Both the position numbers and the translations under genes were made by a program. A DNA stretch of 64,000 bases from Streptococcus constellatus subsp. constellatus (GTDB lineage: Bacteria; Bacillota; Bacilli; Lactobacillales; Streptococcaceae), in assembly GCF_023167545.1 (NCBI RefSeq), contig NZ_AP014647.1:744001-808000 (forward strand), read 5' to 3'. Under the pieces are notes generated by a model, which saw only the letters and a program-made list of their open reading frames with translations, did not search any database and was not told where the DNA came from. Positions 1 to 64,000 of the stretch are shown in pieces. Within the stretch, counting starts at the first letter, position 1, and the number at the start of each line of letters is the position of its first letter.

Positions 1-333
1 ATGAGAGTGAAAGAACGGAAAGAGGAAAGTGATGAGAGTTAACGGTAAGATTCCCCAAGTACGCCAATGTGAACTTTGAGCCTGTTCTTTAAGTAGAATA
101 CCAAGGATAAAACCAAAAGTAAAGAAGACAAGTGAAAGAATGCGATAAGCCGTCTTTACGGTTGGACCATCCCAGTCGGCTACAATTAAAAGAATATTCC
201 CTGTTTGGGTTGCGATTAGCGTACTAAATTGCATATGCGAGAAAACATCAAGGCAGCCACCTACAGCACCAAGTAAGAGAGCCATTATTCTCGTGTCCTG
301 AGGCATAAGGACAGGCTGTTTTGTTGTATCCAT
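1..333 (-). CDS. DUF1275 (YoaK-type) membrane protein, partial
   Basis: This gene runs leftward off the window edge, so only the first 111 codons are present. The start ATG is the complement of 331-333, with a clear Shine-Dalgarno (TAGGAGGA) at 342-349. The visible protein has a hydrophobic segment carrying GAVGGCLDVFSHMQ and then ATQTGNILL, the pattern of the DUF1275 family of small multi-pass membrane proteins; a second hydrophobic stretch follows. The family has no firmly established substrate. It is divergent from the asd RNA and asd. The family assignment is from motif memory; function is unknown. Confidence 0.75.
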   Translation of the reverse strand, partial: MDTTKQPVLMPQDTRIMALLLGAVGGCLDVFSHMQFSTLIATQTGNILLIVADWDGPTVKTAYRILSLVFFTFGFILGILLKEQAQSSHWRTWGILPLTLITFLFPFFHSH

Positions 334-417
334 AACTTTTTATCCTCCTAAAATTATTTTACTCTTTTAAAATGTTAATTTCAAACGTGGAAGGAGTTGA
401 GAATGTAATAGTTTTTC

Positions 418-446
418 TTGACATAATTTGATAAGTATAGTAAGAT
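418..446 (+). promoter_or_regulatory. Promoter of asd RNA
   Basis: TTGACA (418-423), a 17-nt spacer and TAAGAT (441-446). It predicts a transcript start near 453, just before the first hairpin of the structured RNA, and it points away from the divergent DUF1275 gene. Confidence 0.75.
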
Positions 447-452
447 TGGTTC

Positions 453-595
453 ATGCGATGAGTCAATAGGTGGCGCAAGCCACATATTGAGCATGGGAGG
501 TCATATACGCAGGAGCGGACCTTGATGAGTTGTGTGAACCTGCTCATCACACATAAGTGCCCTTAATTCCTACTTTTTTAGTAGGGATTTTTTGT
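453..595 (+). ncRNA. asd RNA motif (structured small RNA upstream of asd)
   Basis: This is a transcript of about 140 nt with its own promoter and a rho-independent terminator (stem 569-574/580-585, then T-rich). Hairpins visible by eye: CATGC pairs with GCATG, enclosing TCAATA/TATTGA and GTGGC-GCAA-GCCAC; AGGTC pairs with GACCT; TGATGAG pairs with CTCATCA. GATGAG inside the first hairpin could also pair with CTCATC, as a pseudoknot. The position directly upstream of asd and the Lactobacillales setting match the previously described 'asd RNA motif', which has been reported as a separate small RNA in S. pyogenes. No downstream gene lies within the transcript, so it is probably a trans-acting RNA rather than a riboswitch. 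Family identity is from context and structure, not a covariance search. Confidence 0.75.
569..594 (+). terminator. Terminator of asd RNA
   Basis: CCTACT, a T5 loop, AGTAGG and then GATTTTTTG. It separates the small RNA from the asd promoter (TATAAT at 624-629). Confidence 0.8.
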
Positions 596-672
596 AAGTC
601 TTTTCAATTCTTTAGAAAAGTAGTATAATACAAGCAATACACAAATTTTTTGAAAATTCAGAGAGGTATGTG

Positions 673-1749
673 ATGGGATACACAGTTGCTGTGGTGGGAG
701 CTACAGGTGCCGTTGGAGCTCAAATGATTAAAATGTTGGAAGAATCAAGTCTTCCAATTGAAAAAGTACGCTATTTGGCTTCAGTACGTTCAGCGGGGAA
801 GAAACTATCCTTTAAAGATCAAGAAGTGGTGATTGAAGAAACAACCGAGGAAGCTTTTTCTGGTGTTGATATTGCTCTCTTTTCAGCAGGTGGTTCAATC
901 TCTGCTAAATACGCTCCTTATGCAGTAAGAGCAGGTGCAGTTGTAGTAGATAACACCTCTTATTTTCGGCAAAATCCTGATGTTCCATTAGTAGTTCCAG
1001 AAGTGAATGCGCATGCACTTAATAATCATAAGGGAATTATTGCTTGTCCAAATTGTTCAACAATCCAAATGATGATTGCGCTTGAGCCAGTTCGCCAGAA
1101 ATGGGGGGTGGAGCGCATTATCGTATCTACCTATCAGGCTGTGTCTGGAGCTGGTATGGGAGCTATTCTAGAAACGCAACGGGAACTACGTGAAGTTTTA
1201 AACGATGGTATAATGCCAAAAGATTTGAAAGCAGAAATTCTTCCGGCAGGTGCTGACAAAAAGCACTATCCGATTGCCTTTAACGCTCTTCCTCAAATTG
1301 ATGTCTTTACGGACAATGACTACACCTACGAAGAGATGAAGATGACCAATGAAACCAAAAAAATCATGGAAGATCCAACAATTGCAGTTTCTGCAACTTG
1401 TGTACGTATTCCAGTTCTTTCAGCGCACTCAGAGTCTGTCTATATCGAGACAAAAGAAGTAGCGCCTATCGCAGAAGTCAAGGCAGCTATCGCAGACTTC
1501 CCAGGAGCAGTATTAGAGGACGATGTTAGCCGTCAAATTTACCCTCAGGCTGTCAATGCTGTCGGAAAACGCGAGACATTCGTTGGACGGATTCGCAAAG
1601 ATCTGGATACTGAAAAAGGTATCCATATGTGGGTGGTTTCAGACAACCTGCTTAAAGGTGCTGCTTGGAACTCTGTTCAAATTGCTGAAACCCTGCATGA
1701 GCGTGGCTTAGTGCGTCCGACAGCAGAAGTTGTTTTTAAGATGAAATGA
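673..1749 (+). CDS. asd: Aspartate-semialdehyde dehydrogenase
   Basis: Asd reduces aspartyl phosphate to aspartate semialdehyde with NADPH in the cytosol, the branch point to threonine, methionine and lysine. The 358-aa length is normal. The N-terminal dinucleotide loop reads GATGAVG, and the active-site cysteine is in CPNCSTIQ (about Cys128). ATG 673 is preferred to the GTG at 670 because AGAGAGG (660-666) is spaced for it and the protein then starts [10 protein letters not shown] -10 TATAAT lies at 624-629. Downstream, where dapA often sits, only a dapA tail remains, so the product probably feeds hom-thrB (26037-28191). Confidence 0.95.
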
Positions 1750-1801
1750 AGTATGAGATAGCATTTATATCATTGTATTTTGCAAGCTAGTTGGATGAGG
1801 A

Positions 1802-1993
1802 CAAACTAAAAAGGCTGCTCAGATTCAACGTCAGTTATTACCCAAAATAGAAGCTCTCTTTTCCGTAACAAACCTAGCGTCACTTAAAACTGTGCTAAAT
1901 TATCAGGGCTTTGCAGTCGGCTCACTCCGCCTCCCACTGGTTGCTTGTACAGAGCAAGAAAAAGCCGTTATTCTTTCATTTTTTGAAGATTGA
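1802..1993 (+). pseudogene. dapA remnant (dihydrodipicolinate synthase C-terminal tail)
   Basis: One frame from about 1802 to the TGA at 1991-1993 encodes about 63 residues including LLPKIEALF, LKTVLNYQGF and LRLPLVACTE. These match the C-terminal helices of DapA, including the characteristic GFxVGxLRLPL stretch. The upstream frame is closed by a stop at about 1796 and there is no start or ribosome site, so the catalytic domain is gone. dapA commonly follows asd in streptococci, so this reads as deletion in place. The assignment is by motif; a protein search would settle it. Confidence 0.75.
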
Positions 1994-2195
1994 AGGAAGC
2001 ATTTTAGGCTTGTAAAATGTTGGGAACATTTACGATGAACTAGTGAATTTTTTATTACGGAGGACTTTAGCATTTAAATCTGCAAGAAGAAATGTTTGAA
2101 AAGACAAAGCTAGGCTGAATGGAAACACTGATATTACAAGATTGTCATATTTTTTGTTATGACAAGATAAGGGTGGGATATTTAGTACAATAAAA

Positions 2196-2632
2196 ATGGA
2201 TAAATTGAAAGTTGATGAGAAGTTGGAACATATGAAGAAAAGAAAATTAAGAATCAGTTCCATTGAAATTATAGCGATTTTAGGATTGTTAATTTGGCTA
2301 CTCACAATATTTTTAAGAAAATATTATTCAATTAATTCAGTTGTTCCTATATGTTATGTGAAGGAGCATGGATTGCAACAGCTATGCTAAAACAACCTTT
2401 TAGTCCAACATTCAGTGCAAATAAAGTCTCAACTATTGAATTTTCTAAAAAGACACTTATGTATATATGTATAGTGGTTGTACTGAGGTCTTTTATTAAT
2501 GAGTTATTACCATTGATTAATACTAGTGTAGTATTTGACGTATACGATATGCTTGCTACTGTACTAGCGGAAATCATAGCTTTTAGCATACTTGTCATTC
2601 TAAAAGAAAAGACTTTAATAGATTACCGTTGA
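2196..2632 (+). pseudogene. Frameshifted small membrane protein gene
   Basis: Two partly overlapping frames look like halves of one gene. The first (2196-2390) has a lysine-rich N-terminus and a transmembrane segment around IIAILGLLIWLL. The second (2351-2632) continues in another frame with segments around MYICIVVVLRSF and VLAEIIAFSILVIL, ending in KEKTLIDYR. The switch falls near 2345-2355. The first start has no good ribosome site. I do not recognise the family. A terminator follows at 2687-2719. Confidence 0.45.
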
Positions 2633-2686
2633 TTTTGGGAAGATTAAAAAACCAGTGTCGAACTGAACAAGGAATAAAAACACATT

Positions 2687-2719
2687 AGACGGTAGAATGA
2701 AACATTCTATCGTCTTTTC
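2687..2719 (+). terminator. Rho-independent terminator
   Basis: A 13-bp stem with one imperfect pair: AGACGGTAGAATG (2687-2699) against CATTCTATCGTCT (2703-2715), then TTTT. It closes the broken membrane gene. Confidence 0.75.
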
Positions 2720-2742
2720 GTATTAGTTCTTACCATTTTCTC

Positions 2743-2885
2743 TTTTTCCGACAATTTAATAAATCTACGAATCAAAAAGGATAGCTTTTCACTCCAATTA
2801 TAAAAAATGATCAAAAAGTCTTGTAATTTTTTCTTATGTTACCATTGTTAATAGTTAGAAAAAATTGTCAATTAGTGCAGTAAAA
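2743..2885 (+). repeat. Degenerate copy of the rplJ promoter region
   Basis: This stretch aligns with 4957-5100, the promoter region of rplJ. Shared blocks include AATTTAATAAATCT, CTTATGTTAC and TTAATRGTT, and both copies sit just after a terminator. The -35-like TTGTAA (2821) and -10-like TACCAT (2840) are only 13 nt apart here, against 17 in the rplJ copy, so this promoter is probably weak or dead. Identity is roughly three quarters by eye. The remaining bases to 3053 hold no other gene that I can see. Confidence 0.6.
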
Positions 2886-3053
2886 GCTTAGCCTTTGATG
2901 TTTTTAGACAATAGTTTCATTTTTTAATAGCTTTTTTGATTTACAATAAAACATGTGAAATTTCTTTCTTCCACGCAAACCTATAAATTCCGTACAAATT
3001 TGATGGGGGATAAATTTTCCTATCGTTTATACTATAGGCAAGGAGGTAGGAAG

Positions 3054-3980
3054 ATGAATTTATACTTTGGTGATATTCCGATTTGTTATTCTCATTCGAC
3101 GGCTATGGCCTTACAGGCTGCGGGCTATGATTTTCGCTCGGACTACCTAGAAGCGATCATGGTCATGGGTAATGGATCTACCCTTGTGAAAAAAGATGAC
3201 AGACATCCTTTGGTTTTCTTTGATAATGGCATGCCAGATGAGTCCATTAGTCATTGTTTACAAATTCTTGGATTTGACTATGAGGAGTTTTTCTGTGATT
3301 CTTCAGAGCCAGTCAATGTGATAGAACTAAAAGAAAAACTCAAGACATATCTAGACCATGGCTCTGTTATTGTAGGTCCTTTGGATATGGGATATCTGAC
3401 TTATAATCTCAATTATAACCATCTACAAGGTGTGGATCATTTTGTTTCAGTTTATGACATGGATGAGGATTGGATTTATTTCCATGATCCGGCAGGCTAT
3501 CCTTGTGTGAAAATGGATTTTCGTGATTTTTGTAAAGCGTGGAAAGCAGAAGCGATTGACTATAAAAGAGGAGCTTATTCCATGTGGGGAAATTTGCAAA
3601 GAAATAAGCTTCCAACAAGTCAGGAGATTTATCACAGTGTCTCTGTTATCATGAAACAACGATATGAAAATGGTGAGGTTGGTATAATTGAGGACTATGC
3701 TAAAACTATTCGAGCAAACGGCTTAAATGCGGAACAAAAACAACTTCATCAATTTTTTTCATTTCGTTTGGCAGCAGTTAGAAGTCTTTACTTGAGTCAA
3801 TTTTTGAAAGATTATGATCCTGTCAGAGCAGACTTGAAGGAAAAAATTGCTGTGCTTTTTAGCCAAGCCTATCTGGACAGCAGGCAGGAAGCCTATAATT
3901 CTTTAGCAGATACCCTGATGGAGATTGCCCAATTGGATGGACAGTTTAGGGATTTGTGCCTTCAATGTATCAAGGGATAA
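3054..3980 (+). CDS. C39-like / BtrH N-terminal-type protein, unknown function
   Basis: A 308-aa soluble protein. I start it at ATG 3054, behind a strong AGGAGG (3041-3046); the frame stays open back to 2955, but that part looks like leader. The first about 150 residues resemble the papain-like fold of C39-type and BtrH N-terminal domains: PICYSHSTAMALQAAGY (possible nucleophile Cys), a central VIVGPLDMGYL, then GVDHFVSVYDMDED and YFHDPAGYP supplying candidate His and Asp. The C-terminal half is helical and unassigned. It may be an acyltransferase or a cysteine peptidase. The AraC/GyrI regulator 87 bp downstream may share its transcript. Domain call by pattern only. Confidence 0.6.
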   Translation: MNLYFGDIPICYSHSTAMALQAAGYDFRSDYLEAIMVMGNGSTLVKKDDRHPLVFFDNGMPDESISHCLQILGFDYEEFFCDSSEPVNVIELKEKLKTYLDHGSVIVGPLDMGYLTYNLNYNHLQGVDHFVSVYDMDEDWIYFHDPAGYPCVKMDFRDFCKAWKAEAIDYKRGAYSMWGNLQRNKLPTSQEIYHSVSVIMKQRYENGEVGIIEDYAKTIRANGLNAEQKQLHQFFSFRLAAVRSLYLSQFLKDYDPVRADLKEKIAVLFSQAYLDSRQEAYNSLADTLMEIAQLDGQFRDLCLQCIKG

Positions 3981-4067
3981 AACTCTGAAAGATTATTGTA
4001 CTAAAGGTAAAGAAGTTAGAGATTTTGGTATCTTTACATAGGATAAAAAAATGAATAGAGGTAAAAT

Positions 4068-4910
4068 ATGCAGATAATTCAATTTTTTAATGAAACAATT
4101 AACTACATTGAAAGTGTGCTGGATAGCGAAATAGATGAAGATAAAATTACCCATTTATCCACTTATTCTTATCCTATGTTTAGCAGACTCTTTTCCATAT
4201 TAACAGATACAACATTGTCAGAGTATATTAGAAGTCGAAGGTTGACAGAAGCGGCTGTTTTACTGAGAGATACCAATATTAAAGTTATTGATATAGCGAT
4301 GAAGTATGGATATGAATCATCTGATTCATTTGGGACTGCATTCAAAAAATTTCATGGATTTACACCTTCAGAGGTAAGAAATGGAAAACCATTCAAAATA
4401 GTTTCACGAGTGCAGCTAGCACTAAGTGTAAGAGGAGGAAGAAGTATGAACATCACAATTCAAAAGAAAAATTCATTTACAGTTGCAGGTAGGAATGAAC
4501 AAAATATCAATTCATCATTATGTCCGAGTGTTTGGAATAAACTATATGGAGAATATCGTCATGATGAATTAGCAAGATTGGGAGAAGGTCAAAGTGTCGG
4601 TGTTTGTTACAATGTAGAACAACCAAGTACTATTAATTACATAGCAGGGTACATCGTTACAGATGTAGATAAAGCAAAAAGTATGGGTTTAGATGTTTTG
4701 AAAGTTGAAGAAGCAGAATATGCCATTGTAGAGTTAACAGGAAGTGTTCCGGAATGTATTCATAATGGTTGGAAATATGCAATGGAAGTATTTTTCCCAG
4801 AACATGGTTATGTCCATTCAGGAAAACCTGACTTTGAATATTATTATGAAGGGGATATGGATAGTAAAGACTACAAAATGGAACTTTGGATTCCAATTGT
4901 AAAAGCATAA
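4068..4910 (+). CDS. AraC-family regulator with GyrI-like effector domain
   Basis: A 280-aa cytosolic transcription factor. Residues about 10-105 form an AraC double helix-turn-helix, with the second-helix signature DIAMKYGYESSDSFGTAFKKFHGFTPSEVR. Residues about 125-280 look like a GyrI-like (AraE_bind) small-molecule domain, including FTVAGRNEQ near its start and KMELWIPI at the end. The same architecture occurs in BltR/Rob-like multidrug-sensing regulators. ATG 4068 has a modest AGAGG. It probably controls itself or the preceding gene. It lies between two copies of the rplJ promoter region. Confidence 0.8.
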   Translation: MQIIQFFNETINYIESVLDSEIDEDKITHLSTYSYPMFSRLFSILTDTTLSEYIRSRRLTEAAVLLRDTNIKVIDIAMKYGYESSDSFGTAFKKFHGFTPSEVRNGKPFKIVSRVQLALSVRGGRSMNITIQKKNSFTVAGRNEQNINSSLCPSVWNKLYGEYRHDELARLGEGQSVGVCYNVEQPSTINYIAGYIVTDVDKAKSMGLDVLKVEEAEYAIVELTGSVPECIHNGWKYAMEVFFPEHGYVHSGKPDFEYYYEGDMDSKDYKMELWIPIVKA

Positions 4911-4928
4911 TAAACATAAGATAGTTAG

Positions 4929-4957
4929 AGCAGATCTTTATGGTCTGCTTTTTTTAT
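4929..4957 (+). terminator. Terminator after AraC regulator
   Basis: AGCAGATC (4929-4936) pairs with GGTCTGCT (4942-4949), followed by a T run. It insulates the cassette from rplJ. Confidence 0.8.
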
Positions 4958-5100
4958 TTTTCCAATAATTTAATAAATCTGCTAACTAAAAAGAATAGAT
5001 TTTCGTTCTAGTTATAAAAATTATTAAAAACTCTTGCAATCTTTTTTTTCTTATGTTACAATCATTAATGGTTTGAAAAAACTGCCTAAGACAGTAGGGG
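4957..5100 (+). repeat. rplJ promoter region, intact copy of a duplicated segment
   Basis: Partner of 2743-2885. It contains the working promoter TTGCAA (5034-5039), 17 nt, TACAAT (5057-5062). The two copies flank the 2-kb C39-like/AraC cassette. Confidence 0.6.
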
Positions 5101-5200
5101 AGCTTGACTCATAAAAATCCTACCGAGGACAAAACGGATCATGTAAAAGAAACGTATTGTACTTTCGTGTCTAGGTTTGGGCGCGTTTTTCTTTTGGAAA
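5069..5200 (+). promoter_or_regulatory. Ribosomal protein L10 leader (rplJ autoregulation)
   Basis: The untranslated leader shows the Firmicute L10-leader blocks: AGACAGTAGG, ATCCTACCGAGGACAAAACG, then TTTCGTGTCTAGGTTTGG, ending in a terminator-like stem where AAAGAAACG can pair with the CG-T-rich tail near 5184-5195. In this family the L10(L12)4 complex binds the leader and lowers rplJL expression. Recognition is from conserved sequence and position. Confidence 0.85.
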
Positions 5201-5237
5201 ATCCCCAAGCAAAATAATTACGGAGGTGAAACACTAA

Positions 5238-5738
5238 ATGAGTGAAGCAAGTATTGCAAAAAAAGCGGAACTAGTTGATGTAGTTGCTGAAAAAATGAAA
5301 GCAGCTGCAAGTATCGTTGTTGTTGATGCTCGTGGTCTTACAGTTGAACAAGACACAGTTCTTCGTCGTAATCTTCGTGGAAGCGAAGTTGAGTATAAAG
5401 TTATCAAAAACTCAATTTTACGTCGTGCAGCTGAAAAAGCTGGACTTGAAGGCCTTGCTGATGCTTTTGTTGGACCATCTGCTGTTGCATTTTCAAATGA
5501 AGATGTTGTAGCACCAGCAAAAATCATCAATGATTTTACTAAAGAAGCTGATGCACTTGAAATTAAAGGTGGAGCTATTGAAGGTGCTGTTGCATCTAAA
5601 GAAGAAATTGTTGCTCTTGCAACTCTTCCAAACCGCGAAGGACTTCTATCTATGCTACTATCTGTACTTCAAGCGCCAGTTCGCAACGTTGCTCTCGCAG
5701 TCAAAGCTGTTGCAGACAACAAAGAAGAAGCGGCTTAA
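5238..5738 (+). CDS. rplJ: 50S ribosomal protein L10
   Basis: L10 anchors L7/L12 dimers to the ribosomal stalk and represses its own operon through the leader. The 166-aa protein has the family N-terminus with [12 protein letters not shown] and the basic RNA-contact stretch around [10 protein letters not shown], and a C-terminal helix that carries L12 dimers. ATG 5238 follows GGAGGTG. It is cotranscribed with rplL. Confidence 0.97.
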
Positions 5739-5809
5739 TGTTAAGTTGCGCGTAGCCTATGCTACAAACTAATAATAAAATAACGAAAATATATTTGGAG
5801 GAAATAACA

Positions 5810-6178
5810 ATGGCATTGAACATTGAAAATATTATTGCTGAAATTAAAGAAGCTTCAATCCTTGAATTGAACGATCTTGTAAAAGCTATCGAAGAAGAAT
5901 TTGGTGTAACTGCAGCTGCTCCTGTAGCTGTAGCTGCTGCTGGCGCTGGTGAAGCTGCTGCTGCAAAAGATTCATTTGACGTGGAATTGACTGCAGCAGG
6001 CGACAAGAAAGTTGGCGTTATCAAAGCTGTTCGTGAAATCACAGGTCTTGGTCTTAAAGAAGCTAAAGAACTTGTTGATGGAGCACCAACTGTTGTTAAA
6101 GAAGGTGTTGCAACTGCAGAAGCTGAAGAAATCAAAACGAAATTGGAAGAAGCTGGAGCTTCAGTTACTCTTAAATAA
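5810..6178 (+). CDS. rplL: 50S ribosomal protein L7/L12
   Basis: A stalk protein that recruits translation GTPases. The frame is open from 5759, but MALNIENI at 5810 follows TTTGGAGG and gives the usual 122 aa. Visible are the N-terminal dimer domain, an alanine-rich hinge near residues 38-55, and the globular domain with [20 protein letters not shown]. Its last five codons are identical to the 15-bp attachment core reported for ICESa2603-family elements, and element debris follows. Confidence 0.97.
6164..6178 (+). other. rplL 3' attachment core for ICESa2603-type elements
   Basis: GTTACTCTTAAATAA is the exact complement of TTATTTAAGAGTAAC, which I recall as the att core used by ICESa2603-family integrative elements at rplL. 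I found no second full copy; the nearest is a 10-base match (TTTAAGAGTA) near 8055, which is in the opposite orientation. Confidence 0.65.
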
Positions 6179-6277
6179 GAAGCACATAGCAATTTGAGAG
6201 CGGAATCCCGATTTACCAGTCTTTTAGAGCTCATAGCGATTTGAAGAAACTGATAAATTGATTCGGTTTCCTGCCAA

Positions 6278-6317
6278 AAATCCTGCCAAAAAAATCTTTG
6301 GCAAGATTTTTGTTTTT
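6278..6317 (+). terminator. rplJL operon terminator
   Basis: AAATC-TGCCAAA pairs with TTTGGCA-GATTT, with a single bulge, and is followed by a T-rich tail. Confidence 0.75.
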
Positions 6318-6335
6318 TGAAGAATGATTTATCTC

Positions 6336-6370
6336 AAGCGAGAACCATAAAAATAGTTCTCGCTTTTTTT
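6336..6370 (+). terminator. Second terminator after rplL
   Basis: AAGCGAGAAC (6336-6345) pairs perfectly with GTTCTCGCTT (6356-6365), followed by a run of T. Confidence 0.8.
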
Positions 6371-6387
6371 ATTTTCAGGAGGAAACG

Positions 6388-6510
6388 ATGCAAAAGAAAG
6401 AACAATCATCACGATAAATTGTGATGTGTCATCTCATACTTGTTATGGGAATTAATGTTGATGAAGCAAATCAGCTAGTTGCTGAAATGGAACAGGCAGG
6501 TCTGATCTAA
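6388..6510 (+). pseudogene. Short element-gene fragments
   Basis: An AGGAGG site precedes a 9-codon ORF (MQKKEQSSR, then stop). The next frame reads GINVDEANQLVAEMEQAGLI before a stop at about 6508. That tail resembles the winged-helix C-terminus (gamma domain) of FtsK-type DNA translocases. Too short to name with certainty; it fits a decayed integrative element beside rplL. Confidence 0.35.
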
Positions 6511-6557
6511 TTTGAACAATCAGGAAATTTAGGTGTTTTAATGTTGGAGGGATAATT

Positions 6558-7187
6558 ATGAAACGCATTACCGCAAATCAATACCAAACGTCCGAGCGTT
6601 ATTATAAGCTCCCTAAACTCTTATTTGAGAGTGAGCGCTATAAGGATATGAAGTTGGAAGTTAAGGTGGCCTACGCTGTCTTAAAAGACCGATTGGAATT
6701 GTCTCTGAGTAAGGGCTGGATTGATGAGGATGGGGCTATCTATTTGATTTATTCTAACTCTAAATTGATGGCTTTGCTTGGTTGTTCTAAGTCCAAGCTC
6801 TTGTCTATAAAGAAGACATTGAGAGAATATGGTCTCATTGATGAAGTTCAACAGTCTTCCAGTGAAAAAGGTCGCCTGGCCAATAAGATTTATTTAGGGG
6901 AATTGGAACATGACATGACCCTAGTGTTAAATTCAGCCGGGGGTGGTGTTCAAAAAACACCAGGGGAGTCTCAAAATCATCCGGGGCCAGTCTTAAATTC
7001 AGCCCCTAGTGAGACTGAAGAGAGTGAGACTCATATTAGTGAAACTGAAAAGAGTGATTTAATCGCTGAGGACGAGGAGGAGAAAGAGAGGCAAGAAGAA
7101 CAAGAGAAAGAAGTTTTACATCGCAAAGTGGACAAAGCGATGTTCGCTTGTTATCAGAGCAGGAAGAGGAAGTATCTGACAAAATAG
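6558..7187 (+). CDS. RepA-N-type replication initiator, C-terminus altered
   Basis: A 209-aa protein. Its first about 120 residues look like the RepA_N/replication-initiator winged helix found on streptococcal integrative elements and plasmids: YKLPKLLFESERYKDM, KVAYAVLKDRLELS, and the recognition-helix region LLGCSKSKLLSIKKTLREYG. The rest is acidic and low complexity. ATG 6558 follows GGAGG. Near 7138 a different frame becomes coding-like (LLSEQEEEVSDKIEES through to about 7290), so the C-terminus is probably frameshifted or fused. It sits next to an ICE attachment core and is likely a remnant rather than an active initiator. Confidence 0.65.
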   Translation: MKRITANQYQTSERYYKLPKLLFESERYKDMKLEVKVAYAVLKDRLELSLSKGWIDEDGAIYLIYSNSKLMALLGCSKSKLLSIKKTLREYGLIDEVQQSSSEKGRLANKIYLGELEHDMTLVLNSAGGGVQKTPGESQNHPGPVLNSAPSETEESETHISETEKSDLIAEDEEEKERQEEQEKEVLHRKVDKAMFACYQSRKRKYLTK

Positions 7188-7308
7188 AAGAAAGTCAAGA
7201 AACAATTCAAAAAAATAGAAAGATTATTTCCTTTTCGAAAGAATACAACAACATAGAGAAAGAGAATATTCCGATTTATAATTTTGATTGATGATAAAAG
7301 GAGGAAAC

Positions 7309-7422
7309 ATGGATCAAATAAATGAGAAATTTCAACAGTTCTTATCTGGGAAAAAACTTCGTTTTAAAGAAACAGGAAACAGATCATTCGTGGATCTATC
7401 AAGGGAAGTTACAAATAACTGA
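7309..7422 (+). pseudogene. 37-codon ORF, 5' fragment of an element gene
   Basis: ATG 7309 follows AAAGGAGG (7297-7304), a strong site, but the frame stops after 37 residues (it contains FQQFLSGKKLRFKETGN). The stop is followed by unrelated sequence and then an LPXTG tail. I read it as the start of a lost gene fused to another fragment. Family not recognised. Confidence 0.35.
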
Positions 7423-7497
7423 ATTTCACATGGTGGATTTTGCTATTCAGTTAGATAAAGAGGATAATCAAATACATTTGCCTCTGTTCAAAATTCA

Positions 7498-7707
7498 GTG
7501 GCTCCAACTAATTTGGGTTACAGATCAAAAGTTCCGTTTTCAAATGTTCAATCAGTGGGATCTAAGTTTACCTCTGTTGGAACTGCGAATACTAAATTAC
7601 CAAAAACAGGCACTAAAGAATTTCCATTCTTGCCTTTAATAGGCTTAGTCGGTCTAGCGTCTTCAGCTACTTTAATTGGTAAGTCATGGAAGAGAAAGGA
7701 AGAATAA
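7498..7707 (+). pseudogene. LPXTG surface-protein anchor fragment
   Basis: The frame ends in a sortase signal: LPKTG, a hydrophobic segment FLPLIGLVGLASSATLI, and a charged tail KSWKRKEE. The upstream 40 residues are Ser/Thr/Val-rich, as in stalk regions. There is no signal peptide or plausible start, and the preceding frame has several stops, so only the wall anchor of a surface protein remains. Confidence 0.7.
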
Positions 7708-7740
7708 AATGTAAATGTATTGTTAAGTTATCTCCTTTAG

Positions 7741-7776
7741 AAATGGGATGGGAATACTCCCATCTCATTTTCTTTT
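7741..7776 (+). terminator. Terminator after LPXTG fragment
   Basis: AAATGGGATGGG (7741-7752) pairs with CCCATCTCATTT (7759-7770) with one mismatch, then T-rich. A second weaker stem (GAGTG/CACTC, with TTTTTAT) lies near 7955-7997. I see no gene between 7708 and 8096. Confidence 0.7.
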
Positions 7777-8096
7777 ATAAATAGACAAGGTAAGGGTGTT
7801 CTATTTTATAAGATTTTAGAATTATAAAAGTATAAATTCTATTTTCAAATGGTCACTCGGAAATTTTAAAATTTACCTCTGTTAGTTTAACTATCTTAAC
7901 TGCCATGATTGGCAACTATGGAAAAGAATGACTCTATGTATTGATAGTTTTTTAGTGAGTGGGATAAAAACATTTTTGTTCAGCTCACTCATTTTTATAA
8001 AAATAGGAAGTAGTGATTTAACTATCTCTTACTAAAAGATGAAAAGTAGGTACCTTTTAAGAGTAGTTTTTTCATTGTTATGGAGAGGTTTTGGAA

Positions 8097-8321
8097 GTGG
8101 AAAATGTTGATATCATGTTAAAAAAGATTGAACTAATTATCGAATTACTGCGTGCTAAGAAAATCTCAGCTTACAGAATGTGTAAAGAAACGAATTACTT
8201 AGTTTCTCAAACTAGCTTATTTTATCTTAGAGATGGTAAAGTAAAGGTACAGAGTATTAAATTTACAACAGCGCAGGCCTTATTAGAATGGTTTGATGCA
8301 AATTATGATAGATATAAATAA
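8097..8321 (+). CDS. Small putative HTH protein
   Basis: A 74-aa protein read from GTG 8097, 8 nt after GGAGAGG; TTG 8091 and ATG 8115 are alternatives. The middle (AYRMCKETNYLVSQTSLFYL) looks like a Cro/phage-type helix-turn-helix, and the C-terminus is helical (FTTAQALLEWFDANYD). Such small proteins are common in integrative elements. It is the last recognisable piece of the debris field between rplL and rimM. Target and function unknown. Confidence 0.5.
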   Translation: MENVDIMLKKIELIIELLRAKKISAYRMCKETNYLVSQTSLFYLRDGKVKVQSIKFTTAQALLEWFDANYDRYK

Positions 8322-8389
8322 TATAATAATAGTTCAAACTAGTATTTAAATCGTGGTTCAAAAATTGATAAACAGTAATTATAGAAAAA

Positions 8390-8520
8390 CAATTACTTAC
8401 AGGTTGGTTAAGCTTGAAAGCCAAGTTTTAAAGTCTGATGTTAATTGTTGAGGCGATAAAAAGTGAGGGACAATTATCGCTCTCCATCCCCTATTAAGAT
8501 TTGTCTTAGTAGGGGTTTTT
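8390..8520 (+). ncRNA. Possible small RNA ending in a strong terminator
   Basis: The 265 bp before rimM hold no gene but end in a strong terminator: CCCCTATTAAGA (8488-8499) against TCTTAGTAGGGG (8504-8515), then T5. Just upstream GCGATAA pairs with TTATCGC, leaving CTCTCCAT between the stems, a sequence complementary to a Shine-Dalgarno/start region, as in streptococcal regulatory RNAs. I find no convincing promoter or CiaR repeat, so it could also be a rimM leader. Confidence 0.35.
8488..8520 (+). terminator. Terminator before rimM
   Basis: A 12-bp stem (11 pairs) 8488-8499/8504-8515 with a 4-nt loop, followed by T5GTTTT. Confidence 0.85.
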
Positions 8521-8586
8521 GTTTTCTTGAGAATTCCCTTTATTCATGATAAAATAAAAAAGATAATGCTAGTACTTGGAGAGAAA

Positions 8587-9105
8587 ATGAACTATTATAA
8601 TGTTGGAAAGATTGTGAATACGCAAGGTTTGCAAGGTGAAATGCGTGTACTATCGGTGACGGATTTTGCAGAGGAACGTTTTAAAAAGGGAAGTATGTTG
8701 GCCCTTTTCGATAAGAAAGATAATTTTGTCATGAATGTGGAAATTTCCAGTCATCGTAAGATGAAAAATTTTGATATTATCAAATTCAAAGGAATGTACC
8801 ATATCAATGACATTGAAAAATATCGTGATTTTACTTTGAAAGTGGCTGAAGAAGATTTATCGGATTTAGATGAAGGCGAATTTTACTATCATGAAATTAT
8901 TGGCTTGAATGTTTATGAACAGGATATTTTGATTGGAACAATTAAAGAAATTTTGCAGCCCGGTGCTAATGATGTCTGGGTGGTAAAGCGCAAAGGCAAG
9001 CGTGATTTACTGTTGCCTTATATTCCGCCTGTTGTATTGAATATTGATCTTGAAAATAGTCGAGTAGATGTGGAAATTCCGGAAGGACTGGACGATGAAG
9101 ATTGA
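8587..9105 (+). CDS. rimM: Ribosome maturation factor RimM
   Basis: RimM binds S19 and assists 30S head assembly. The 172-aa product starts at [10 protein letters not shown] with GGAG five bases upstream; the open frame from 8527 is leader. It has the RimM barrel ([15 protein letters not shown]) and the PRC-like C-terminal barrel ([21 protein letters not shown]). It overlaps trmD by 11 bp, the usual pair. The more common rpsP-KH neighbours are absent here. Confidence 0.95.
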
Positions 9106-9829
9106 TATTTTGACCCTATTTCCGGAGATGTTTGCCCCTTTAGAGCATTCAATAGTTGGCAAGGCGCGCGAAAAAGGATTACTAGAGATTCACTATCATA
9201 ATTTTCGAGAAAATGCAGAGAAATCGAGACACGTTGATGACGAGCCTTATGGGGGCGGTCAAGGAATGCTGCTCAGAGCGCAACCAATTTTTGATGCTTA
9301 TGATGCGATTGAAAAAAAGCAGCCACGAGTCGTTTTGTTGGATCCTGCTGGTCGAACATTTAATCAAGCCTATGCGGAAGAACTTTCTCAAGAAGAAGAA
9401 TTAATCTTTATCTGCGGGCATTATGAAGGTTATGATGAGCGGATTAAAAGTTTGGTGACAGACGAGGTTTCTCTTGGAGATTATGTTTTGACCGGTGGAG
9501 AGTTGGCTGCTATGACGATGATCGATGCAACGGTACGACTGATTCCTGAAGTTCTTGGTAAGGAAGTTAGTCATACTGATGACAGTTTTTCATCAGGTCT
9601 TTTAGAATATCCTCAATATACGCGCCCTTATGAGTTTCGTGGAATGGTTGTGCCAGATATTTTGATGAGCGGTCATCATGAGAATATTCGAAAATGGCGT
9701 CTGTATGAGAGTTTGAAAAAGACTTATGAACGTCGTCCAGATTTATTAGAAAAATATGAATTAACAGCCGAAGAAGAAGGAATGCTAGAAGAGATTCATA
9801 GAGAAAAGAGCAATGATATAAAAGATTAA
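9095..9829 (+). CDS. trmD: tRNA (guanine-N1)-methyltransferase
   Basis: Methylates G37 of tRNAs reading CNN/GG codons using SAM, which prevents frameshifting. The 244-aa protein starts [13 protein letters not shown] and has the SPOUT knot sequence ([13 protein letters not shown], then [13 protein letters not shown]). ATG 9095 lies inside the end of rimM, implying coupling. An IS30-family element begins 35 bp beyond its stop, probably within its terminator region. Confidence 0.97.
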
Positions 9830-9863
9830 AAGTTTTCTAATTTAGAGGGCTTTTTCTTATTGT

Positions 9864-10920
9864 GATAAATTGCAAGAATAAGTGCAACATTTACTCTAAC
9901 TCATCCACTAGAGCTTCATAAGCCGTTCTGTAAGCTAAACATTTTCGTGGTCGGTGATTGATATCATATAAGGCCTTGTTCAAAGCCTCATCAGAGATAG
10001 CAGCTAAATCTGTTTTCTTTGGGAAATATTCTCTTAGTAAGCCATTTGCGTTTTCATTACTTCCTCTCTGCCAAGATGAATAGGCGTCCGCAAAGAAAAA
10101 GGAAATTCCTAAATTCTCTACTAGAGGATAGCAGGCGAACTCTTTTCCCCTGTCTGAAGTGAAGGTTTTAAGAGTCTCTTTTGGAAATAGCCTACAAAGT
10201 TGTTCGATGGCTGAAAACATGGCTTTGGCTGTTCTATCTGGTATCTTGAAAGCTAAGTAAAAACGAGTTTTTCGCTCTAGAAAAGTCGCTAAACACCCCT
10301 TGCTTTTGCCTCTGGAAGACACTACAGTATCAAGCTCCCAGTGGCCAAAAGTTTCACGATTCCGAACCTCTTTAGGACGTTTGGCAATCGGCGTGCCAAT
10401 CCTAAATGTCCCACGTGTTTCTTTGGGTTGTCGAGTTCTTCCTTTACGACGGAGGACGCTTAAATCCAGATCAATCAAACCAGCATAGAGCCAGTTATAG
10501 ATGGTTTTAAAAGCTACCATTGGCTTTTGTTCAAGCTGATAGCGCCCACAAATCTGTTCAGGCGACCAGGAGGATTTTAAACCGTTCTCAATTTCCTTTT
10601 TCAACTTTGGTGTTAAACAAGACTTCCGACCTTTTTGCTTAGCCCTGTGGTCGTACTGTTCCTGTGCTAAGACTGCGGAATAACCATTTTGACATCGTCT
10701 TAACTCTCTTGAAATGGTAGACTTATGGACGCCAAGTTTACTTGCAATTTGGCAAGGTTTTAAACCTAATTCCAAGTAGGTTTCTATCTTTATTCGGTCG
10801 GTTATGGTAAGATGGGAGTAGCTCATAGTTTTTCCTCGGGTTCTGTTTGTGTGGTTACTTACAGTTTACACCAATGAAACGCTATGAGTTTTTTGGTTGA
10901 ACTATATTTTACAATTTATC
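9864..10920 (-). mobile_element. IS30-family insertion sequence
   Basis: A 1057-bp element with one transposase gene. Its ends are imperfect inverted repeats: GATAAATTG with more distant matches at 9864-9889, and the complement CAATTTATC at 10912-10920; about 19 of 26 positions agree by eye. TTGT lies on both sides (9860-9863 and 10921-10924), a possible target duplication. It sits between trmD and the AdcR-controlled promoter. Confidence 0.8.
9891..10826 (-). CDS. IS30-family transposase
   Basis: A 311-aa DDE transposase that cuts and joins the ends of its own element. The N-terminal helix-turn-helix reads LGVHKSTISRELRR. The integrase core carries the triad in HWELDTVV (Asp), TSDRGKEF (Asp) and NENANGLLR (Glu). 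Full length with no disruption, so it may be active. It is transcribed leftward, toward trmD. Confidence 0.93.
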   Translation of the reverse strand: MSYSHLTITDRIKIETYLELGLKPCQIASKLGVHKSTISRELRRCQNGYSAVLAQEQYDHRAKQKGRKSCLTPKLKKEIENGLKSSWSPEQICGRYQLEQKPMVAFKTIYNWLYAGLIDLDLSVLRRKGRTRQPKETRGTFRIGTPIAKRPKEVRNRETFGHWELDTVVSSRGKSKGCLATFLERKTRFYLAFKIPDRTAKAMFSAIEQLCRLFPKETLKTFTSDRGKEFACYPLVENLGISFFFADAYSSWQRGSNENANGLLREYFPKKTDLAAISDEALNKALYDINHRPRKCLAYRTAYEALVDELE

Positions 10921-10946
10921 TTGTTAAAAAAATAGATAAAAAATTC

Positions 10947-11000
10947 TTGACAGTTAATTTCTATCGTGGTATCATATTAACCGGTTAATAAACTGGTTAA
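10947..11000 (+). promoter_or_regulatory. adcAII promoter with two AdcR boxes
   Basis: TTGACA (10947-10952), 17 nt, TATCAT (10970-10975). A perfect AdcR palindrome TTAACCGGTTAA (10977-10988) covers the start point, and a second near-match TAAACTGGTTAA (10989-11000) follows directly. AdcR with zinc should repress. The -35 begins 27 bp from the IS end. Confidence 0.88.
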
Positions 11001-11010
11001 GGAGTGGTTT

Positions 11011-11934
11011 ATGAAATTAAAGAAATATTTATTTTCTATTTTTGTGGTAGGATTGACTTTGTTGTTGACGGCGTGTGGAACAAGTACAAAAAAACAGAGT
11101 AAAGGTCTGAAAATTGTAACAAGTTTTTATCCGATTTATGCTATGGTCAAAGAAGTATCAGGCGATTTAAATGATGTTCGGATGATTCAATCAAGTAGCG
11201 GTATTCATTCCTTTGAACCATCAGCCAACGATGTAGCAGCTATCTATGATGCAGATGTCTTTGTTTATCATTCTCATACGTTAGAATCTTGGGCTGGAAG
11301 TTTAGATCCGAGTTTGAAAAAATCTAAAGTGAAGGTACTTGAAGCTTCAGAAGGGATGAAGCTGGAGCGTGTGCCGGGATTAGAAGATGTAGCTGCTGGT
11401 GAAGGAGTGGATGAAAAGACTCTTTACGATCCACACACGTGGTTAGACCCAGAAAAAGTGGCAGAAGAAGCACAGATTATCGCTGATAAACTTTCGAAGA
11501 TTGATAGTAAAAATAAAGAAACCTATCAAAAAAACGCGAAAGAGCTGGCAGGTAAGGCAAAAGAATTGACTAAAAAATATCAACCGATTTTCAAAGCTGC
11601 AAGGCAAAAAACATTTGTGACTCAGCATACTGCCTTTTCTTATTTGGCGAAGCGATTTGGATTGAAGCAGTTGGGGATTGCCGGGATTTCTCCAGAGCAG
11701 GAACCAAGTCCGCGCCAATTGACGGAAATTGAAGAATTTGTCAAAACTTATAAAGTTAAAACCATTTTTGTGGAAAGTAATGCTTCATCAAAAGTTGCGA
11801 AAACTTTGGTCAAATCTACAGGCGTTAAACTAAAACAATTAAACCCTTTGGAAGCTGATCCGCAAAATAATAATACTTATCTTGAAAATCTAGAAGCCAA
11901 TCTAGCGACATTGGCAAAAGAATTGAAAAAATGA
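11011..11934 (+). CDS. adcAII: Zinc-binding lipoprotein AdcAII/Lmb
   Basis: A cluster A-I solute-binding lipoprotein that captures zinc for the AdcBC ABC transporter; homologues also bind laminin. The 307-aa protein has a signal with lipobox LLTAC (Cys22). Candidate ligands are His66 (GIHSFEPS), His142 (DPHTWLDP), a later His in TQHTAFSY, and an acidic residue near VESNASS. Unlike AdcA it has no histidine-rich loop and no ZinT domain. It shares one AdcR-controlled transcript with the pht gene 8 bp downstream. Confidence 0.93.
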   Translation: MKLKKYLFSIFVVGLTLLLTACGTSTKKQSKGLKIVTSFYPIYAMVKEVSGDLNDVRMIQSSSGIHSFEPSANDVAAIYDADVFVYHSHTLESWAGSLDPSLKKSKVKVLEASEGMKLERVPGLEDVAAGEGVDEKTLYDPHTWLDPEKVAEEAQIIADKLSKIDSKNKETYQKNAKELAGKAKELTKKYQPIFKAARQKTFVTQHTAFSYLAKRFGLKQLGIAGISPEQEPSPRQLTEIEEFVKTYKVKTIFVESNASSKVAKTLVKSTGVKLKQLNPLEADPQNNNTYLENLEANLATLAKELKK

Positions 11935-11942
11935 GGAGAATC

Positions 11943-14552
11943 ATGAAGAAAAAATATCTTATCGGTTCTGTTGCAGTTGTTGTCCTAAGTTTGTGTAGCT
12001 ATGAGCTGGGGCGTCATCAGACAGTATCTAGCAAGGAAAATAACCGTGTTGCTTATGTAAATGGAAAATCTAAAGCAAACAAGGGCAAGCAAGCAGAGAA
12101 TTTGTCGCCTGATGAAGTGAGCGCGAAAGAAGGGATCAATGCGGAACAGATTGTTGTCAAAATTACAGACCAAGGTTACGTAACTTCTCACGGTGATCAT
12201 TATCATTATTATAATGGGAAAGTCCCTTATGATGCGATTATCAGTGAAGAGCTGATTATGCGGGATCCAAACTATACCTTGCAGCAGTCTGATATTATCA
12301 ACGAAGTGAAAGATGGCTACATTATCAAGGTAAATGGGAAATATTACCTTTACTTGAAAGATCCAAATCATACCAGTAATGTTCGTACAAAAGAAGAAAT
12401 TGCTCGCCAAAGGGCAGAATATAGCGGCAAAGGTCATAAGGGAGCGAAAGGTGGTGCTGTAACAACAGCTGTCAAAGAAGCTCGTGCACAAGGTCGTTAT
12501 ACGACGGATGACGGCTATGTTTTCAATCCGACAGATGTGATAGAAGATACTGGAGATGGCTTCATCGTACCGCATGGTAATCATTTCCATTATATTCCAA
12601 AGAAAGATTTGTCTCCTAGTGAGTTAGCTGCTGCTCAGAGCTATTGGGACAACAAACACAAATCTGGCGGTACGCCATCAACTCCGAGTCCAAGTCCAAC
12701 GCCATCAAGACCATCAAATGGCGGAACTACACTACCTTCTATCCATTACCAACCATCAACGCCGGGAACACAGACTCATCAGGGCAATAATCATCATGCG
12801 CAGCCATCACAACCAAGTCATCAGAATACTCCATCTGCTCATCAAGAAATCATCAATCTGTTAAAACAACTGTACTTGATGCCGTTAAACCAACGTCATG
12901 TGGAATCTGATGGTTTGATATTTGACCCGGCACAGATTACTAAAAAATCTTCTAGTGGGGTGGCAGTGCCACATGGTAATCATTATCATTTCATTTACTA
13001 TAGTCAAATGTCGCCACTAGAAGAAAAAATTTCGCGGATGATTGTTCCTGGTACGGACTATTCAGAAGCGAAAAAGCTAGCTGGTCAAAGTAATCAACAG
13101 ACAAACCCAAGTAAACCGAACCAAGATACGGGCAAGGACCAAACACAGCCAAACAAACCTAATGATGGCAAGCAAACTGAGCCAAGCAAAGAGCCTGAAA
13201 AGCCAAAAGAAGAACCATCTGAGACAGAAGTGACGGATGAACAGATTCAAACCTTTATCAATAAGGCTGAAAGTTTGATGAGTAAGGTGACAAATGCTAG
13301 TCAAAAGGCAAACTTTGAAGAGCAACTCGCTGGTATCAAATCTGGCTTCACTCTTGGAACAGAAGAAAAAGCAACAGTGCTTCAAAAAGTGAAAGATTTG
13401 TTGTCTGAAATCGTCAAGGCGGTTGATCCGAAAACACAAGCGGGACTGACAAAGAAAAATGCTGAAATCGTTGCTGCTTTCAAGAAAGTCTTAACACCAA
13501 TTCGTCAAACGCTTGAAAGCAAAGGGGATAAAGCACAACTGGCAATGGTTGAAAACCTCATGCAACAGGCTGCCAATCCGAATGTGGATAAGCTTGCCTT
13601 ATTGGATAAGGTTTTGAAATTGTCAAGTGAGGTACAGCACCCTGACCGCGCAGGCAAAGCAAATTCGCAAATTGTTTATACGGCTGATGAAGTAGCATTA
13701 GCTAAAGCTGCAGGTCGTTATGCAACATCAGACGGCTATATCTTTGATCCACATGATTTGACGGAAGACCAAGGCGATGGCTATACAGCTCCGCACATGA
13801 ATCACAGTCATTATATTCCTAAGAGCGATTTGTCCAAGTCAGAAAGACAGGCGGCAGAAGCTTATATGAAGAATAAAAAGCCTCAAAAATCTGAAGATAA
13901 CCAAACGAATCCAAATAAGGAAACAGCTTTGTCTATTTACAATCGTGTAACCCCAGCTAAAAAGGTGCCGGTTGAAGCGATGCCTTATAACACAGCCTAT
14001 GTTGTAGACATGAAAAACGGTCAGCTCATTATTCCGCATCATGACCATTATCATAATATCTCTCTTTCTTGGTTTGATCAGGGACTTTACAAAGCACCTG
14101 ACGGCTACAGTATGGAAGATTTCCTTGCGACCGTGAAATATTACGTCACTCATCCAGAAGACCGTCCGCATTCTGACAATGGTTTTGGTAATTCTAGTCA
14201 GCATGGTAAGAAAAATCAATCAGATAACGGAAAGAACTATGCACCAAATGAAGAGCCAAAAGAGAACGAAGGCAAGTCTGCAAATAAAGAATCGGATGCT
14301 CAAAAGGAAAAATCTGAGGAAACAGAAGAGCGGCCAACTGTTGATCCTGAAGAAGCGGCAGAAGAAGCAAGAGCAAAAAGCTACGGTTTATCAGTACAAG
14401 AATTTAAAAAGAAACTGATTAAAATTGCTTTCAAATATAATGTTAGCTTAGAAAATCTCAGCTATCAACCAGCCAATAAAACAGTTAGCTTTACAGATGC
14501 TTCAGGTACAACAAAAGTTGTCAATATCCTCACAGCTGAAGTGGTTTCTTAA
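11943..14552 (+). CDS. Pneumococcal histidine triad (Pht) family surface protein
   Basis: An 869-aa surface protein that binds zinc and hands it to AdcAII; pneumococcal Pht proteins also affect complement and adhesion. The start at 11943 has GAGGAG upstream. The N-terminus (VVVLSLCSYELG) matches the unusual Pht signal with its lipobox-like Cys. Five HxxHxH triads are visible: about residues 83 (HGDHYH), 211 (HGNHFH), 343 (HGNHYH), 618 (HMNHSH) and 699 (HHDHYH). Pro/Ser- and Pro/Lys-rich linkers lie near 240-310 and 380-430. Which Pht paralogue (A, B, D, E) it matches best is unclear. Confidence 0.92.
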   Translation: MKKKYLIGSVAVVVLSLCSYELGRHQTVSSKENNRVAYVNGKSKANKGKQAENLSPDEVSAKEGINAEQIVVKITDQGYVTSHGDHYHYYNGKVPYDAIISEELIMRDPNYTLQQSDIINEVKDGYIIKVNGKYYLYLKDPNHTSNVRTKEEIARQRAEYSGKGHKGAKGGAVTTAVKEARAQGRYTTDDGYVFNPTDVIEDTGDGFIVPHGNHFHYIPKKDLSPSELAAAQSYWDNKHKSGGTPSTPSPSPTPSRPSNGGTTLPSIHYQPSTPGTQTHQGNNHHAQPSQPSHQNTPSAHQEIINLLKQLYLMPLNQRHVESDGLIFDPAQITKKSSSGVAVPHGNHYHFIYYSQMSPLEEKISRMIVPGTDYSEAKKLAGQSNQQTNPSKPNQDTGKDQTQPNKPNDGKQTEPSKEPEKPKEEPSETEVTDEQIQTFINKAESLMSKVTNASQKANFEEQLAGIKSGFTLGTEEKATVLQKVKDLLSEIVKAVDPKTQAGLTKKNAEIVAAFKKVLTPIRQTLESKGDKAQLAMVENLMQQAANPNVDKLALLDKVLKLSSEVQHPDRAGKANSQIVYTADEVALAKAAGRYATSDGYIFDPHDLTEDQGDGYTAPHMNHSHYIPKSDLSKSERQAAEAYMKNKKPQKSEDNQTNPNKETALSIYNRVTPAKKVPVEAMPYNTAYVVDMKNGQLIIPHHDHYHNISLSWFDQGLYKAPDGYSMEDFLATVKYYVTHPEDRPHSDNGFGNSSQHGKKNQSDNGKNYAPNEEPKENEGKSANKESDAQKEKSEETEERPTVDPEEAAEEARAKSYGLSVQEFKKKLIKIAFKYNVSLENLSYQPANKTVSFTDASGTTKVVNILTAEVVS

Positions 14553-14564
14553 TATGCACCCCTC

Positions 14565-14597
14565 AAGAGTTGAAAACTTGTTTTTCAGCTCTTTTGC
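14565..14597 (+). terminator. adcAII-pht terminator
   Basis: AAGAGTTGAAAA (14565-14576) pairs with TTTTCAGCTCTT (14582-14593), one wobble, then TTTG. Confidence 0.8.
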
Positions 14598-14655
14598 TTA
14601 TTCTATGTTTATAGAGGGAGATTTTATCGTGTCCGTTGGGCAGCTAGGATAAATT

Positions 14656-14723
14656 AAAAGCGATTCATTCCGTCCGAGGGTCAGCTTGTTTCAACTAAAA
14701 GTGATTCGCTCCATCCGAGGGTC
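14656..14723 (+). repeat. Two direct copies of a 27-bp sequence
   Basis: Copies at 14656-14682 and 14697-14723 read AAAAGYGATTCRYTCC then RTCCGAGGGTC, 41 bp apart start to start. They differ at only a few bases. Non-coding, between the pht terminator and the next promoter; function unknown. Confidence 0.75.
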
Positions 14724-14758
14724 GGACGATCTTCTATAAATTGACAAATCTATCATTT

Positions 14759-14787
14759 TTGAGGAATTACTTTACTGGTGGTATAAT
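14759..14787 (+). promoter_or_regulatory. Promoter of SAP-like gene
   Basis: TTGAGG (14759-14764), 17 nt, TATAAT (14782-14787). It lies inside the longer open frame and therefore supports the start at 14822. Confidence 0.75.
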
Positions 14788-14821
14788 AGGTCATAGAGAA
14801 AGAAAAAAAGGGATACATGCA

Positions 14822-15445
14822 ATGAAAGATAGACCAGATTTTACAACGATGAAAACCTATCAAGAGTTTTCACACTATTATTGGTATCGTACAGAATTAG
14901 CAGATATTTGTAAACAATTGGGATTGGAGTATTCAGGTATCAAAACAGAGCTAGAAGAGGAAATCAAACAGTATTTTGCAGGGAATGTTGTTCAGAAGAA
15001 AGTTCCTTTAAAAACCAAGAAAAAGCAAGGTATAGAGCTTACTTTAGACACGCCCTTGTTATCCTGTGGTTTTGCCTTTAATACCCGCTTTCGGGAGTTT
15101 TTCGCCCAGCAGACAGGTGTTAGTTCATTCAAGTTTACAGCGGACATGGCGGCAGCTTGGCGGAAGGTCAAAGCAGAAAAGGATGTCGAGTTTACACTGC
15201 GAGATATGTTAGCAATTTATCAAGGTCAATCAACTTACGCTAAGTATGACAATACCAGCTGTCAATGGAATCAATTTGTCAAAGATTTCTGTGCTGATAA
15301 AAATAATGCTGCTTTCCAACAAAAACTTAAAGTTGCAGCTATTCTTTGGCAGAAAGTGAAACATTCAACTGCTTCTAAAGTCTATCACCAGCAGCTAGTA
15401 AAGAACTATTGGGATGATATTTTTATGTATCTGAAAGGGAAATAG
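14822..15445 (+). CDS. SAP-like domain protein (DUF6434-type), unknown function
   Basis: A 207-aa soluble protein. Residues about 10-45 ([20 protein letters not shown] then [16 protein letters not shown]) form a SAP-like helix-extension-helix, a possible nucleic-acid-binding motif. The remainder, with [15 protein letters not shown] and [11 protein letters not shown], looks like a domain often fused to it. ATG 14822 is chosen because the promoter TATAAT ends 34 bp upstream; the longer frame from 14741 would start before transcription. Monocistronic, with a terminator near 15470-15496. Confidence 0.7.
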
Positions 15446-15469
15446 GAGGTAGTACTTGTCCATTTGCGA

Positions 15470-15496
15470 AAAAACAGTCACGAGGCTGTTTTTTTG
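15470..15496 (+). terminator. Terminator overlapping the next promoter
   Basis: AAAACAG pairs with CTGTTTT around TCACGAGG, then T5. The following TGGTATAAT is the -10 of the next gene. Confidence 0.7.
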
Positions 15497-15510
15497 GTAT
15501 AATAGAGAGT

Positions 15511-16008
15511 ATGAATCAATCAGAAAAAATTTCAAATTATCAATTACTTTTAGCACAGCTTGAAGCATTACTTGAGGGTGAAAGCAATGCTTTAGCTAAT
15601 CTGTCAAACAGCTCTGCTTTGCTAAATCAAACCTTGCCACATTCCGTTTTTACCGGCTTTTATCTTTATGACGGAAATGAGTTGGTTTTAGGACCTTTTC
15701 AAGGTGGTGTATCCTGTGTGCACATTGCGCTAGGAAAAGGAGTCTGCGGAGAAGCTGCCGCCAAACGGCAGACGGTGATCGTTGAAGATGTTACTCAGTA
15801 TGGTAACTACATTTCTTGTGATAGCAGGGCACGTAGTGAGATTGTGGTGCCTATGGTAAAGGATGGTCGCTTAGTAGGAGTTTTAGATTTGGATTCTCAT
15901 CTGCTGGGGGACTATGATGAGATTGATCGGGAATATTTAGAAAATTTTGTAGCCGTCTTGCTAGAGAAAACAAATTGGAATTTTGAGATGTTTGGAGACA
16001 AAGCCTAA
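15511..16008 (+). CDS. GAF-domain free methionine-(R)-sulfoxide reductase
   Basis: A 165-aa single GAF domain of the fRMsr type, reducing free L-methionine-(R)-sulfoxide with thioredoxin in the cytosol. The family cysteines are in place: [17 protein letters not shown] and [11 protein letters not shown], with [20 protein letters not shown] after. An extended -10 TGGTATAAT (to 15503) lies only 7 nt before the ATG and there is no Shine-Dalgarno, so the mRNA is probably leaderless. It overlaps the dnaX start by one base (TAATG). Confidence 0.9.
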
Positions 16009-17672
16009 TGTATCAAGCTTTATATCGGAAATACAGAAGTCAAACTTTCGGTCAGTTAGTTGGGCAGAAAGTTGTAGCAACAACTTTACGGCAGGCAGTT
16101 GAACAGGATAAAATCAGCCATGCTTATCTCTTTTCAGGTCCTAGAGGAACAGGAAAGACCAGCGTAGCCAAGATTTTTGCCAAAGCTATGAATTGCCCTC
16201 ATCGAAAGAATGGTGAACCTTGTAATGAGTGCTATATTTGTCAAGCTATAACAGAAGGAAGTCTAGAGGATGTTATTGAGATTGATGCGGCTTCCAATAA
16301 TGGTGTGGATGAAATCCGAGATATTCGAGACAAATCTACTTATGCTCCTAGTCTAGCAAAACATAAAGTTTATATCATTGACGAGGTTCATATGCTCTCA
16401 ACTGGAGCTTTTAACGCTCTTCTCAAGACTTTGGAAGAACCGACAGAAAACGTGGTCTTTATCTTAGCAACGACAGAATTGCACAAGATACCAGCTACTA
16501 TTCTGTCACGGGTGCAACGCTTTGAGTTCAAGTCAATTAAGACCAAGGATATTGTTGCTCATATTGAATGGATTTTGCAGCAGGAAAATATTGGATTTGA
16601 AAATGATGCGGTGCAGATTATCGCTAGGCGGGCAGAAGGTGGGATGCGGGATGCCTTATCTATCTTGGATCAAGCTCTCAGTCTCACTCAAGACAATCAG
16701 CTGACAACAGCTATTTCAGAAGAAATTACTGGCTCTATTAGTCTAGGTGCACTGGATGCTTATGTGACAGCTGTGTTGATGCATGATACATCAGCAGCAT
16801 TAGAAAACCTTGATGTGATTTTTGATAGTGGCAAAAATATGGCTCGTTTTGTCACTGACCTGTTACAATATCTTAGAGATTTGCTCATTGTTAAAACAGG
16901 TGGTGGAAATACGCATACGAGCGAAAGTTTTTTAGACAATCTCAATACACCACAGGAGAGATTGTTCGACTTGATTGAGATTGCAACGAGAAGTCTTGCG
17001 GAAATTAAGAATAGCTTGCAACCCAAGATTTACACAGAAATGATGACCATTCGACTGGCAGAAGGGCAAGAAAAAGCAGAATTACCATCCAATCTAGTAA
17101 GCGAGATAGAAACACTAAAAGATGAAATTAGCCAGCTTAAGGGTCAATTGGTAAGTTTACAGTCAAGTTCTGCACCTAGCAATCCGGTACAGGGAACACA
17201 ATCAGCCAAAACAAGCAAAGGATACCGAGTAGATCGTCATAAAGTAAATGCGATTCTGCAAGAGGCAGTTGAAAATCCTAGTCTGGCTCGGAGTAATTTA
17301 ACTAAGTTGCAAAATGCTTGGGGAGAAATTATTGAAAGTTTAGCTGGTGCAGATAAGGCACTTTTAGTTGGTTCGCAACCTGTTGCGGCTAATGAAAACC
17401 ATGCAATTCTTGCATTTGAGTCGAGCTTTAATGCAGAACAAACCATGAAACGGGAAAATCTCAATACAATGTTTGGGAATTTACTCAGCAATGTGGCTGG
17501 ATTTTCTCCGGATATCTTAGCTATTTCGATGACCGACTGGACAGAGATTCGGGCTGAATTTTCCGCTAAGGCGCGTGGAGAAAATGTCAATCCAACAGAA
17601 GAGACAAAGGAAACCATCATTCCAGAAGGTTTTGCTTTCTTAGCAGAAAAAATTAGCATTCAAGAGGACTGA
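16008..17672 (+). CDS. dnaX: DNA polymerase III subunits gamma/tau
   Basis: Clamp-loader ATPase of the replicative polymerase. The 554-aa protein has Walker A GPRGTGKTS (about residue 45), a four-cysteine zinc module (CPHRKNGEPCNECYIC), Walker B YIIDEVHML, sensor-1 ATTELHKIPATILSRVQ, and a C-terminal tau region after about residue 370. Its start overlaps the upstream stop, suggesting coupling. No clear slippery site for a gamma form was seen. Confidence 0.95.
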   Translation: MYQALYRKYRSQTFGQLVGQKVVATTLRQAVEQDKISHAYLFSGPRGTGKTSVAKIFAKAMNCPHRKNGEPCNECYICQAITEGSLEDVIEIDAASNNGVDEIRDIRDKSTYAPSLAKHKVYIIDEVHMLSTGAFNALLKTLEEPTENVVFILATTELHKIPATILSRVQRFEFKSIKTKDIVAHIEWILQQENIGFENDAVQIIARRAEGGMRDALSILDQALSLTQDNQLTTAISEEITGSISLGALDAYVTAVLMHDTSAALENLDVIFDSGKNMARFVTDLLQYLRDLLIVKTGGGNTHTSESFLDNLNTPQERLFDLIEIATRSLAEIKNSLQPKIYTEMMTIRLAEGQEKAELPSNLVSEIETLKDEISQLKGQLVSLQSSSAPSNPVQGTQSAKTSKGYRVDRHKVNAILQEAVENPSLARSNLTKLQNAWGEIIESLAGADKALLVGSQPVAANENHAILAFESSFNAEQTMKRENLNTMFGNLLSNVAGFSPDILAISMTDWTEIRAEFSAKARGENVNPTEETKETIIPEGFAFLAEKISIQED

Positions 17673-17710
17673 ATTTAGATTTTTCTATTTTTTCATGCTA
17701 TAATAGAATT

Positions 17711-17905
17711 ATGACAAGACAACAATTTCTTACAACAGCTTTTTTCACAGCAATTGAAACCTATTTTTTTAACGAGGCAATGATGTCAGGACACTATTTA
17801 TTTGCTGTTTTTTGGGCATTTCTAGTCATTCGCAATTTACAAGTGAGCTACGTCATGGGAAAAATAGTAGACGAAATCGATAAACATATCAAACGAAAAA
17901 AATAA
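17711..17905 (+). CDS. Small membrane protein (DUF3272-like)
   Basis: A 64-aa protein with a central hydrophobic segment (HYLFAVFWAFLVIRN) and a basic C-terminus (DKHIKRKK). Small streptococcal proteins of this kind (DUF3272) sit near dnaX and birA; I assign it by context and size. An extended -10 TGCTATAAT (to 17704) lies 6 nt before the ATG with no Shine-Dalgarno, so it is probably leaderless. Function unknown. Confidence 0.7.
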   Translation: MTRQQFLTTAFFTAIETYFFNEAMMSGHYLFAVFWAFLVIRNLQVSYVMGKIVDEIDKHIKRKK

Positions 17906-17909
17906 GCAG

Positions 17910-17943
17910 AAAGGTTGTGACAAAAATCCTCAACCTTTTTTCT
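17910..17943 (+). terminator. Terminator after DUF3272-like gene
   Basis: AAAGGTTG (17910-17917) pairs with CAACCTTT (17931-17938), then a T run. Confidence 0.8.
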
Positions 17944-18002
17944 TTTGTTTGATTTAAAAAATCTGCACATGGTAGAATAAAAGGAATTGATTTTGTGCTG
18001 AA

Positions 18003-18047
18003 AAAAAGAAGGAGAAAGTTGATGGTTACTCAACCTTCTCCTTCTTT
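18003..18047. terminator. Bidirectional terminator between convergent genes
   Basis: AAAAGAAGGAGAAAGTTGA pairs at 18 of 19 positions with TCAACCTTCTCCTTCTTTT. It mainly serves birA, whose stop is just to the right. Confidence 0.85.
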
Positions 18048-18050
18048 TAT

Positions 18051-18986
18051 TTACCAACTTGTTAAAGAAACTTCACCGCTGTTTAGCCACATTTCTTGTC
18101 CGGTATCTAATTGGATCAATAGCTGCCCGGTATCTGATATTTCCTTGGCAACTCCTTTGTATTCTTTGTCATTCTGGCAAAAAGTGATTGTCCGACCTAA
18201 GATAAGAGAATGCTGTTTGTAAAGGTAAATCAGCTCGTCTGGATCACATTCATAAAAATCTTTCCAAATTTCAGCAATGAGTTCATTGCGTGTGATAGGT
18301 TGCTTTTCGTGGAAGAGAGAGGCAGCACTATTTTTTAACTCTTTCGGAAAATCAGAGATTGCGAAATTGATGCCCACTCCAATAATCACATCAGTGACTA
18401 AGCCCGTCTCGACAGAAGTAATAGCTTCGGTTAAAATGCCGGCTATTTTCTTGCCCTTGTAGTAAATGTCATTGACCCATTTAATGTCCATTTCCATTAA
18501 AGTGAGGTCTTTAATAGCCTTATAAATGGCTCCAGCAGTCAGGATAGTATAGGCGGGAATTTGTTGAAAAGGGAGATTGGGTTTCAGATGAAGGGACATA
18601 TAAATCCCGCCTTGATCTGGAGCAAAATAATTTCTGCCAAAGCGTCCACGACCAGCTGATTGATAGGAAGCAAGATAGAGCGTATTGGCAGGCTTAACAG
18701 CTTCAATACCAGCTTTGGCATCTAACTGAGTGGATTGGCAGTTTGGATTGAAGGAAACGTGGATGGGAGCAGCTTCTTCTATTTTTTTAGTAATCAGCAA
18801 GTCACCAGAGATGAGTTTATAACCTTTATTTTTTATGGATTCAATACGAATCCCTTCTTTTTCCAAACGCTGAATAGCTTTCCAGATAGAAGTGCGTGAA
18901 ATTCCTAACTCCTGTGCTAATTTTTCACCGCTGATATAGTCAGATTCTCGACTTAAAATGTCGAATAAAATTTCGTATGTTTTCAT
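18051..18986 (-). CDS. birA: Biotin operon repressor / biotin-protein ligase BirA
   Basis: Activates biotin to biotinyl-AMP, attaches it to carboxylase lysines and can repress biotin genes. The 311-aa protein keeps the N-terminal winged helix (LGISRTSIWKAIQRLEKEG), the ligase loop GRGRFGR, and GGIYMSLHLKPN, so it is the bifunctional form. It is on the same strand as galR with 2 bp between them; ATG 18986 follows galR directly. Confidence 0.94.
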   Translation of the reverse strand: MKTYEILFDILSRESDYISGEKLAQELGISRTSIWKAIQRLEKEGIRIESIKNKGYKLISGDLLITKKIEEAAPIHVSFNPNCQSTQLDAKAGIEAVKPANTLYLASYQSAGRGRFGRNYFAPDQGGIYMSLHLKPNLPFQQIPAYTILTAGAIYKAIKDLTLMEMDIKWVNDIYYKGKKIAGILTEAITSVETGLVTDVIIGVGINFAISDFPKELKNSAASLFHEKQPITRNELIAEIWKDFYECDPDELIYLYKQHSLILGRTITFCQNDKEYKGVAKEISDTGQLLIQLDTGQEMWLNSGEVSLTSW

Positions 18987-18988
18987 TT

Positions 18989-19999
<1,011 letters not shown>

Positions 20000-20036
20000 C
20001 TAATTTCTTTAAAGAATATGTCTATTATATCTTAAA

Positions 20037-20203
20037 AATTAGTAAAATACAAAAATATTTAGTAAATTTCCTAAAGTTTAGTATGAAAGATTGATGAGTA
20101 TTATTTTTTACAACTTGATTGATAAAATGTTGGTAAAATTTTACTAAAATACTTGAAATTTTACTAATGATATTTTATAATAAAGATAATAAAACGGTTA
20201 CAA
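20037..20203 (+). promoter_or_regulatory. galR-galK control region: operators, promoter, cre-like site
   Basis: The galK promoter is TTGAAA (20153-20158), 17 nt, TATAAT (20176-20181). GTAAAATTTTAC (20133-20144) is a perfect 12-bp palindrome just upstream, and TTAGTAAA motifs recur at about 20040-20085 near galR; these are the likely GalR operators. ATAAAACGGTTACAAG (20188-20203) resembles a CcpA cre site after the -10. Confidence 0.7.
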
Positions 20204-20231
20204 GACCTAACAAAACAAAAGGAGACTTTTT

Positions 20232-21410
20232 ATGTCAACAACTCTTTCTATTCAACAATTGCGTTCAAACTTTGCAACAATTTTTGGGGCAGAAGCAGAT
20301 CACACATTCTTTTCACCGGGACGCATTAACCTGATTGGTGAACATACAGATTACAATGGTGGTCACGTCTTTCCGGCAGCTATTTCGCTAGGAACTTATG
20401 GAGCTGCGCGCAAACGTGACGATAATTTACTTCGTTTTTACTCAGCAAACTTTGAAGACAAAGGAATTATTGAGGTGCCACTAGAAAATCTTCGTTTTGA
20501 AAAAACGCATAATTGGACAAATTATCCAAAAGGGGTACTTCATTTCTTACAAAAGGCAGGGCATGTCATTGATAAAGGAATGGATATCTATGTCTCTGGG
20601 AATATTCCAAATGGTTCAGGTCTCTCTTCATCAGCTTCATTGGAACTATTGACAGGAATTATTGTAGAGAAACTGTTTGATTTAAAATTGGAACGTTTAG
20701 ATTTAGTAAAAATCGGTAAACAAACGGAAAATGAATTTATTGGTGTGAATTCAGGAATCATGGATCAGTTTGCTATTGGCATGGGAGCAGATCAACGAGC
20801 GATTTATCTAGATACCAATACACTTGAATATGACTTAGTACCTCTTGAACTTAAGGATAATATGGTTGTTATCATGAATACAAATAAGCGCCGTGAACTA
20901 GCAGATTCCAAATATAATGAACGCCGTGCTGAGTGTGAAAAAGCTGTTGAAGAACTTAACCGTAAGCTGTCTATCGCAACCTTAGGCGAGTTGGATGAGT
21001 GGTCCTTTGACGAGTATAGCTATCTGATAGAGGACGAAAATCGTCTCAAACGGGCTCGTCATGCCGTCTTGGAAAATCAACGTACTTTGCAAGCGCGGGC
21101 AGCTTTGCAAGCAGGCGATCTTGACAAGTTTGGTCGTCTGATGAATGCTTCTCATGTTTCGTTAGAGCATGACTATGAGGTGACTGGTTTGGAGTTGGAT
21201 ACGTTGGTTCACACGGCCTGGGAGCAAGAAGGTGTTCTGGGGGCTCGTATGACCGGAGCAGGCTTCGGTGGCTGCGCCATTGCTTTAGTTGGTAAGGATG
21301 CGGTGGAATCTTTCAAAGAAAATGTCGATCATAAGTATCAAGAAGTCATCGGCTATGCCCCTAGCTTTTACATCGCAGAAGTAGCCGGCGGTAGCTGTCT
21401 ATTGGATTAA
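20232..21410 (+). CDS. galK: Galactokinase
   Basis: Phosphorylates galactose at C1 with ATP, the first Leloir step. The 392-aa GHMP kinase has the signature [19 protein letters not shown], the ATP loop [17 protein letters not shown] and the C-terminal [16 protein letters not shown] 20232 follows AAAGGAGA. It forms an operon with galT 60 bp downstream. No galE is in the window. Confidence 0.97.
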
Positions 21411-21470
21411 GTAAATGTGTTACGTAATAGCAAAGAGGTGCCGATGATTCTATGAAAGAAAGGAAAAACA

Positions 21471-22952
21471 ATGGCAGGAAATTTACTAGATGACTTTGTA
21501 ACAGAGGTCATAGCAAATAGTTCTTTTACAGAAATGGATCGAACCTATTTGATAAATCGTGTCATGGCTCTAATTGGGGAAGAGGCTGAGAAACAGAAAA
21601 CATCAGCAAGTGGTTTAATTGATCTCAAAGATGATTTACTAAAAATTGCTTTAGCAACTGGGAATGTTGGTTCGACTCATGCAGAACAGGATATTCTTGG
21701 GGCAAAGTTGATGGATTTAGTCACCCCAGCTCCTAGTCAGCTAAATCAACAATTTTGGCAGACCTACGAACAAACTCCTGAGCAGGCCATTGCTAATTTT
21801 TATGAGCTCAGCAAGTGCAACGATTATATTAAATTGAAAGCCATTGCTAAAAATATTGTCTATCAAACAGCTACTGAATATGGCGATTTGGAGATTACCA
21901 TCAATCTTTCTAAACCAGAAAAAGATCCCAAAGAGATTGCAGCAGCTAAGAAGGCCAAAACGAGCCATTATCCAGCCTGTCAGCTTTGTTTTGAAAATGA
22001 AGGGTATCAAGGTCGACTAGATCATCCAGCACGATCTAATCATAGAATTATCCGTTTTGACTTAGTCGGACAAGAATGGGGCTTTCAGTATTCGCCCTAT
22101 GCTTATTTTAATGAGCATTGCATTTTTTTAGATAGCAAGCATACTCCTATGACTATCAGTCGTGCTACTTTTGAGCGCCTTTTGGACATTGTAGAAATTT
22201 TTCCGAGCTATTTTGCGGGTTCTAATGCTGACCTTCCTATCGTGGGAGGATCTATTCTCACACATGATCATTATCAAGGGGGAAGGCATACTTTTCCTAT
22301 GGAAAAAGCAAATCTGGACAAAGTTTTCACCTTTGTAGGATTTGAAACCGTAGAGGCTGGTATTGTCAACTGGCCTATGTCGGTTTTGCGGTTGAAATCA
22401 ACTGATAAAGCTGCATTGATAGAGTTGTCGGATACGATTTTACAGAAATGGCGTGCATACTCTGATCCGACTGTTCAGATTTTAGCTGAGTCAAATGGTG
22501 AACAACATCACACTATTACTCCTATTGCTCGGCGAAAAAAGGGCAAGTTTGAATTAGATTTGGTTCTTCGAGATAATCAAACATCCAAAGAGCATCCGGA
22601 TGGTATTTATCATCCTCATCAAGATGTTCAGCATATCAAGAAAGAAAACATTGGTTTGATTGAGGTCATGGGCTTAGCGATTCTTCCACCTCGTTTGAAA
22701 AATGAATTAAAAGAAGTTGAAGAATTTCTTTTGGGACAAAGAGAAGAAGTGGCTCCTTATCATCAGGCATGGGCTGACCAGTTAAAAGCTCATCATCCAG
22801 ATGCAACACTAGAATCAGCGCAAACAATCGTGCGCGCTTCAGTCGGTCGGATTTTTAAACGCGTCTTGGAAGATGCGGGTGTTTACAAGCGAACAAAAGA
22901 GGGGCAAGCGGCTTTTATGCGCTTCATTGAGTCTATAGGTCTTGTGAAATAA
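21471..22952 (+). CDS. galT: Galactose-1-phosphate uridylyltransferase (type 2)
   Basis: Exchanges UDP between UDP-glucose and galactose-1-phosphate. The 493-aa length and sequence are of the Firmicute type-2 family, with GGSILTHDHYQGGRHTFPME supplying the His/Gln-rich active site. GAAAGGA precedes ATG 21471. A terminator follows at 23069-23099. Confidence 0.96.
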   Translation: MAGNLLDDFVTEVIANSSFTEMDRTYLINRVMALIGEEAEKQKTSASGLIDLKDDLLKIALATGNVGSTHAEQDILGAKLMDLVTPAPSQLNQQFWQTYEQTPEQAIANFYELSKCNDYIKLKAIAKNIVYQTATEYGDLEITINLSKPEKDPKEIAAAKKAKTSHYPACQLCFENEGYQGRLDHPARSNHRIIRFDLVGQEWGFQYSPYAYFNEHCIFLDSKHTPMTISRATFERLLDIVEIFPSYFAGSNADLPIVGGSILTHDHYQGGRHTFPMEKANLDKVFTFVGFETVEAGIVNWPMSVLRLKSTDKAALIELSDTILQKWRAYSDPTVQILAESNGEQHHTITPIARRKKGKFELDLVLRDNQTSKEHPDGIYHPHQDVQHIKKENIGLIEVMGLAILPPRLKNELKEVEEFLLGQREEVAPYHQAWADQLKAHHPDATLESAQTIVRASVGRIFKRVLEDAGVYKRTKEGQAAFMRFIESIGLVK

Positions 22953-23068
22953 TGCTCATTTTATGATAAAATATAAAAATTTAGGGTAAGTTGGCTTATG
23001 TTAAGATAATGATAGAAACAACTTGAAAACAGTCTTTGACAATCCTGATAGTTACAATGTTTGATACT

Positions 23069-23099
23069 AAAATCCAGTAGGAAGTTTGCTGGATTTTTC
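23069..23099 (+). terminator. galKT terminator
   Basis: AAAATCCAG (23069-23077) pairs with CTGGATTTT, followed by TC. Confidence 0.75.
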
Positions 23100-23143
23100 T
23101 TTGCGGAAATTTGCAATTGAAATGCATTCTTTTCAGCTAGCAT

Positions 23144-23172
23144 TTGAAAAACTCTCATCTTCATGTTACAAT
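23144..23172 (+). promoter_or_regulatory. Promoter of DUF4044 gene
   Basis: TTGAAA (23144-23149), 17 nt, TACAAT (23167-23172). Confidence 0.75.
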
Positions 23173-23206
23173 TAAGAGAGCAAATTAAATACATAGAGGT
23201 AATATT

Positions 23207-23341
23207 GTGGCTTTTGGTGATAATGGACAACGGAAAAAAACAGGATTCGAAAAATTGACTTTGATTGTAGTTGTTATCATGTTGTTGGTAACTGTTGGAG
23301 CGATCTTTGCAAGTGCGCTTGGTGCTTTGAGTAATTTCTAG
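23207..23341 (+). CDS. DUF4044 small membrane protein
   Basis: A 44-aa ORF starting at GTG 23207 behind AGAGG (23195-23199) and ending at TAG 23341. It begins MAFGDNGQRKKTGFEKL and has one membrane segment (TLIVVVIMLLVTVGAIFASA). It matches my memory of the DUF4044 family, found just upstream of obg in streptococci. A small terminator (23348-23371) separates it from obg. Function unknown. Confidence 0.85.
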   Translation: MAFGDNGQRKKTGFEKLTLIVVVIMLLVTVGAIFASALGALSNF

Positions 23342-23347
23342 TCCTCG

Positions 23348-23371
23348 AACGCTTGAAAGAGCGTTTTTTTA
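23348..23371 (+). terminator. Terminator between DUF4044 gene and obg
   Basis: AACGCT, 6-nt loop, AGCGTT, then T6. Confidence 0.65.
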
Positions 23372-23398
23372 AAGTGAAAATCGAGAAAAGAGAAAAAT

Positions 23399-24700
23399 AT
23401 GAGTATGTTTTTAGATACAGCTAAGATTAAAGTCAAGGCTGGGAATGGCGGTGATGGTATGGTAGCATTTCGCCGTGAAAAGTATGTCCCCAATGGCGGT
23501 CCTTGGGGTGGCGATGGCGGTCGTGGCGGCAACGTCATTTTTGTCGTAGATGAAGGGCTTCGTACCCTGATGGATTTTCGTTATAATCGTCATTTTAAAG
23601 CTCAGTCTGGTGAGAAAGGAATGACCAAAGGAATGCACGGTCGTGGTGCGGAAGATTTGATGGTTCATGTGCCGCAAGGGACGACGGTTCGTGACGCCGA
23701 AACAGGAAAAATCCTAACAGATTTGATTGAAAATGGTCAAAAATTTATCGTGGCGCACGGCGGTCGCGGCGGTCGCGGCAATATCCGCTTTGCAACACCT
23801 AAAAACCCAGCACCAGAAATTTCTGAAAATGGTGAACCAGGTCAAGAACGTGAGCTACAGTTGGAGTTAAAAATTCTAGCAGATGTTGGTTTAGTTGGCT
23901 TCCCGTCTGTTGGGAAATCAACTCTGCTAAGTGTTATCACATCCGCTAAACCGAAAATTGGAGCGTATCATTTCACGACAATTGTACCTAATCTTGGAAT
24001 GGTTCGAACGCAATCTGGTGAATCATTTGCTGTGGCAGATTTGCCTGGATTGATTGAAGGTGCAAGTCAAGGAGTGGGATTGGGGACACAGTTTCTTCGC
24101 CATATTGAACGAACGCGTGTCATCTTGCACGTCATTGATATGTCAGCTAGTGAAGGGCGTAATCCTTACGAAGATTATCTTGCAATTAATAAGGAATTGG
24201 AATCGTACAATCTTCGTTTGATGGAGCGTCCGCAGATTATTGTCGCTAATAAAATGGACATGCCTGATAGTGCAGAAAATTTGAAGACATTTAAGAAAAA
24301 ATTAGCAGAAAATTATGATGAATTGCCACAGATTTTTCCAATTTCAAGTTTGACCAAACAAGGATTATCAATGCTGTTAGATGCGACTGCAGAATTACTA
24401 GATAAAACTCCTGAATTTTTACTTTATGATGAGTCTGAAATGGAAGAGGAAGCTTATTATGGCTTTGATGAGGATGCTCCTGCCTTTGACATCTCACGTG
24501 ATGACGATGCAGCTTGGGTACTTTCAGGTGATAAATTAGAAAAACTTTTTGTTATGACGAACTTTGACCGTGAGGAAGCAGTCATGAAATTTGCCCGTCA
24601 ATTGCGTGGTATGGGTGTAGATGAAGCCTTGCGAGCTCGTGGCGCAAAAGATGGGGACCTGGTTCGTATCGGCAACTTTGAATTTGAATTTGTGGATTAG
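23399..24700 (+). CDS. obg: GTPase Obg/CgtA
   Basis: An essential GTPase in 50S assembly and stress signalling. The 433-aa protein has the glycine-rich Obg fold ([19 protein letters not shown]), G1 [10 protein letters not shown]3 [10 protein letters not shown]4 NKMDMP, and a C-terminal OCT domain seen in Gram-positive Obg. The ATG at 23399 has only a purine-rich GAGAAAAGAG upstream; ATG 23405 is an alternative. A small gene follows 14 bp later. Confidence 0.96.
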
Positions 24701-24714
24701 AAAGGAGTGATACT

Positions 24715-24876
24715 GTGGGTGATAAACCGATATCCTTTCGTGATGAAAATGGTAATTTTGTTTCTGCAGCAGATGTATGGAATGAAGAAAAGCTCGAAAA
24801 ACTTTTTAACAAACTCAATCCGAACCGAAAGTTTCGTTTGGAGCGTGAGAAATTAGCACAAAAGAAAAAAGAATAG
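24715..24876 (+). CDS. Conserved small protein downstream of obg
   Basis: A 53-aa ORF from GTG 24715 with AAAGGAG at 24701-24707. It contains FRDENGNFVSAADVWNEEK, then KLNPNRKFRLEREK and a lysine-rich end. Similar short proteins follow obg in other streptococci as I recall them; no function is known. It ends in the shared terminator with the convergent deacetylase gene. Confidence 0.8.
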   Translation: MGDKPISFRDENGNFVSAADVWNEEKLEKLFNKLNPNRKFRLEREKLAQKKKE

Positions 24877-24908
24877 GACTTGCTCATTTTTGAGCTAAGT
24901 CCTATTTT
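24872..24908. terminator. Bidirectional terminator
   Basis: ATAGGACTT-GCTCA pairs with TGAGC-AAGTCCTAT, with T tails on both strands; it lies between convergent genes. Confidence 0.85.
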
Positions 24909-25859
24909 TCAGTTTGTAGCAATTTCATTCAATAAATCTTGTGCAGTTGTTGTCGGATTGACGCGAATACGGTTGAGGGTCAAAAGTCCGTCATTAAGAG
25001 AAGCCAGTCCGTTGTTGGTTGTCAATCCCATTTTATAACCAAGGCTTTCAGCAATCTGTGTCGTTGTTTGAGTATAACGCCCTGAAGGATATGCAACCGT
25101 TGTCGTATTTTGTGAAAGGTTATTGTCTAGGTATTGTTTGGAAGCTTGTAATTCTGTCGTTTGTGTCTCTGTACTTGCAAGGGATAAATCTGGATGGTTA
25201 ACCGTATGATCTTCAAAAGACATTCCCTTTTTTTTCATTTCTCTGATTTGCTGCAGAGTTAGCATATCTTCGCGCCCATTTTCGACAAAGCCAGTAATGA
25301 CATTGTTTGTTGCTTTCATTTGATATTTTTGAAGCAATGGAAAGGCGTTTGTATAGAAATCCCTCAGACTATCATCGAAAGTCAACCAAACGACTTTTTT
25401 ATTTTCCGGAAGGACATTTTCAGTCAAAACTTTATATGCTTCTTCTGGAGTAAGAGTATAATAACCAGCATCTTTTAAGGCTTTTAAATGACTTTCAAAT
25501 GTTTCTGGTGAGACAATTAAACCTGCATTTGCTGCTTCAGAAGGATCCATATTATGAATCGCATGATACATCAGAATAGGAAATTTAACCGGTTGATCCT
25601 GTTTCACCCATTTGATTTTAGTCTTTTTGTGACTAGAGTCCATTGTCTTTTTAGCTGTTGATTGTGAGGAAGAAGATTTATTTACTGTTGAATCAGCAGA
25701 TTTTGTTTGGTTATTAGCGAGGTTTACTCCAGAGTGTTTCCACATGAATGTCCCTGCGATTACTAGAATGACCAATAAGATGAGACTAATAATAGTGCGC
25801 CGTTGTCTCCTTTTACGAATACGATTTCTTGCAGAACGATTACCAGAATGTTTTCCCAT
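24909..25859 (-). CDS. Membrane-anchored polysaccharide deacetylase
   Basis: A 316-aa NodB-type (CE4) enzyme that probably removes acetyl groups from a wall polysaccharide outside the cell. It has a very basic N-terminus, one membrane anchor (IISLILLVILVIAGTFMW), a Ser/Lys linker and the catalytic domain. Motif 1 is TFDDS (usually TFDDG), motif 2 is HTVNHP with both metal histidines, and VAYPSGRY follows. The Gly-to-Ser change in motif 1 leaves both aspartates. Substrate (peptidoglycan or other) is undetermined. Confidence 0.88.
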   Translation of the reverse strand: MGKHSGNRSARNRIRKRRQRRTIISLILLVILVIAGTFMWKHSGVNLANNQTKSADSTVNKSSSSQSTAKKTMDSSHKKTKIKWVKQDQPVKFPILMYHAIHNMDPSEAANAGLIVSPETFESHLKALKDAGYYTLTPEEAYKVLTENVLPENKKVVWLTFDDSLRDFYTNAFPLLQKYQMKATNNVITGFVENGREDMLTLQQIREMKKKGMSFEDHTVNHPDLSLASTETQTTELQASKQYLDNNLSQNTTTVAYPSGRYTQTTTQIAESLGYKMGLTTNNGLASLNDGLLTLNRIRVNPTTTAQDLLNEIATN

Positions 25860-26036
25860 TGTAAAACTCCTTTGATTATTAAATCACTAATTTTATTGTA
25901 TCATAATTCTTAGCGTCAGTTTATAAAATTTTAAAGAATAATTTATTATTTTTATAAAAAATATAAGAATTTGCTCAGTAGAAAAAAATAAGTTTATTTG
26001 CTATAATGAAAAACATAAAAATCGCAAGGAGTGCCT

Positions 26037-27323
26037 ATGTCTATTAAAATTGCTTTACTTGGTTTTGGAACAGTTGCTAGTGGTGTTCCATTTTTATTAA
26101 AAGAAAATAATGAGAAGATTGTGCAAGCAGCTCATTCAGAAATTGAAATCACGAAAGTATTGGTGAAAGATATTGCTGAAAAAGAGCGCTTGGTAGCAGC
26201 TGGGAATCATTTTAATTTTGTTACGACAATTGACGAAATTTTAAATGATAAGGAAGTAAGTATTGTTGTTGAGTTGATGGGGCGTATCGAACCAGCAAAA
26301 AACTTTATTACACGTGCATTAGAGGCGGGTAAGCATGTTGTTACTGCAAATAAAGATTTGTTAGCAGTTCATGGTGCGGAGTTGCTTGAAATTGCTAATA
26401 AAAATAAGGTGGCTCTTTACTATGAAGCAGCGGTAGCAGGAGGAATTCCGATTTTACGCACACTTGTTAATTCTTTAGCATCTGATAAAATTACGCGTAT
26501 TCTCGGTGTGGTCAATGGGACATCTAACTTCATGCTGACTAAAATGCTAGAAGAAGGTTGGTCTTATGAAGCAGCGTTATCTGAAGCGCAACAACTTGGA
26601 TTTGCAGAAAGTGATCCAACTAATGATGTCGATGGCATTGATGCTGCTTATAAAATGACTATTTTGAGTCAATTCGCCTTTGGCATGACAGTTAAATTTG
26701 AAGATGTTGCTCATCAAGGCATTCGCAAGATTACACCAGAGGATGTAACAGTTGCGCAGCAATTAGGCTATGTTGTCAAATTAGTTGGTTCTATTGAAGA
26801 AACAAAATCAGGTCTTGCTGCAGAAGTCACACCGACTTTTTTACCAAAATCTCATCCTCTTGCTAGTGTGAATGGTGTGATGAACGCAGTCTTTGTGGAA
26901 TCTATCGGGATTGGTGAGTCGATGTATTATGGTCCAGGTGCTGGACAAAAACCTACAGCAACAAGTGTCGTAGCAGATATCATTCGGATTGTTCGGCGCA
27001 TCAATGAAGGAACTGTTGGAAAAGCCTTTAATGAATTTCAACGTGAACTGGTTCTTGCTAAACGAGAAGATATTAAGAGTTCTTACTACTTTTCAATATT
27101 GACACCGGATTCGAAAGGTCAAGTTTTACGTTTGGCAGAAATTTTTAATACTGAGGATGTTTCCTTGCAGCAAATCTTACAGCAAGGAACAGACGGAAAT
27201 ACTGCACGCGTTGTGATTATCACCCATGCTATCAACAAAACACAACTAGAAAATGTCACTCGAAAGTTGCAGGCAACTTCTGGTTTTAAATTATTGAATA
27301 CGTTCAAAGTACTAGGAGAGTAG
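26037..27323 (+). CDS. hom: Homoserine dehydrogenase
   Basis: Reduces aspartate semialdehyde to homoserine. The 428-aa protein has the NAD(P) loop [12 protein letters not shown], the catalytic core with [13 protein letters not shown] and [16 protein letters not shown], and a C-terminal ACT domain (about 350-428) for feedback by threonine. ATG 26037 has AAGGAG 5 nt upstream; TATAAT lies at about 26001. It is an operon with thrB (1-bp gap) and is the consumer of Asd product in this window. Confidence 0.96.
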
Positions 27324-27324
27324 A

Positions 27325-28191
27325 ATGAAAATTATTGTACCTGCAACGAGTGCTAATATTGGACCGGGATTTGATTCGGTTGGTGTAGCTGTCAGTAAAT
27401 ATCTGATCATTGAAGTTTTAGGAAAAAGTGATCAGTGGATTATTGAGCACGATTTAGGGCGGCGCATTCCTTCAAATGAACGGAATTTGTTGATTAAAGT
27501 AGCGCGTCGAATTGCTCCAGCCATCCGACCTCATCATTTAAAAATGACGACTAATATCCCTTTGGCGCGTGGTTTGGGATCTTCTAGTTCTGTTATTGTT
27601 GCAGGGATTGAACTAGCCAATCAATTAGTGAATTTACAGTTATCAAATACGGAAAAGTTAAATCTTGCGACGAAAATTGAAGGGCATCCAGATAATGTGG
27701 CACCTGCTATTTATGGTAATTTGACGATTTCTAGTTATGTAAACGGAGAAGTTTCAACAGTTGTGACGAAATTTCCAGAAGTAAGCCTTATTGCCTACAT
27801 CCCAAATTATGAATTGCGCACAAAAGATAGCCGTGGCGTTCTTCCAAAAGAGTTATCTTATCAAGAAGCTGTTGCTGCAAGCTCGATAGCAAATGTGGCA
27901 ATTGCTGCTTTAATGAAGGGAGACATGGTAGTAGCGGGACAAGCTATTGAGTCCGATCGTTTCCATGAGCACTTTCGCCAAGGCTTGATTAAGGAATTTC
28001 CCAAAATCAAGATGATGGCAAAAGAAAATGGTGCGTATGCGACTTATCTATCAGGAGCAGGACCTACTGTGATGATTCTAGTACCAAAAGAGCGCTCGAA
28101 TACACTAAAAGAGAAGATAGAAGAGCAACAATTTAAAGGACAAGTTTTTGAACTTCAGGTTGATTGCAAAGGCGTTCGAGTAGAAAAATAA
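27325..28191 (+). CDS. thrB: Homoserine kinase
   Basis: A 288-aa GHMP kinase that phosphorylates homoserine for threonine synthase. It shows [17 protein letters not shown] at the N-terminus, the ATP loop [12 protein letters not shown], and [10 protein letters not shown] near the C-terminus. It is translated right after hom; thrC is not in the window. Its terminator has been split by a small insertion. Confidence 0.96.
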
Positions 28192-28199
28192 GAAAAGGT

Positions 28200-28288
28200 A
28201 AAGAGTTGACATGACCTGCATCCCAAAAAGTTGGACAGAAACTTTAACGATTGGGGGTGCAGGTTAACATTAGTGCAACTCTTTTTAT
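28200..28288 (+). terminator. thrB terminator interrupted by an insertion
   Basis: AAAGAGTTG (28200-28208) and CAACTCTTT (28276-28284, then TT) would form a 9-bp stem with a 9-nt loop if the 55-bp insert and one copy of its ACA duplication were removed. Confidence 0.75.
28212..28266 (+). mobile_element. 55-bp IS-derived mini-element
   Basis: The ends TGACCTGCATCCC and the complement of GGGGGTGCAGGTTA form inverted repeats, and ACA flanks both sides (28209-28211, 28267-28269) as a 3-bp target duplication. End sequence and duplication size resemble IS3-family (IS150-type) elements of streptococci. No transposase coding remains. Confidence 0.65.
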
Positions 28289-28368
28289 ATTTCTACAACT
28301 AATTTCCTCTTGTCTAATTATTTAAAATTATGCTATAATAAAATTAGAATATATAAAGGGGTGTAATT

Positions 28369-29298
28369 ATGAATAAACTTGATTTGCAGGCACTTGCGGA
28401 TGAGTTGGGATTGCAGTTTGATGAAACATCAACCGTTATTTTTGGACAGAAAGATGGTTATACTTTCTATATTGAACAAATGAATCAAAAAAATCAATAC
28501 CGTATTTGTTGTTCGGTAAAAAATGGCGAAGCGTTGCCTTCTTTGGAAGAATTTAAAGAGTTGACGAAGTCTTCTAAGGCATTGAAAACCTATCAAGTTA
28601 ATTTGTATAAATCAAGCTTTGATATTAAAGTAGGTATGACCAAAGGAAAAACACGTGAGCATATTCGTCAGGGTTTACAAGATATTATCTCTTTTTTGAA
28701 AGAAAGAAATTTTACAAATGTGTGCGAGCAGACAGGAAAAGCAGGACAAGTGGATGTTTATCAGGTAGGAGGAAATTTGTTGCTTCTTTCACCAGAAGCC
28801 TTTCAGGAATTAAGTTCGGATTTGTCTATCGCCAATCAAGCTTATGATCATCAAAAAGAAAGTATCTTAGCAGGTACAGTAGGGGCATTTCTGGGAAGCT
28901 TGATAGGGGGAATTGTTACCTTAGTGATTGCTCAACTTGGTTATGTAGCTGTTGTCTCAGGAATTGTCATGGGAGTTTGTACAGTAAAAGGGTACGAATT
29001 GTTAGGTAAAAAGTTGTCTAAAGTTGGTATCGCGATTAGTGTTGTTTTTATGCTTATCATGATGTTGGTTGCGCACCAATTTGACTATGCAATTCAGCTT
29101 GCAAAAGCAGAAAGAGCAGATGTTTTTACCGCTTTTACTTATCTGACAAATTATATCTTAAATGGCAATGAAGTACATATCTCTTATTGGACAAATCTTG
29201 GTTTGCTATTATTGTTCACAGGTGCTGGGGCTGTGGGAACGATTATCAGTGCTCTTTCCGCACAATCACAGAAATATCTTACAAGAAAATTAGGGTAA
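28369..29298 (+). CDS. Unknown membrane protein, soluble N-terminus
   Basis: A 309-aa protein that I do not recognise. Residues 1-155 are soluble and mixed alpha/beta. After about residue 165 there are about four hydrophobic segments: VGAFLGSLIGGIVTLVIAQL, YVAVVSGIVMGVCTV, VGIAISVVFMLIMMLVA and LGLLLLFTGAGAVGTIISAL. GGGGTG lies 6 nt upstream of ATG 28369, and a TATAAT at about 28333-28338 could be its -10. Its neighbours (EIIC, hydrolase) do not suggest a role. Confidence 0.75.
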   Translation: MNKLDLQALADELGLQFDETSTVIFGQKDGYTFYIEQMNQKNQYRICCSVKNGEALPSLEEFKELTKSSKALKTYQVNLYKSSFDIKVGMTKGKTREHIRQGLQDIISFLKERNFTNVCEQTGKAGQVDVYQVGGNLLLLSPEAFQELSSDLSIANQAYDHQKESILAGTVGAFLGSLIGGIVTLVIAQLGYVAVVSGIVMGVCTVKGYELLGKKLSKVGIAISVVFMLIMMLVAHQFDYAIQLAKAERADVFTAFTYLTNYILNGNEVHISYWTNLGLLLLFTGAGAVGTIISALSAQSQKYLTRKLG

Positions 29299-29454
29299 GT
29301 TTAAATATTTTAAGGCTTGGATTTTTATCTGAGCCTTTTTAGATTTAACTTACAAACTATTGAATATTTGCTATGGTTATTCGTCAAAATATTTAGCATG
29401 TTATTTTTACTTAGTCTAATTGAATTGTCGTCTCAACTATGCTACAATCAAGCT

Positions 29455-30783
29455 ATGATCTTCAATAAATTAGGTAGAAAAAAATTTGTAAATCAATATT
29501 TACTGAAAAAGATGATTGCTTTTCGACGGAATAGTTTTATTAAAATTACGCAAAAAACCTTGGTATCACTATTTCCTTTTTTCTTGCTAACAACGACAAC
29601 AATGGTTTTGTCAGAGTCGGTTTTTTCAGTAAATGGTTATATTAACAACCTATTCAACGTTCGCTCTTGGTTTCCGTATTTTTCGACAATTGGATTGGTT
29701 TTGACAAACTGTACTGCTTTGATAGGTGGGCTGTCGGGCCCGTTAGCGACTTATTTTAGCGCGAAATATACGGCTGGTCACTATGGACGTAGCACAGGAA
29801 CGGCAGGAATTACTGCTTTTATTTTTAGCTTGTTAATTCATTCGCGAAAGTTATTCTCCGCACTTTTAAAAGATGGTGCCTTGATGAGAATTAGCCTTCC
29901 TGTCAATATCAATTTAATAGTTGCCATATTGATGGGTTATATAGTAGGGCAAATCTTTCGCTTTTCGAGTCCAAGTGATGATCAAATTGTGGATAAATAT
30001 TTTGTTTATCGTCCAAAAACAGTTCGTCCCATTCTTTCTTCTTTGTCTCTAGCACTTATTTACAGTTTCTTTCTGTTCCTAGGTAATCGTTATAATGTAT
30101 TTTCGACCATTTCTAATTTTTTCTCAAACTTAATTGTTAATCGAAATAATATCTTCGTGATTGAAATGAACACTGCCTTACGGACTTTTAGTGCTTGGAT
30201 TGGAAATAGCAATCTCTTTAACAATATTCCTTTTGTCAATGATTCGTTTGCATTAGATAATCTTAATTATGCTTTAAAACAACATACGACGAGAGGAATT
30301 CCTTATCCCTTTTCCTCAACAAATCTTTATGATGCCTATGGTATCTTTGCAGGACTTGGTGGAGGATTAGCACTCTTAGTTGCTATTTTATGGAAATCTC
30401 GTAGCGACAAAGATCGTGATGTTAGTTTGAAAAGTATTTTCCCTTCTCTTTTTAATCATGGCGCTGCCTTCATGGTTGGCATTCCTATATTTTTCAACTT
30501 TCTTTTTTTGATTCCTTTTATTCTTGTACCCATGATAAATGTCTTTATAGCCAGTATTTTTCTTTATTTCAGACTAATGCCACCAGCTGTGTATCCAGTT
30601 CCTAGCGGAGCACCAAGTGTACTATATGCTTTCATTGGGACAGGAGGAAGTTTGCGAGCTCTAGCAGTTGGTATTTTCATTTTTATCATTGATGTTATGA
30701 TATATCTTCCATTTGTTACATTTAATGATCAGATTCATGATGAACTTCGTCGAGTAGATCCAAAAGGAGGTAAGCATGACTAA
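29455..30783 (+). CDS. Orphan PTS EIIC-like permease (lactose/cellobiose family)
   Basis: A 442-aa multi-pass membrane protein resembling EIIC of the lactose-N,N'-diacetylchitobiose class: a cytosolic N-terminal helix, about eight to ten membrane spans, and the late loop PPAVYPVPSGAPSVLYAF. No EIIA or EIIB gene adjoins it, and the usual NxE-type sugar motif is not obvious. I start it at ATG 29455: an extended -10 TGCTACAAT (to 29448) is 6 nt upstream and there is no Shine-Dalgarno, implying leaderless mRNA; a longer frame from 29317 would precede transcription. It overlaps the hydrolase gene by 8 bp. Confidence 0.75.
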   Translation: MIFNKLGRKKFVNQYLLKKMIAFRRNSFIKITQKTLVSLFPFFLLTTTTMVLSESVFSVNGYINNLFNVRSWFPYFSTIGLVLTNCTALIGGLSGPLATYFSAKYTAGHYGRSTGTAGITAFIFSLLIHSRKLFSALLKDGALMRISLPVNINLIVAILMGYIVGQIFRFSSPSDDQIVDKYFVYRPKTVRPILSSLSLALIYSFFLFLGNRYNVFSTISNFFSNLIVNRNNIFVIEMNTALRTFSAWIGNSNLFNNIPFVNDSFALDNLNYALKQHTTRGIPYPFSSTNLYDAYGIFAGLGGGLALLVAILWKSRSDKDRDVSLKSIFPSLFNHGAAFMVGIPIFFNFLFLIPFILVPMINVFIASIFLYFRLMPPAVYPVPSGAPSVLYAFIGTGGSLRALAVGIFIFIIDVMIYLPFVTFNDQIHDELRRVDPKGGKHD

Positions 30784-31618
30784 ACAAGTAAAACTTGTTT
30801 TGCTAACGGTTTTAATTTTCCTCATTGTTTTAGCAGTCCCCTCTTATAGTTGGACAAGAAAAAATATCGATGAAATTGCTAAATTTTATAATGCTCGTTT
30901 GTCGCCAATCATTATGATACCGGGAAGTTCTGCTACAGAAAATCGATTCGATAGTTTGGTTCAAAAACTAAATCAAAGGCGTCGTGGGGTTAAGCATAGT
31001 TTACTTAAAGTGAAAGTATGGAACGATGGACGGATTACTTATAGCGGTTCGATTGCTGCTAATGACAATGAACCGATTATTGTTATTGGATTTGAAAATA
31101 ATAAAGATGGTTATAGTAATATCAAAAAGCAAGCTAAAATGGTTAATGCTGCGTTTGAGGACTTGCAAGGAAAATATAATTTCAATAATTTTAAAGGATT
31201 GGGGCATTCTAATGGCGGTTTGATTTATACAGCATTTATCGAGAATTATCTTGGAGATTATGATGTGAATCTAAAAAAGTTAATGACAATCGGAACGCCT
31301 TATAATTTTACTGAAACAAATATTAATAACAAAACAGAAATGTTAGCTGACTTTATTAAGAATCGTAAAAATATTCCTAGGACCTTAGCGATGTACTCCG
31401 TAGCAGGGACTATTACTTATGATTCGGATGAATTGGTTCCTGATACAAGTGTAAGTGCTGGTAAGTATATCTATCAGGGACAAGCAGCTCACTATACAGA
31501 AACTACCGTCACAGGAGAAGATGCACAACACTCTGACTTGCCAACCAATGATGAAGTTGTGTCGTTAATCCAAGAATGCCTTATAGACAAACAAACTAAG
31601 AGGAACCAAAAAAATTAG
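30776..31618 (+). CDS. Alpha/beta hydrolase (DUF915-type), membrane anchored
   Basis: A 280-aa predicted esterase/lipase-like hydrolase with an N-terminal anchor or signal (VLLTVLIFLIVLAVPSYSW). The nucleophile elbow is GLGHSNGG (Ser), the oxyanion region is MIPGSSATENRFD, and a late His is in EDAQHSDLP. This matches the DUF915 group of Gram-positive cell-surface hydrolases. AAAGGAGG before ATG 30776 lies within the EIIC gene. Substrate unknown. Confidence 0.85.
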   Translation: MTKQVKLVLLTVLIFLIVLAVPSYSWTRKNIDEIAKFYNARLSPIIMIPGSSATENRFDSLVQKLNQRRRGVKHSLLKVKVWNDGRITYSGSIAANDNEPIIVIGFENNKDGYSNIKKQAKMVNAAFEDLQGKYNFNNFKGLGHSNGGLIYTAFIENYLGDYDVNLKKLMTIGTPYNFTETNINNKTEMLADFIKNRKNIPRTLAMYSVAGTITYDSDELVPDTSVSAGKYIYQGQAAHYTETTVTGEDAQHSDLPTNDEVVSLIQECLIDKQTKRNQKN

Positions 31619-31882
31619 TGGTTTAATGGCAATATCAACTTTTGGGGGTCAGTACAGCTTCGTTCTCTTTTTGGAGAATTGAGTGCTTTTAGACTGTTTT
31701 ATCGCAATATTCCATCAAATATCTTTTTGCTCTCCTCAAACATGTGCTTTTCGGCGTAAAGTCTCAGTCCTTTCTTAACAATTACCTGAGATGTTTTTTA
31801 ATACTTTTTGAGTAGCTAACCTCATTTTAGAACTTTCAGTGGAGAGAATAGAGAATGCGTCAAAACTATTGCCTAAAATCTC

Positions 31883-32036
31883 TTGACAAATCTTTCAATC
31901 TATTTTATACTTAATGCAATTAAATACAACTTTAATCATGTCCTGTGAGGCATAAAAGTAATCATTAAAATGGATTAGTGCGCTAATCTGCTATTTTACT
32001 GTAAACTTTTGGCTCGGGATTTCCTGAGCTTTTTGA
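31883..32036 (+). promoter_or_regulatory. PyrR attenuator before the MFS transporter gene
   Basis: Promoter TTGACA (31883-31888), 17 nt, TATACT (31906-31911). The PyrR-binding loop is ATGTCCTGTGAGGCAT (31938-31953). The terminator is GCTCGGG/CCTGAGC at 32012-32029 followed by T5. The arrangement and loop match those at 34614 and 36546. The rest of 31619-31882 has no gene that I trust. Confidence 0.8.
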
Positions 32037-32096
32037 TTTATAGGCTGTATTCAATTAATAAATGTAGTCTGTGAGCTACAATTAAGGAGGATGTGC

Positions 32097-33335
32097 ATGT
32101 CTTTAGACAAAAATAATAAGCGAGCACTGGTTGCTGCGATTGTTGCATCAGGAACGGACGATTTAAACGTCATGTTCTTAGCTTTTTCGATGTCATCTAT
32201 TATTTCAGAATTAGGTGTTACTGGAGCGCAAGGAGGCTGGATTGCAACAATTACCAATCTGGGAATGTTGGTTGGAGGTTTGCTTTTTGGCTTATTGGCT
32301 GACCGCTATCACAAGTTCAAGGTCTTCAAATGGACGATTGTTATTTTTTCATTAGCAACAGGGTTGATTTACTTTACACAAAATATTTATTATCTATATC
32401 TCATGCGTTTTATCGCTGGGATAGGCGTTGGTGGAGAGTATGGAGTTGCCATCGCGATTATGGCAGGTATTGTTCCTATTGGAAAAATGGGGCGCATTTC
32501 ATCTTTGAATGGAATTGCAGGGCAAGTCGGTTCTATTACTTCAGCACTTTTAGCAGGTTGGTTAGCTCCAGCACTTGGTTGGAAAGGGCTGTTCCTCTTT
32601 GGACTTGCGCCTATTGCCTTGGTTTTGTGGATGATGTTAGCGATTGATGATGATCATATCCGAGATAATGGCAATGTGACATTAAAAGCAGAAGGGCGCC
32701 AGTCTGTTAAAATGAGTGAATTGTTTAAAACACCATCTCTAACGGCTCAGACAGTAGCGCTTATGGTCATGACAACAGTACAAATTGCGGGTTACTTTGG
32801 TATGATGAACTGGCTTCCAACCATTATCCAAACAAGTTTGCATATTTCTGTGAAAGATTCCTCACTTTGGATGGTCTCAACGATTTTAGGGATGTGTCTG
32901 GGAATGCTCACCTTCGGTCAAATCCTTGATAAATGGGGCCCGAGATTCGTTTATTCAATCTTTCTTCTAGCATCCTCCATGTGTGTTTACCTCTTCCAAT
33001 TTGCCAATTCAATGCCTGCCATGATTATCGGGGGTGCGATTGTTGGTTTCTTTGTCAATGGTATGTTTGCGGGTTATGGCGCGATGATTACGAGATTGTA
33101 TCCAGCTCATATTCGCTCCACGGCTAATAATGTCATCTTAAATGTTGGCCGAGCAATTGGAGGATTTTCATCTGTGATTATTGGGAAAATTTTAGATATC
33201 TCGAGCGTTTCAATGGTCATGATTTTCCTAGCAAGCCTTTATTTGATTAGCTTTGCTGCCTTGTGGACGATTAAGAATTTAAAAGCAGAACGTTACTCAC
33301 TGTTAGGAGAAGAATTGGTTGCAGAAGAAGTATAA
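32097..33335 (+). CDS. MFS transporter under PyrR control, possibly orotate/pyrimidine
   Basis: A 412-aa, 12-span major facilitator. It has the loop-2/3 motif GLLADRYHKFKVF and the MRFIAGIGVGGEYGVAI stretch typical of the sugar/aromatic-acid proton symporter branches. ATG 32097 is chosen because AAGGAGG ends at 32090, touching the alternative ATG 32091. The PyrR leader upstream implies a pyrimidine-related cargo; an acidic precursor such as orotate is my inference from the symporter branch. It is followed by a terminator at 33356-33386. Confidence 0.82.
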   Translation: MSLDKNNKRALVAAIVASGTDDLNVMFLAFSMSSIISELGVTGAQGGWIATITNLGMLVGGLLFGLLADRYHKFKVFKWTIVIFSLATGLIYFTQNIYYLYLMRFIAGIGVGGEYGVAIAIMAGIVPIGKMGRISSLNGIAGQVGSITSALLAGWLAPALGWKGLFLFGLAPIALVLWMMLAIDDDHIRDNGNVTLKAEGRQSVKMSELFKTPSLTAQTVALMVMTTVQIAGYFGMMNWLPTIIQTSLHISVKDSSLWMVSTILGMCLGMLTFGQILDKWGPRFVYSIFLLASSMCVYLFQFANSMPAMIIGGAIVGFFVNGMFAGYGAMITRLYPAHIRSTANNVILNVGRAIGGFSSVIIGKILDISSVSMVMIFLASLYLISFAALWTIKNLKAERYSLLGEELVAEEV

Positions 33336-33355
33336 CAATAATATTAGCATAATTA

Positions 33356-33386
33356 GGAGACTGAGCTTAGGTTCGGTCTCTTTTTT
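33356..33386 (+). terminator. MFS gene terminator
   Basis: GAGACTGAG and TTCGGTCTC form an imperfect stem followed by T6. Confidence 0.8.
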
Positions 33387-33442
33387 CGGGCAAGCAAAAT
33401 ATATGGAAGTAGTTATTGAGTAGTATTTTGCTCATTTTTTAA

Positions 33443-33485
33443 GAAAGGCTGTAATGTGCAAACATTACAGCCTTTCAACGTTTTT
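33443..33485. terminator. Strong inverted repeat, probable terminator
   Basis: AAAGGCTGTAATGT, loop GCAA, ACATTACAGCCTTT: a perfect 14-bp stem with a T run shortly after. It could act in either direction. Confidence 0.7.
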
Positions 33486-33542
33486 TCCTGCTATTGCTAT
33501 TTCACGATATAATAAAATCAAGTAAGTACAGAAGGAAATGGA

Positions 33543-33646
33543 ATGAATTTTAAGCAGCTATCTTATTTGGCTCTGTAATTTCTGTAGTGGGTAAAACTAC
33601 TTTAGGAATTATGGAACCGATTTTGATGATTCATTTATCAAATTGA
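33543..33646 (+). pseudogene. Truncated membrane-protein remnant
   Basis: AGAAGG precedes ATG 33543, which reads 11 residues (MNFKQLSYLAL) to a stop. A neighbouring frame continues SVVGKTTLGIMEPILMIH to TGA 33646. It looks like the frameshifted first 30-35 residues of a transporter. Family unknown; it abuts the 3' end of the LysR gene. Confidence 0.35.
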
Positions 33647-34539
33647 ACTTCATTCAACAGATACTCAATGAATTTATCCCCCATTTTGGATAAGCTAGCT
33701 TTTTCATGTTTAATATAAACCAGCTCAATAGGGTCATCAATATCTAGTGGAATAGAAACGATATTGTCACCATTGAGATTACTATTTAGAATACCAGTTG
33801 CAATAGTGTAGCCATCAAGACCAATCAAAAGATTAAAAAGAGTTGCTCGGTCGCTGACGACGATGGACTTTTTATGGTGTTCTTGCGATAGGATTTCTTC
33901 TGAAAAGTAAAAGGAATTGTGGGTTCCTTGATCGTAGCTGAGGTAAGGAAAATCTTCCAAATCTGATAATTGGATCAGTTTCTTCTTTGCTAGAGGATTG
34001 CTCTTGCTAACAAAAATATGTGGCTGGGCAGTAAAGAGATGTGTGGCAAGCAAGTGATTATCATCTAGCATTTTAGAGAGAACATCGCGGTTGTAACTGT
34101 TGAGAAAGAGAACGCCAATCTCGCTGCGGAAATTTTTGACGTCATCAATGATTTCCCAAGTTCGTGTTTCGCGCAAGAAAAGCTCATACTTTTCCATATC
34201 ACTTTTTTTGAGCAGAGAAACGAAAGCATTGACTACAAAGGCGTAGTGTTGAGAAGAGACGCTGAAAAGCTCTCGATTGGCAACTGGATTTTTGTAACGT
34301 TCTTCTAATAACTGAGTCTGTTCTACCACTTGACGAGCATAGGAGAGAAATTCCATGCCGTCCTTGGTCAGCGTAATACCTTTGGGATTGCGGATGAAAA
34401 TCTCAATGCCCATTTCATTTTCCAAATCGCGCACTGCATTGGACAGACTAGGCTGGGTAATAAAGAGTTGCTTGGCAGCTTCGTTCATGCTGCCAGTCTC
34501 GACGATTTTAATCATATAGTGCAATTGTTGAATTCTCAT
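33631..34539 (-). CDS. LysR-family regulator (CpsY/MtaR-like)
   Basis: A 302-aa LTTR. The N-terminal winged helix reads MNEAAKQLFITQPSLSNAVR, and the following EMGIEIFIRNPKGITLTKDG is typical. The ligand domain spans about 90-300. The start and wording resemble the streptococcal CpsY/MtaR group that controls methionine uptake or host-phase genes, but I cannot place it firmly. It is divergent from pyrK, with about 190 bp between; a role in pyrimidine control is not implied because PyrR sites cover that. Confidence 0.85.
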   Translation of the reverse strand: MRIQQLHYMIKIVETGSMNEAAKQLFITQPSLSNAVRDLENEMGIEIFIRNPKGITLTKDGMEFLSYARQVVEQTQLLEERYKNPVANRELFSVSSQHYAFVVNAFVSLLKKSDMEKYELFLRETRTWEIIDDVKNFRSEIGVLFLNSYNRDVLSKMLDDNHLLATHLFTAQPHIFVSKSNPLAKKKLIQLSDLEDFPYLSYDQGTHNSFYFSEEILSQEHHKKSIVVSDRATLFNLLIGLDGYTIATGILNSNLNGDNIVSIPLDIDDPIELVYIKHEKASLSKMGDKFIEYLLNEVQFDK

Positions 34540-34562
34540 AAGCTTATTTTATCATATTGGAA

Positions 34563-34712
34563 TTGACAAAACACATTTGAAGTTGTAAAATAGATTAAAT
34601 TTAACCTTTAAGAAAGTCCAGCGAGGCTTCCAAGGTTTCGGGTGAAGGAAGAGTGAGAAAACCGACTCTTTATTTTCGTGAGGCCTTGTGTATATGCAAG
34701 GTCTTTTTTAAT
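34563..34712 (+). promoter_or_regulatory. pyrK promoter and PyrR attenuator
   Basis: TTGACA (34563-34568), 17 nt, TAAAAT (34586-34591). PyrR loop AAGTCCAGCGAGGCTT (34614-34629). Terminator GGCCTTG...TGCAAGGTC with T6 at about 34682-34708. Confidence 0.88.
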
Positions 34713-34729
34713 AAAGAAATGAGGTAGAA

Positions 34730-35536
34730 ATGACAAGCAGCTCATGCAAGAAGAGACTCGGAAAAATCATGTTGGAAAAGATGACTATTGTGCACCAAGA
34801 GAAAATTGCTCCACGAATTTTTGCTATGGATTTACTAGGAGAAATGGTTGGCCAGATGCAGGTTGGACAATTTCTGCATATCCGAGTTCCAGATGATACA
34901 AAGCTTCTACGTCGTCCTATTTCGATTTCAGAGATTAACAGAGAACGGAAAATCTGTCGGATTATTTACAGGATAGAGGGAGCAGGTACAGAATTCTTCT
35001 CTCAGCTGGAAAAAGGTTTTCAGTTAGACGTCATGGGGTCTCAGGGAAATGGTTTTGATTTATCTGGTTTAGGTATTGCAGATACAGCTCTAATTATAGG
35101 AGGTGGGATTGGTGTTCCCCCCTTGCTACAAGTGGCAAAAGAATTACATAGCAAGGGAGTGAAGGTCACTTCAGTTCTTGGATTTGCAACAAAAGCAGTT
35201 GTCATTTTGGAAGAAGAAATGAGAAAATACAGTCGTGTCCTGATAACAACAGATGATGGTTCTTATGGCCGCAAAGGCTATGTTTCCTCCATTGTGAATG
35301 AGCTGTCAGAAGATTTTACTGCGGTATATGCTTGCGGAGCTCCTAGTATGCTCAGATATGTGAATGAAACATTTTGCAGTCATCCGCGAGCTTACATTTC
35401 TATGGAATCACGAATGGCGTGTGGAATGGGGGCTTGTTATGCTTGTGTACTTCATGTTGCTGGTGAGGACCAAGCAGTCAATAAGCGGGTTTGTGAAGAC
35501 GGTCCAGTTTTTGAGACTGGTACAATCGTGATGTAG
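34730..35536 (+). CDS. pyrK: Dihydroorotate dehydrogenase electron-transfer subunit
   Basis: PyrK carries FAD and a 2Fe-2S cluster and passes electrons from PyrDb to NAD+. The 268-aa protein shows LRRPISISEI (flavin binding), GGGIGVPPLLQVAKEL (NAD site), and the C-terminal cysteine set ESRMACGMGACYACVLH ... RVCEDGPVF for the iron-sulfur cluster. GAGGTAGAA precedes ATG 34730. The first about 17 residues are longer than usual, so ATG 34769 is possible. Operon with pyrDb. Confidence 0.94.
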   Translation: MTSSSCKKRLGKIMLEKMTIVHQEKIAPRIFAMDLLGEMVGQMQVGQFLHIRVPDDTKLLRRPISISEINRERKICRIIYRIEGAGTEFFSQLEKGFQLDVMGSQGNGFDLSGLGIADTALIIGGGIGVPPLLQVAKELHSKGVKVTSVLGFATKAVVILEEEMRKYSRVLITTDDGSYGRKGYVSSIVNELSEDFTAVYACGAPSMLRYVNETFCSHPRAYISMESRMACGMGACYACVLHVAGEDQAVNKRVCEDGPVFETGTIVM

Positions 35537-36484
<948 letters not shown>

Positions 36485-36497
36485 CCTCATTTTTTGC

Positions 36498-36640
36498 TTG
36501 ACAATAGACGGAGTAAATTATAAAATAATTGAAATGGAACCTTTAAAGAAGTCCAGAGAGGCTACTAAGGCTGATACGGTTTAAAGCGGCAGTAAACTGT
36601 CAATTTTCGTGTAACCTTGCCTCAGGCAAGGTTTTTCTAT
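36498..36640 (+). promoter_or_regulatory. pyrF promoter and PyrR attenuator
   Basis: TTGACA (36498-36503), 17 nt, TAAAAT (36521-36526). PyrR loop AGAAGTCCAGAGAGGCTACT (36547-36566). Terminator AACCTTGCC/GGCAAGGTT with T5 at 36613-36638. From 36641 to 36865 there is no intact gene; one short frame ending at about 36846 resembles no family I know. Confidence 0.88.
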
Positions 36641-36865
36641 AGCTTTTGAGAAGTTTGTACGAAGTGTGCTTAAAAGTTTCGAAAGGGATTTAAGATGATG
36701 GGTAAAGCTTTCGTTAGGAAGTGTCAGTGACTTTACTTCTATTGAAATCAAGCGGTCAGGATTAGCAAACGAAACCGTAGTACAGACAGTATTTCAAGTT
36801 ATTAAGAGCCTGTGTCCAAAGATTAAAACGACAAACTGCCTATAAATTAATAAGGAGATGAACCT

Positions 36866-37561
36866 ATGCGTGAAGAACGTCCTATTATTGCTCTTGATTT
36901 TCCCTCTTTTGATGATGTTAAAACCTTTCTGGAACATTTTCCAAAAGATGAAAAGCTTTATGTCAAAATTGGTATGGAATTTTTTTATGCTATTGGTCCA
37001 GAAATCGTTCACTATTTGAAAGGTTTGGAACACAGCATTTTCCTAGATTTGAAATTGCATGACATTCCCAATACGGTGCGCTCGGCTATGTCTGTTTTAG
37101 GAACTTTTGGAGTAGATATGGTCACTTTGCATGCAGCAGGTGGTGTCGAGATGATGCGGGAAGCTAAAAAAGTTTTGGGAGATAAAGCAAAATTAGTGGC
37201 TGTAACTCAGTTGACTTCTACTAGCGAAGCCGATATGCGAGACTGCCAAAATATCCAAACAACTGTTTCAGAATCGGTTGTCAATTATGCTTGCAAAGCT
37301 AAAGAGGCCGGCTTGGACGGAGTTGTGTGTTCAGCTCAGGAAGTTAAGCTGATTAAAGCGGCGACGTCAGAAGATTTTCTGTGCGTTACTCCAGGTATTC
37401 GACCAGCTGGTTCTGAAATTGGGGACCAAAAACGGGTCATGACACCGCAAGAAGCACATCAAATTGGTAGTGACTATATTGTGGTTGGACGTCCCATTAC
37501 ACGAGCTGCAGATCCAGTAGCTGCTTATCGCGCTATTAAGACGGAATGGATAGATGGCTAG
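36866..37561 (+). CDS. pyrF: Orotidine-5'-phosphate decarboxylase
   Basis: Makes UMP from OMP. The 231-aa barrel has the catalytic [19 protein letters not shown] at the start, and [18 protein letters not shown] with the phosphate-binding end VVGRPIT. AAGGAGATG precedes ATG 36866. It overlaps the next gene by 8 bp. Confidence 0.96.
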
Positions 37562-37850
37562 AAAAGTATATCAAGCAATCATTGACAGACCCATCGGTTA
37601 TCAAGATAGTTTTGGAAATCGTTATCCTATCAATTATGGTTATATTCCGAATTTGTTTGCTGAGGATGGCGAAGAGCAAGATGTTTACATTGTGTCGGAA
37701 AAGGTACGAGAACCGTTAGAATACTTTGAAGGAGAATTGGTTGCTGTTATTCATCGACAAGATGATGTTGAAGATAAATGGGTGTTAACTTTATCTAGCG
37801 AGATCGTCACTTTAGAAGACATAAAAGAAAAGACTTATTTTTTGGAATAA
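37554..37850 (+). CDS. Inorganic pyrophosphatase-like small protein
   Basis: A 98-aa protein resembling the core of the soluble class I pyrophosphatase: [34 protein letters not shown], and [13 protein letters not shown]. It is shorter than canonical class I enzymes (about 170 aa). Placed between pyrF and pyrE and translationally coupled to pyrF, it may hydrolyse the pyrophosphate released by PyrE, pulling UMP synthesis forward. The context is clear; activity is inference. Confidence 0.8.
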
Positions 37851-37890
37851 TATTTTGATTCCACTATTGAATTATTATAAAGGAGAAATC

Positions 37891-38523
37891 ATGACTTTAG
37901 CAAAAGATATTGCGCGTGACTTACTGAAAATTGAGGCTGTTTACTTGAAGCCGGAAGAGCCTTTCACTTGGGCTAGTGGCATCAAGTCTCCAATCTACAC
38001 AGATAATCGTGTGACCTTGGCCTATCCAGAAACGCGGACTTTGATTGAAAAAGGTTTTGTTGAGAAAATCAAAGCTGAATTTCCAGAAGTAGAAGTGATT
38101 GCTGGGACAGCAACAGCAGGTATTCCTCATGGAGCCATCATTGCTGACAAGATGACTTTACCATTTGCTTATATTCGTAGCAAACCAAAAGATCATGGTG
38201 CTGGAAATCAAATTGAAGGTCGAGTAAAAACAGGTCAGAAAATGGTCGTGATTGAGGATTTGATTTCAACTGGAGGGTCGGTTCTGGATGCGGTGGCTGC
38301 TGCTAAGCGTGAGGGGGCTGACGTCCTTGGAGTGGTAGCTATTTTTACTTATGAATTGCCTAGGGCAGAAAAGAATTTCTCAGATGCGGGTGTTCGATTG
38401 GTAACGTTATCGAACTACACTGAATTAATCAAGCTGGCGGAACAAGAAGGCTATGTTTCGGCAGAAGGCTTAGCTCTACTTGAGAAATTTAAACATGATC
38501 AAGAAAATTGGCAGGGATATTGA
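37891..38523 (+). CDS. pyrE: Orotate phosphoribosyltransferase
   Basis: Joins orotate and PRPP to give OMP and pyrophosphate. The 210-aa protein has the PRPP motif [34 protein letters not shown], and [20 protein letters not shown] 37891 has AGGAGAAA upstream; the open frame from 37855 is leader. Last gene of the PyrR-controlled pyrF unit. Confidence 0.96.
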
Positions 38524-38569
38524 TGAGGAAGTCCTTTCCCACGAAATGAGAGACTATTAACTTTTTCGT

Positions 38570-38707
38570 CAAATAAATTTGCAGCGAGATTTAATTTCTA
38601 AACTTATTTTTCTTCTTTTAACGATATTTGTTTATACACCACTCATGAGCTTTGGTATTTTAATTGACTTTTTTGTTCTGAGGATTCTGGGTCCAATTAG
38701 AGGTTAA
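38570..38707 (+). pseudogene. Membrane-protein tail remnant
   Basis: The frame ending in TAA at about 38705-38707 encodes about 45 residues with one hydrophobic segment (LISKLIFLLLTIFVYTPLM) and FVLRILGPIRG. No start is present. It could be the end of a lost two-span protein. Family not named. Confidence 0.35.
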
Positions 38708-38772
38708 GCAGCAATCTGATGATTGTTGTTTTTTAAATAGAGAAACAAATTAGATTTTGATATAATGGTCCT

Positions 38773-40302
38773 ATGCTAAAAATGTACTCTTTTTTCTTTG
38801 GAATCTTGCGAAAAATCATGTTCATTGTGGGCTTGCATTGGTTTTTTACTGCTATTATTCATCTAGGGACAATTTCTAGCCTTGCTTTGATTGGAGCAGT
38901 CATACTAGTATTTCTAGCTTATCGTTATCTAGAAAATTTAAAAAAATGCTACCACTACATGATGAGACACAAAGTTGCTATTATGATAGCAGTGATTGTA
39001 TTTCAGTTGGCAATGCTTTTGTCTGCTCAGTTGCTGATTCGGCGAGATGCAGCAGTTGTTTTCAATGGTGCTTTCAAGTACTCAAAAGAGACTTCTATTT
39101 CCAGTTATTTGACACGCAATCCTAATAACTTGTTTCTCTTTTTGTATGAGCGCTTTTTTTATAATATCTTTGGAAGCTCAGCTTTATGGATTTTGCAGGG
39201 ATTAAATATATTTTATGCCGATATAACGGCACTCATTTTGTACAAGGGAATGAAAAAATATGTGAGTGAGTCTGCTGCTGATGTGACATTTAGTTTGTAT
39301 GTCTTGCTAGTTGGCTTTTCACCTTATTTTTATTCGATGTACACGGATATATGGCCTCTTCCGCTCATTGCTTTACAAATATTCTTACTTTTTGATTTAC
39401 TTGGGCTTCGATGGCAGGATAAGAGGGTACTCTTCATAAAGACAATCAGATTAGGTTTGATAAGTGGGCTTGCAGTGCTGATACGACCAACTGTGTTGAT
39501 TGTTATTATGGCAGGTTTTATTTTGCTGTTGTTCAAAAAGGAATGGAAGAAATTTATCCTAATCTTTTTCACCTTTCTCCTATCGTTTGGCGTAACTTCT
39601 ATCGGCGGAAACTATCTGAAAGCGACGCAAACAGAAGTGACATTGATACAAGAGAAAGGATTGTCTAAAAGTCCTCTGCTCTTTATTGACTTAGGGTTGA
39701 CTTTTATTGGACACGATCAAGAAGACATGAAAGAGGGCTTGCTTCAATACATTGATGTGGATCAGAGAGAACAGTATAATAATGGAATGTTTAAGCAAGA
39801 AAATGTAAAAAAAGAAATCAAACGACGCTTAAAAGAATATTCGTTTTTGGGATTTCTCAATCATCTTTACTATAAGCATTCATTAACTGTTTCAGAAGGA
39901 ACTTTAGGTTGGTTATATCGAGATGTGGAATATGAAAAAACGCCTTATATCTCCCCTCTTTATCCTTATACAAAAAAGAATCTTGTGGCACAGTTTATCA
40001 GAACTTATTTTTTGAGTGTGGATAAGAGTGAGTATCGCTATTATGAGATTGTGAAGCAAGTTGTTTGGATTGTGATGAGTGTAGGGATTATTTTTGCCTT
40101 ATGGAAATATCATGCAGATGATAAATTGAATGGTATCAGTCTTGCAGTTTTTGGAGGTTTGTTGTTTTTGCTAATTTTTGAAGGTGGAAAGACGCGGTAT
40201 TTGATACAATTTTTACCCCAAATCATCATGTTATCTGCATTAGGTTTGACTGAATATTTACCGGATTGGTTAAAAAGCAAGAAAGGAGAAAAGATAAAAT
40301 GA
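38773..40302 (+). CDS. Large integral membrane protein, glycosyltransferase-like
   Basis: A 509-aa protein with about eleven membrane spans and one long extracytoplasmic stretch (about residues 290-420). The early loop [17 protein letters not shown] and the long C-terminal spans recall polyprenyl-sugar-dependent GT-C glycosyltransferases and the conserved streptococcal hypothetical TIGR03766 family; I cannot assign a substrate. Extended -10 TGATATAAT (to 38766) lies 6 nt before the ATG, with no Shine-Dalgarno, so it is probably leaderless. The stop overlaps the next start (ATGA). Confidence 0.7.
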
Positions 40303-40514
40303 GAAAATCGTTTTACACTTGGTTGATGACAGAGCGCAATCCTAAAAGTACAGCGCCGAAGGCAATACTAGCCGATTTAGTTTTTCATGAATCAACTTTT
40401 CCTAAGCATACGGATGATTTTGATGAAATTAGCCGCTATTTAGAAGAACATGCTGATTTTTCCTTTAATCTTAGTGATTTTGATGCAATCTGGGAAGAAT
40501 ATCAAGCACATTAG
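40299..40514 (+). CDS. YozE/UPF0346 family protein
   Basis: A 71-aa acidic protein starting [10 protein letters not shown], typical of the YozE/UPF0346 family (SAM-like fold, function unknown), with [20 protein letters not shown] later. GAAAGGAG lies in the end of the preceding gene, and the ATGA overlap implies coupling. The longer frame from 40266 has no support. Confidence 0.9.
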
Positions 40515-40589
40515 TTCGGGAAAAAGATAGAATTTTCCGAGTTACTTTGCTATAATAAAGTAAATAATGTGAAGAAAGAGGTTCTTTGT

Positions 40590-41654
40590 TTGCAAGAACA
40601 TTCAGTAGAAATCATCTTACAGCATCCAGATGATATATTTCATCTTTTTGGTTCTAATGAACGTCATTTGCGTTTAATGGAACAGGAGTTGCGGGTGACG
40701 ATTCATGCGCGGACAGAAATTGTCCAGATTATTGGTGAGGAGATGGCCTGTGAAGAAGCCCGTCAGGTTATTCAGGCTCTGCTAGTCTTAGTTAACCGTG
40801 GAATGACGATTGGAACGCCAGATGTAGTGACAGCTATTACAATGGTCAAAAATGGTGAAATTGATAAGTTTGTGGCTCTATATGAAGAAGAGATTATTAA
40901 AGATTCTTATGGTAAACCCATTCGAGTTAAGACTTTAGGGCAGAAAATTTATGTTGATAGCATTAAGAACCATGATGTTGTCTTTGGGATTGGACCAGCA
41001 GGAACAGGTAAGACTTTTCTTGCCGTAACTTTGGCTGTGACAGCGCTGAAGCGAGGGCAGGTCAAACGGATTATATTGACCCGACCGGCGGTTGAAGCTG
41101 GTGAGAGTCTAGGATTTTTACCGGGGGATCTAAAAGAAAAAGTAGACCCTTATCTACGACCGGTTTACGATGCATTGTATCAGATTTTAGGTAAGGATCA
41201 AACAGCGCGCCTTATGGAGCGAGAAATCATTGAGATAGCCCCTTTAGCTTATATGCGTGGACGAACATTGGATGACGCCTTTGTCATCTTAGATGAAGCG
41301 CAAAATACGACCATTATGCAGATGAAGATGTTCCTGACTCGACTTGGTTTTAATTCCAAGATGATTGTCAATGGGGATATTAGCCAGATTGACTTGCCAA
41401 AGAATAGTAAATCAGGTCTCATTGATGCGACAGAGAAATTGAAAAATATCAAGCAGATTGATTTTGTTTACCTGTCAGCCAAGGACGTTGTTCGTCATCC
41501 TGTGGTTGCAGAGATTATCCAAGCCTATGAACATTCTACTGAAGTGGCGCATCATCATTTTTCTAAAGAAGAAAATTCTAGTTTAGTTAGTCACGAAATC
41601 GTCAGCGAGCCAGTCAAGGAGTCGGAAGATGATGAAGGAATATCTCTTGACTAA
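40590..41654 (+). CDS. phoH: PhoH-family ATPase
   Basis: A 354-aa PhoH-like P-loop protein thought to act on RNA, often beside ybeY. Walker A is GPAGTGKTFLAV and Walker B FVILDEAQN; the N-terminus has a KH-like region with LFGSNERHLRLMEQEL. The frame opens at GTG 40569, but AAAGAGG (40575-40581) points to TTG 40590. An extended -10 TGCTATAAT ends at 40556. Its 3' end overlaps a broken DUF3781 gene by 26 bp. Confidence 0.9.
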   Translation: MQEHSVEIILQHPDDIFHLFGSNERHLRLMEQELRVTIHARTEIVQIIGEEMACEEARQVIQALLVLVNRGMTIGTPDVVTAITMVKNGEIDKFVALYEEEIIKDSYGKPIRVKTLGQKIYVDSIKNHDVVFGIGPAGTGKTFLAVTLAVTALKRGQVKRIILTRPAVEAGESLGFLPGDLKEKVDPYLRPVYDALYQILGKDQTARLMEREIIEIAPLAYMRGRTLDDAFVILDEAQNTTIMQMKMFLTRLGFNSKMIVNGDISQIDLPKNSKSGLIDATEKLKNIKQIDFVYLSAKDVVRHPVVAEIIQAYEHSTEVAHHHFSKEENSSLVSHEIVSEPVKESEDDEGISLD

Positions 41655-41874
41655 TCTGGACAAGTTTCACACAACTGATCTTGGGAAAGTCCGTCTGCAA
41701 AAGCATCTGCTTTTGAGAGAGGAAAATCCAGTTTTATGGGCTAAGGGTTTTATCCAAAGATCTGAGACAAAGATTAGTCATAAAAAAAAAGAACTTCTAT
41801 GTGTCTGATAATTATATTGTGTTGGCCATCAATACATCGTCCTATACTATCATTACAGGACACAAAGAGTAGGG
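41629..41874 (+). pseudogene. DUF3781 gene frameshifted in a run of nine A
   Basis: AAGGAG (41617-41621) precedes ATGATG at 41629. The frame reads LLTNLDKFHTTDLGKVRLQK and then reaches ISHKKK at the A9 tract 41782-41790, where it shifts and stops. With eight A the frame would continue NFYVSDNYIVLAIN and SYTIITGHKE to TAG 41874, which completes the DUF3781 pattern. So one extra base breaks the gene, or it is phase-variable. Function unknown. Confidence 0.75.
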
Positions 41875-41884
41875 ATTTTAAAAG

Positions 41885-42385
41885 ATGATTGAACAACTAT
41901 CTAGGCATTATAGCTGTAGGATACTAGCAGAAAAGGATATTCCAAGTATTTTATCTTTATATGAAAGCAATCCTCTGTATTTTCAGCATTGTCCACCAGC
42001 TCCAAATTTGGAAAGTGTAAAAGAAGATATGTTTCGTCTACCTGAAGGCAAGGCTAAGGTTGATAAATTTTATGTTGGCTTTTGGGATAGCTATAACCTT
42101 GTAGCTGTTATAGATTTTGTTTATGCCTATCCTGATGAGGAGACAGTTTTTATTGGTCTATTTATGGTTAATCAGACCTATCAAGGGAAAGGTATTGGCA
42201 GCCAGATTGTGACAGAAGCGCTAGCCTATTTTGCTAAAAACTTTCGAAAAGCACGTTTGGCTTATGTCAAGGGGAATCCGCAATCTCAGCATTTTTGGAA
42301 AAAGCAGGGCTTCAAACCAATTGGAAGTGAGGTCAAACAAGAACTCTATACGGTTGTTATCGTTGAACAGAGCTTAAGAGGTTAG
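41885..42385 (+). CDS. GNAT acetyltransferase
   Basis: A 166-aa GNAT enzyme using acetyl-CoA. The acetyl-CoA loop is NQTYQGKGIGSQIVTEAL (Q/RxxGxG), preceded by VFIGLFMV and followed by a late QHFWKKQGF. Substrate unknown. ATG 41885 has a weak site (GTAGGGA farther away). It is followed 2 bp later by the TfoX-N gene, so they are probably cotranscribed. Confidence 0.85.
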   Translation: MIEQLSRHYSCRILAEKDIPSILSLYESNPLYFQHCPPAPNLESVKEDMFRLPEGKAKVDKFYVGFWDSYNLVAVIDFVYAYPDEETVFIGLFMVNQTYQGKGIGSQIVTEALAYFAKNFRKARLAYVKGNPQSQHFWKKQGFKPIGSEVKQELYTVVIVEQSLRG

Positions 42386-42387
42386 AA

Positions 42388-42708
42388 ATGGCATCAAGTA
42401 AAAACTATTTGGAATTTGTTTTGGAGCAATTATCAGGATTAGATGATGTGACTTACCGTTCTATGATGGGAGAGTATATTCTTTACTTCCGTGGTAAGAT
42501 TATTGGTGGTATTTATGATAATCGCTTTTTAGTTAAGCCAGTTCAAGCAGTCTTAGATAAGATTGCCCAACCCTCGTATGAGTTTCCATACGAAGGCGCC
42601 AAAGAAATGATTTTAGTGGAAGACCTTGAAAATAAGGTGTTTCTAGAAGATTTAATTTTAGCCATGTATGATCAATTGCCGCTACCTAAACCTAAAAAGA
42701 AAAAATAA
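42388..42708 (+). CDS. TfoX N-terminal domain protein
   Basis: A 106-aa protein consisting of a TfoX_N domain (DDVTYRSMMGEYILYFRGKI ... LVKPVQA) and a basic tail KPKKKK. In gamma-proteobacteria TfoX regulates competence; in streptococci such single-domain proteins have no proven role. GAGGTTAG precedes the ATG. Confidence 0.88.
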   Translation: MASSKNYLEFVLEQLSGLDDVTYRSMMGEYILYFRGKIIGGIYDNRFLVKPVQAVLDKIAQPSYEFPYEGAKEMILVEDLENKVFLEDLILAMYDQLPLPKPKKKK

Positions 42709-42782
42709 ATGGAATGAAGCAAAGAGGTGGATTTGAAAGCTCTTTTCTTATAGTTATACGACTTAAAATGATAAGTAAAAAA

Positions 42783-42815
42783 GAGTCTGGGACAATAGCG
42801 TCTCAGACTCAAATT
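42783..42815. terminator. Terminator between convergent genes
   Basis: GAGTCTGGGAC (42783-42793) pairs with GTCTCAGACTC (42800-42810), one wobble. This hairpin sequence is widespread as a terminator in streptococci. The rest of 42709-42924 is empty. Confidence 0.75.
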
Positions 42816-42924
42816 ATTTTTATAATAAATGAGCAGTGTAGTAGGTGATTGTTCAAAAAAACTGCTTAAAAGGTGGTGTATAGGACCTGCGAAGCAAGTT
42901 GGCATATCCTTTTATTTTCAAAAC

Positions 42925-44037
42925 TTATACTAAATCAGCGATATCAGTGTAGTCACGATTGAGCCCTTCTGCAACTGGTCGGCTAGTGAGATAACCTTTA
43001 TAAGTAGTCACTCCTTGTTGTAGCCCCCAATCATCTGTAATAGCTTGTTCAAACCCTTTGTCCGCCAAAGCTTCAATGTAAGGAAGTGTTACATTTGTCA
43101 AAGCAAGAGTTGATGTGCGAGCAACAGCACCAGGTATGTTGGCAACGGCATAGTGAAGTACACCATGTTTTTCATAGACAGGTTCATCGTGAGTAGTTAC
43201 ACGATCAGCAGTTGCAACAACCCCACCTTGGTCAACGGCTACGTCAACGATGACAGAACCAGGTCGCATTTTACTGACCATTTCATCAGTAACGAGTTTG
43301 GGAGCTTTGGCACCAGGGATTAATACTGCTCCAATCACTACATCGGCCTCTTTGACACTTTCAGCAATATTGAAAGAATTAGACATAAGGGTCTGGATTT
43401 GATGACCAAAAAGGTCTTCTAGTTCTGACAGTCGTTTAGCGCTGATATCAAGAATAGTGACATGCGCTCCCAGTCCTAAAGCGATGCGAGCTGCGTGTGT
43501 TCCAACAACGCCCCCTCCAATGATAGTGACTTTTCCTTTAGGAACACCTGGAACACCGCCCAGTAGTATACCAGAACCACCTTCTTGTTTGGTTAGAAAG
43601 TGAGCTCCAATCTGTACAGCCATACGTCCTGCCACTTCACTCATAGGCACAAGTAAGGGGAGATTCCCCTCTTGGTCACGAACGGTTTCGTAAGCAATTC
43701 CTATTGTCTTACTGATTGTCATAGCATCAGCTAATTCAGGTGCAGCAGCCATATGCAGATAAGTGAAAAGCAAGAGATCATCACGTAAGAAGCTATATTC
43801 AGTAACTAAGGGTTCTTTTACTTTGACAACTAGATCAGCTGCCCAAGCTTCCGCTGCAGTTGCAACAATTGTCGCTCCCTGTGCCTCATAGTCAGCGTCT
43901 ATAAATCCAGAACCAAGCCCAGCTTTAGTTTCAACTAAAACCTGATGACCTTTTTGGACGATACTGTGAACACCAGCTGGTGTTAAAGCAACACGATTTT
44001 CATTGTTTTTAATTTCTTTTGGGATACCAATTAACAT
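42925..44037 (-). CDS. ald: Alanine dehydrogenase
   Basis: Interconverts L-alanine and pyruvate/ammonia with NAD. The 370-aa protein starts [20 protein letters not shown], with the NAD loop [20 protein letters not shown] and the substrate-binding segment near [17 protein letters not shown]. Start complement of 44035-44037, with GGAGGAAG upstream; the frame extends to 44112 but crosses the promoter. A cre-like site lies between -35 and -10. Confidence 0.96.
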
Positions 44038-44065
44038 AGACTTCCTCCTTTTTTGGGATGTTTTT

Positions 44066-44094
44066 ATTGTATATGAAAACGCTTTAAAAATCAA
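44066..44094 (-). promoter_or_regulatory. ald promoter containing a cre site
   Basis: On the minus strand: TTGATT (44094-44089), 17 nt, TACAAT (44071-44066). The spacer contains, read on the plus strand, TGAAAACGCTTTAA (44074-44087), close to the CcpA cre consensus, so carbon catabolite repression is expected. Confidence 0.75.
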
Positions 44095-44207
44095 GATAAA
44101 ATCAGAAAACATTGATTTCGGTGAATATTTATGTTATGCTATGAGGCAAAATAGGAGATTCGTACAAAATGGAAAGTATTTATCTAAGGCTAGCTGAAAA
44201 TTGAATT

Positions 44208-44738
44208 TTGGAAACAGAACGCTTGCTCTTGCGACCTGTGACATTAGATGATGCTGAAGATATGTTTGAATATTCCTCTGATGAAGAAAATACTCGCTAT
44301 ACTTTTTTACCTAACAAAGACTTGGAAGAAACTAAAAATGTTATTGCGCGTTTGTTTATGGGGCGGGCACTTGGAAATTGGGGAATTGAACTGAAGGAAA
44401 GGGATAAACTGATTGGCAGCATTGACCTGCACAAGCTGGATCCGCTCCTTAAAAAGGCAGCCATTGGTTATGTCATCAATAAAAAATATTGGAATCAAGG
44501 CTTAGCAACGGAAGCATTAAAAGCCATACTTCAAATGGCTTTTGAAAGTTTGGATATGAATATGTTGGTTGCTCTCCATGATGTAGAAAATCCAGCTTCA
44601 GGACGGGTTATGGAAAAGGCTGGTATGAAGTTTTCCCATATTGACCCATACGCAGCACTCGATGAGCATGAGGAAGGCCGAATTTCTCAGAGAGCTTATT
44701 ATCGTTTGACAAAGAAAGATTATTTTGAAAAATACTGA
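44208..44738 (+). CDS. GNAT acetyltransferase (RimJ/RimL type) with early in-frame stop upstream
   Basis: A 176-aa RimJ/RimL-like N-acetyltransferase: LETERLLLRPVTLDDAEDMF, acetyl-CoA region YWNQGLATEALKAI, and NPASGRVMEKAGM. The natural start seems to be ATG 44169 (AGGAG at 44152-44156), which reads MESIYLRLAEN and then TGA (44202-44204) in the same frame before continuing as this ORF. Only a TTG at 44208, without a good ribosome site, could restart translation. So it is either a fresh pseudogene or made at low level. Confidence 0.65.
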   Translation: METERLLLRPVTLDDAEDMFEYSSDEENTRYTFLPNKDLEETKNVIARLFMGRALGNWGIELKERDKLIGSIDLHKLDPLLKKAAIGYVINKKYWNQGLATEALKAILQMAFESLDMNMLVALHDVENPASGRVMEKAGMKFSHIDPYAALDEHEEGRISQRAYYRLTKKDYFEKY

Positions 44739-44840
44739 TGTGAATGTGAGATTTATAGGAAATTTTAATGGTGACTAGGTTCTTTTCTGGAACCTTCTAG
44801 CAAAATTTTTCTCTTTTAATGAAAACATTTTTCAAATCTA

Positions 44841-44869
44841 TTGACAAGTACCTCTCTGCATGATATAGT
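44841..44869 (+). promoter_or_regulatory. tRNA-Thr promoter
   Basis: TTGACA (44841-44846), 17 nt, TATAGT (44864-44869), 11 bp before the tRNA. Confidence 0.85.
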
Positions 44870-44880
44870 AGATAGGGACT

Positions 44881-44953
44881 GCTGATTTAGCTCAGTTGGC
44901 AGAGCGCATCCATGGTAAGGATGAGGTCGCCGGTTCGATCCCGGCAATTAGCA
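44881..44953 (+). tRNA. tRNA-Thr (anticodon GGT)
   Basis: A 73-nt cloverleaf: acceptor GCTGATT/AATTAGC with one G-T pair, D-arm AGCTCAGTTGGCAGAGC, anticodon stem CATCC/GGATG around ATGGTAA (anticodon GGT at 34-36), and T-arm CCGGTTCGATCCCGG. CCA is not encoded. A lone tRNA with its own promoter and terminator. Confidence 0.96.
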
Positions 44954-44965
44954 TGAAGAACAGGA

Positions 44966-44992
44966 AAAAGCCCAATTTTAATGGGCTTTTTT
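44966..44992 (+). terminator. tRNA terminator
   Basis: AAAAGCCCA and TGGGCTTTT around ATTTTAA, then TTG. Confidence 0.85.
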
Positions 44993-45060
44993 GCATTATA
45001 AAAGCAGAAATCAATATTGTTATTGTTTTCACATTCTAATAGAATAATCAAGAAACATCA

Positions 45061-45881
45061 ATGATTTCTTTGTTGAAAGAGTATTTTAAAGCTAATCATA
45101 TCAACGCTTTTAATTTGTATCTTAATCCTATGATGTTGCAGCAATACAATCAATACTGGATGCACATTGGTGACGATATTAAGACATCAAATTCACCAGC
45201 TATTATGGGTGATGGTATTCTCTTAGGTCAAAGCGTTGGTACAGACCTAGTCGGTTTGGACTTCTATCAAATAATGCTGGTATCTGACCCGATTACAGGC
45301 GCCTCCGGCTAACTTCATCATGGTCAATACTTAAGGAAAACGTTTTGTAGATGAGTACGGTAGTCGGGATAAATGAGTTCAGGCAGCAATTGACAATGGT
45401 GGTTTTTTCTATCTGATTGTAGACGATAATATGAAAGAAACAGCTTATAATACAGTCAAGAAAAGATTGATGCACAGGTAGCACATGGAATGATTTACCG
45501 ATCAGATAGTTTGGAAGAGTTGGCTTAACAGCTACAAATGGATCCACAGGTCTTTACCAAGACGATCACAGCTTATAATATTTATGTTGATGCAGGATAT
45601 GGTCCTGAATTTGAAAAAAGAGCTTTCGACCTCAAGGTTGAAAAGTCACCATTTTATGCCACTCCTTGAAAACCAGTCGTTCACCATACTATGAGCGGTC
45701 TTAAGATTGATACGAAAACGTATGTTATCAATAAGCGAGGACAAGTTATCCGAAGTTTCTACGCAGCTTGAAAGTAGCTGGCGAATTGCATGTTGGAAAC
45801 CGTTTGGGTGGTAATTTCCTTACTGATATTTTTACTTTTGGACGTATTGCAGCCGAAATTGCTATTACAAAGAATTGTTAA
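45061..45881 (+). pseudogene. Flavoprotein fumarate reductase-like gene, decayed
   Basis: Three frames together give the back half of an FAD-dependent fumarate reductase/3-oxosteroid-type flavoprotein: [20 protein letters not shown], then [57 protein letters not shown], and the closing [19 protein letters not shown]. In-frame stops and frameshifts interrupt it at several places (e.g. near 45310, 45376, 45527, 45668, 45769), and the N-terminal FAD domain is missing. Clearly dead. Confidence 0.85.
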
Positions 45882-45938
45882 TCTTGATTTTAAGGCAGAA
45901 AATTCATTCAGTTTTGGGAGGATTTTTTGTAAATATTC

Positions 45939-45967
45939 TTGACAAGCATTTCTTTTAATGTTAAAGT
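45939..45967 (+). promoter_or_regulatory. Promoter of leader peptide / ABC exporter operon
   Basis: TTGACA (45939-45944), 17 nt, TAAAGT (45962-45967); predicted start near 45974. Confidence 0.75.
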
Positions 45968-46001
45968 ATTAACTAATTAAAAGTAGAAAGGAGAATGTAT
46001 C

Positions 46002-46073
46002 ATGAATAATGTAAAACAAAACAGTACTCAGGTATATCATACGACAGAACTCCTTTCTAGCACAGCACTGTAA
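46002..46073 (+). CDS. 23-residue leader peptide of the ABC exporter operon
   Basis: The ORF runs from ATG 46002, 8 nt after GAAAGGAG, to TAA 46073. The peptide starts MNNVKQNSTQVYHTTE and ends LLSSTAL; it has no signal peptide or double-glycine motif, so a secreted pheromone is unlikely. Good ribosome site, own promoter, terminator 35 bp after the stop, then a multidrug-type ABC pair: the layout of ribosome-mediated attenuation, as for bmrB-bmrCD in B. subtilis. Confidence 0.65.
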   Translation: MNNVKQNSTQVYHTTELLSSTAL

Positions 46074-46107
46074 TTTATTTTTGATGAAAAAATAAATAAA
46101 AACAAGT

Positions 46108-46145
46108 AAGCTCAGGACAGGTTTATTCTGTCTTGAGCTTTTTTG
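46108..46145 (+). terminator. Attenuator terminator before ABC exporter genes
   Basis: AAGCTCAGGACAG (46108-46120) pairs with CTGTCTTGAGCTT (46128-46140), one G-T pair, loop GTTTATT, then T5. Confidence 0.85.
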
Positions 46146-46166
46146 TGTGTTTAGGAAAGGTTTAGG

Positions 46167-47897
46167 ATGATTAAAAGTTTATTTGGATATATAAAAGAAC
46201 ATAAATGGTTATATTTGTCCATTGCTCTGGTTTTACTATTGTATGATTTTACAATGTTGATTCCAACACAGGTAATTCAGCGTTTAGTAGATCATCTTTC
46301 GCATCATAGTTTGACACAGCAGAATTTAATTAGAGATGTTAGTTTGTTGGCTCTGGTGACGATTTGTAACTATCTTTCAGCTTACTATTGGCATTTAAAG
46401 ATATTTCAATCGTCCATTGATTATAAATTTCTCATTCAAAGAAGAGCTTTTGAAAAATTGGTAGCTATGAGAATGCCTTTCTACGAAAAATTTCGTTCTG
46501 GTGATATTCTAACGCGTTTTTCAACAGATGTTGAAGGAATGATGGAGATGGCTGGTTATGGAATTGTAATTCTCTTATATGCTGGAGGTATGATTGTCTT
46601 TGTCATTCCGACCATGTTTTTTATCTCATGGGGAATTAGCTTACTGGCTATGATTCCGCTTATGACATTGATGATCTGGATTTATTTTCTTGGTAAAAAA
46701 CAAGATAAACTAGTCGAAAATAATCGTGAAGCAGTGGCATCTTTGAATGATGAGGTGCTGGAAACAATAGAGGGAGTCCGAGTTGCGCGTGCTTATAGCA
46801 AGAAGACAACTCAGAAAGAACAGTTCCAATTGCGCACAAAAGCTTTATCTAAGGTTGGTGATCAAATTGCCAGCATTCAATATCTTTACGCGCCTCTCTC
46901 CTCTGTCTTTATCGCTTTATCAACAATTATTGTGCTTCTTATTGGGGCTATTTTTATAAAAATGGGACAATTAACAATTGGGCAAGTGATCGCTCTTCAA
47001 TTGTATATGATTAGCCTTATTGAACCTTTTTGGATGTTGTCGGACTTTATCTTGGTCTATCAAACAGGGAAAACGTCTTTTAAAAAGGTCACAGAATTGA
47101 TTGAAACGACAGATGATATGAAAATGAGTGGCAAAGAGGAGTTAAAACATCTTATCTCTATTCGTTTTCAGAATTATCATTTCACTTATCCACAAACAAA
47201 AAGACCTAGCTTGCGTAACATAGCTTGGCAAATTGAAGCAGGAAAGACGTATGGTATTGTTGGAAAAACAGGATCTGGTAAAACAACCTTAGTTCGTCAG
47301 CTTTTTCAGCAATATCCTGTTGGACGAGGTACATTTCAGATAAATGGAAAATCCGTCAGTCACTATTCACGTCCATCGATTGAAGCAATGATTGGCTATG
47401 TCCCTCAGGAGCATATTTTGTTCTCAAAATCTGTCAAAGACAATATTGCCTTTGGTAAGAGAAATGCGACATTAAGCGATATTGAGAAAGCTATTAAAAC
47501 AGCAGCATTTTCAGAAGATTTAAAACGAATGCCAGACGGACTGGAAACTCTTATTGGTGAGAGAGGAGTGTCAATATCTGGCGGTCAAAAACAAAGAATT
47601 TCTTTAGCACGCGCCTTTATTAGACAACCAGAAGTCCTCATTTTGGATGATTCTTTGTCAGCAGTTGACGCTCAAACAGAGCGTCGAATTATCAAAAATC
47701 TTCAGGATATGCGAGCTAATCAGACAACGATCATTGTGACACACCGTTTGTCAGCTATCCAGCAGGCAGACTGGGTTCTTGTCTTAGAAGATGGACAAAT
47801 TGTTGAAGAAGGGACACCGAACCAGTTGCTAAATAAAGGAGGCTGGTATGCCGAACAATATCAGCGGCAGCAACATCAGAGAGGAGGGAGCAAATGA
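46167..47897 (+). CDS. ABC exporter half-transporter with degenerate catalytic site
   Basis: A 576-aa type IV exporter subunit: six membrane spans (about 1-310) and an ATPase domain. Walker A is GKTGSGKTT, the signature SISGGQKQR is intact, but Walker B reads LILDDSLSAVD, with Asp where the catalytic Glu is expected. This degeneracy marks one half of heterodimeric drug exporters such as BmrC/BmrD, PatA/PatB and LmrC/LmrD. Start has AGGAAAGGTTTAGG. It overlaps its partner by 4 bp (ATGA). Likely exports drugs or lipids-like compounds; the exact paralogue is uncertain. Confidence 0.9.
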   Translation: MIKSLFGYIKEHKWLYLSIALVLLLYDFTMLIPTQVIQRLVDHLSHHSLTQQNLIRDVSLLALVTICNYLSAYYWHLKIFQSSIDYKFLIQRRAFEKLVAMRMPFYEKFRSGDILTRFSTDVEGMMEMAGYGIVILLYAGGMIVFVIPTMFFISWGISLLAMIPLMTLMIWIYFLGKKQDKLVENNREAVASLNDEVLETIEGVRVARAYSKKTTQKEQFQLRTKALSKVGDQIASIQYLYAPLSSVFIALSTIIVLLIGAIFIKMGQLTIGQVIALQLYMISLIEPFWMLSDFILVYQTGKTSFKKVTELIETTDDMKMSGKEELKHLISIRFQNYHFTYPQTKRPSLRNIAWQIEAGKTYGIVGKTGSGKTTLVRQLFQQYPVGRGTFQINGKSVSHYSRPSIEAMIGYVPQEHILFSKSVKDNIAFGKRNATLSDIEKAIKTAAFSEDLKRMPDGLETLIGERGVSISGGQKQRISLARAFIRQPEVLILDDSLSAVDAQTERRIIKNLQDMRANQTTIIVTHRLSAIQQADWVLVLEDGQIVEEGTPNQLLNKGGWYAEQYQRQQHQRGGSK

Positions 47898-49630
47898 GTA
47901 TCATTAGTCGTTTATTAAAAGAACTAAGAGTTGTTCGAACTGCATTCTTTTTTGCGGTTGGAATTGCTGTTTTAGCAACGGTGACTAGCCAACTGTCTCC
48001 TCTCTGTTTGAGAAATATGATAGACGGACCGCTTACACAGATTGGAAGCGGAAAAGATCGTCAGGTTCAGCTTTTGCAATTAGCTGGATTATACATAATT
48101 GTTGTAGTTTTGGGGAGCATACTGACTTACTTAGGTGATCGCCTTTTAGCGCATTGTGGAAACAAAGTAGCAGAACATCTGAGGAATGAAGCTTATCAGG
48201 TTATGCAAAATTTGCCGATTTCTTACTTTGATGATAAACCAGCAGGTAAGATTGCAACCAGAATTGTAAATGATACGGAAACCTTACGAAGACAATTTTA
48301 TGCTAGTTTGGTTAGTGTTTTGATTCAAGTTCTTCGGATTGTTTTTACCTACGCTCTATTGTTTTACCTTAGTCCGCTTGCTGCCTCGATACTTTTGCTA
48401 TTGCTTCCTGCTTTTTATGGGATACAAGTATTTTATAAAAAACTAACAGACAAGCCGATGAAAGACTTTTATGATTCACGGAGTGATATCAATAATCAAG
48501 TGAATGAATTGATGCATGGAGCCAGCTTGATACAGTTATATCATCAGGAAAAAACAGTTCTTTCAGAATTTAATGCAACTGCTCGAAAAATGAGCCAAGC
48601 TGATAAACAAATTGTATGGGTAAGTGCTCTTTCGTCTTGGCCATTAACGGAATTTTTAAAAAATACAGTGCTTACTGTCATTTTGACGATAGTTGGTCAG
48701 CAATTTTTAGGCGGTCGCAATGTCATTACCGCTGGTGTACTGTTTATCTATCTCAATTATATTATCAATTTATTTGAGATGATGGGTTTTCTGGTTCGGC
48801 TTTTCCCAAATGTACAACGATCATTGGAAACAGGGAAACGAGTTTTAGAATTGTTAGATCAACCTCAGGAAGAGGATGTAAAATCACAGTTGGCAGTTGT
48901 TAAAGGACAAGTTACATTTGAACATGTGAGCTTTGCATATGAGAAAGGCAAGACAGTTCTGCACAATATTAGTTTTAAAGCAAAGAAAGGAGAGACGGTT
49001 GCTTTGGTAGGACATACCGGCTCTGGAAAATCTTCTATCATGAACCTACTTTATCGTTTCTACGATCCTCAAAAAGGGAAAATCTATGTTGATCAACAAG
49101 ATATTCAACAATATTCTCGTGAAAGTCTTCGTAGTCACATGGGGATTGTTTTGCAAGATCCTTATCTATTCACAGGAACACTAGCAACTAATGTAGCTAT
49201 GAGCCATTCAGGTATCAATCGTGAAAAAGTTTTGGAATCTTTAGAAAAAGTCGGTGCAGGGGACTTGCTGGCTCGTTGTAAAGAAGGAATTGATGAGCCT
49301 GTAAAGGATAAAGGGGCAGCATTTTCGAGTGGTGAACGTCAACTGATTTCATTTGCTCGAGCTCTCTATGCTAATCCTCAAATTTTAATATTGGATGAAG
49401 CAACTTCTCATATTGATACAGAAACCGAAGAACTGATTCAAAAAGCAATGGCTGTTGTAAAGGAAGGGAGAACAACTTTTATCATTGCTCATCGTTTATC
49501 AACCATTCAAGAGGCAGATCAAATCCTGGTTATTTCTGAAGGAAAGATTGTAGAGCGAGGGCAACACGACACATTGGTAAAACAAAATGGGATCTATGCT
49601 CAAATGAGCCGTCTCCAGCAACAAGTATAA
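47894..49630 (+). CDS. ABC exporter half-transporter, catalytic partner
   Basis: A 578-aa partner subunit with six spans and an ATPase domain: Walker A GHTGSGKSS, Walker B ILILDEATSHID with the catalytic Glu. Its signature is SSGERQ rather than SGGQ. The altered signature here and the altered Walker B in the partner both fall in the same degenerate composite site, as in known heterodimers. GGAGGGAG precedes the ATG. Both genes are under the leader-peptide attenuator. Confidence 0.9.
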   Translation: MSIISRLLKELRVVRTAFFFAVGIAVLATVTSQLSPLCLRNMIDGPLTQIGSGKDRQVQLLQLAGLYIIVVVLGSILTYLGDRLLAHCGNKVAEHLRNEAYQVMQNLPISYFDDKPAGKIATRIVNDTETLRRQFYASLVSVLIQVLRIVFTYALLFYLSPLAASILLLLLPAFYGIQVFYKKLTDKPMKDFYDSRSDINNQVNELMHGASLIQLYHQEKTVLSEFNATARKMSQADKQIVWVSALSSWPLTEFLKNTVLTVILTIVGQQFLGGRNVITAGVLFIYLNYIINLFEMMGFLVRLFPNVQRSLETGKRVLELLDQPQEEDVKSQLAVVKGQVTFEHVSFAYEKGKTVLHNISFKAKKGETVALVGHTGSGKSSIMNLLYRFYDPQKGKIYVDQQDIQQYSRESLRSHMGIVLQDPYLFTGTLATNVAMSHSGINREKVLESLEKVGAGDLLARCKEGIDEPVKDKGAAFSSGERQLISFARALYANPQILILDEATSHIDTETEELIQKAMAVVKEGRTTFIIAHRLSTIQEADQILVISEGKIVERGQHDTLVKQNGIYAQMSRLQQQV

Positions 49631-49748
49631 GTTTTGAAAGAAAAAATGTGCAATAAAGAGCAGAACTAAATAGGAAATGATTTATAAATCAGCCATCCCT
49701 AATTGAAATATGGTATAATGAAAATGATACTAATAAAGTGGGTGCATG

Positions 49749-50246
49749 ATGTATATTGAAATCATAGATGAAACAAATCAAGTTTCGGAAAAAATGATAA
49801 AGCAAACGCAGGAAATTTTGCAGTTTGCTGCGAAGAAGATTGGGAAAGAAAATAAGGAAATGGCTGTAACGTTTGTTACAAATGAGCGTAGTCATGAGCT
49901 GAATTTAGAATATCGAGATACGGACCGTCCGACAGATGTTATTAGTTTGGAGTACAAGCCTGAGCTGGACATTGCCATTGATGAGGAGGACTTATTAAAA
50001 AATCCTGAGTTGGCAGAAATGTTAGAGGACTTTGATGCTTATATCGGAGAACTTTTTATTTCCATAGATAAGGCGCGCGAGCAAGCAGAAGAGTATGGTC
50101 ACAGTTTTGAGCGAGAGATGGGGTTTCTTGCAGTGCATGGTTTTTTGCATATCAATGGATACGATCACTATACGCCAGAAGAAGAGGCGGAAATGTTTGG
50201 TTTACAGGAAGAAATTTTGACTGCTTATGGACTTACAAGACAATAA
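49749..50246 (+). CDS. ybeY: Endoribonuclease YbeY
   Basis: A zinc-dependent RNase in 16S rRNA maturation. The 165-aa protein has the metal motif [11 protein letters not shown] and [13 protein letters not shown]. Two ATGs (49746, 49749) are possible; the second gives the usual streptococcal start MYIEI. A TATAAT-type -10 lies near 49712-49717. It overlaps dgkA by 20 bp. Confidence 0.96.
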
Positions 50247-50631
50247 AAAAAACAAGCGCAAATGGAAGAATCGGGATGTCATTTCGAGTTTAGAATTTGC
50301 TCTGACAGGGATTTTTACGGCAATCAAAGAAGAACGTAATATGCGTAATCATGCCGTTTCAGCAGTTGTAGTGGTGCTTGCAGGCTTCCTTTTTCAGGTA
50401 TCTGCGATAGAATGGCTTTTCCTTTTTTTGAGCATTTTTTTGGTTATCGCTTTTGAGATTATGAATTCGGCTATTGAAAATGTGGTGGATTTAGCTAGTG
50501 ATTATCACTTCTCCATACGAGCTAAAAATGCCAAGGATATGGCAGCTGGTGCAGTTTTAGTAGTTTCTGGATTTGCAGTTGTGACAGGTTTGGTTATTTT
50601 CATTCCTAAAATTTGGAATTTGATTTTTTAA
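50227..50631 (+). CDS. dgkA: Diacylglycerol/undecaprenol kinase DgkA
   Basis: A 134-aa membrane kinase with three spans; Gram-positive homologues phosphorylate undecaprenol. The family motif [17 protein letters not shown] holds the catalytic Glu and Asn, and a basic N-terminus lies before [15 protein letters not shown]. The start lies inside ybeY, and era follows: the usual ybeY-dgkA-era order. Confidence 0.94.
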
Positions 50632-50639
50632 AGATTTGG

Positions 50640-50668
50640 AAATCGGGGGAGACTGCCGATTTTCTGTT
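50640..50668 (+). terminator. Weak hairpin between dgkA and era
   Basis: AAATCGG and CCGATTT with a short T-rich tail; possibly a partial terminator. Confidence 0.4.
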
Positions 50669-50692
50669 ATTTAGTGAAATAGAGGTGAAATA

Positions 50693-51592
50693 ATGACTTT
50701 TAAATCTGGTTTTGTAGCCATTTTAGGACGTCCTAATGTTGGGAAGTCAACTTTTCTGAATTATGTCATGGGACAAAAGATTGCTATTATGAGTGATAAG
50801 GCTCAGACAACTCGTAACAAGATTATGGGGATTTATACGACAGACATGGAGCAAATTGTCTTTATTGATACGCCGGGAATTCATAAGCCTAAAACAGCGC
50901 TCGGTGATTTTATGGTAGAGTCTGCTTATTCAACGTTACGGGAGGTAGAGACAGTCCTGTTTATGGTTCCTGCTGATGAAAAGCGTGGTAGGGGTGATGA
51001 TATGATTATGGAACGGCTCAAGGCAGCAAAAATTCCTGTCATTCTCGTTATCAATAAAATTGACAAAGTGCACCCAGACCAGTTGCTGGAGCAGATTGAT
51101 GATTTTCGGACACAAATGGAATTTAAGGAAATTGTGCCCATTTCTGCCCTGCAAGGCAATAATGTCCCTCGTCTGATGGAATTGCTGAAAGAAAACTTGG
51201 AAGAAGGCTTTCAATACTTTCCAGAGGATCAAATTACCGATCACCCGGAACGCTTTTTGGTTTCTGAGATGATTCGAGAGAAAATTTTGAAATTAACGGA
51301 GCAAGAAGTACCGCATTCAGTGGCTGTAGTTATTGAATCTATGAAACGTGATGAGGAGACGGACAAGGTACATATTCGTGCTACCATCATGGTGGAGCGT
51401 GATAGTCAAAAGGGGATTATCATTGGCAAGCAAGGGGCTCTGCTCAAGAAAATTGGTAAAATGGCACGCCGTGACATTGAAATCATGCTAGGCGACAAAG
51501 TCTATCTCGAAACTTGGGTTAAAGTCAAGAAAAACTGGCGGGACAAGAAATTGGATTTGGCAGATTTTGGCTATAATGAGAAGGAGTATTGA
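50693..51592 (+). CDS. era: GTPase Era
   Basis: Binds the 3' end of 16S rRNA in 30S assembly. The 299-aa protein has G1 [10 protein letters not shown]3 DTPGIHKP, G4 NKIDKV, and a C-terminal KH domain with [26 protein letters not shown] precedes ATG 50693. Confidence 0.97.
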
Positions 51593-51640
51593 GGACGGCT
51601 TTTAGGAAGAAAAAATCTAACGTGGGAGAAGGAGAAGAAA

Positions 51641-52015
51641 GTGATTTATTCAATTGGGATTACCAGTTTAGATAAGGAAATAAAGGACGGCTTGCTTTGT
51701 AATCGTTATAAAGAGGATGAAGTAAGGTCTATCTACCATCAGTACTTAGAATTGAAAAAGCAACGGTACAAGGGATTCAAGACAGCTGGCATGACATTAG
51801 TAGTTGTTTTTGTCTTAATGCCGTTGCTGGCGATATTTAGTGGTAGAGCAAATATAATTTTCCTCATAGTACAATTATTCTTGTTGCCAATATTCGCTTT
51901 ATTATGTCTTGGTCTGGCTTATTATTTTATGTTTGGGATGTTTAGCCAGCAATTGAGGAAAGCTATGAAAGTCCATTATGGTCATATTATAGAAGAAATG
52001 GATCATCAGAAATAG
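51641..52015 (+). CDS. Small membrane protein of unknown function
   Basis: A 124-aa protein read from GTG 51641 behind GAAGGAGAAG. It has a soluble 45-residue N-terminus (LLCNRYKEDEVRSIYHQYLE), then two spans (GMTLVVVFVLMPLLAIFSG and IIFLIVQLFLLPIFALLCL) and a charged tail. No family recognised. It lies between era and a Nudix gene. Confidence 0.75.
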   Translation: MIYSIGITSLDKEIKDGLLCNRYKEDEVRSIYHQYLELKKQRYKGFKTAGMTLVVVFVLMPLLAIFSGRANIIFLIVQLFLLPIFALLCLGLAYYFMFGMFSQQLRKAMKVHYGHIIEEMDHQK

Positions 52016-52075
52016 ACAAAGCAATCAGAAAATAGAGTTGGTGGACTTTAGGTGGAAAGAGAAGGAGTATTAAAC

Positions 52076-52552
52076 ATGACTCAAGATTACATTTCCTATA
52101 TCCGATCAAAAGTTGGGCATAACAAGGTCATTCTGACTTTTGCTGGGGGCATTTTGACGGATAAGGATGGACGCGTACTTTTGCAATTACGCGGTGATAA
52201 GAAAACATGGGCAATTCCAGGTGGTGCAATGGAGCTTGGGGAGTCCACGCTTGATACGGCTAAGCGTGAGTTTTTCGAAGAAACGGGAATTAAAGTACAA
52301 GCAACACGTTTTCTCAATGTTTATAGTAATTTTGAGGAAGTCTATCCTAATGGTGACAAGGTGCAGACGGTTGTCTTCATCTATGAGCTGGCGGCTGTTT
52401 CACCAGTAAATATTGCGAATTTTCACAATGAAGAAACCTTGCACCTGCGTTTCTTTTCTAAGGAAGAAATTGAGAAGCTGGATTCTGTAAGTGATAAACA
52501 CCGTTTGATGTTAACGGAATATTTTGCAGACAGCTTTGCTCTAGGGCATTGA
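52076..52552 (+). CDS. Nudix hydrolase
   Basis: A 158-aa hydrolase of nucleoside-diphosphate-linked compounds. The Nudix box is complete: GAMELGESTLDTAKREF then FEETGI. ATG 52076 follows AGAAGGAG; the frame from 52052 is leader. Substrate unknown. Confidence 0.92.
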   Translation: MTQDYISYIRSKVGHNKVILTFAGGILTDKDGRVLLQLRGDKKTWAIPGGAMELGESTLDTAKREFFEETGIKVQATRFLNVYSNFEEVYPNGDKVQTVVFIYELAAVSPVNIANFHNEETLHLRFFSKEEIEKLDSVSDKHRLMLTEYFADSFALGH

Positions 52553-52580
52553 ATAAATAATAATGATGAGATAAGATTTT

Positions 52581-53135
52581 ATGAAACATATCGGGACACA
52601 AAGATTGTTAACAGAACGGTTGCTGCTTCGCCCTTTTGTAGCTAAAGATTACCTTGCCATGTATCGTAACTGGGCCTCTGAACCAGACAATCTTCGTCAT
52701 ATAACTTGGTCTACTCATGAGAATACTGACGTTACCAAACAATCAGTGGCTCAGTGGGTTTAACAATATCAAGATCTGGATTTTTATAAATGGGCGATTT
52801 GTCTGAAAGAAAATTCTGATGAAGTGATTGGCGATATTAGTGTGGTGGACATAGATGAAGATATTAATGCTTGCGAAGTTGGTTATGTCCTGAGTAAAAG
52901 ATATTGGGGACGAGGTTTGATGACTGAGGCACTCCAAGAGGTGCTTTCTTATCTTTTGAAAGAAGCAGACTTTAATTGTGTCACAGCAGACTTTGTTACT
53001 GACAATCCTGCTTCAGGACGTGTTATGGCCAAGGCCGGAATGATATACGAGGCAACCTTTCGCAAAGCAGTATTTCATAAAGGGAAAATCAAGGATTTTT
53101 CCTCTTATGGAATTTTAAAATCAGATTTGCAGTGA
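52581..53135 (+). pseudogene. GNAT acetyltransferase gene with one in-frame TAA
   Basis: Reads TERLLLRPFVAKDYLAMYRN, then TAA at 52761-52763, then continues in the same frame (KWAICLKENSDEVIGDISVV, YWGRGLMTEALQEVL, NPASGRVMAKAGM) to TGA 53135. Without the stop it would be a 184-residue RimJ/RimL-type enzyme. No other lesion is visible, so it is recent. Confidence 0.85.
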
Positions 53136-53185
53136 TAATAGATGTATTTTAGTGTTTGATACAGTTTAATAAAGGAGGCGGGACA

Positions 53186-53710
53186 ATGGAATTTGTAGAA
53201 CTTTTAGTGGAAAATGTAGAACGAGCTCAGGAGCGTTTTTTGTCTGTATTGGAAGGTTTGTCTTTAGAAGAGGTGAACGCTTTTCCACTTGTAGATACTG
53301 CCCCATCTATTAAGTCTATCACTTGGCTGACTTGGCATACGGCGCGGGAGTTGGATTTCCAGATTGCTGATTTAGCAAAGACTAATCCAGTCTGGTTTTC
53401 TAAAGGTTGGAAGAAAAAATTTGCTTTGGATTTGCCAGATGATACGGAAGATTGGCATCACACTCCTCAAGAAGCGCATAAAGTTGTGGTGACAGATATT
53501 GATTTTCTTAAAGGTTATCTGTCTGATGCGGTTGCGGCAACAATTGCTTATTTATCAAAGGTAAATGAAGATAGTCTGGATGATGTTGTCGATGAGAATT
53601 GGATTCCAGCTGTTAAACGTGGAAATCGTTTAGTATCTATCATTGACGATGCGGCTATGCATTCAGGTCAGACAGTATACGCACGCCGTTTACTAGGAAG
53701 AGAAGATTGA
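53186..53710 (+). CDS. DinB-family protein
   Basis: A 174-aa four-helix DinB/YfiT-like protein. Metal-binding histidines are plausible in WLTWHTARELD and in DAAMHSGQTVYARRLLG near the end. AAAGGAGG lies before ATG 53186. Such proteins are often thiol- or metal-dependent transferases; the substrate is unknown. It overlaps the next ORF or lies just before it. Confidence 0.85.
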   Translation: MEFVELLVENVERAQERFLSVLEGLSLEEVNAFPLVDTAPSIKSITWLTWHTARELDFQIADLAKTNPVWFSKGWKKKFALDLPDDTEDWHHTPQEAHKVVVTDIDFLKGYLSDAVAATIAYLSKVNEDSLDDVVDENWIPAVKRGNRLVSIIDDAAMHSGQTVYARRLLGRED

Positions 53711-53721
53711 AAGAAATAATC

Positions 53722-54165
53722 ATGATAGGAGAAATCCGAGAGGTAGAAAAATCTCAGCTAGCTGATTGGGCTTACTTTGCTCATTTAGCTTGGAAGATAG
53801 AGAAAAAGAAATTATTAGTAGCGTTTTCTGAAGGGAAATTTCCTAATGAATTTTTGTACTACATAGAAGGAGAAGCCGTTGCTTGGGTCAGCTTATCTAT
53901 GCGTTCGGAGTATGTGGAAGGAGCAGAGCAACTTCCTGTTGCATATATTGAAGGCATAGCGGTAGTACCTGTTTTTCAAAGACATGGTATCGCTACTCAG
54001 CTTCTTGACTTTGCTCAGTCGTGGGCGACAGAAAAAGGAGTGTCTCAGCTAGCTTCAGATTGTGATATAGACAATGCAGTCAGTCAAGCTTTTCATAAGA
54101 AGGCAGGATTTAAAGAAATAAGTCGAACAGTCCATTACACGTTAAATTTGGATAAGAAAGGATAA
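53722..54165 (+). CDS. GNAT acetyltransferase resembling AAC(6')-I
   Basis: A 147-aa [24 protein letters not shown], then [19 protein letters not shown], and [20 protein letters not shown] follow the AAC(6')-I aminoglycoside acetyltransferase pattern closely. ATG 53722 is chosen, but TTG 53707 overlapping the dinB-like stop is possible. Whether it acts on aminoglycosides or is a housekeeping relative cannot be told from sequence. Confidence 0.75.
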
Positions 54166-54172
54166 AAATTTC

Positions 54173-54997
54173 ATGCCTGAATTACCAGAAGTAGAAACGG
54201 TACGCCGTGGTTTGGAGCGGCTGGTTAAAGGAAAAGAGATTGAAAAGGTAGATGTCCGTTATACCAAGATGATTGGGACAGGGGTAGATACTTTTGTCTT
54301 AGATTTACCGAGACAAAGTATTGATGCTGTTGAGCGTCGGGGCAAATATCTGATTTTTTATTTGACAAATTGGGTGCTGATTTCGCATTTGCGCATGGAA
54401 GGAAAGTATCTTTTCTACCCTGAAGAGGCCCAATTGACTAAGCATTCTCATGTAATTTTTCATTTCACAGATGGCAGCAACCTCGTTTATCAGGATGTTC
54501 GGAAATTTGGTACAATGGAATTGTTGAAAAAAGAACAGCTGGATAGCTATTTTCTCTCTAAAAAGTTAGGACCAGAACCGACCGAATTAGACTTTCATTT
54601 ACTACCATTTGCAACAGCTCTAAGAAAGTCTAAGAAACTGATTAAACCTTACCTATTGGATCAAACCTTAGTAGCGGGTCTTGGTAATATCTATGTGGAT
54701 GAAGTTTTATGGCGGGCACAGATTCACCCAGCAAGAGCAGCCCAAAGCCTGAATAGAGCAGAAATGAAGCATCTGCGAGAACAAATTATTGCGGTCTTGC
54801 AGTTAGGAATTGAAAAGGGAGGATCGACCATTCGCACTTATCGCAATGCTTTAGGAGAAGACGGCACAATGCAAGATTTCTTGCAAGTCTATGGAAAAAC
54901 AAGGCAACCTTGCACTAGATGTGGTCATGAAATTGAAAAAATCAAACTAGCTGGTCGTGGAACTCACCTTTGTCCACATTGTCAAAAAATGAGGTAG
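54173..54997 (+). CDS. mutM: Formamidopyrimidine-DNA glycosylase
   Basis: Removes 8-oxoguanine and formamidopyrimidines. The 274-aa protein starts [14 protein letters not shown] (Pro2/Glu3 catalytic), has HxTH-type helices with [17 protein letters not shown], and a C-terminal zinc finger (CTRCGHEI ... CPHC). It is followed at once by coaE, the usual pair. Confidence 0.97.
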
Positions 54998-55000
54998 GAC

Positions 55001-55594
55001 ATGGCAAAAATAATTGGAATTACAGGCGGAATTGCCTCTGGAAAATCAGTTGTGACAGACTTCCTGCGCTCTCAGGGCTATCAAGTAATTGATGCGGATC
55101 AGGTGGTTCATGAATTGCAGAAACCGAGAGGTCGACTTTATCAAGCTCTATTGTCAGAATTTGGAACAGAAATTTTATTGGCAGACGGTCAATTGGATCG
55201 AAAAAAGCTTGGTGCTCTTCTCTTTAGTCGTCCCGATTTGCTAGAGAAGTCCAGTCGCTTACAAAATGATATTATTCGAGAAGAATTAGCTTTAAAACGT
55301 GAGCAATTGGCAGCAACTGAGGAGCTTTTCTTTATGGATATTCCACTATTATTTGAGCAGGGCTATGAAGATTGGTTTGATAAAATTTGGCTAGTAGATG
55401 TGAGCAAAGGCACTCAGCTAGAACGTTTGATGGCTCGAAACAATCTTAGTCAAGAAGAGGCTCAACAACGCATAGCAGCTCAGCTTTCTTTGGCAGAAAA
55501 AAGACAAAGAGCTGAGATTGTGATTGATAATAACGGTGCGCTTTCGAATACTTTAAAACAGTTGCAGGCGCTTTTAGACAAAGAAAGAAGATGA
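55001..55594 (+). CDS. coaE: Dephospho-CoA kinase
   Basis: Last step of CoA synthesis. The 197-aa protein has the P-loop GITGGIASGKS, VIDADQVVHELQ, and DIPLLFEQGYE. It begins 3 bp after mutM. Confidence 0.96.
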   Translation: MAKIIGITGGIASGKSVVTDFLRSQGYQVIDADQVVHELQKPRGRLYQALLSEFGTEILLADGQLDRKKLGALLFSRPDLLEKSSRLQNDIIREELALKREQLAATEELFFMDIPLLFEQGYEDWFDKIWLVDVSKGTQLERLMARNNLSQEEAQQRIAAQLSLAEKRQRAEIVIDNNGALSNTLKQLQALLDKERR

Positions 55595-55610
55595 TTTTAT
55601 TAAGAATCAA

Positions 55611-56816
55611 GTGAAATGGAAACGGAATTTATGGATTGCTTGGCTGGGTAACTTTTTTATAGGTGCTAGCTTGTCACTAGTTGTTCCCTTTATGTCTTTG
55701 TACGTGGAAGAATTAGGCGCCAGAGGCTCTATGGTTGAATTTTATTCAGGCTTGGCGGTTTCGAGTACAGCTTTGACAGCCGCACTTTTGTCGCCTGTCT
55801 GGGGAAGTTTAGCTGATAGGTACGGTCGCAAACCAATGATGATTCGGGCAGCTTTTGCAATGACCTTTACGATGGGAGGCTTGGCTTTTGTACCGAATGT
55901 ATTTTGGCTCATTGTATTGAGACTGTTAAATGGGGTGTTTTCTGGTTATGTACCGAATAGCACGGCTTTGATTGCTAGTCAAGCTCCTAAAAAACACTCT
56001 GGTTATGCCTTGGGAACATTGTCAACAGGTGTCGTAGCGGGGACTCTGATGGGACCGCTCTTAGGAGGAATGATAGCTCAAAGTTTGGGAATGAGAAATG
56101 TTTTCCTTTTGGTTGGATTTTTCTTGTTTGTCGTTACTTTGTGGACAATTTTTGGGATAAAAGAAGATTTTCATCCTGTCTCTAAAGGAAAAGAAGTTTC
56201 GACCAAGCAACTATTTCAACAAATTCCTCAAAAATCAATGCTTTTTGGCTTGTTTATTACTAGCATGGTGATTCAGATGATTGGACAGTCCATTTCCCCT
56301 ATTTTGACACTTTATATCCGCTCTTTAGGGCAAAAAGAAAATTTGTTATTGGTATCTGGTGCAATCGTTTCAGCAATGGGCATTTCAAGCATATTTTCAT
56401 CTGGTTGGCTGGGAAAATTAGGAGATAAAATAGGAAATCACCGTTTGCTCTTACTGGCTCTTTTGTATAGTTTTGTTATTTATATTTTCTGTGCGAGGGC
56501 TGGTACACCACTTGAATTGGGAATTTATCGCTTTCTATTTGGATTGGGCACTGGAGCTCTTCTGCCTGGAGTTAGCTCTCTCCTCAATAAAATCACACCA
56601 AAAGAAGGTATTTCACGGATTTTCAGTTACAATCAAACTTTCTTTTATATCGGTGGTGTTATTGGGCCGTTAATGGGGTCAGCTATTTCTGTTCATTTTG
56701 GCTATCATTGGGTTTTCTATAGCACAGCAGGTTTAGCGTTATTGAACTTCTTCTTTTTATTGTTTAGTTTTAGAAAATATTTAGGAGTAAAGGAAATCAG
56801 TGCGAGTAAAAATTAA
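55611..56816 (+). CDS. pmrA: MFS multidrug efflux protein PmrA
   Basis: A 401-aa 12-span major facilitator of the drug-proton antiporter branch: [18 protein letters not shown] (motif A) and [19 protein letters not shown] (motif C). The position between coaE and rpmG matches pneumococcal pmrA, linked there to fluoroquinolone efflux. GTG 55611 is the start. The 3' end overlaps rpmG by 17 bp. Confidence 0.88.
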
Positions 56817-56949
56817 TTTAAAGTGTTCTTCTTGCGGCAGTCAGAATTATTTAACGAGTAAAAATATGAAAACACATCCAGAAAAGGTTGAGGTATTAAA
56901 ATACTGTCCCAAAGAAAGAAAAGTGACCTTACATCTTGAATCAAAATAA
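56800..56949 (+). CDS. rpmG: 50S ribosomal protein L33
   Basis: A 49-aa protein from GTG 56800 (AAAGGA upstream, inside pmrA) to TAA 56949. It reads [19 protein letters not shown] and [12 protein letters not shown]. The first CxxC pair is present but only one further cysteine is, so zinc binding is uncertain. Confidence 0.9.
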
Positions 56950-56988
56950 GTTTTATGGTAAAATGAATGAGATTTTAAGGAGTTTGAT

Positions 56989-57222
56989 ATGTATAATTTA
57001 TTATTAACCATTTTATTGATTTTATCAGTATTTATTTTAATCGCAATTTTTATGCAACCTACAAAAAATCAATCAAGTAATGTATTTGACGCAAGTGCAG
57101 GAGATTTGTTTGAACGACCAAAAGCAAGAGGCTTTGAAGCAGTTATGCAGCGTTTGACAGGAGTGATGGTTTTCTTTTGGTTGTTGATTGCACTAATGCT
57201 GACAATCTTATCTAGTAAATAA
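56989..57222 (+). CDS. secG: Preprotein translocase subunit SecG
   Basis: A 77-aa membrane protein with two spans (about 1-22 and 55-75) around a loop containing NVFDASAGDLFERPKARGFE. It sits between rpmG and rnr as in other streptococci. AAGGAG precedes the ATG. Confidence 0.92.
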   Translation: MYNLLLTILLILSVFILIAIFMQPTKNQSSNVFDASAGDLFERPKARGFEAVMQRLTGVMVFFWLLIALMLTILSSK

Positions 57223-57314
57223 AATGGGCTCTGACTTTGTCTTTGCCTATTTTTTCTGTATTAGGTGAGGAAAAAGTAACTTAAAGTTTAGAGAATATAA
57301 GAAAAAAGGAAAGA

Positions 57315-59654
57315 ATGAAAGAAGAAATTTTAAACTATTTAAGAGAAAAGAAAGAAGCTAGTATGGATGAGCTGGCACAAAGATTAGGAAAAGAAAAAGC
57401 AAAAGACTTTAGAAATTTAGTTCAGACGATTTCTGAAATGGAGCGAAAACGTCAATTGACCTTTAGCAATGCTGGGAAAATCCAACTTCGTAAAGAAAAG
57501 CAGCTGCTTACTTTGAAAGGGACCTTTCACGCCCATAAAAATGGCTTTGGCTTTGTTACCTTAAATGAAGAAGAGGATGATCTTTTTATTGGTCGCAATG
57601 ATGTTAACTATGCGATTGATGGTGATACGGTAGAAGTTGCAATCACTAAGGTTGCAGATCGCAGCAAGGGAACGTCTGCTGAAGCGAAGGTTATTGATGT
57701 TTTGGAACACAGCTTAAAAACAGCAGTGGGTCAGCTCATCTTGGATGAAGAAAAGCCTAAGTATGCTGGTTATATTCGGTCAAAAAATCAGAAAATATCT
57801 CAACCTATTTATATCAAGAAACCAGCTTTGGTTTTGGATGGGACAGAGATTTTAAAAGTAGAGATTGATAAGTACCCGACTAAAAAACATGATTTTTTTG
57901 TAGCTACTATTTTGGATGTAGTGGGTCACAAGGATGATCCGGGTATTGATGTTCTGGAAGTTTTGGAGTCCATGGACATTGTGTCTGAGTTTCCAGAGAG
58001 AGTTTTGAAAGAAGCGTCAGCAATTCCGGATATGCCATCTAAAAAGGATTTTGAAGGTCGTTTAGATCTGCGTAATGAAATTACCTTTACTATTGATGGG
58101 GCGGATGCTAAAGATTTGGACGATGCAGTTCATATCAAGAAACTATCAAATGGACATTTTGAACTGGGAGTTCATATTGCAGATGTTTCTTACTATGTTC
58201 AAGAAGGTTCTGAATTGGACAAGGAAGCGCTCAATCGAGCAACATCTGTTTATGTGACGGATCGAGTAGTACCTATGCTGCCTGAGCGTCTGTCAAATGG
58301 CATCTGTTCACTCAATCCTAATGTAGATCGGCTGACGCAATCAGCTATCATGGAGATTGATCAAAAAGGGCGAGTTGTCAAACATACCATTACACAAACA
58401 ATCATTAAAACTACTTTTCGTATGACCTATAGCGATGTGAATGACATGATTGCGGGAGACGAGAAAAAACGAGCTGCTTTTAAAGCGATTGTGCCAAGTA
58501 TAGAGCAAATGGTAGAGCTTCATGCTATCTTAGAAACGATGCGTTTCAAGCGAGGAGCCCTTAATTTTGATACGAAAGAGGCTAAAATTTTGGTCAATAA
58601 GGCTGGACGTCCAGTAGATATTATTTTACGTCAGCGTGGCCTTGCGGAGCGTATGATTGAGTCTTTTATGTTGGTCGCAAATGAAACGGTGGCAGAGCAT
58701 TTTGCTAAACTAAAGCTGCCCTTTATCTATCGGATTCACGAAGAACCTAAAGCTGAAAAAGTGCAGAAGTTTATTGACTTTGCTTCTACCTTTGGAGTTC
58801 GAGTATATGGAACGGCTAATTCTATAAGTCAATCTGCTCTTCAAGATATTATGAAAGCGGTGCATGGTCAGCCCTATGAAGAAGTGCTATCTATGATGCT
58901 TTTGCGCTCCATGCAGCAGGCTCGTTACTCAGAGCATAACTACGGTCATTATGGTTTGGCAGCCGAGTTTTACACTCACTTCACCAGTCCAATCCGCCGT
59001 TATCCAGACCTTTTGGTTCATCGCATGGTGCGTGATTACGGGCGTTCTAAGGAAATAGCAGAGCATTTTGAGCAAGTCATTCCAGATATTGCTAGTCAGT
59101 CTTCCAGCAGGGAACGGCGAGCTATTGAAGCAGAGCGAGAAGTAGAAGCTATGAAAAAGGCTGAGTTTATGGAAGAATTTGTGGGAGAAGAATTTGATGG
59201 TATTGTGTCGAGTGTAGTCAAATTCGGTCTATTTGTCGAACTTTCAAACACAGTTGAAGGTTTGATTCATGTAGCTAACTTGCCAGAGTTTTTCCACTAT
59301 AATGAACGTAATCTAACTTTGCAGGGTGAAAAATCCAGTGTTGTTTTTCGAGTCGGTCAACAGATTCGCATTAAGTTAGTTCGATCGGATAAGGCGACTG
59401 GTGAGATTGACTTTGAATACCTACCTAGTGAATATGATGTAATTGAAAAGAAAAAGCACTCCAAGTTCAAGCAAGACGGACGTCAACAGTCTTATCGCGG
59501 TGACGGAGAGCGAAAGAGCAAATCTTCAAAAGGAATCATTTCTAGGGATAAGAAATCAAAGAAAAGCAAAGGGAAGAAACCATTTTATAAAGAAATGACT
59601 AAGAAAGGAAGTAAGAATGGCAAAAGGAGAGGGAAAGGTCGTCGCTCAAAATAA
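57315..59654 (+). CDS. rnr: Ribonuclease R
   Basis: A 779-aa 3'-5' exoribonuclease that degrades structured RNA and takes part in trans-translation with SmpB. An N-terminal helical domain and cold-shock folds precede the RNB core ([12 protein letters not shown], the catalytic acidic cluster), then an S1 domain (about 640-715) and a strongly basic tail. AAAGGAAAG precedes ATG 57315. It overlaps smpB by 38 bp. Confidence 0.97.
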
Positions 59655-60084
59655 GAAAGCACGTCACGACTATACTATTGTTGATACGATTGAAGCGGGC
59701 ATGGTTTTAACTGGAACTGAAATTAAAAGCGTACGCGCTGCACGAATTAACCTAAAAGATGGCTTTGCTCAAATCAAAAATGGAGAAGTCTGGCTCAGTA
59801 ATGTCCATATAGCTCCTTATGAAGAAGGAAATATTTGGAATCAAGACCCTGAACGTAGGAGAAAATTGCTGTTGCATAGAAAGCAAATTAAAAAATTAGA
59901 GCAGGAAACCAAAGGAACTGGGATGACTTTAGTTCCTCTCAAAGTTTATCTTAAAGATGGTTATGCTAAGTTGCTTTTAGGATTGGCTAAAGGGAAACAT
60001 GACTATGATAAGCGCGAATCTATTAAACGTCGTGAGCAAAATAGAGATATTGCTCGGACTATGAAGACTTATAATATACGATAA
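59617..60084 (+). CDS. smpB: SsrA-binding protein SmpB
   Basis: A 155-aa tmRNA partner that rescues stalled ribosomes. It has [21 protein letters not shown] and the closing [20 protein letters not shown]. The start lies in the rnr tail with AAGGAAG upstream, so translation is coupled. Confidence 0.97.
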
Positions 60085-60167
60085 TATCCATTATATTACT
60101 CTCATTTTTTAATAGGGTGAAGTGTTTCATTGGTTAATCCTTATCAAAATTCTTTTTCTAATATCGC

Positions 60168-60198
60168 AAAAGCTGAAAAATTTTTTCAGCTTTTTTAT
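60168..60198 (+). terminator. Terminator between smpB and comEA
   Basis: AAAGCTGAAAA pairs perfectly with TTTTCAGCTTT, followed by TTTAT. Confidence 0.85.
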
Positions 60199-60204
60199 TT
60201 ATTT

Positions 60205-60212
60205 TACGAATA
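60205..60212 (+). promoter_or_regulatory. ComX (SigX) box for comEA-comEC
   Basis: TACGAATA, the late-competence combox, 40 bp before the comEA start and just after the smpB terminator. It places these genes under the competence sigma factor. Confidence 0.88.
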
Positions 60213-60251
60213 AACAGATAAAGTAAATTTTCATTCAGTTTAGGAGGAAAA

Positions 60252-60956
60252 ATGTTAGAGGTAATCATCACAAAAATAAAAGAGTATAAAATTTTAGTTG
60301 GTTTAAGCCTGATTGGTTTGATCATAGCAGGATTTTTTCTGATGACTAGTAAATCTGCTAGACAATCTAATGTGGGAGATATTGCACAAGAGGCCACAAA
60401 TGCAAAACTAGAACGGAAAGAAACTTCAACTGAAACGAAGAAAAAACAACAGAAAGAAGAAACAGAATCTCAAAAGAATTTAGCGAGTGAAGAATTGGAA
60501 TTTTTAACTGTAGATGTTAAAGGTGCTGTTAAAAATCCAGGTATTTATCAATTAAAAAAAACAAGCCGAATAAATGATGCTATCCAAAAAGCGGGTGGAC
60601 TAACGACAGACGCTGACAGCAAATCTATCAATTTGGCTCAAAAACTAACAGATGAGGCTGTGATTTATGTGGCAACTATGGGTGAAAATGTAACAAATGC
60701 TGCAAGTAATAATGGACAAACTTTAACGACAGATACCGATGGAACTGCGGCACAAAAAGGGAATAAGGTCAATCTAAATAAGGCTAATTTGTCTGATTTA
60801 CAGTCTATTTCTGGTATTGGACAAAAGCGCGCCCAAGATATTTTAGATTATCGTGAGGCAAATGGAAAATTTAATTCTGTTGATGATCTTAAAAATATAT
60901 CAGGAGTTGGTGCTAAAACATTAGAGAAATTGAAAGAATATGTCACAGTGGATTAA
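60252..60956 (+). CDS. comEA: Competence DNA receptor ComEA
   Basis: A 234-aa membrane-anchored protein that binds double-stranded DNA outside the cell for transformation. N-terminal anchor KILVGLSLIGLIIAGFFLM, a charged linker, an SLBB domain (about 85-150; VDVKGAVKNPGIYQL), and C-terminal helix-hairpin-helix repeats (LQSISGIGQKRAQDIL, LKNISGVGAKTLEKL). TAGGAGGA precedes ATG 60252. It overlaps comEC by 17 bp. Confidence 0.96.
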   Translation: MLEVIITKIKEYKILVGLSLIGLIIAGFFLMTSKSARQSNVGDIAQEATNAKLERKETSTETKKKQQKEETESQKNLASEELEFLTVDVKGAVKNPGIYQLKKTSRINDAIQKAGGLTTDADSKSINLAQKLTDEAVIYVATMGENVTNAASNNGQTLTTDTDGTAAQKGNKVNLNKANLSDLQSISGIGQKRAQDILDYREANGKFNSVDDLKNISGVGAKTLEKLKEYVTVD

Positions 60957-63168
60957 GATATTTCCGATTAAACCAATTTACATTGCTTTCTTACTTGTCT
61001 GGCTATATTTTGCAATCTATCAAAGTAGCTGGTTGGCTTGGTTTTGTTTTATTTTTCTAATAATCCGTCTTTTTGTCCTTTATTCACCGAAAAAATGTTT
61101 CACAACTTTAATGTTTCTCGCTTGTTTTGCTGCTTTTTTCTTTGTTCGTAGAGAAATGGCAGAGTGGCAAACAAAAGCAGAACCTTCTTCTGTAAGACAA
61201 GTAGCAGTTCTACCTGACACGATTAAGGTAAATGGAGATTCGCTTTCTTTTCGCGGCAAAGCAAATGGGCAGACTTATCAAATTTACTACAAATTGAAAT
61301 CAAAAGAAGAACAGTTGGCTTTTCAAAATCTATCCAGTCTTGTCACATTAACTGTTGAGGGGGAATTTGAATCTCCTGAAAAGCAACGCAATTTTTCTGG
61401 TTTTGATTATCAAGCCTATCTAAAAACGCAAGGGATTTATCGGATTTTAAAGGTGGATCAAATTTTGTCTAGTCAAGATAGGGTTAGCTTCCAACCGTTT
61501 GAGTGGTTGTCTAACTGGCGAAGAAAGGCATTGGTTTTCATTAAGAGAAATTTTCCAAATCCGATGAATCATTACATGACAGGGCTCTTATTTGGCGCAT
61601 TAGAGACAGATTTTGATGAAATGAGTGATCTTTATTCTAGCTTGGGAATTATTCATTTATTTGCGTTATCTGGCATGCAAGTTGGCTTTTTTATGGAAGG
61701 ATTTCGTAAGTTGCTTTTGAAGCTGGGACTTACGAAGGAAATGGTTCATAAATGCCAATATCCGTTTTCTTTCTTTTATGCAGGAATGACTGGATTTTCA
61801 GTATCCGTTGTACGGAGTTTAATTCAGAAATTATTGTCGCAACATGGTATCACTAAATTAGATAATTTTGCTTTAACAATAATGGTGTTGTCCTTGCTTA
61901 TGCCATCTTTTCTTTTAACGGCAGGAGGAGTTCTCTCCTGTGCCTATGCTTTTGTTATTAGTGTTATAGATTTTGAAAGTCTGACTTCTTGGAGAAAAGT
62001 TGTGGTAGAGAGTAGTATCATTTCACTTGGTGTTTTACCGATTCTAATCTTTTATTTTGGAGAATTTCAACCTTGGTCTATTTTATTGACATTTGTTTTT
62101 TCACTAATTTTTGATATAGTGATGCTACCGGGTTTAACACTGATTTTTCTCATTTCACCTTTCATAAAGCTCATTCAAGTAAATTTTCTTTTTGAAGGCT
62201 TAGAAAATAGTATTCGTTGGATAGCAAATGTCTTTGGCAGACCAATCGTTTTTGGGCAACCTAGCTCGCTTTTATTAGTTGTTATGCTGCTTGTACTGGC
62301 TATTTTGTATGATGTTAGAAAAAATAAAAAATGGGTGATATTGCTCAGCTTGTGTCTTGCTATACTATTTTTTATAACTAAATTTCCTTTTCAAAATGAG
62401 ATCACAATGGTTGATGTTGGACGGGGAGATAGTCTTTTTTTGAGAGACTGGAAAGGTAGAAATGTATTGATTGACGTTGGAGGACGTGAAGAAATTAGAA
62501 CAAAAGAATCTTGGCAAAAACGAACAACTAAATCAAATGCGGAGAAAACTTTGATTCCTTACCTAAAAAGTCGTGGTATAGATACGATTGATACTCTAAT
62601 CTTAACAAATCCTAATGCAGATTATGCGGGAGATGTAATAAAAGTGGTTAAAAAGTTTGCGGTAAAGAAAATTTTTATTTCCAGAAGTAGTTTGAATGAT
62701 GCAGACTTTTTAAATAAATTAAAGGAGACAAGAGCATTTGTTCATGTCGTAAAACAAGGAGACAAACTTCCTATTTTTGATCATCATTTGCAAGTTCTTT
62801 CTGGTACGAATAAGAATGATCAATCGCTAGTTTTATATGGTCAATTTTTTCGTACAAGGTTTTTATTTATGAGCAATTTAACAGAAGAGGATGAAGTAAA
62901 GCTAATGCAACTTTATCCAAAGCTAAAAACAGATGTCTTGAAGGTTGGGCAACATGGAGCTAAAAATTCATCACATTCAAAATTTTTACAGCAAATAGAA
63001 CCGGCAGTTGCACTCATTTCTGTTGGGAAAAATAACCAATCCAAATCTCCGAATCAAGAAATGATAGAGCGATTGAATCGCTTAAATGCGAAGATTTATC
63101 GAACAGATGAACGAGGGGCGATCAAGTTTTCAGGATGGACAAAATGGCAATTAGAAACTGTTCAATAG
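60940..63168 (+). CDS. comEC: Competence DNA channel ComEC
   Basis: A 742-aa protein that carries single-stranded DNA through the membrane. Several spans, a soluble N-terminal segment (DUF4131-like), the Competence domain (LFALSGMQVGFFMEGFRK), and a C-terminal beta-lactamase-like domain (MVDVGRGDSLFLRDWKGRN). In that domain the usual HxHxDH metal motif reads NPNADY, so nuclease chemistry is doubtful, while GQHGAKNSS is retained. Coupled to comEA. Confidence 0.94.
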   Translation: MSQWIKIFPIKPIYIAFLLVWLYFAIYQSSWLAWFCFIFLIIRLFVLYSPKKCFTTLMFLACFAAFFFVRREMAEWQTKAEPSSVRQVAVLPDTIKVNGDSLSFRGKANGQTYQIYYKLKSKEEQLAFQNLSSLVTLTVEGEFESPEKQRNFSGFDYQAYLKTQGIYRILKVDQILSSQDRVSFQPFEWLSNWRRKALVFIKRNFPNPMNHYMTGLLFGALETDFDEMSDLYSSLGIIHLFALSGMQVGFFMEGFRKLLLKLGLTKEMVHKCQYPFSFFYAGMTGFSVSVVRSLIQKLLSQHGITKLDNFALTIMVLSLLMPSFLLTAGGVLSCAYAFVISVIDFESLTSWRKVVVESSIISLGVLPILIFYFGEFQPWSILLTFVFSLIFDIVMLPGLTLIFLISPFIKLIQVNFLFEGLENSIRWIANVFGRPIVFGQPSSLLLVVMLLVLAILYDVRKNKKWVILLSLCLAILFFITKFPFQNEITMVDVGRGDSLFLRDWKGRNVLIDVGGREEIRTKESWQKRTTKSNAEKTLIPYLKSRGIDTIDTLILTNPNADYAGDVIKVVKKFAVKKIFISRSSLNDADFLNKLKETRAFVHVVKQGDKLPIFDHHLQVLSGTNKNDQSLVLYGQFFRTRFLFMSNLTEEDEVKLMQLYPKLKTDVLKVGQHGAKNSSHSKFLQQIEPAVALISVGKNNQSKSPNQEMIERLNRLNAKIYRTDERGAIKFSGWTKWQLETVQ

Positions 63169-63247
63169 TCAGAGTTCTAAAATTGAAATTCCGTTGATTT
63201 AGTAGGAAGAGTATGATATTTAAAAATAAAAACTGAGGAGATTTATT

Positions 63248-63736
63248 ATGTTTACAGCTTATAAAAAGTTTTGGACTCATTATGCTGATTTTGAAGGAAA
63301 ATCAACAAGACCTGAGTATTGGTGGTCTGTTTTGTGCAATGTTTTGATTACACTGCCATTTGGTATGATAGCTTTTGGGTCGATTTTAACTGCAATTTTC
63401 AACATTGTGCAACAAGCAGTTTACTATCGGGAAGAACTTGGTGAATTTGATCCAAGTGTTTTTATAGCTAGCTTAGGTTCTACATTTATTATCATTATTT
63501 TATTGAGTATTTTCTGGATAGCAACTTTAGTTCCAAATTTAGCAATTATTGTGCGTCGCTTGCGCGATGCTGGCTATCATTGGGCATTCATCTTTTTATA
63601 TGTAGCTCCTGTACTTTTGATGTGGGTTCCACTTTTAAATATCTTAGCTGTTTTAGCTATGCTACCATGTTCTATCGCTTTGATTATCTTACTTTGTATG
63701 CCGACTAAAGAAGCGCAAACATCTACTGTTGATTAA
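63248..63736 (+). CDS. DUF805 membrane protein
   Basis: A 162-aa protein with the DUF805 start (YADFEGKSTRPEYWWSVL), about four spans, and the family motif IIVRRLRDAGYHW. The stop TAA at 63734-63736 is followed in the same frame by a Gln-rich reading frame to TAG 63967, which looks like the original hydrophilic tail. The membrane domain is complete, so it may function without the tail. Confidence 0.85.
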   Translation: MFTAYKKFWTHYADFEGKSTRPEYWWSVLCNVLITLPFGMIAFGSILTAIFNIVQQAVYYREELGEFDPSVFIASLGSTFIIIILLSIFWIATLVPNLAIIVRRLRDAGYHWAFIFLYVAPVLLMWVPLLNILAVLAMLPCSIALIILLCMPTKEAQTSTVD

Positions 63737-63967
63737 GGACAATTTACGACACAACAAATGCAATCTCAACAACCTGTTCAAACGCAACAATTTACTCAAC
63801 CGCAAGAATCAGCACAATCTCAAGCGATGAAAACAGAAGTAACATCAGTTCAACAAGAAACGAAAGTGACAGAAATAACTGATCAAGCTATTCAATCGGA
63901 AGAGGAAACTTTAGCCTCAGCTATCACGGAAAATGAACAATTTAAAAAAGATGAACTCGGCCAATAG
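63737..63967 (+). pseudogene. Gln-rich tail cut off from the DUF805 gene
   Basis: It is in frame with the preceding gene after one TAA. The composition (MQSQQPVQTQQFTQPQESAQ and then acidic residues) is typical of cytosolic tails on DUF805 proteins. The internal ATG at 63758 has no ribosome site, so a separate gene is unlikely. Confidence 0.6.
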
Positions 63968-64000
63968 ACGACATTTTACAGTTAAATAATTACATATAAA

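What the first reader, a model, noticed from the sequence alone, without database searches (positions are those of the whole stretch)
45939..46166. Leader peptide and attenuator controlling a heterodimeric ABC exporter
Seen: promoter, 23-codon ORF with a strong Shine-Dalgarno, a 13-bp terminator, then two exporter genes. The ORF's last codons (46050-46059) are perfectly complementary over 10 bp to its own Shine-Dalgarno region (45984-45993). Known: bmrB-bmrCD in B. subtilis and pneumococcal patAB respond to ribosome-targeting drugs by attenuation. Inference: a ribosome stalled on the leader prevents the SD-sequestering pairing and changes terminator formation. The self-complementary SD design appears unusual.
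Basis: partly seen in the sequence, partly recalled or inferred. Interest (0 to 1): 0.75.

Follow-up and report, generated by a model that had tools for sequence, protein, structure and literature searches.

The report
Start-codon sensing switch for drug exporter
Upstream of two drug-pump genes in a Streptococcus intermedius-like genome lies an RNA switch that looks built to sense a ribosome stuck at the start of a tiny decoy gene and only then let the pump genes be copied, and the same design, in quite different letters, recurs in many other streptococci and some of their relatives.

Summary
The exporter is closest to Tet(46), below that model's cut-off. 80 leaders (36 clusters) show a four-segment attenuator: (1) the leader's Shine-Dalgarno (SD); (2) a copy of the 16S anti-SD tail near the leader's 3' end; (3) an SD-like stretch in the terminator's 5' arm and loop; (4) the terminator's 3' arm. 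Segment 2 can pair with 1 or 3. Segments 2 and 3 match better within clusters than when swapped between them (0 of 20000 permutations as good). Folding with a ribosome masked over the start codon gives 2:3 in 35 of 36 clusters, at the stop codon in 2 of 36. In the window 2:3 forms only with the ribosome on codon 1 or 2. Peptides are otherwise unalike and the anti-SD lies in all three frames, so RNA, not peptide, seems constrained. I infer an initiation-stall sensor, plausibly for tetracycline. Weak points: no experiment; the window's own 2:3 helix is weak and not significant alone; 12 of 36 clusters favour 2:3 even without a ribosome; SD/anti-SD covariation is slight; two distant families lack 2:3 support.

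The parts
45939..45967 (+). leader promoter (TTGACA, 17 nt, extended -10 TAAAGT); RNA start expected near 45974
   Evidence: sequence; best-promoter score 11 against a shuffled mean of 8.6, p 0.01; RNA start inferred from spacing
45984..45993 (+). segment 1: SD of the leader ORF, 5' strand of the SD-hiding helix
46002..46073 (+). leader ORF, 23 codons plus stop
   Evidence: an SD-led leader ORF precedes the exporter in 69 of 70 Streptococcus loci examined
46050..46061 (+). segment 2: anti-SD strand; 46050-46059 pairs with the SD, 46052-46061 with segment 3
46073..46097 (+). A+T-rich hairpin, seen in the anginosus-group leaders; would sit at the tip of the antiterminator
   Evidence: by eye in L001, L009, L010, L089-L091
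46110..46121 (+). segment 3: SD-like stretch GCTCAGGACAGG in the 5' arm of the terminator
   Evidence: 10 pairs with two bulged C, -8.5 kcal/mol; weak and not significant alone
46108..46144 (+). intrinsic terminator; 46127-46140 is segment 4
46154..46160 (+). ribosome-binding site of the first exporter gene
   Evidence: sequence
46167..47897 (+). ABC half-exporter, Tet(46) subunit A-like
   Evidence: NCBIfam best match 822.5 bits, cut-off 1250; best PDB match YheI (8t1p), 438 bits
47894..49630 (+). ABC half-exporter, Tet(46) subunit B-like
   Evidence: NCBIfam best match 828.5 bits, cut-off 1250

Best explanation
A ribosome-mediated transcription attenuator that reads whether a ribosome occupies the start region of a leader ORF. 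Segment 2, near the end of the ORF, is a copy of the 16S rRNA anti-SD tail. It pairs either with segment 1, the leader's own SD, or with segment 3, an SD-like stretch in the 5' arm and loop of the terminator. No ribosome: 1:2 forms, the terminator 3:4 forms, off. Free translation: the ribosome reaches the stop codon, about 21 nt after the start of segment 2, and covers segment 2, so 2:3 cannot form, off. Ribosome held on the first codons: it covers the SD, segment 2 is free, 2:3 forms before segment 4 is made, the terminator fails, the exporter is transcribed. Shown by sequence and computation: the segments, their conservation, the fit of 2 to 3, the folding logic. Inferred: that this happens in cells, and that tetracycline-type drugs are the natural input.
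For: SD-led leader ORF in 69 of 70 Streptococcus loci examined. Perfect SD complement of at least 8 nt in 31 of 36 clusters, 26 of 31 when the five clusters found by the pattern are left out; control genes at most 6. Segment 2 is read in three frames and peptides share little beyond Asn at codon 2 (26 of 36) and LLS (24 of 36). Start of segment 2 to stop codon is exactly 21 nt in 23 of 35 clusters while ORFs have 19-34 codons. 2:3 energy -13.4 native, -10.7 swapped, -6.4 with 38 unrelated terminators; 0 of 20000 permutations. Masked folding: 2:3 at least 5 pairs in 35 of 36 clusters with the ribosome at the start codon, 2 of 36 at the stop; segment-3 shuffles halve the start-codon value, 11.0 to 5.7. 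Window: 2:3 only for codons 1 and 2. Exporter nearest to a tetracycline exporter; tetracycline stalls E. coli ribosomes at start codons (PMC12121999, section 9). The 23-nt part of a trexAB primer occurs in the G175 locus only among loci held, and that leader has the design; trexAB knockout lowers the tetracycline MIC 16- to 32-fold (PMC12256430, passages).
Against: No experiment. The window's own 2:3 helix is weak: p 0.26 against unrelated terminators, 0.36 against shuffles, and 5 of 20 shuffles do as well in the masked fold. Without a ribosome 2:3 still reaches 5 pairs in 12 of 36 clusters, so equilibrium folding would leave those partly on. Over clusters the codon response is graded, still 5-7 pairs at codons 5-9. 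The model lets 1:2 close around a ribosome and ignores kinetics. SD/anti-SD covariation is slight. In f3 and f6 relatives 2:3 is no better than swaps. S. moroccensis has the exporter without the leader.
Confidence: 0.66

Rival explanations
1. A general bmrB-like or trp-like attenuator: slowing of the ribosome at many places in the leader gives readthrough, and the SD pairing mainly limits how often the leader is translated.
For: Over clusters, 2:3 remains partly possible with the ribosome at codons 3-9. bmrB responds to chloramphenicol, erythromycin and lincomycin (PMC4191407, passages). An SD-hiding hairpin that represses further leader translation is reported for tlrB (PMC6851288, passages).
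Against: In the window only codons 1 and 2 work; the antiterminator strand is the SD complement itself, so SD occupancy must matter.
Confidence: 0.2
2. The leader peptide is a nascent-chain arrest peptide or an amino-acid sensor, and the SD pairing is secondary.
For: Asn at codon 2 in 26 of 36 clusters and LLS in 24 of 36; arrest peptides of this kind control mef(E) (PMC4335068, passages).
Against: Peptides are otherwise unalike, no run of one amino acid was seen, and LLS is replaced (for example FSFL, TPL, SSPF) where the same RNA strand is read in another frame.
Confidence: 0.05
3. A plain terminator with a by-product leader: the terminator sets a low basal level, and induction comes from elsewhere (supercoiling, DNA damage), as reported for pneumococcal patAB.
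For: Terminator mutations raise patAB expression, and fluoroquinolones and DNA damage induce it (PMC4319486, PMC9774293, passages).
Against: The leader ORF, the SD complement, the stop spacing and the fit of 2 to 3 are kept across clusters. A mitis-like locus follows an FtsX-like gene, not hexA, so it seems another locus (gene named by eye).
Confidence: 0.09

Closest known systems
vmlR leader of Bacillus subtilis (PMC9226507, passages)
   Same: Short upstream ORF, anti-antiterminator, antiterminator and terminator; responds to drugs that stall initiating ribosomes
   Different: There the ORF's SD is described as single-stranded before the first stem-loop and the ORF has three codons; here the SD is itself the anti-antiterminator strand and its partner lies near the end of a 23-codon ORF
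bmrB-bmrCD of B. subtilis (PMC4191407, passages)
   Same: Leader ORF before a heterodimeric ABC exporter, three alternative stem-loops, translation needed; YheI (BmrC, name recalled) is the nearest solved structure
   Different: There terminator, antiterminator and anti-antiterminator lie in nt 60-162 of the leader gene, i.e. inside its coding region; here the terminator starts 34 nt after the stop codon and the SD is used
toiL-topAI of E. coli (PMC12121999, abstract and section 9)
   Same: Upstream ORF that senses tetracycline and retapamulin by ribosomes stalled at its start codon
   Different: Translation control of topAI plus Rho-dependent termination; no intrinsic terminator with an SD decoy is described in what I read
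tlrB (yxjB) leader of B. subtilis (PMC6851288, passages)
   Same: Leader peptide, terminator, hairpin that also represses further leader translation
   Different: No overlapping antiterminator was identified there; the stall is at an RYR motif and is tylosin-dependent
patA terminator of S. pneumoniae (PMC4319486, PMC9774293, passages)
   Same: Terminator before a heterodimeric ABC exporter; an attenuator was predicted by RibEx
   Different: Predicted RNA start only 67 bp before patA, hexA upstream, and the words leader peptide do not appear in the passages; fluoroquinolone-inducible
TetAB(46), TetAB(60) and TrexAB exporters (PMC5138185, PMC12256430, passages)
   Same: Tet(46) is the closest curated model of the exporter; TrexA is reported 55% identical to TetA(46)
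   Different: In the two papers the terms leader peptide (or leader) and terminator have no occurrence in the main text

Membership tests
Ribosome-mediated transcription attenuators (leader-peptide class) | Short SD-led ORF between promoter and terminator, upstream of the regulated gene | tested here: met
Ribosome-mediated transcription attenuators (leader-peptide class) | Mutually exclusive anti-antiterminator, antiterminator and terminator | tested here: met
   Met for the family of leaders; for the window's own 2:3 helix alone the test is not significant
Ribosome-mediated transcription attenuators (leader-peptide class) | Readthrough depends on ribosome position on the leader | not testable with these tools
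   Predicted by masked folding only
bmrB-type leader | Terminator inside the leader coding region | tested here: not met
   Stop at 46073, terminator from 46108
vmlR-type leader | Leader SD single-stranded, three-codon ORF in a bulge of the first stem-loop | tested here: not met
   SD is in the 1:2 helix; 23 codons
Nascent-peptide arrest leaders (ErmCL, Mef(E)L type) | Conserved arrest motif in the peptide | tested here: not met
   36 peptides compared; only N2 and LLS recur, and LLS changes with the frame
Pneumococcal patA attenuator | Same locus (hexA-patA) with a short untranslated leader | tested here: inconclusive
   No named S. pneumoniae locus could be fetched; one mitis-like locus lies after an FtsX-like gene; in the window the exporter follows a decayed frame and tRNA-Thr
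Tet(46) exporter | Score above the curated cut-off of 1250 bits | tested here: not met
   822.5 and 828.5 bits, best of the families matched

The most novel reading that the evidence does not exclude
A class of attenuators, in streptococci and at least two further families of Lactobacillales, that measures occupancy of a start codon. The RNA carries its own copy of the 16S anti-SD tail, for which a real SD and an SD decoy inside the terminator compete; a ribosome parked on the real SD hands the tail to the decoy, which breaks the terminator. Its natural input is tetracycline-type arrest of the first elongation step and its output tetracycline-type exporters, the characterised trexAB among them.
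Probability: 0.5. Interest if true: 0.82.

Novelty: new variant of a known kind. Interest (0 to 1): 0.68.

Why it matters
Exporters of the TetAB(46)/TrexAB kind give low-level tetracycline and tigecycline resistance from the chromosome of streptococci; the passages I read do not say how they are switched on. A conserved sensor tuned to start-codon arrest would explain induction by the drug that is exported, would predict which drugs induce (start-codon stallers yes, late stallers little), and would be a case in which a leader's SD and a terminator-borne SD decoy compete for one strand. It also gives a signature, an SD mirrored near the ORF end plus an SD-like terminator arm, for finding such leaders although their peptides do not align.

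Tried and rejected
SD/anti-SD covariation within the clusters: tested, weak. Nascent-peptide arrest and amino-acid sensing: rejected on the peptides. The window's genome has a second exporter pair (L002, L007); the first gene is SmdA-like, and I saw no such leader by eye in the 440 bases before it. Other leaders of this kind in the own genome: none by the pattern. Rfam: nothing at threshold. Pattern hits elsewhere in Streptococcus: 5 of 48 genomes have the pattern only away from the exporter, and two more genomes have extra hits; L166, L182 and L186 are ordinary coding genes and four hits of G151 carry the 16S rRNA end (G061, G119 and G075 extra not looked into). The looser pattern is not specific (161 of 295 genomes, control hits in many); of its 30 loci I looked at eight that seemed leader-like: seven are leaders of this exporter, one (L191) is a coding gene.

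Rows left out: three of 73 Streptococcus loci were not fetched (G006 at a contig end, G015, G021). L094 is not in the cluster tests because its leader lies 938 nt upstream. L120 and L138 were added by hand because the automatic pick missed them. L013 has no CTCC and was skipped. L136 was anchored on the wrong CTCC. The first terminator of the L119 clade was set by hand, terminators of L120, L138 and the f4 leaders. Order-wide, 104 of 295 genomes have a homologue (27 Streptococcus, 77 others); 60 were fetched (59 of the 77 others and one Streptococcus). Of the 60, 55 have an SD-led short ORF and 36 of these reach p 0.05 by either of two measures, relatedness not removed; a terminator was found for 41 of the 55.

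Literature: searches are the ten searches, open-licence PMC only; none of the listings or passages seen describes this design. Papers not named as read were seen as listings only.

Full report
WHAT IS THERE. The window lies in a 1.90-Mb genome of one contig whose first exporter protein is 99% identical to that of Streptococcus intermedius SK54. Between a tRNA-Thr gene, followed by a decayed reading frame, and two ABC exporter genes lies a compact leader: promoter TTGACA-17-TAAAGT with extended -10; SD stretch TAGAAAGGAG at 45984-45993, about ten bases after the expected RNA start; ORF of 23 codons at 46002-46073; the perfect complement CTCCTTTCTA at 46050-46059 within it; an A+T-rich hairpin; a terminator at 46108-46144; then ribosome-binding site and ATG at 46167.

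MORE THAN CHANCE. Codon shuffles give an equal complement with p 0.002; 22 other SD-led genes of the window reach at most 6. The leader is 5.9 standard deviations more stable than its shuffles.

THE EXPORTER. Both subunits match the NCBIfam models of Tet(46) best, at about two thirds of the cut-off. Seven proteins from leader-bearing loci, one of them S. intermedius SK54, do the same for subunit A. The nearest solved structure is YheI of B. subtilis. PatAB is therefore not the best name here.

THE LEADER IS KEPT, ITS PEPTIDE IS NOT. 73 of 197 Streptococcus genomes carry the exporter at E up to 1e-150. I read the upstream DNA of 70. An SD-led leader ORF was picked automatically in 66, was seen in two more (L120, L138), and lies 938 nt upstream in one (G014). 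With five named loci and seven from another family, and without L094, this gave 80 leaders in 36 clusters. In 31 of 36 clusters at least 8 consecutive bases of the ORF are a perfect complement of the SD region; without the five clusters found by the pattern itself, 26 of 31; codon shuffles give p up to 0.05 in 30 of 36. Peptides share little but Asn at codon 2 (26 of 36) and LLS (24 of 36), and LLS is what CTCCTTTCT spells in one frame. In L011 (strain DD13), L155, L156 and four f4 clusters the strand is read in a second frame, in L148 in the third. So the RNA strand is kept and the peptide follows. CTCC starts exactly 21 nt before the stop codon in 23 of 35 clusters, while ORFs have 19 to 34 codons.

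THE SECOND PARTNER. Terminators carry, in their 5' arm and loop, stretches like an SD: TAGAAAGGA, TAGGAAGGA, TGGAGTG, ATGGAGGAG. These pair with strand 2. Examples: TCCTTTCTaACCG with CGGTAGGAAGGA; GCTTCTCCaATCT with AGATGGAGGAGT; CACTCC with GGAGTG; CCTTTATCAT with ATGATAGAGG; AACAAACT with AGTTTGTT. Letters and registers differ between clades and fit within each. Over 35 cluster representatives the native 2:3 energy averages -13.4 kcal/mol, against -10.7 for terminators swapped between clusters and -6.4 for 38 unrelated terminators of the window; none of 20000 permutations was as good. In the L119 clade (16 leaders) strand 2 has two mismatches to the SD but fits its terminator.

THE SWITCH. 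RNA was folded up to the end of segment 3. Without a ribosome the mean is 8.0 pairs of 1:2 and 4.6 of 2:3; 12 of 36 clusters reach 5 pairs of 2:3 even then. With a footprint over the start codon it is 11.0 pairs of 2:3, at least 5 in 35 of 36; with a footprint at the stop codon 0.8, at least 5 in 2 of 36. With segment 3 shuffled the start-codon value falls to 5.7. Moving the footprint codon by codon, the window forms 2:3 only at codons 1 and 2. Over 35 clusters the mean is 11.2 at codons 1 and 2, then graded (9.8, 7.7, 6.6 at codons 3-5, about 5-6 at 6-10), and near zero for the last eight codons. This reads as an initiation sensor, strictest in the window. In E. [quoted passage not shown] Knockout of trexAB lowers the tetracycline MIC 16- to 32-fold (PMC12256430, passages), and TrexA is reported 55% identical to TetA(46). 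The 23-nt target half of a published trexAB primer occurs, among the loci I hold, only in L138 and L163, both from G175, so G175 is probably the trexAB locus. Its leader (MNNSTKRMNFLENTLLSSRKS) has a 9-nt SD complement and a TAGGAAGGA terminator with 2:3 at -15.9, and the terms leader peptide and terminator have no occurrence in that paper's main text.

HOW FAR IT REACHES. In an unspecific pattern search of 295 genomes of the order, seven of the eight loci I looked at were leaders in front of this exporter in another family, f4. A gene-based search found the exporter in 104 of 295 genomes; I fetched 60 of these upstream regions. 55 have an SD-led short ORF, and 36 of 55 an SD complement at p up to 0.05 by one of two measures: f4 13 of 15, f8 7 of 10, f6 11 of 19, f3 3 of 8, f2 1 of 2, the Streptococcus one 1 of 1. 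2:3 could be tested in 41: native -9.7, swapped -8.4, 13 of 20000 permutations as good; in 27 non-redundant ones 10 of 20000. The signal comes from f4 and f8 (for example L254 at -20.2); f3 and f6, whose exporters are 36-44% identical, show none.

WHAT SPEAKS AGAINST. The window's own clade has a weak 2:3 helix: ten pairs with two bulged bases, -8.5 kcal/mol, not significant alone. Covariation of SD and anti-SD is slight, since the SD core hardly varies. A promoter of p about 0.05 or better was found in 19 of 36 clusters only. There is no experiment, and nothing here tests fluoroquinolones, the reported inducers of pneumococcal patAB.

KNOWN OR NEW. Ribosome-mediated attenuation before resistance genes is well known (bmrB, vmlR, tlrB, mef(E), toiL; passages), sensing of stalled initiation is known from vmlR and toiL, and SD-hiding that limits leader translation is reported for tlrB (and, recalled, trpL). 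What I did not find in ten searches of open-licence papers is an attenuator whose anti-antiterminator strand is the leader's SD and whose terminator carries an SD decoy, nor a leader described before TetAB(46) or TrexAB. Naville and Gautheret (PMC2965389, passages) predicted an attenuator before a multidrug exporter of two lactobacilli; whether it is related was not tested. I file the finding as a new variant of a known kind.

Noticed in passing
window 45061-45890: Broken reading frames that look by eye like a fumarate reductase/flavocytochrome c flavoprotein, between tRNA-Thr and the leader promoter; the one piece scanned had no Pfam match. In S. anginosus (L010) the frame looks less broken.
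   Followed up: partly
window 6164-6314: Match to the Listeria sRNA family rli38 above its threshold (70.7 bits) in a Streptococcus.
   Followed up: no
L119, L121-L135 (upstream of the exporter): This clade has two terminator-like hairpins in tandem between leader and exporter.
   Followed up: partly
L092-L106 (mitis-like loci): The terminator lies 42-127 nt after the leader stop, in most of them more than 120, and in some a further stretch follows before the gene.
   Followed up: no
L013, L024, L248 (Ruoffia-type leaders): No CTCC; by eye the bases just after the SD core (GATGTCA or AATGTCA) face a TGACATC or TGACAT in the ORF, as if the complement had moved.
   Followed up: no
L012 and L157 (S. 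moroccensis): Exporter present, no leader found in the 600 bases before it.
   Followed up: no
f3 and f6 loci (for example L268, L285, L286): SD-led short ORFs precede the exporter relatives, many with an SD complement, but 2:3 pairing is not supported; they may work differently.
   Followed up: partly
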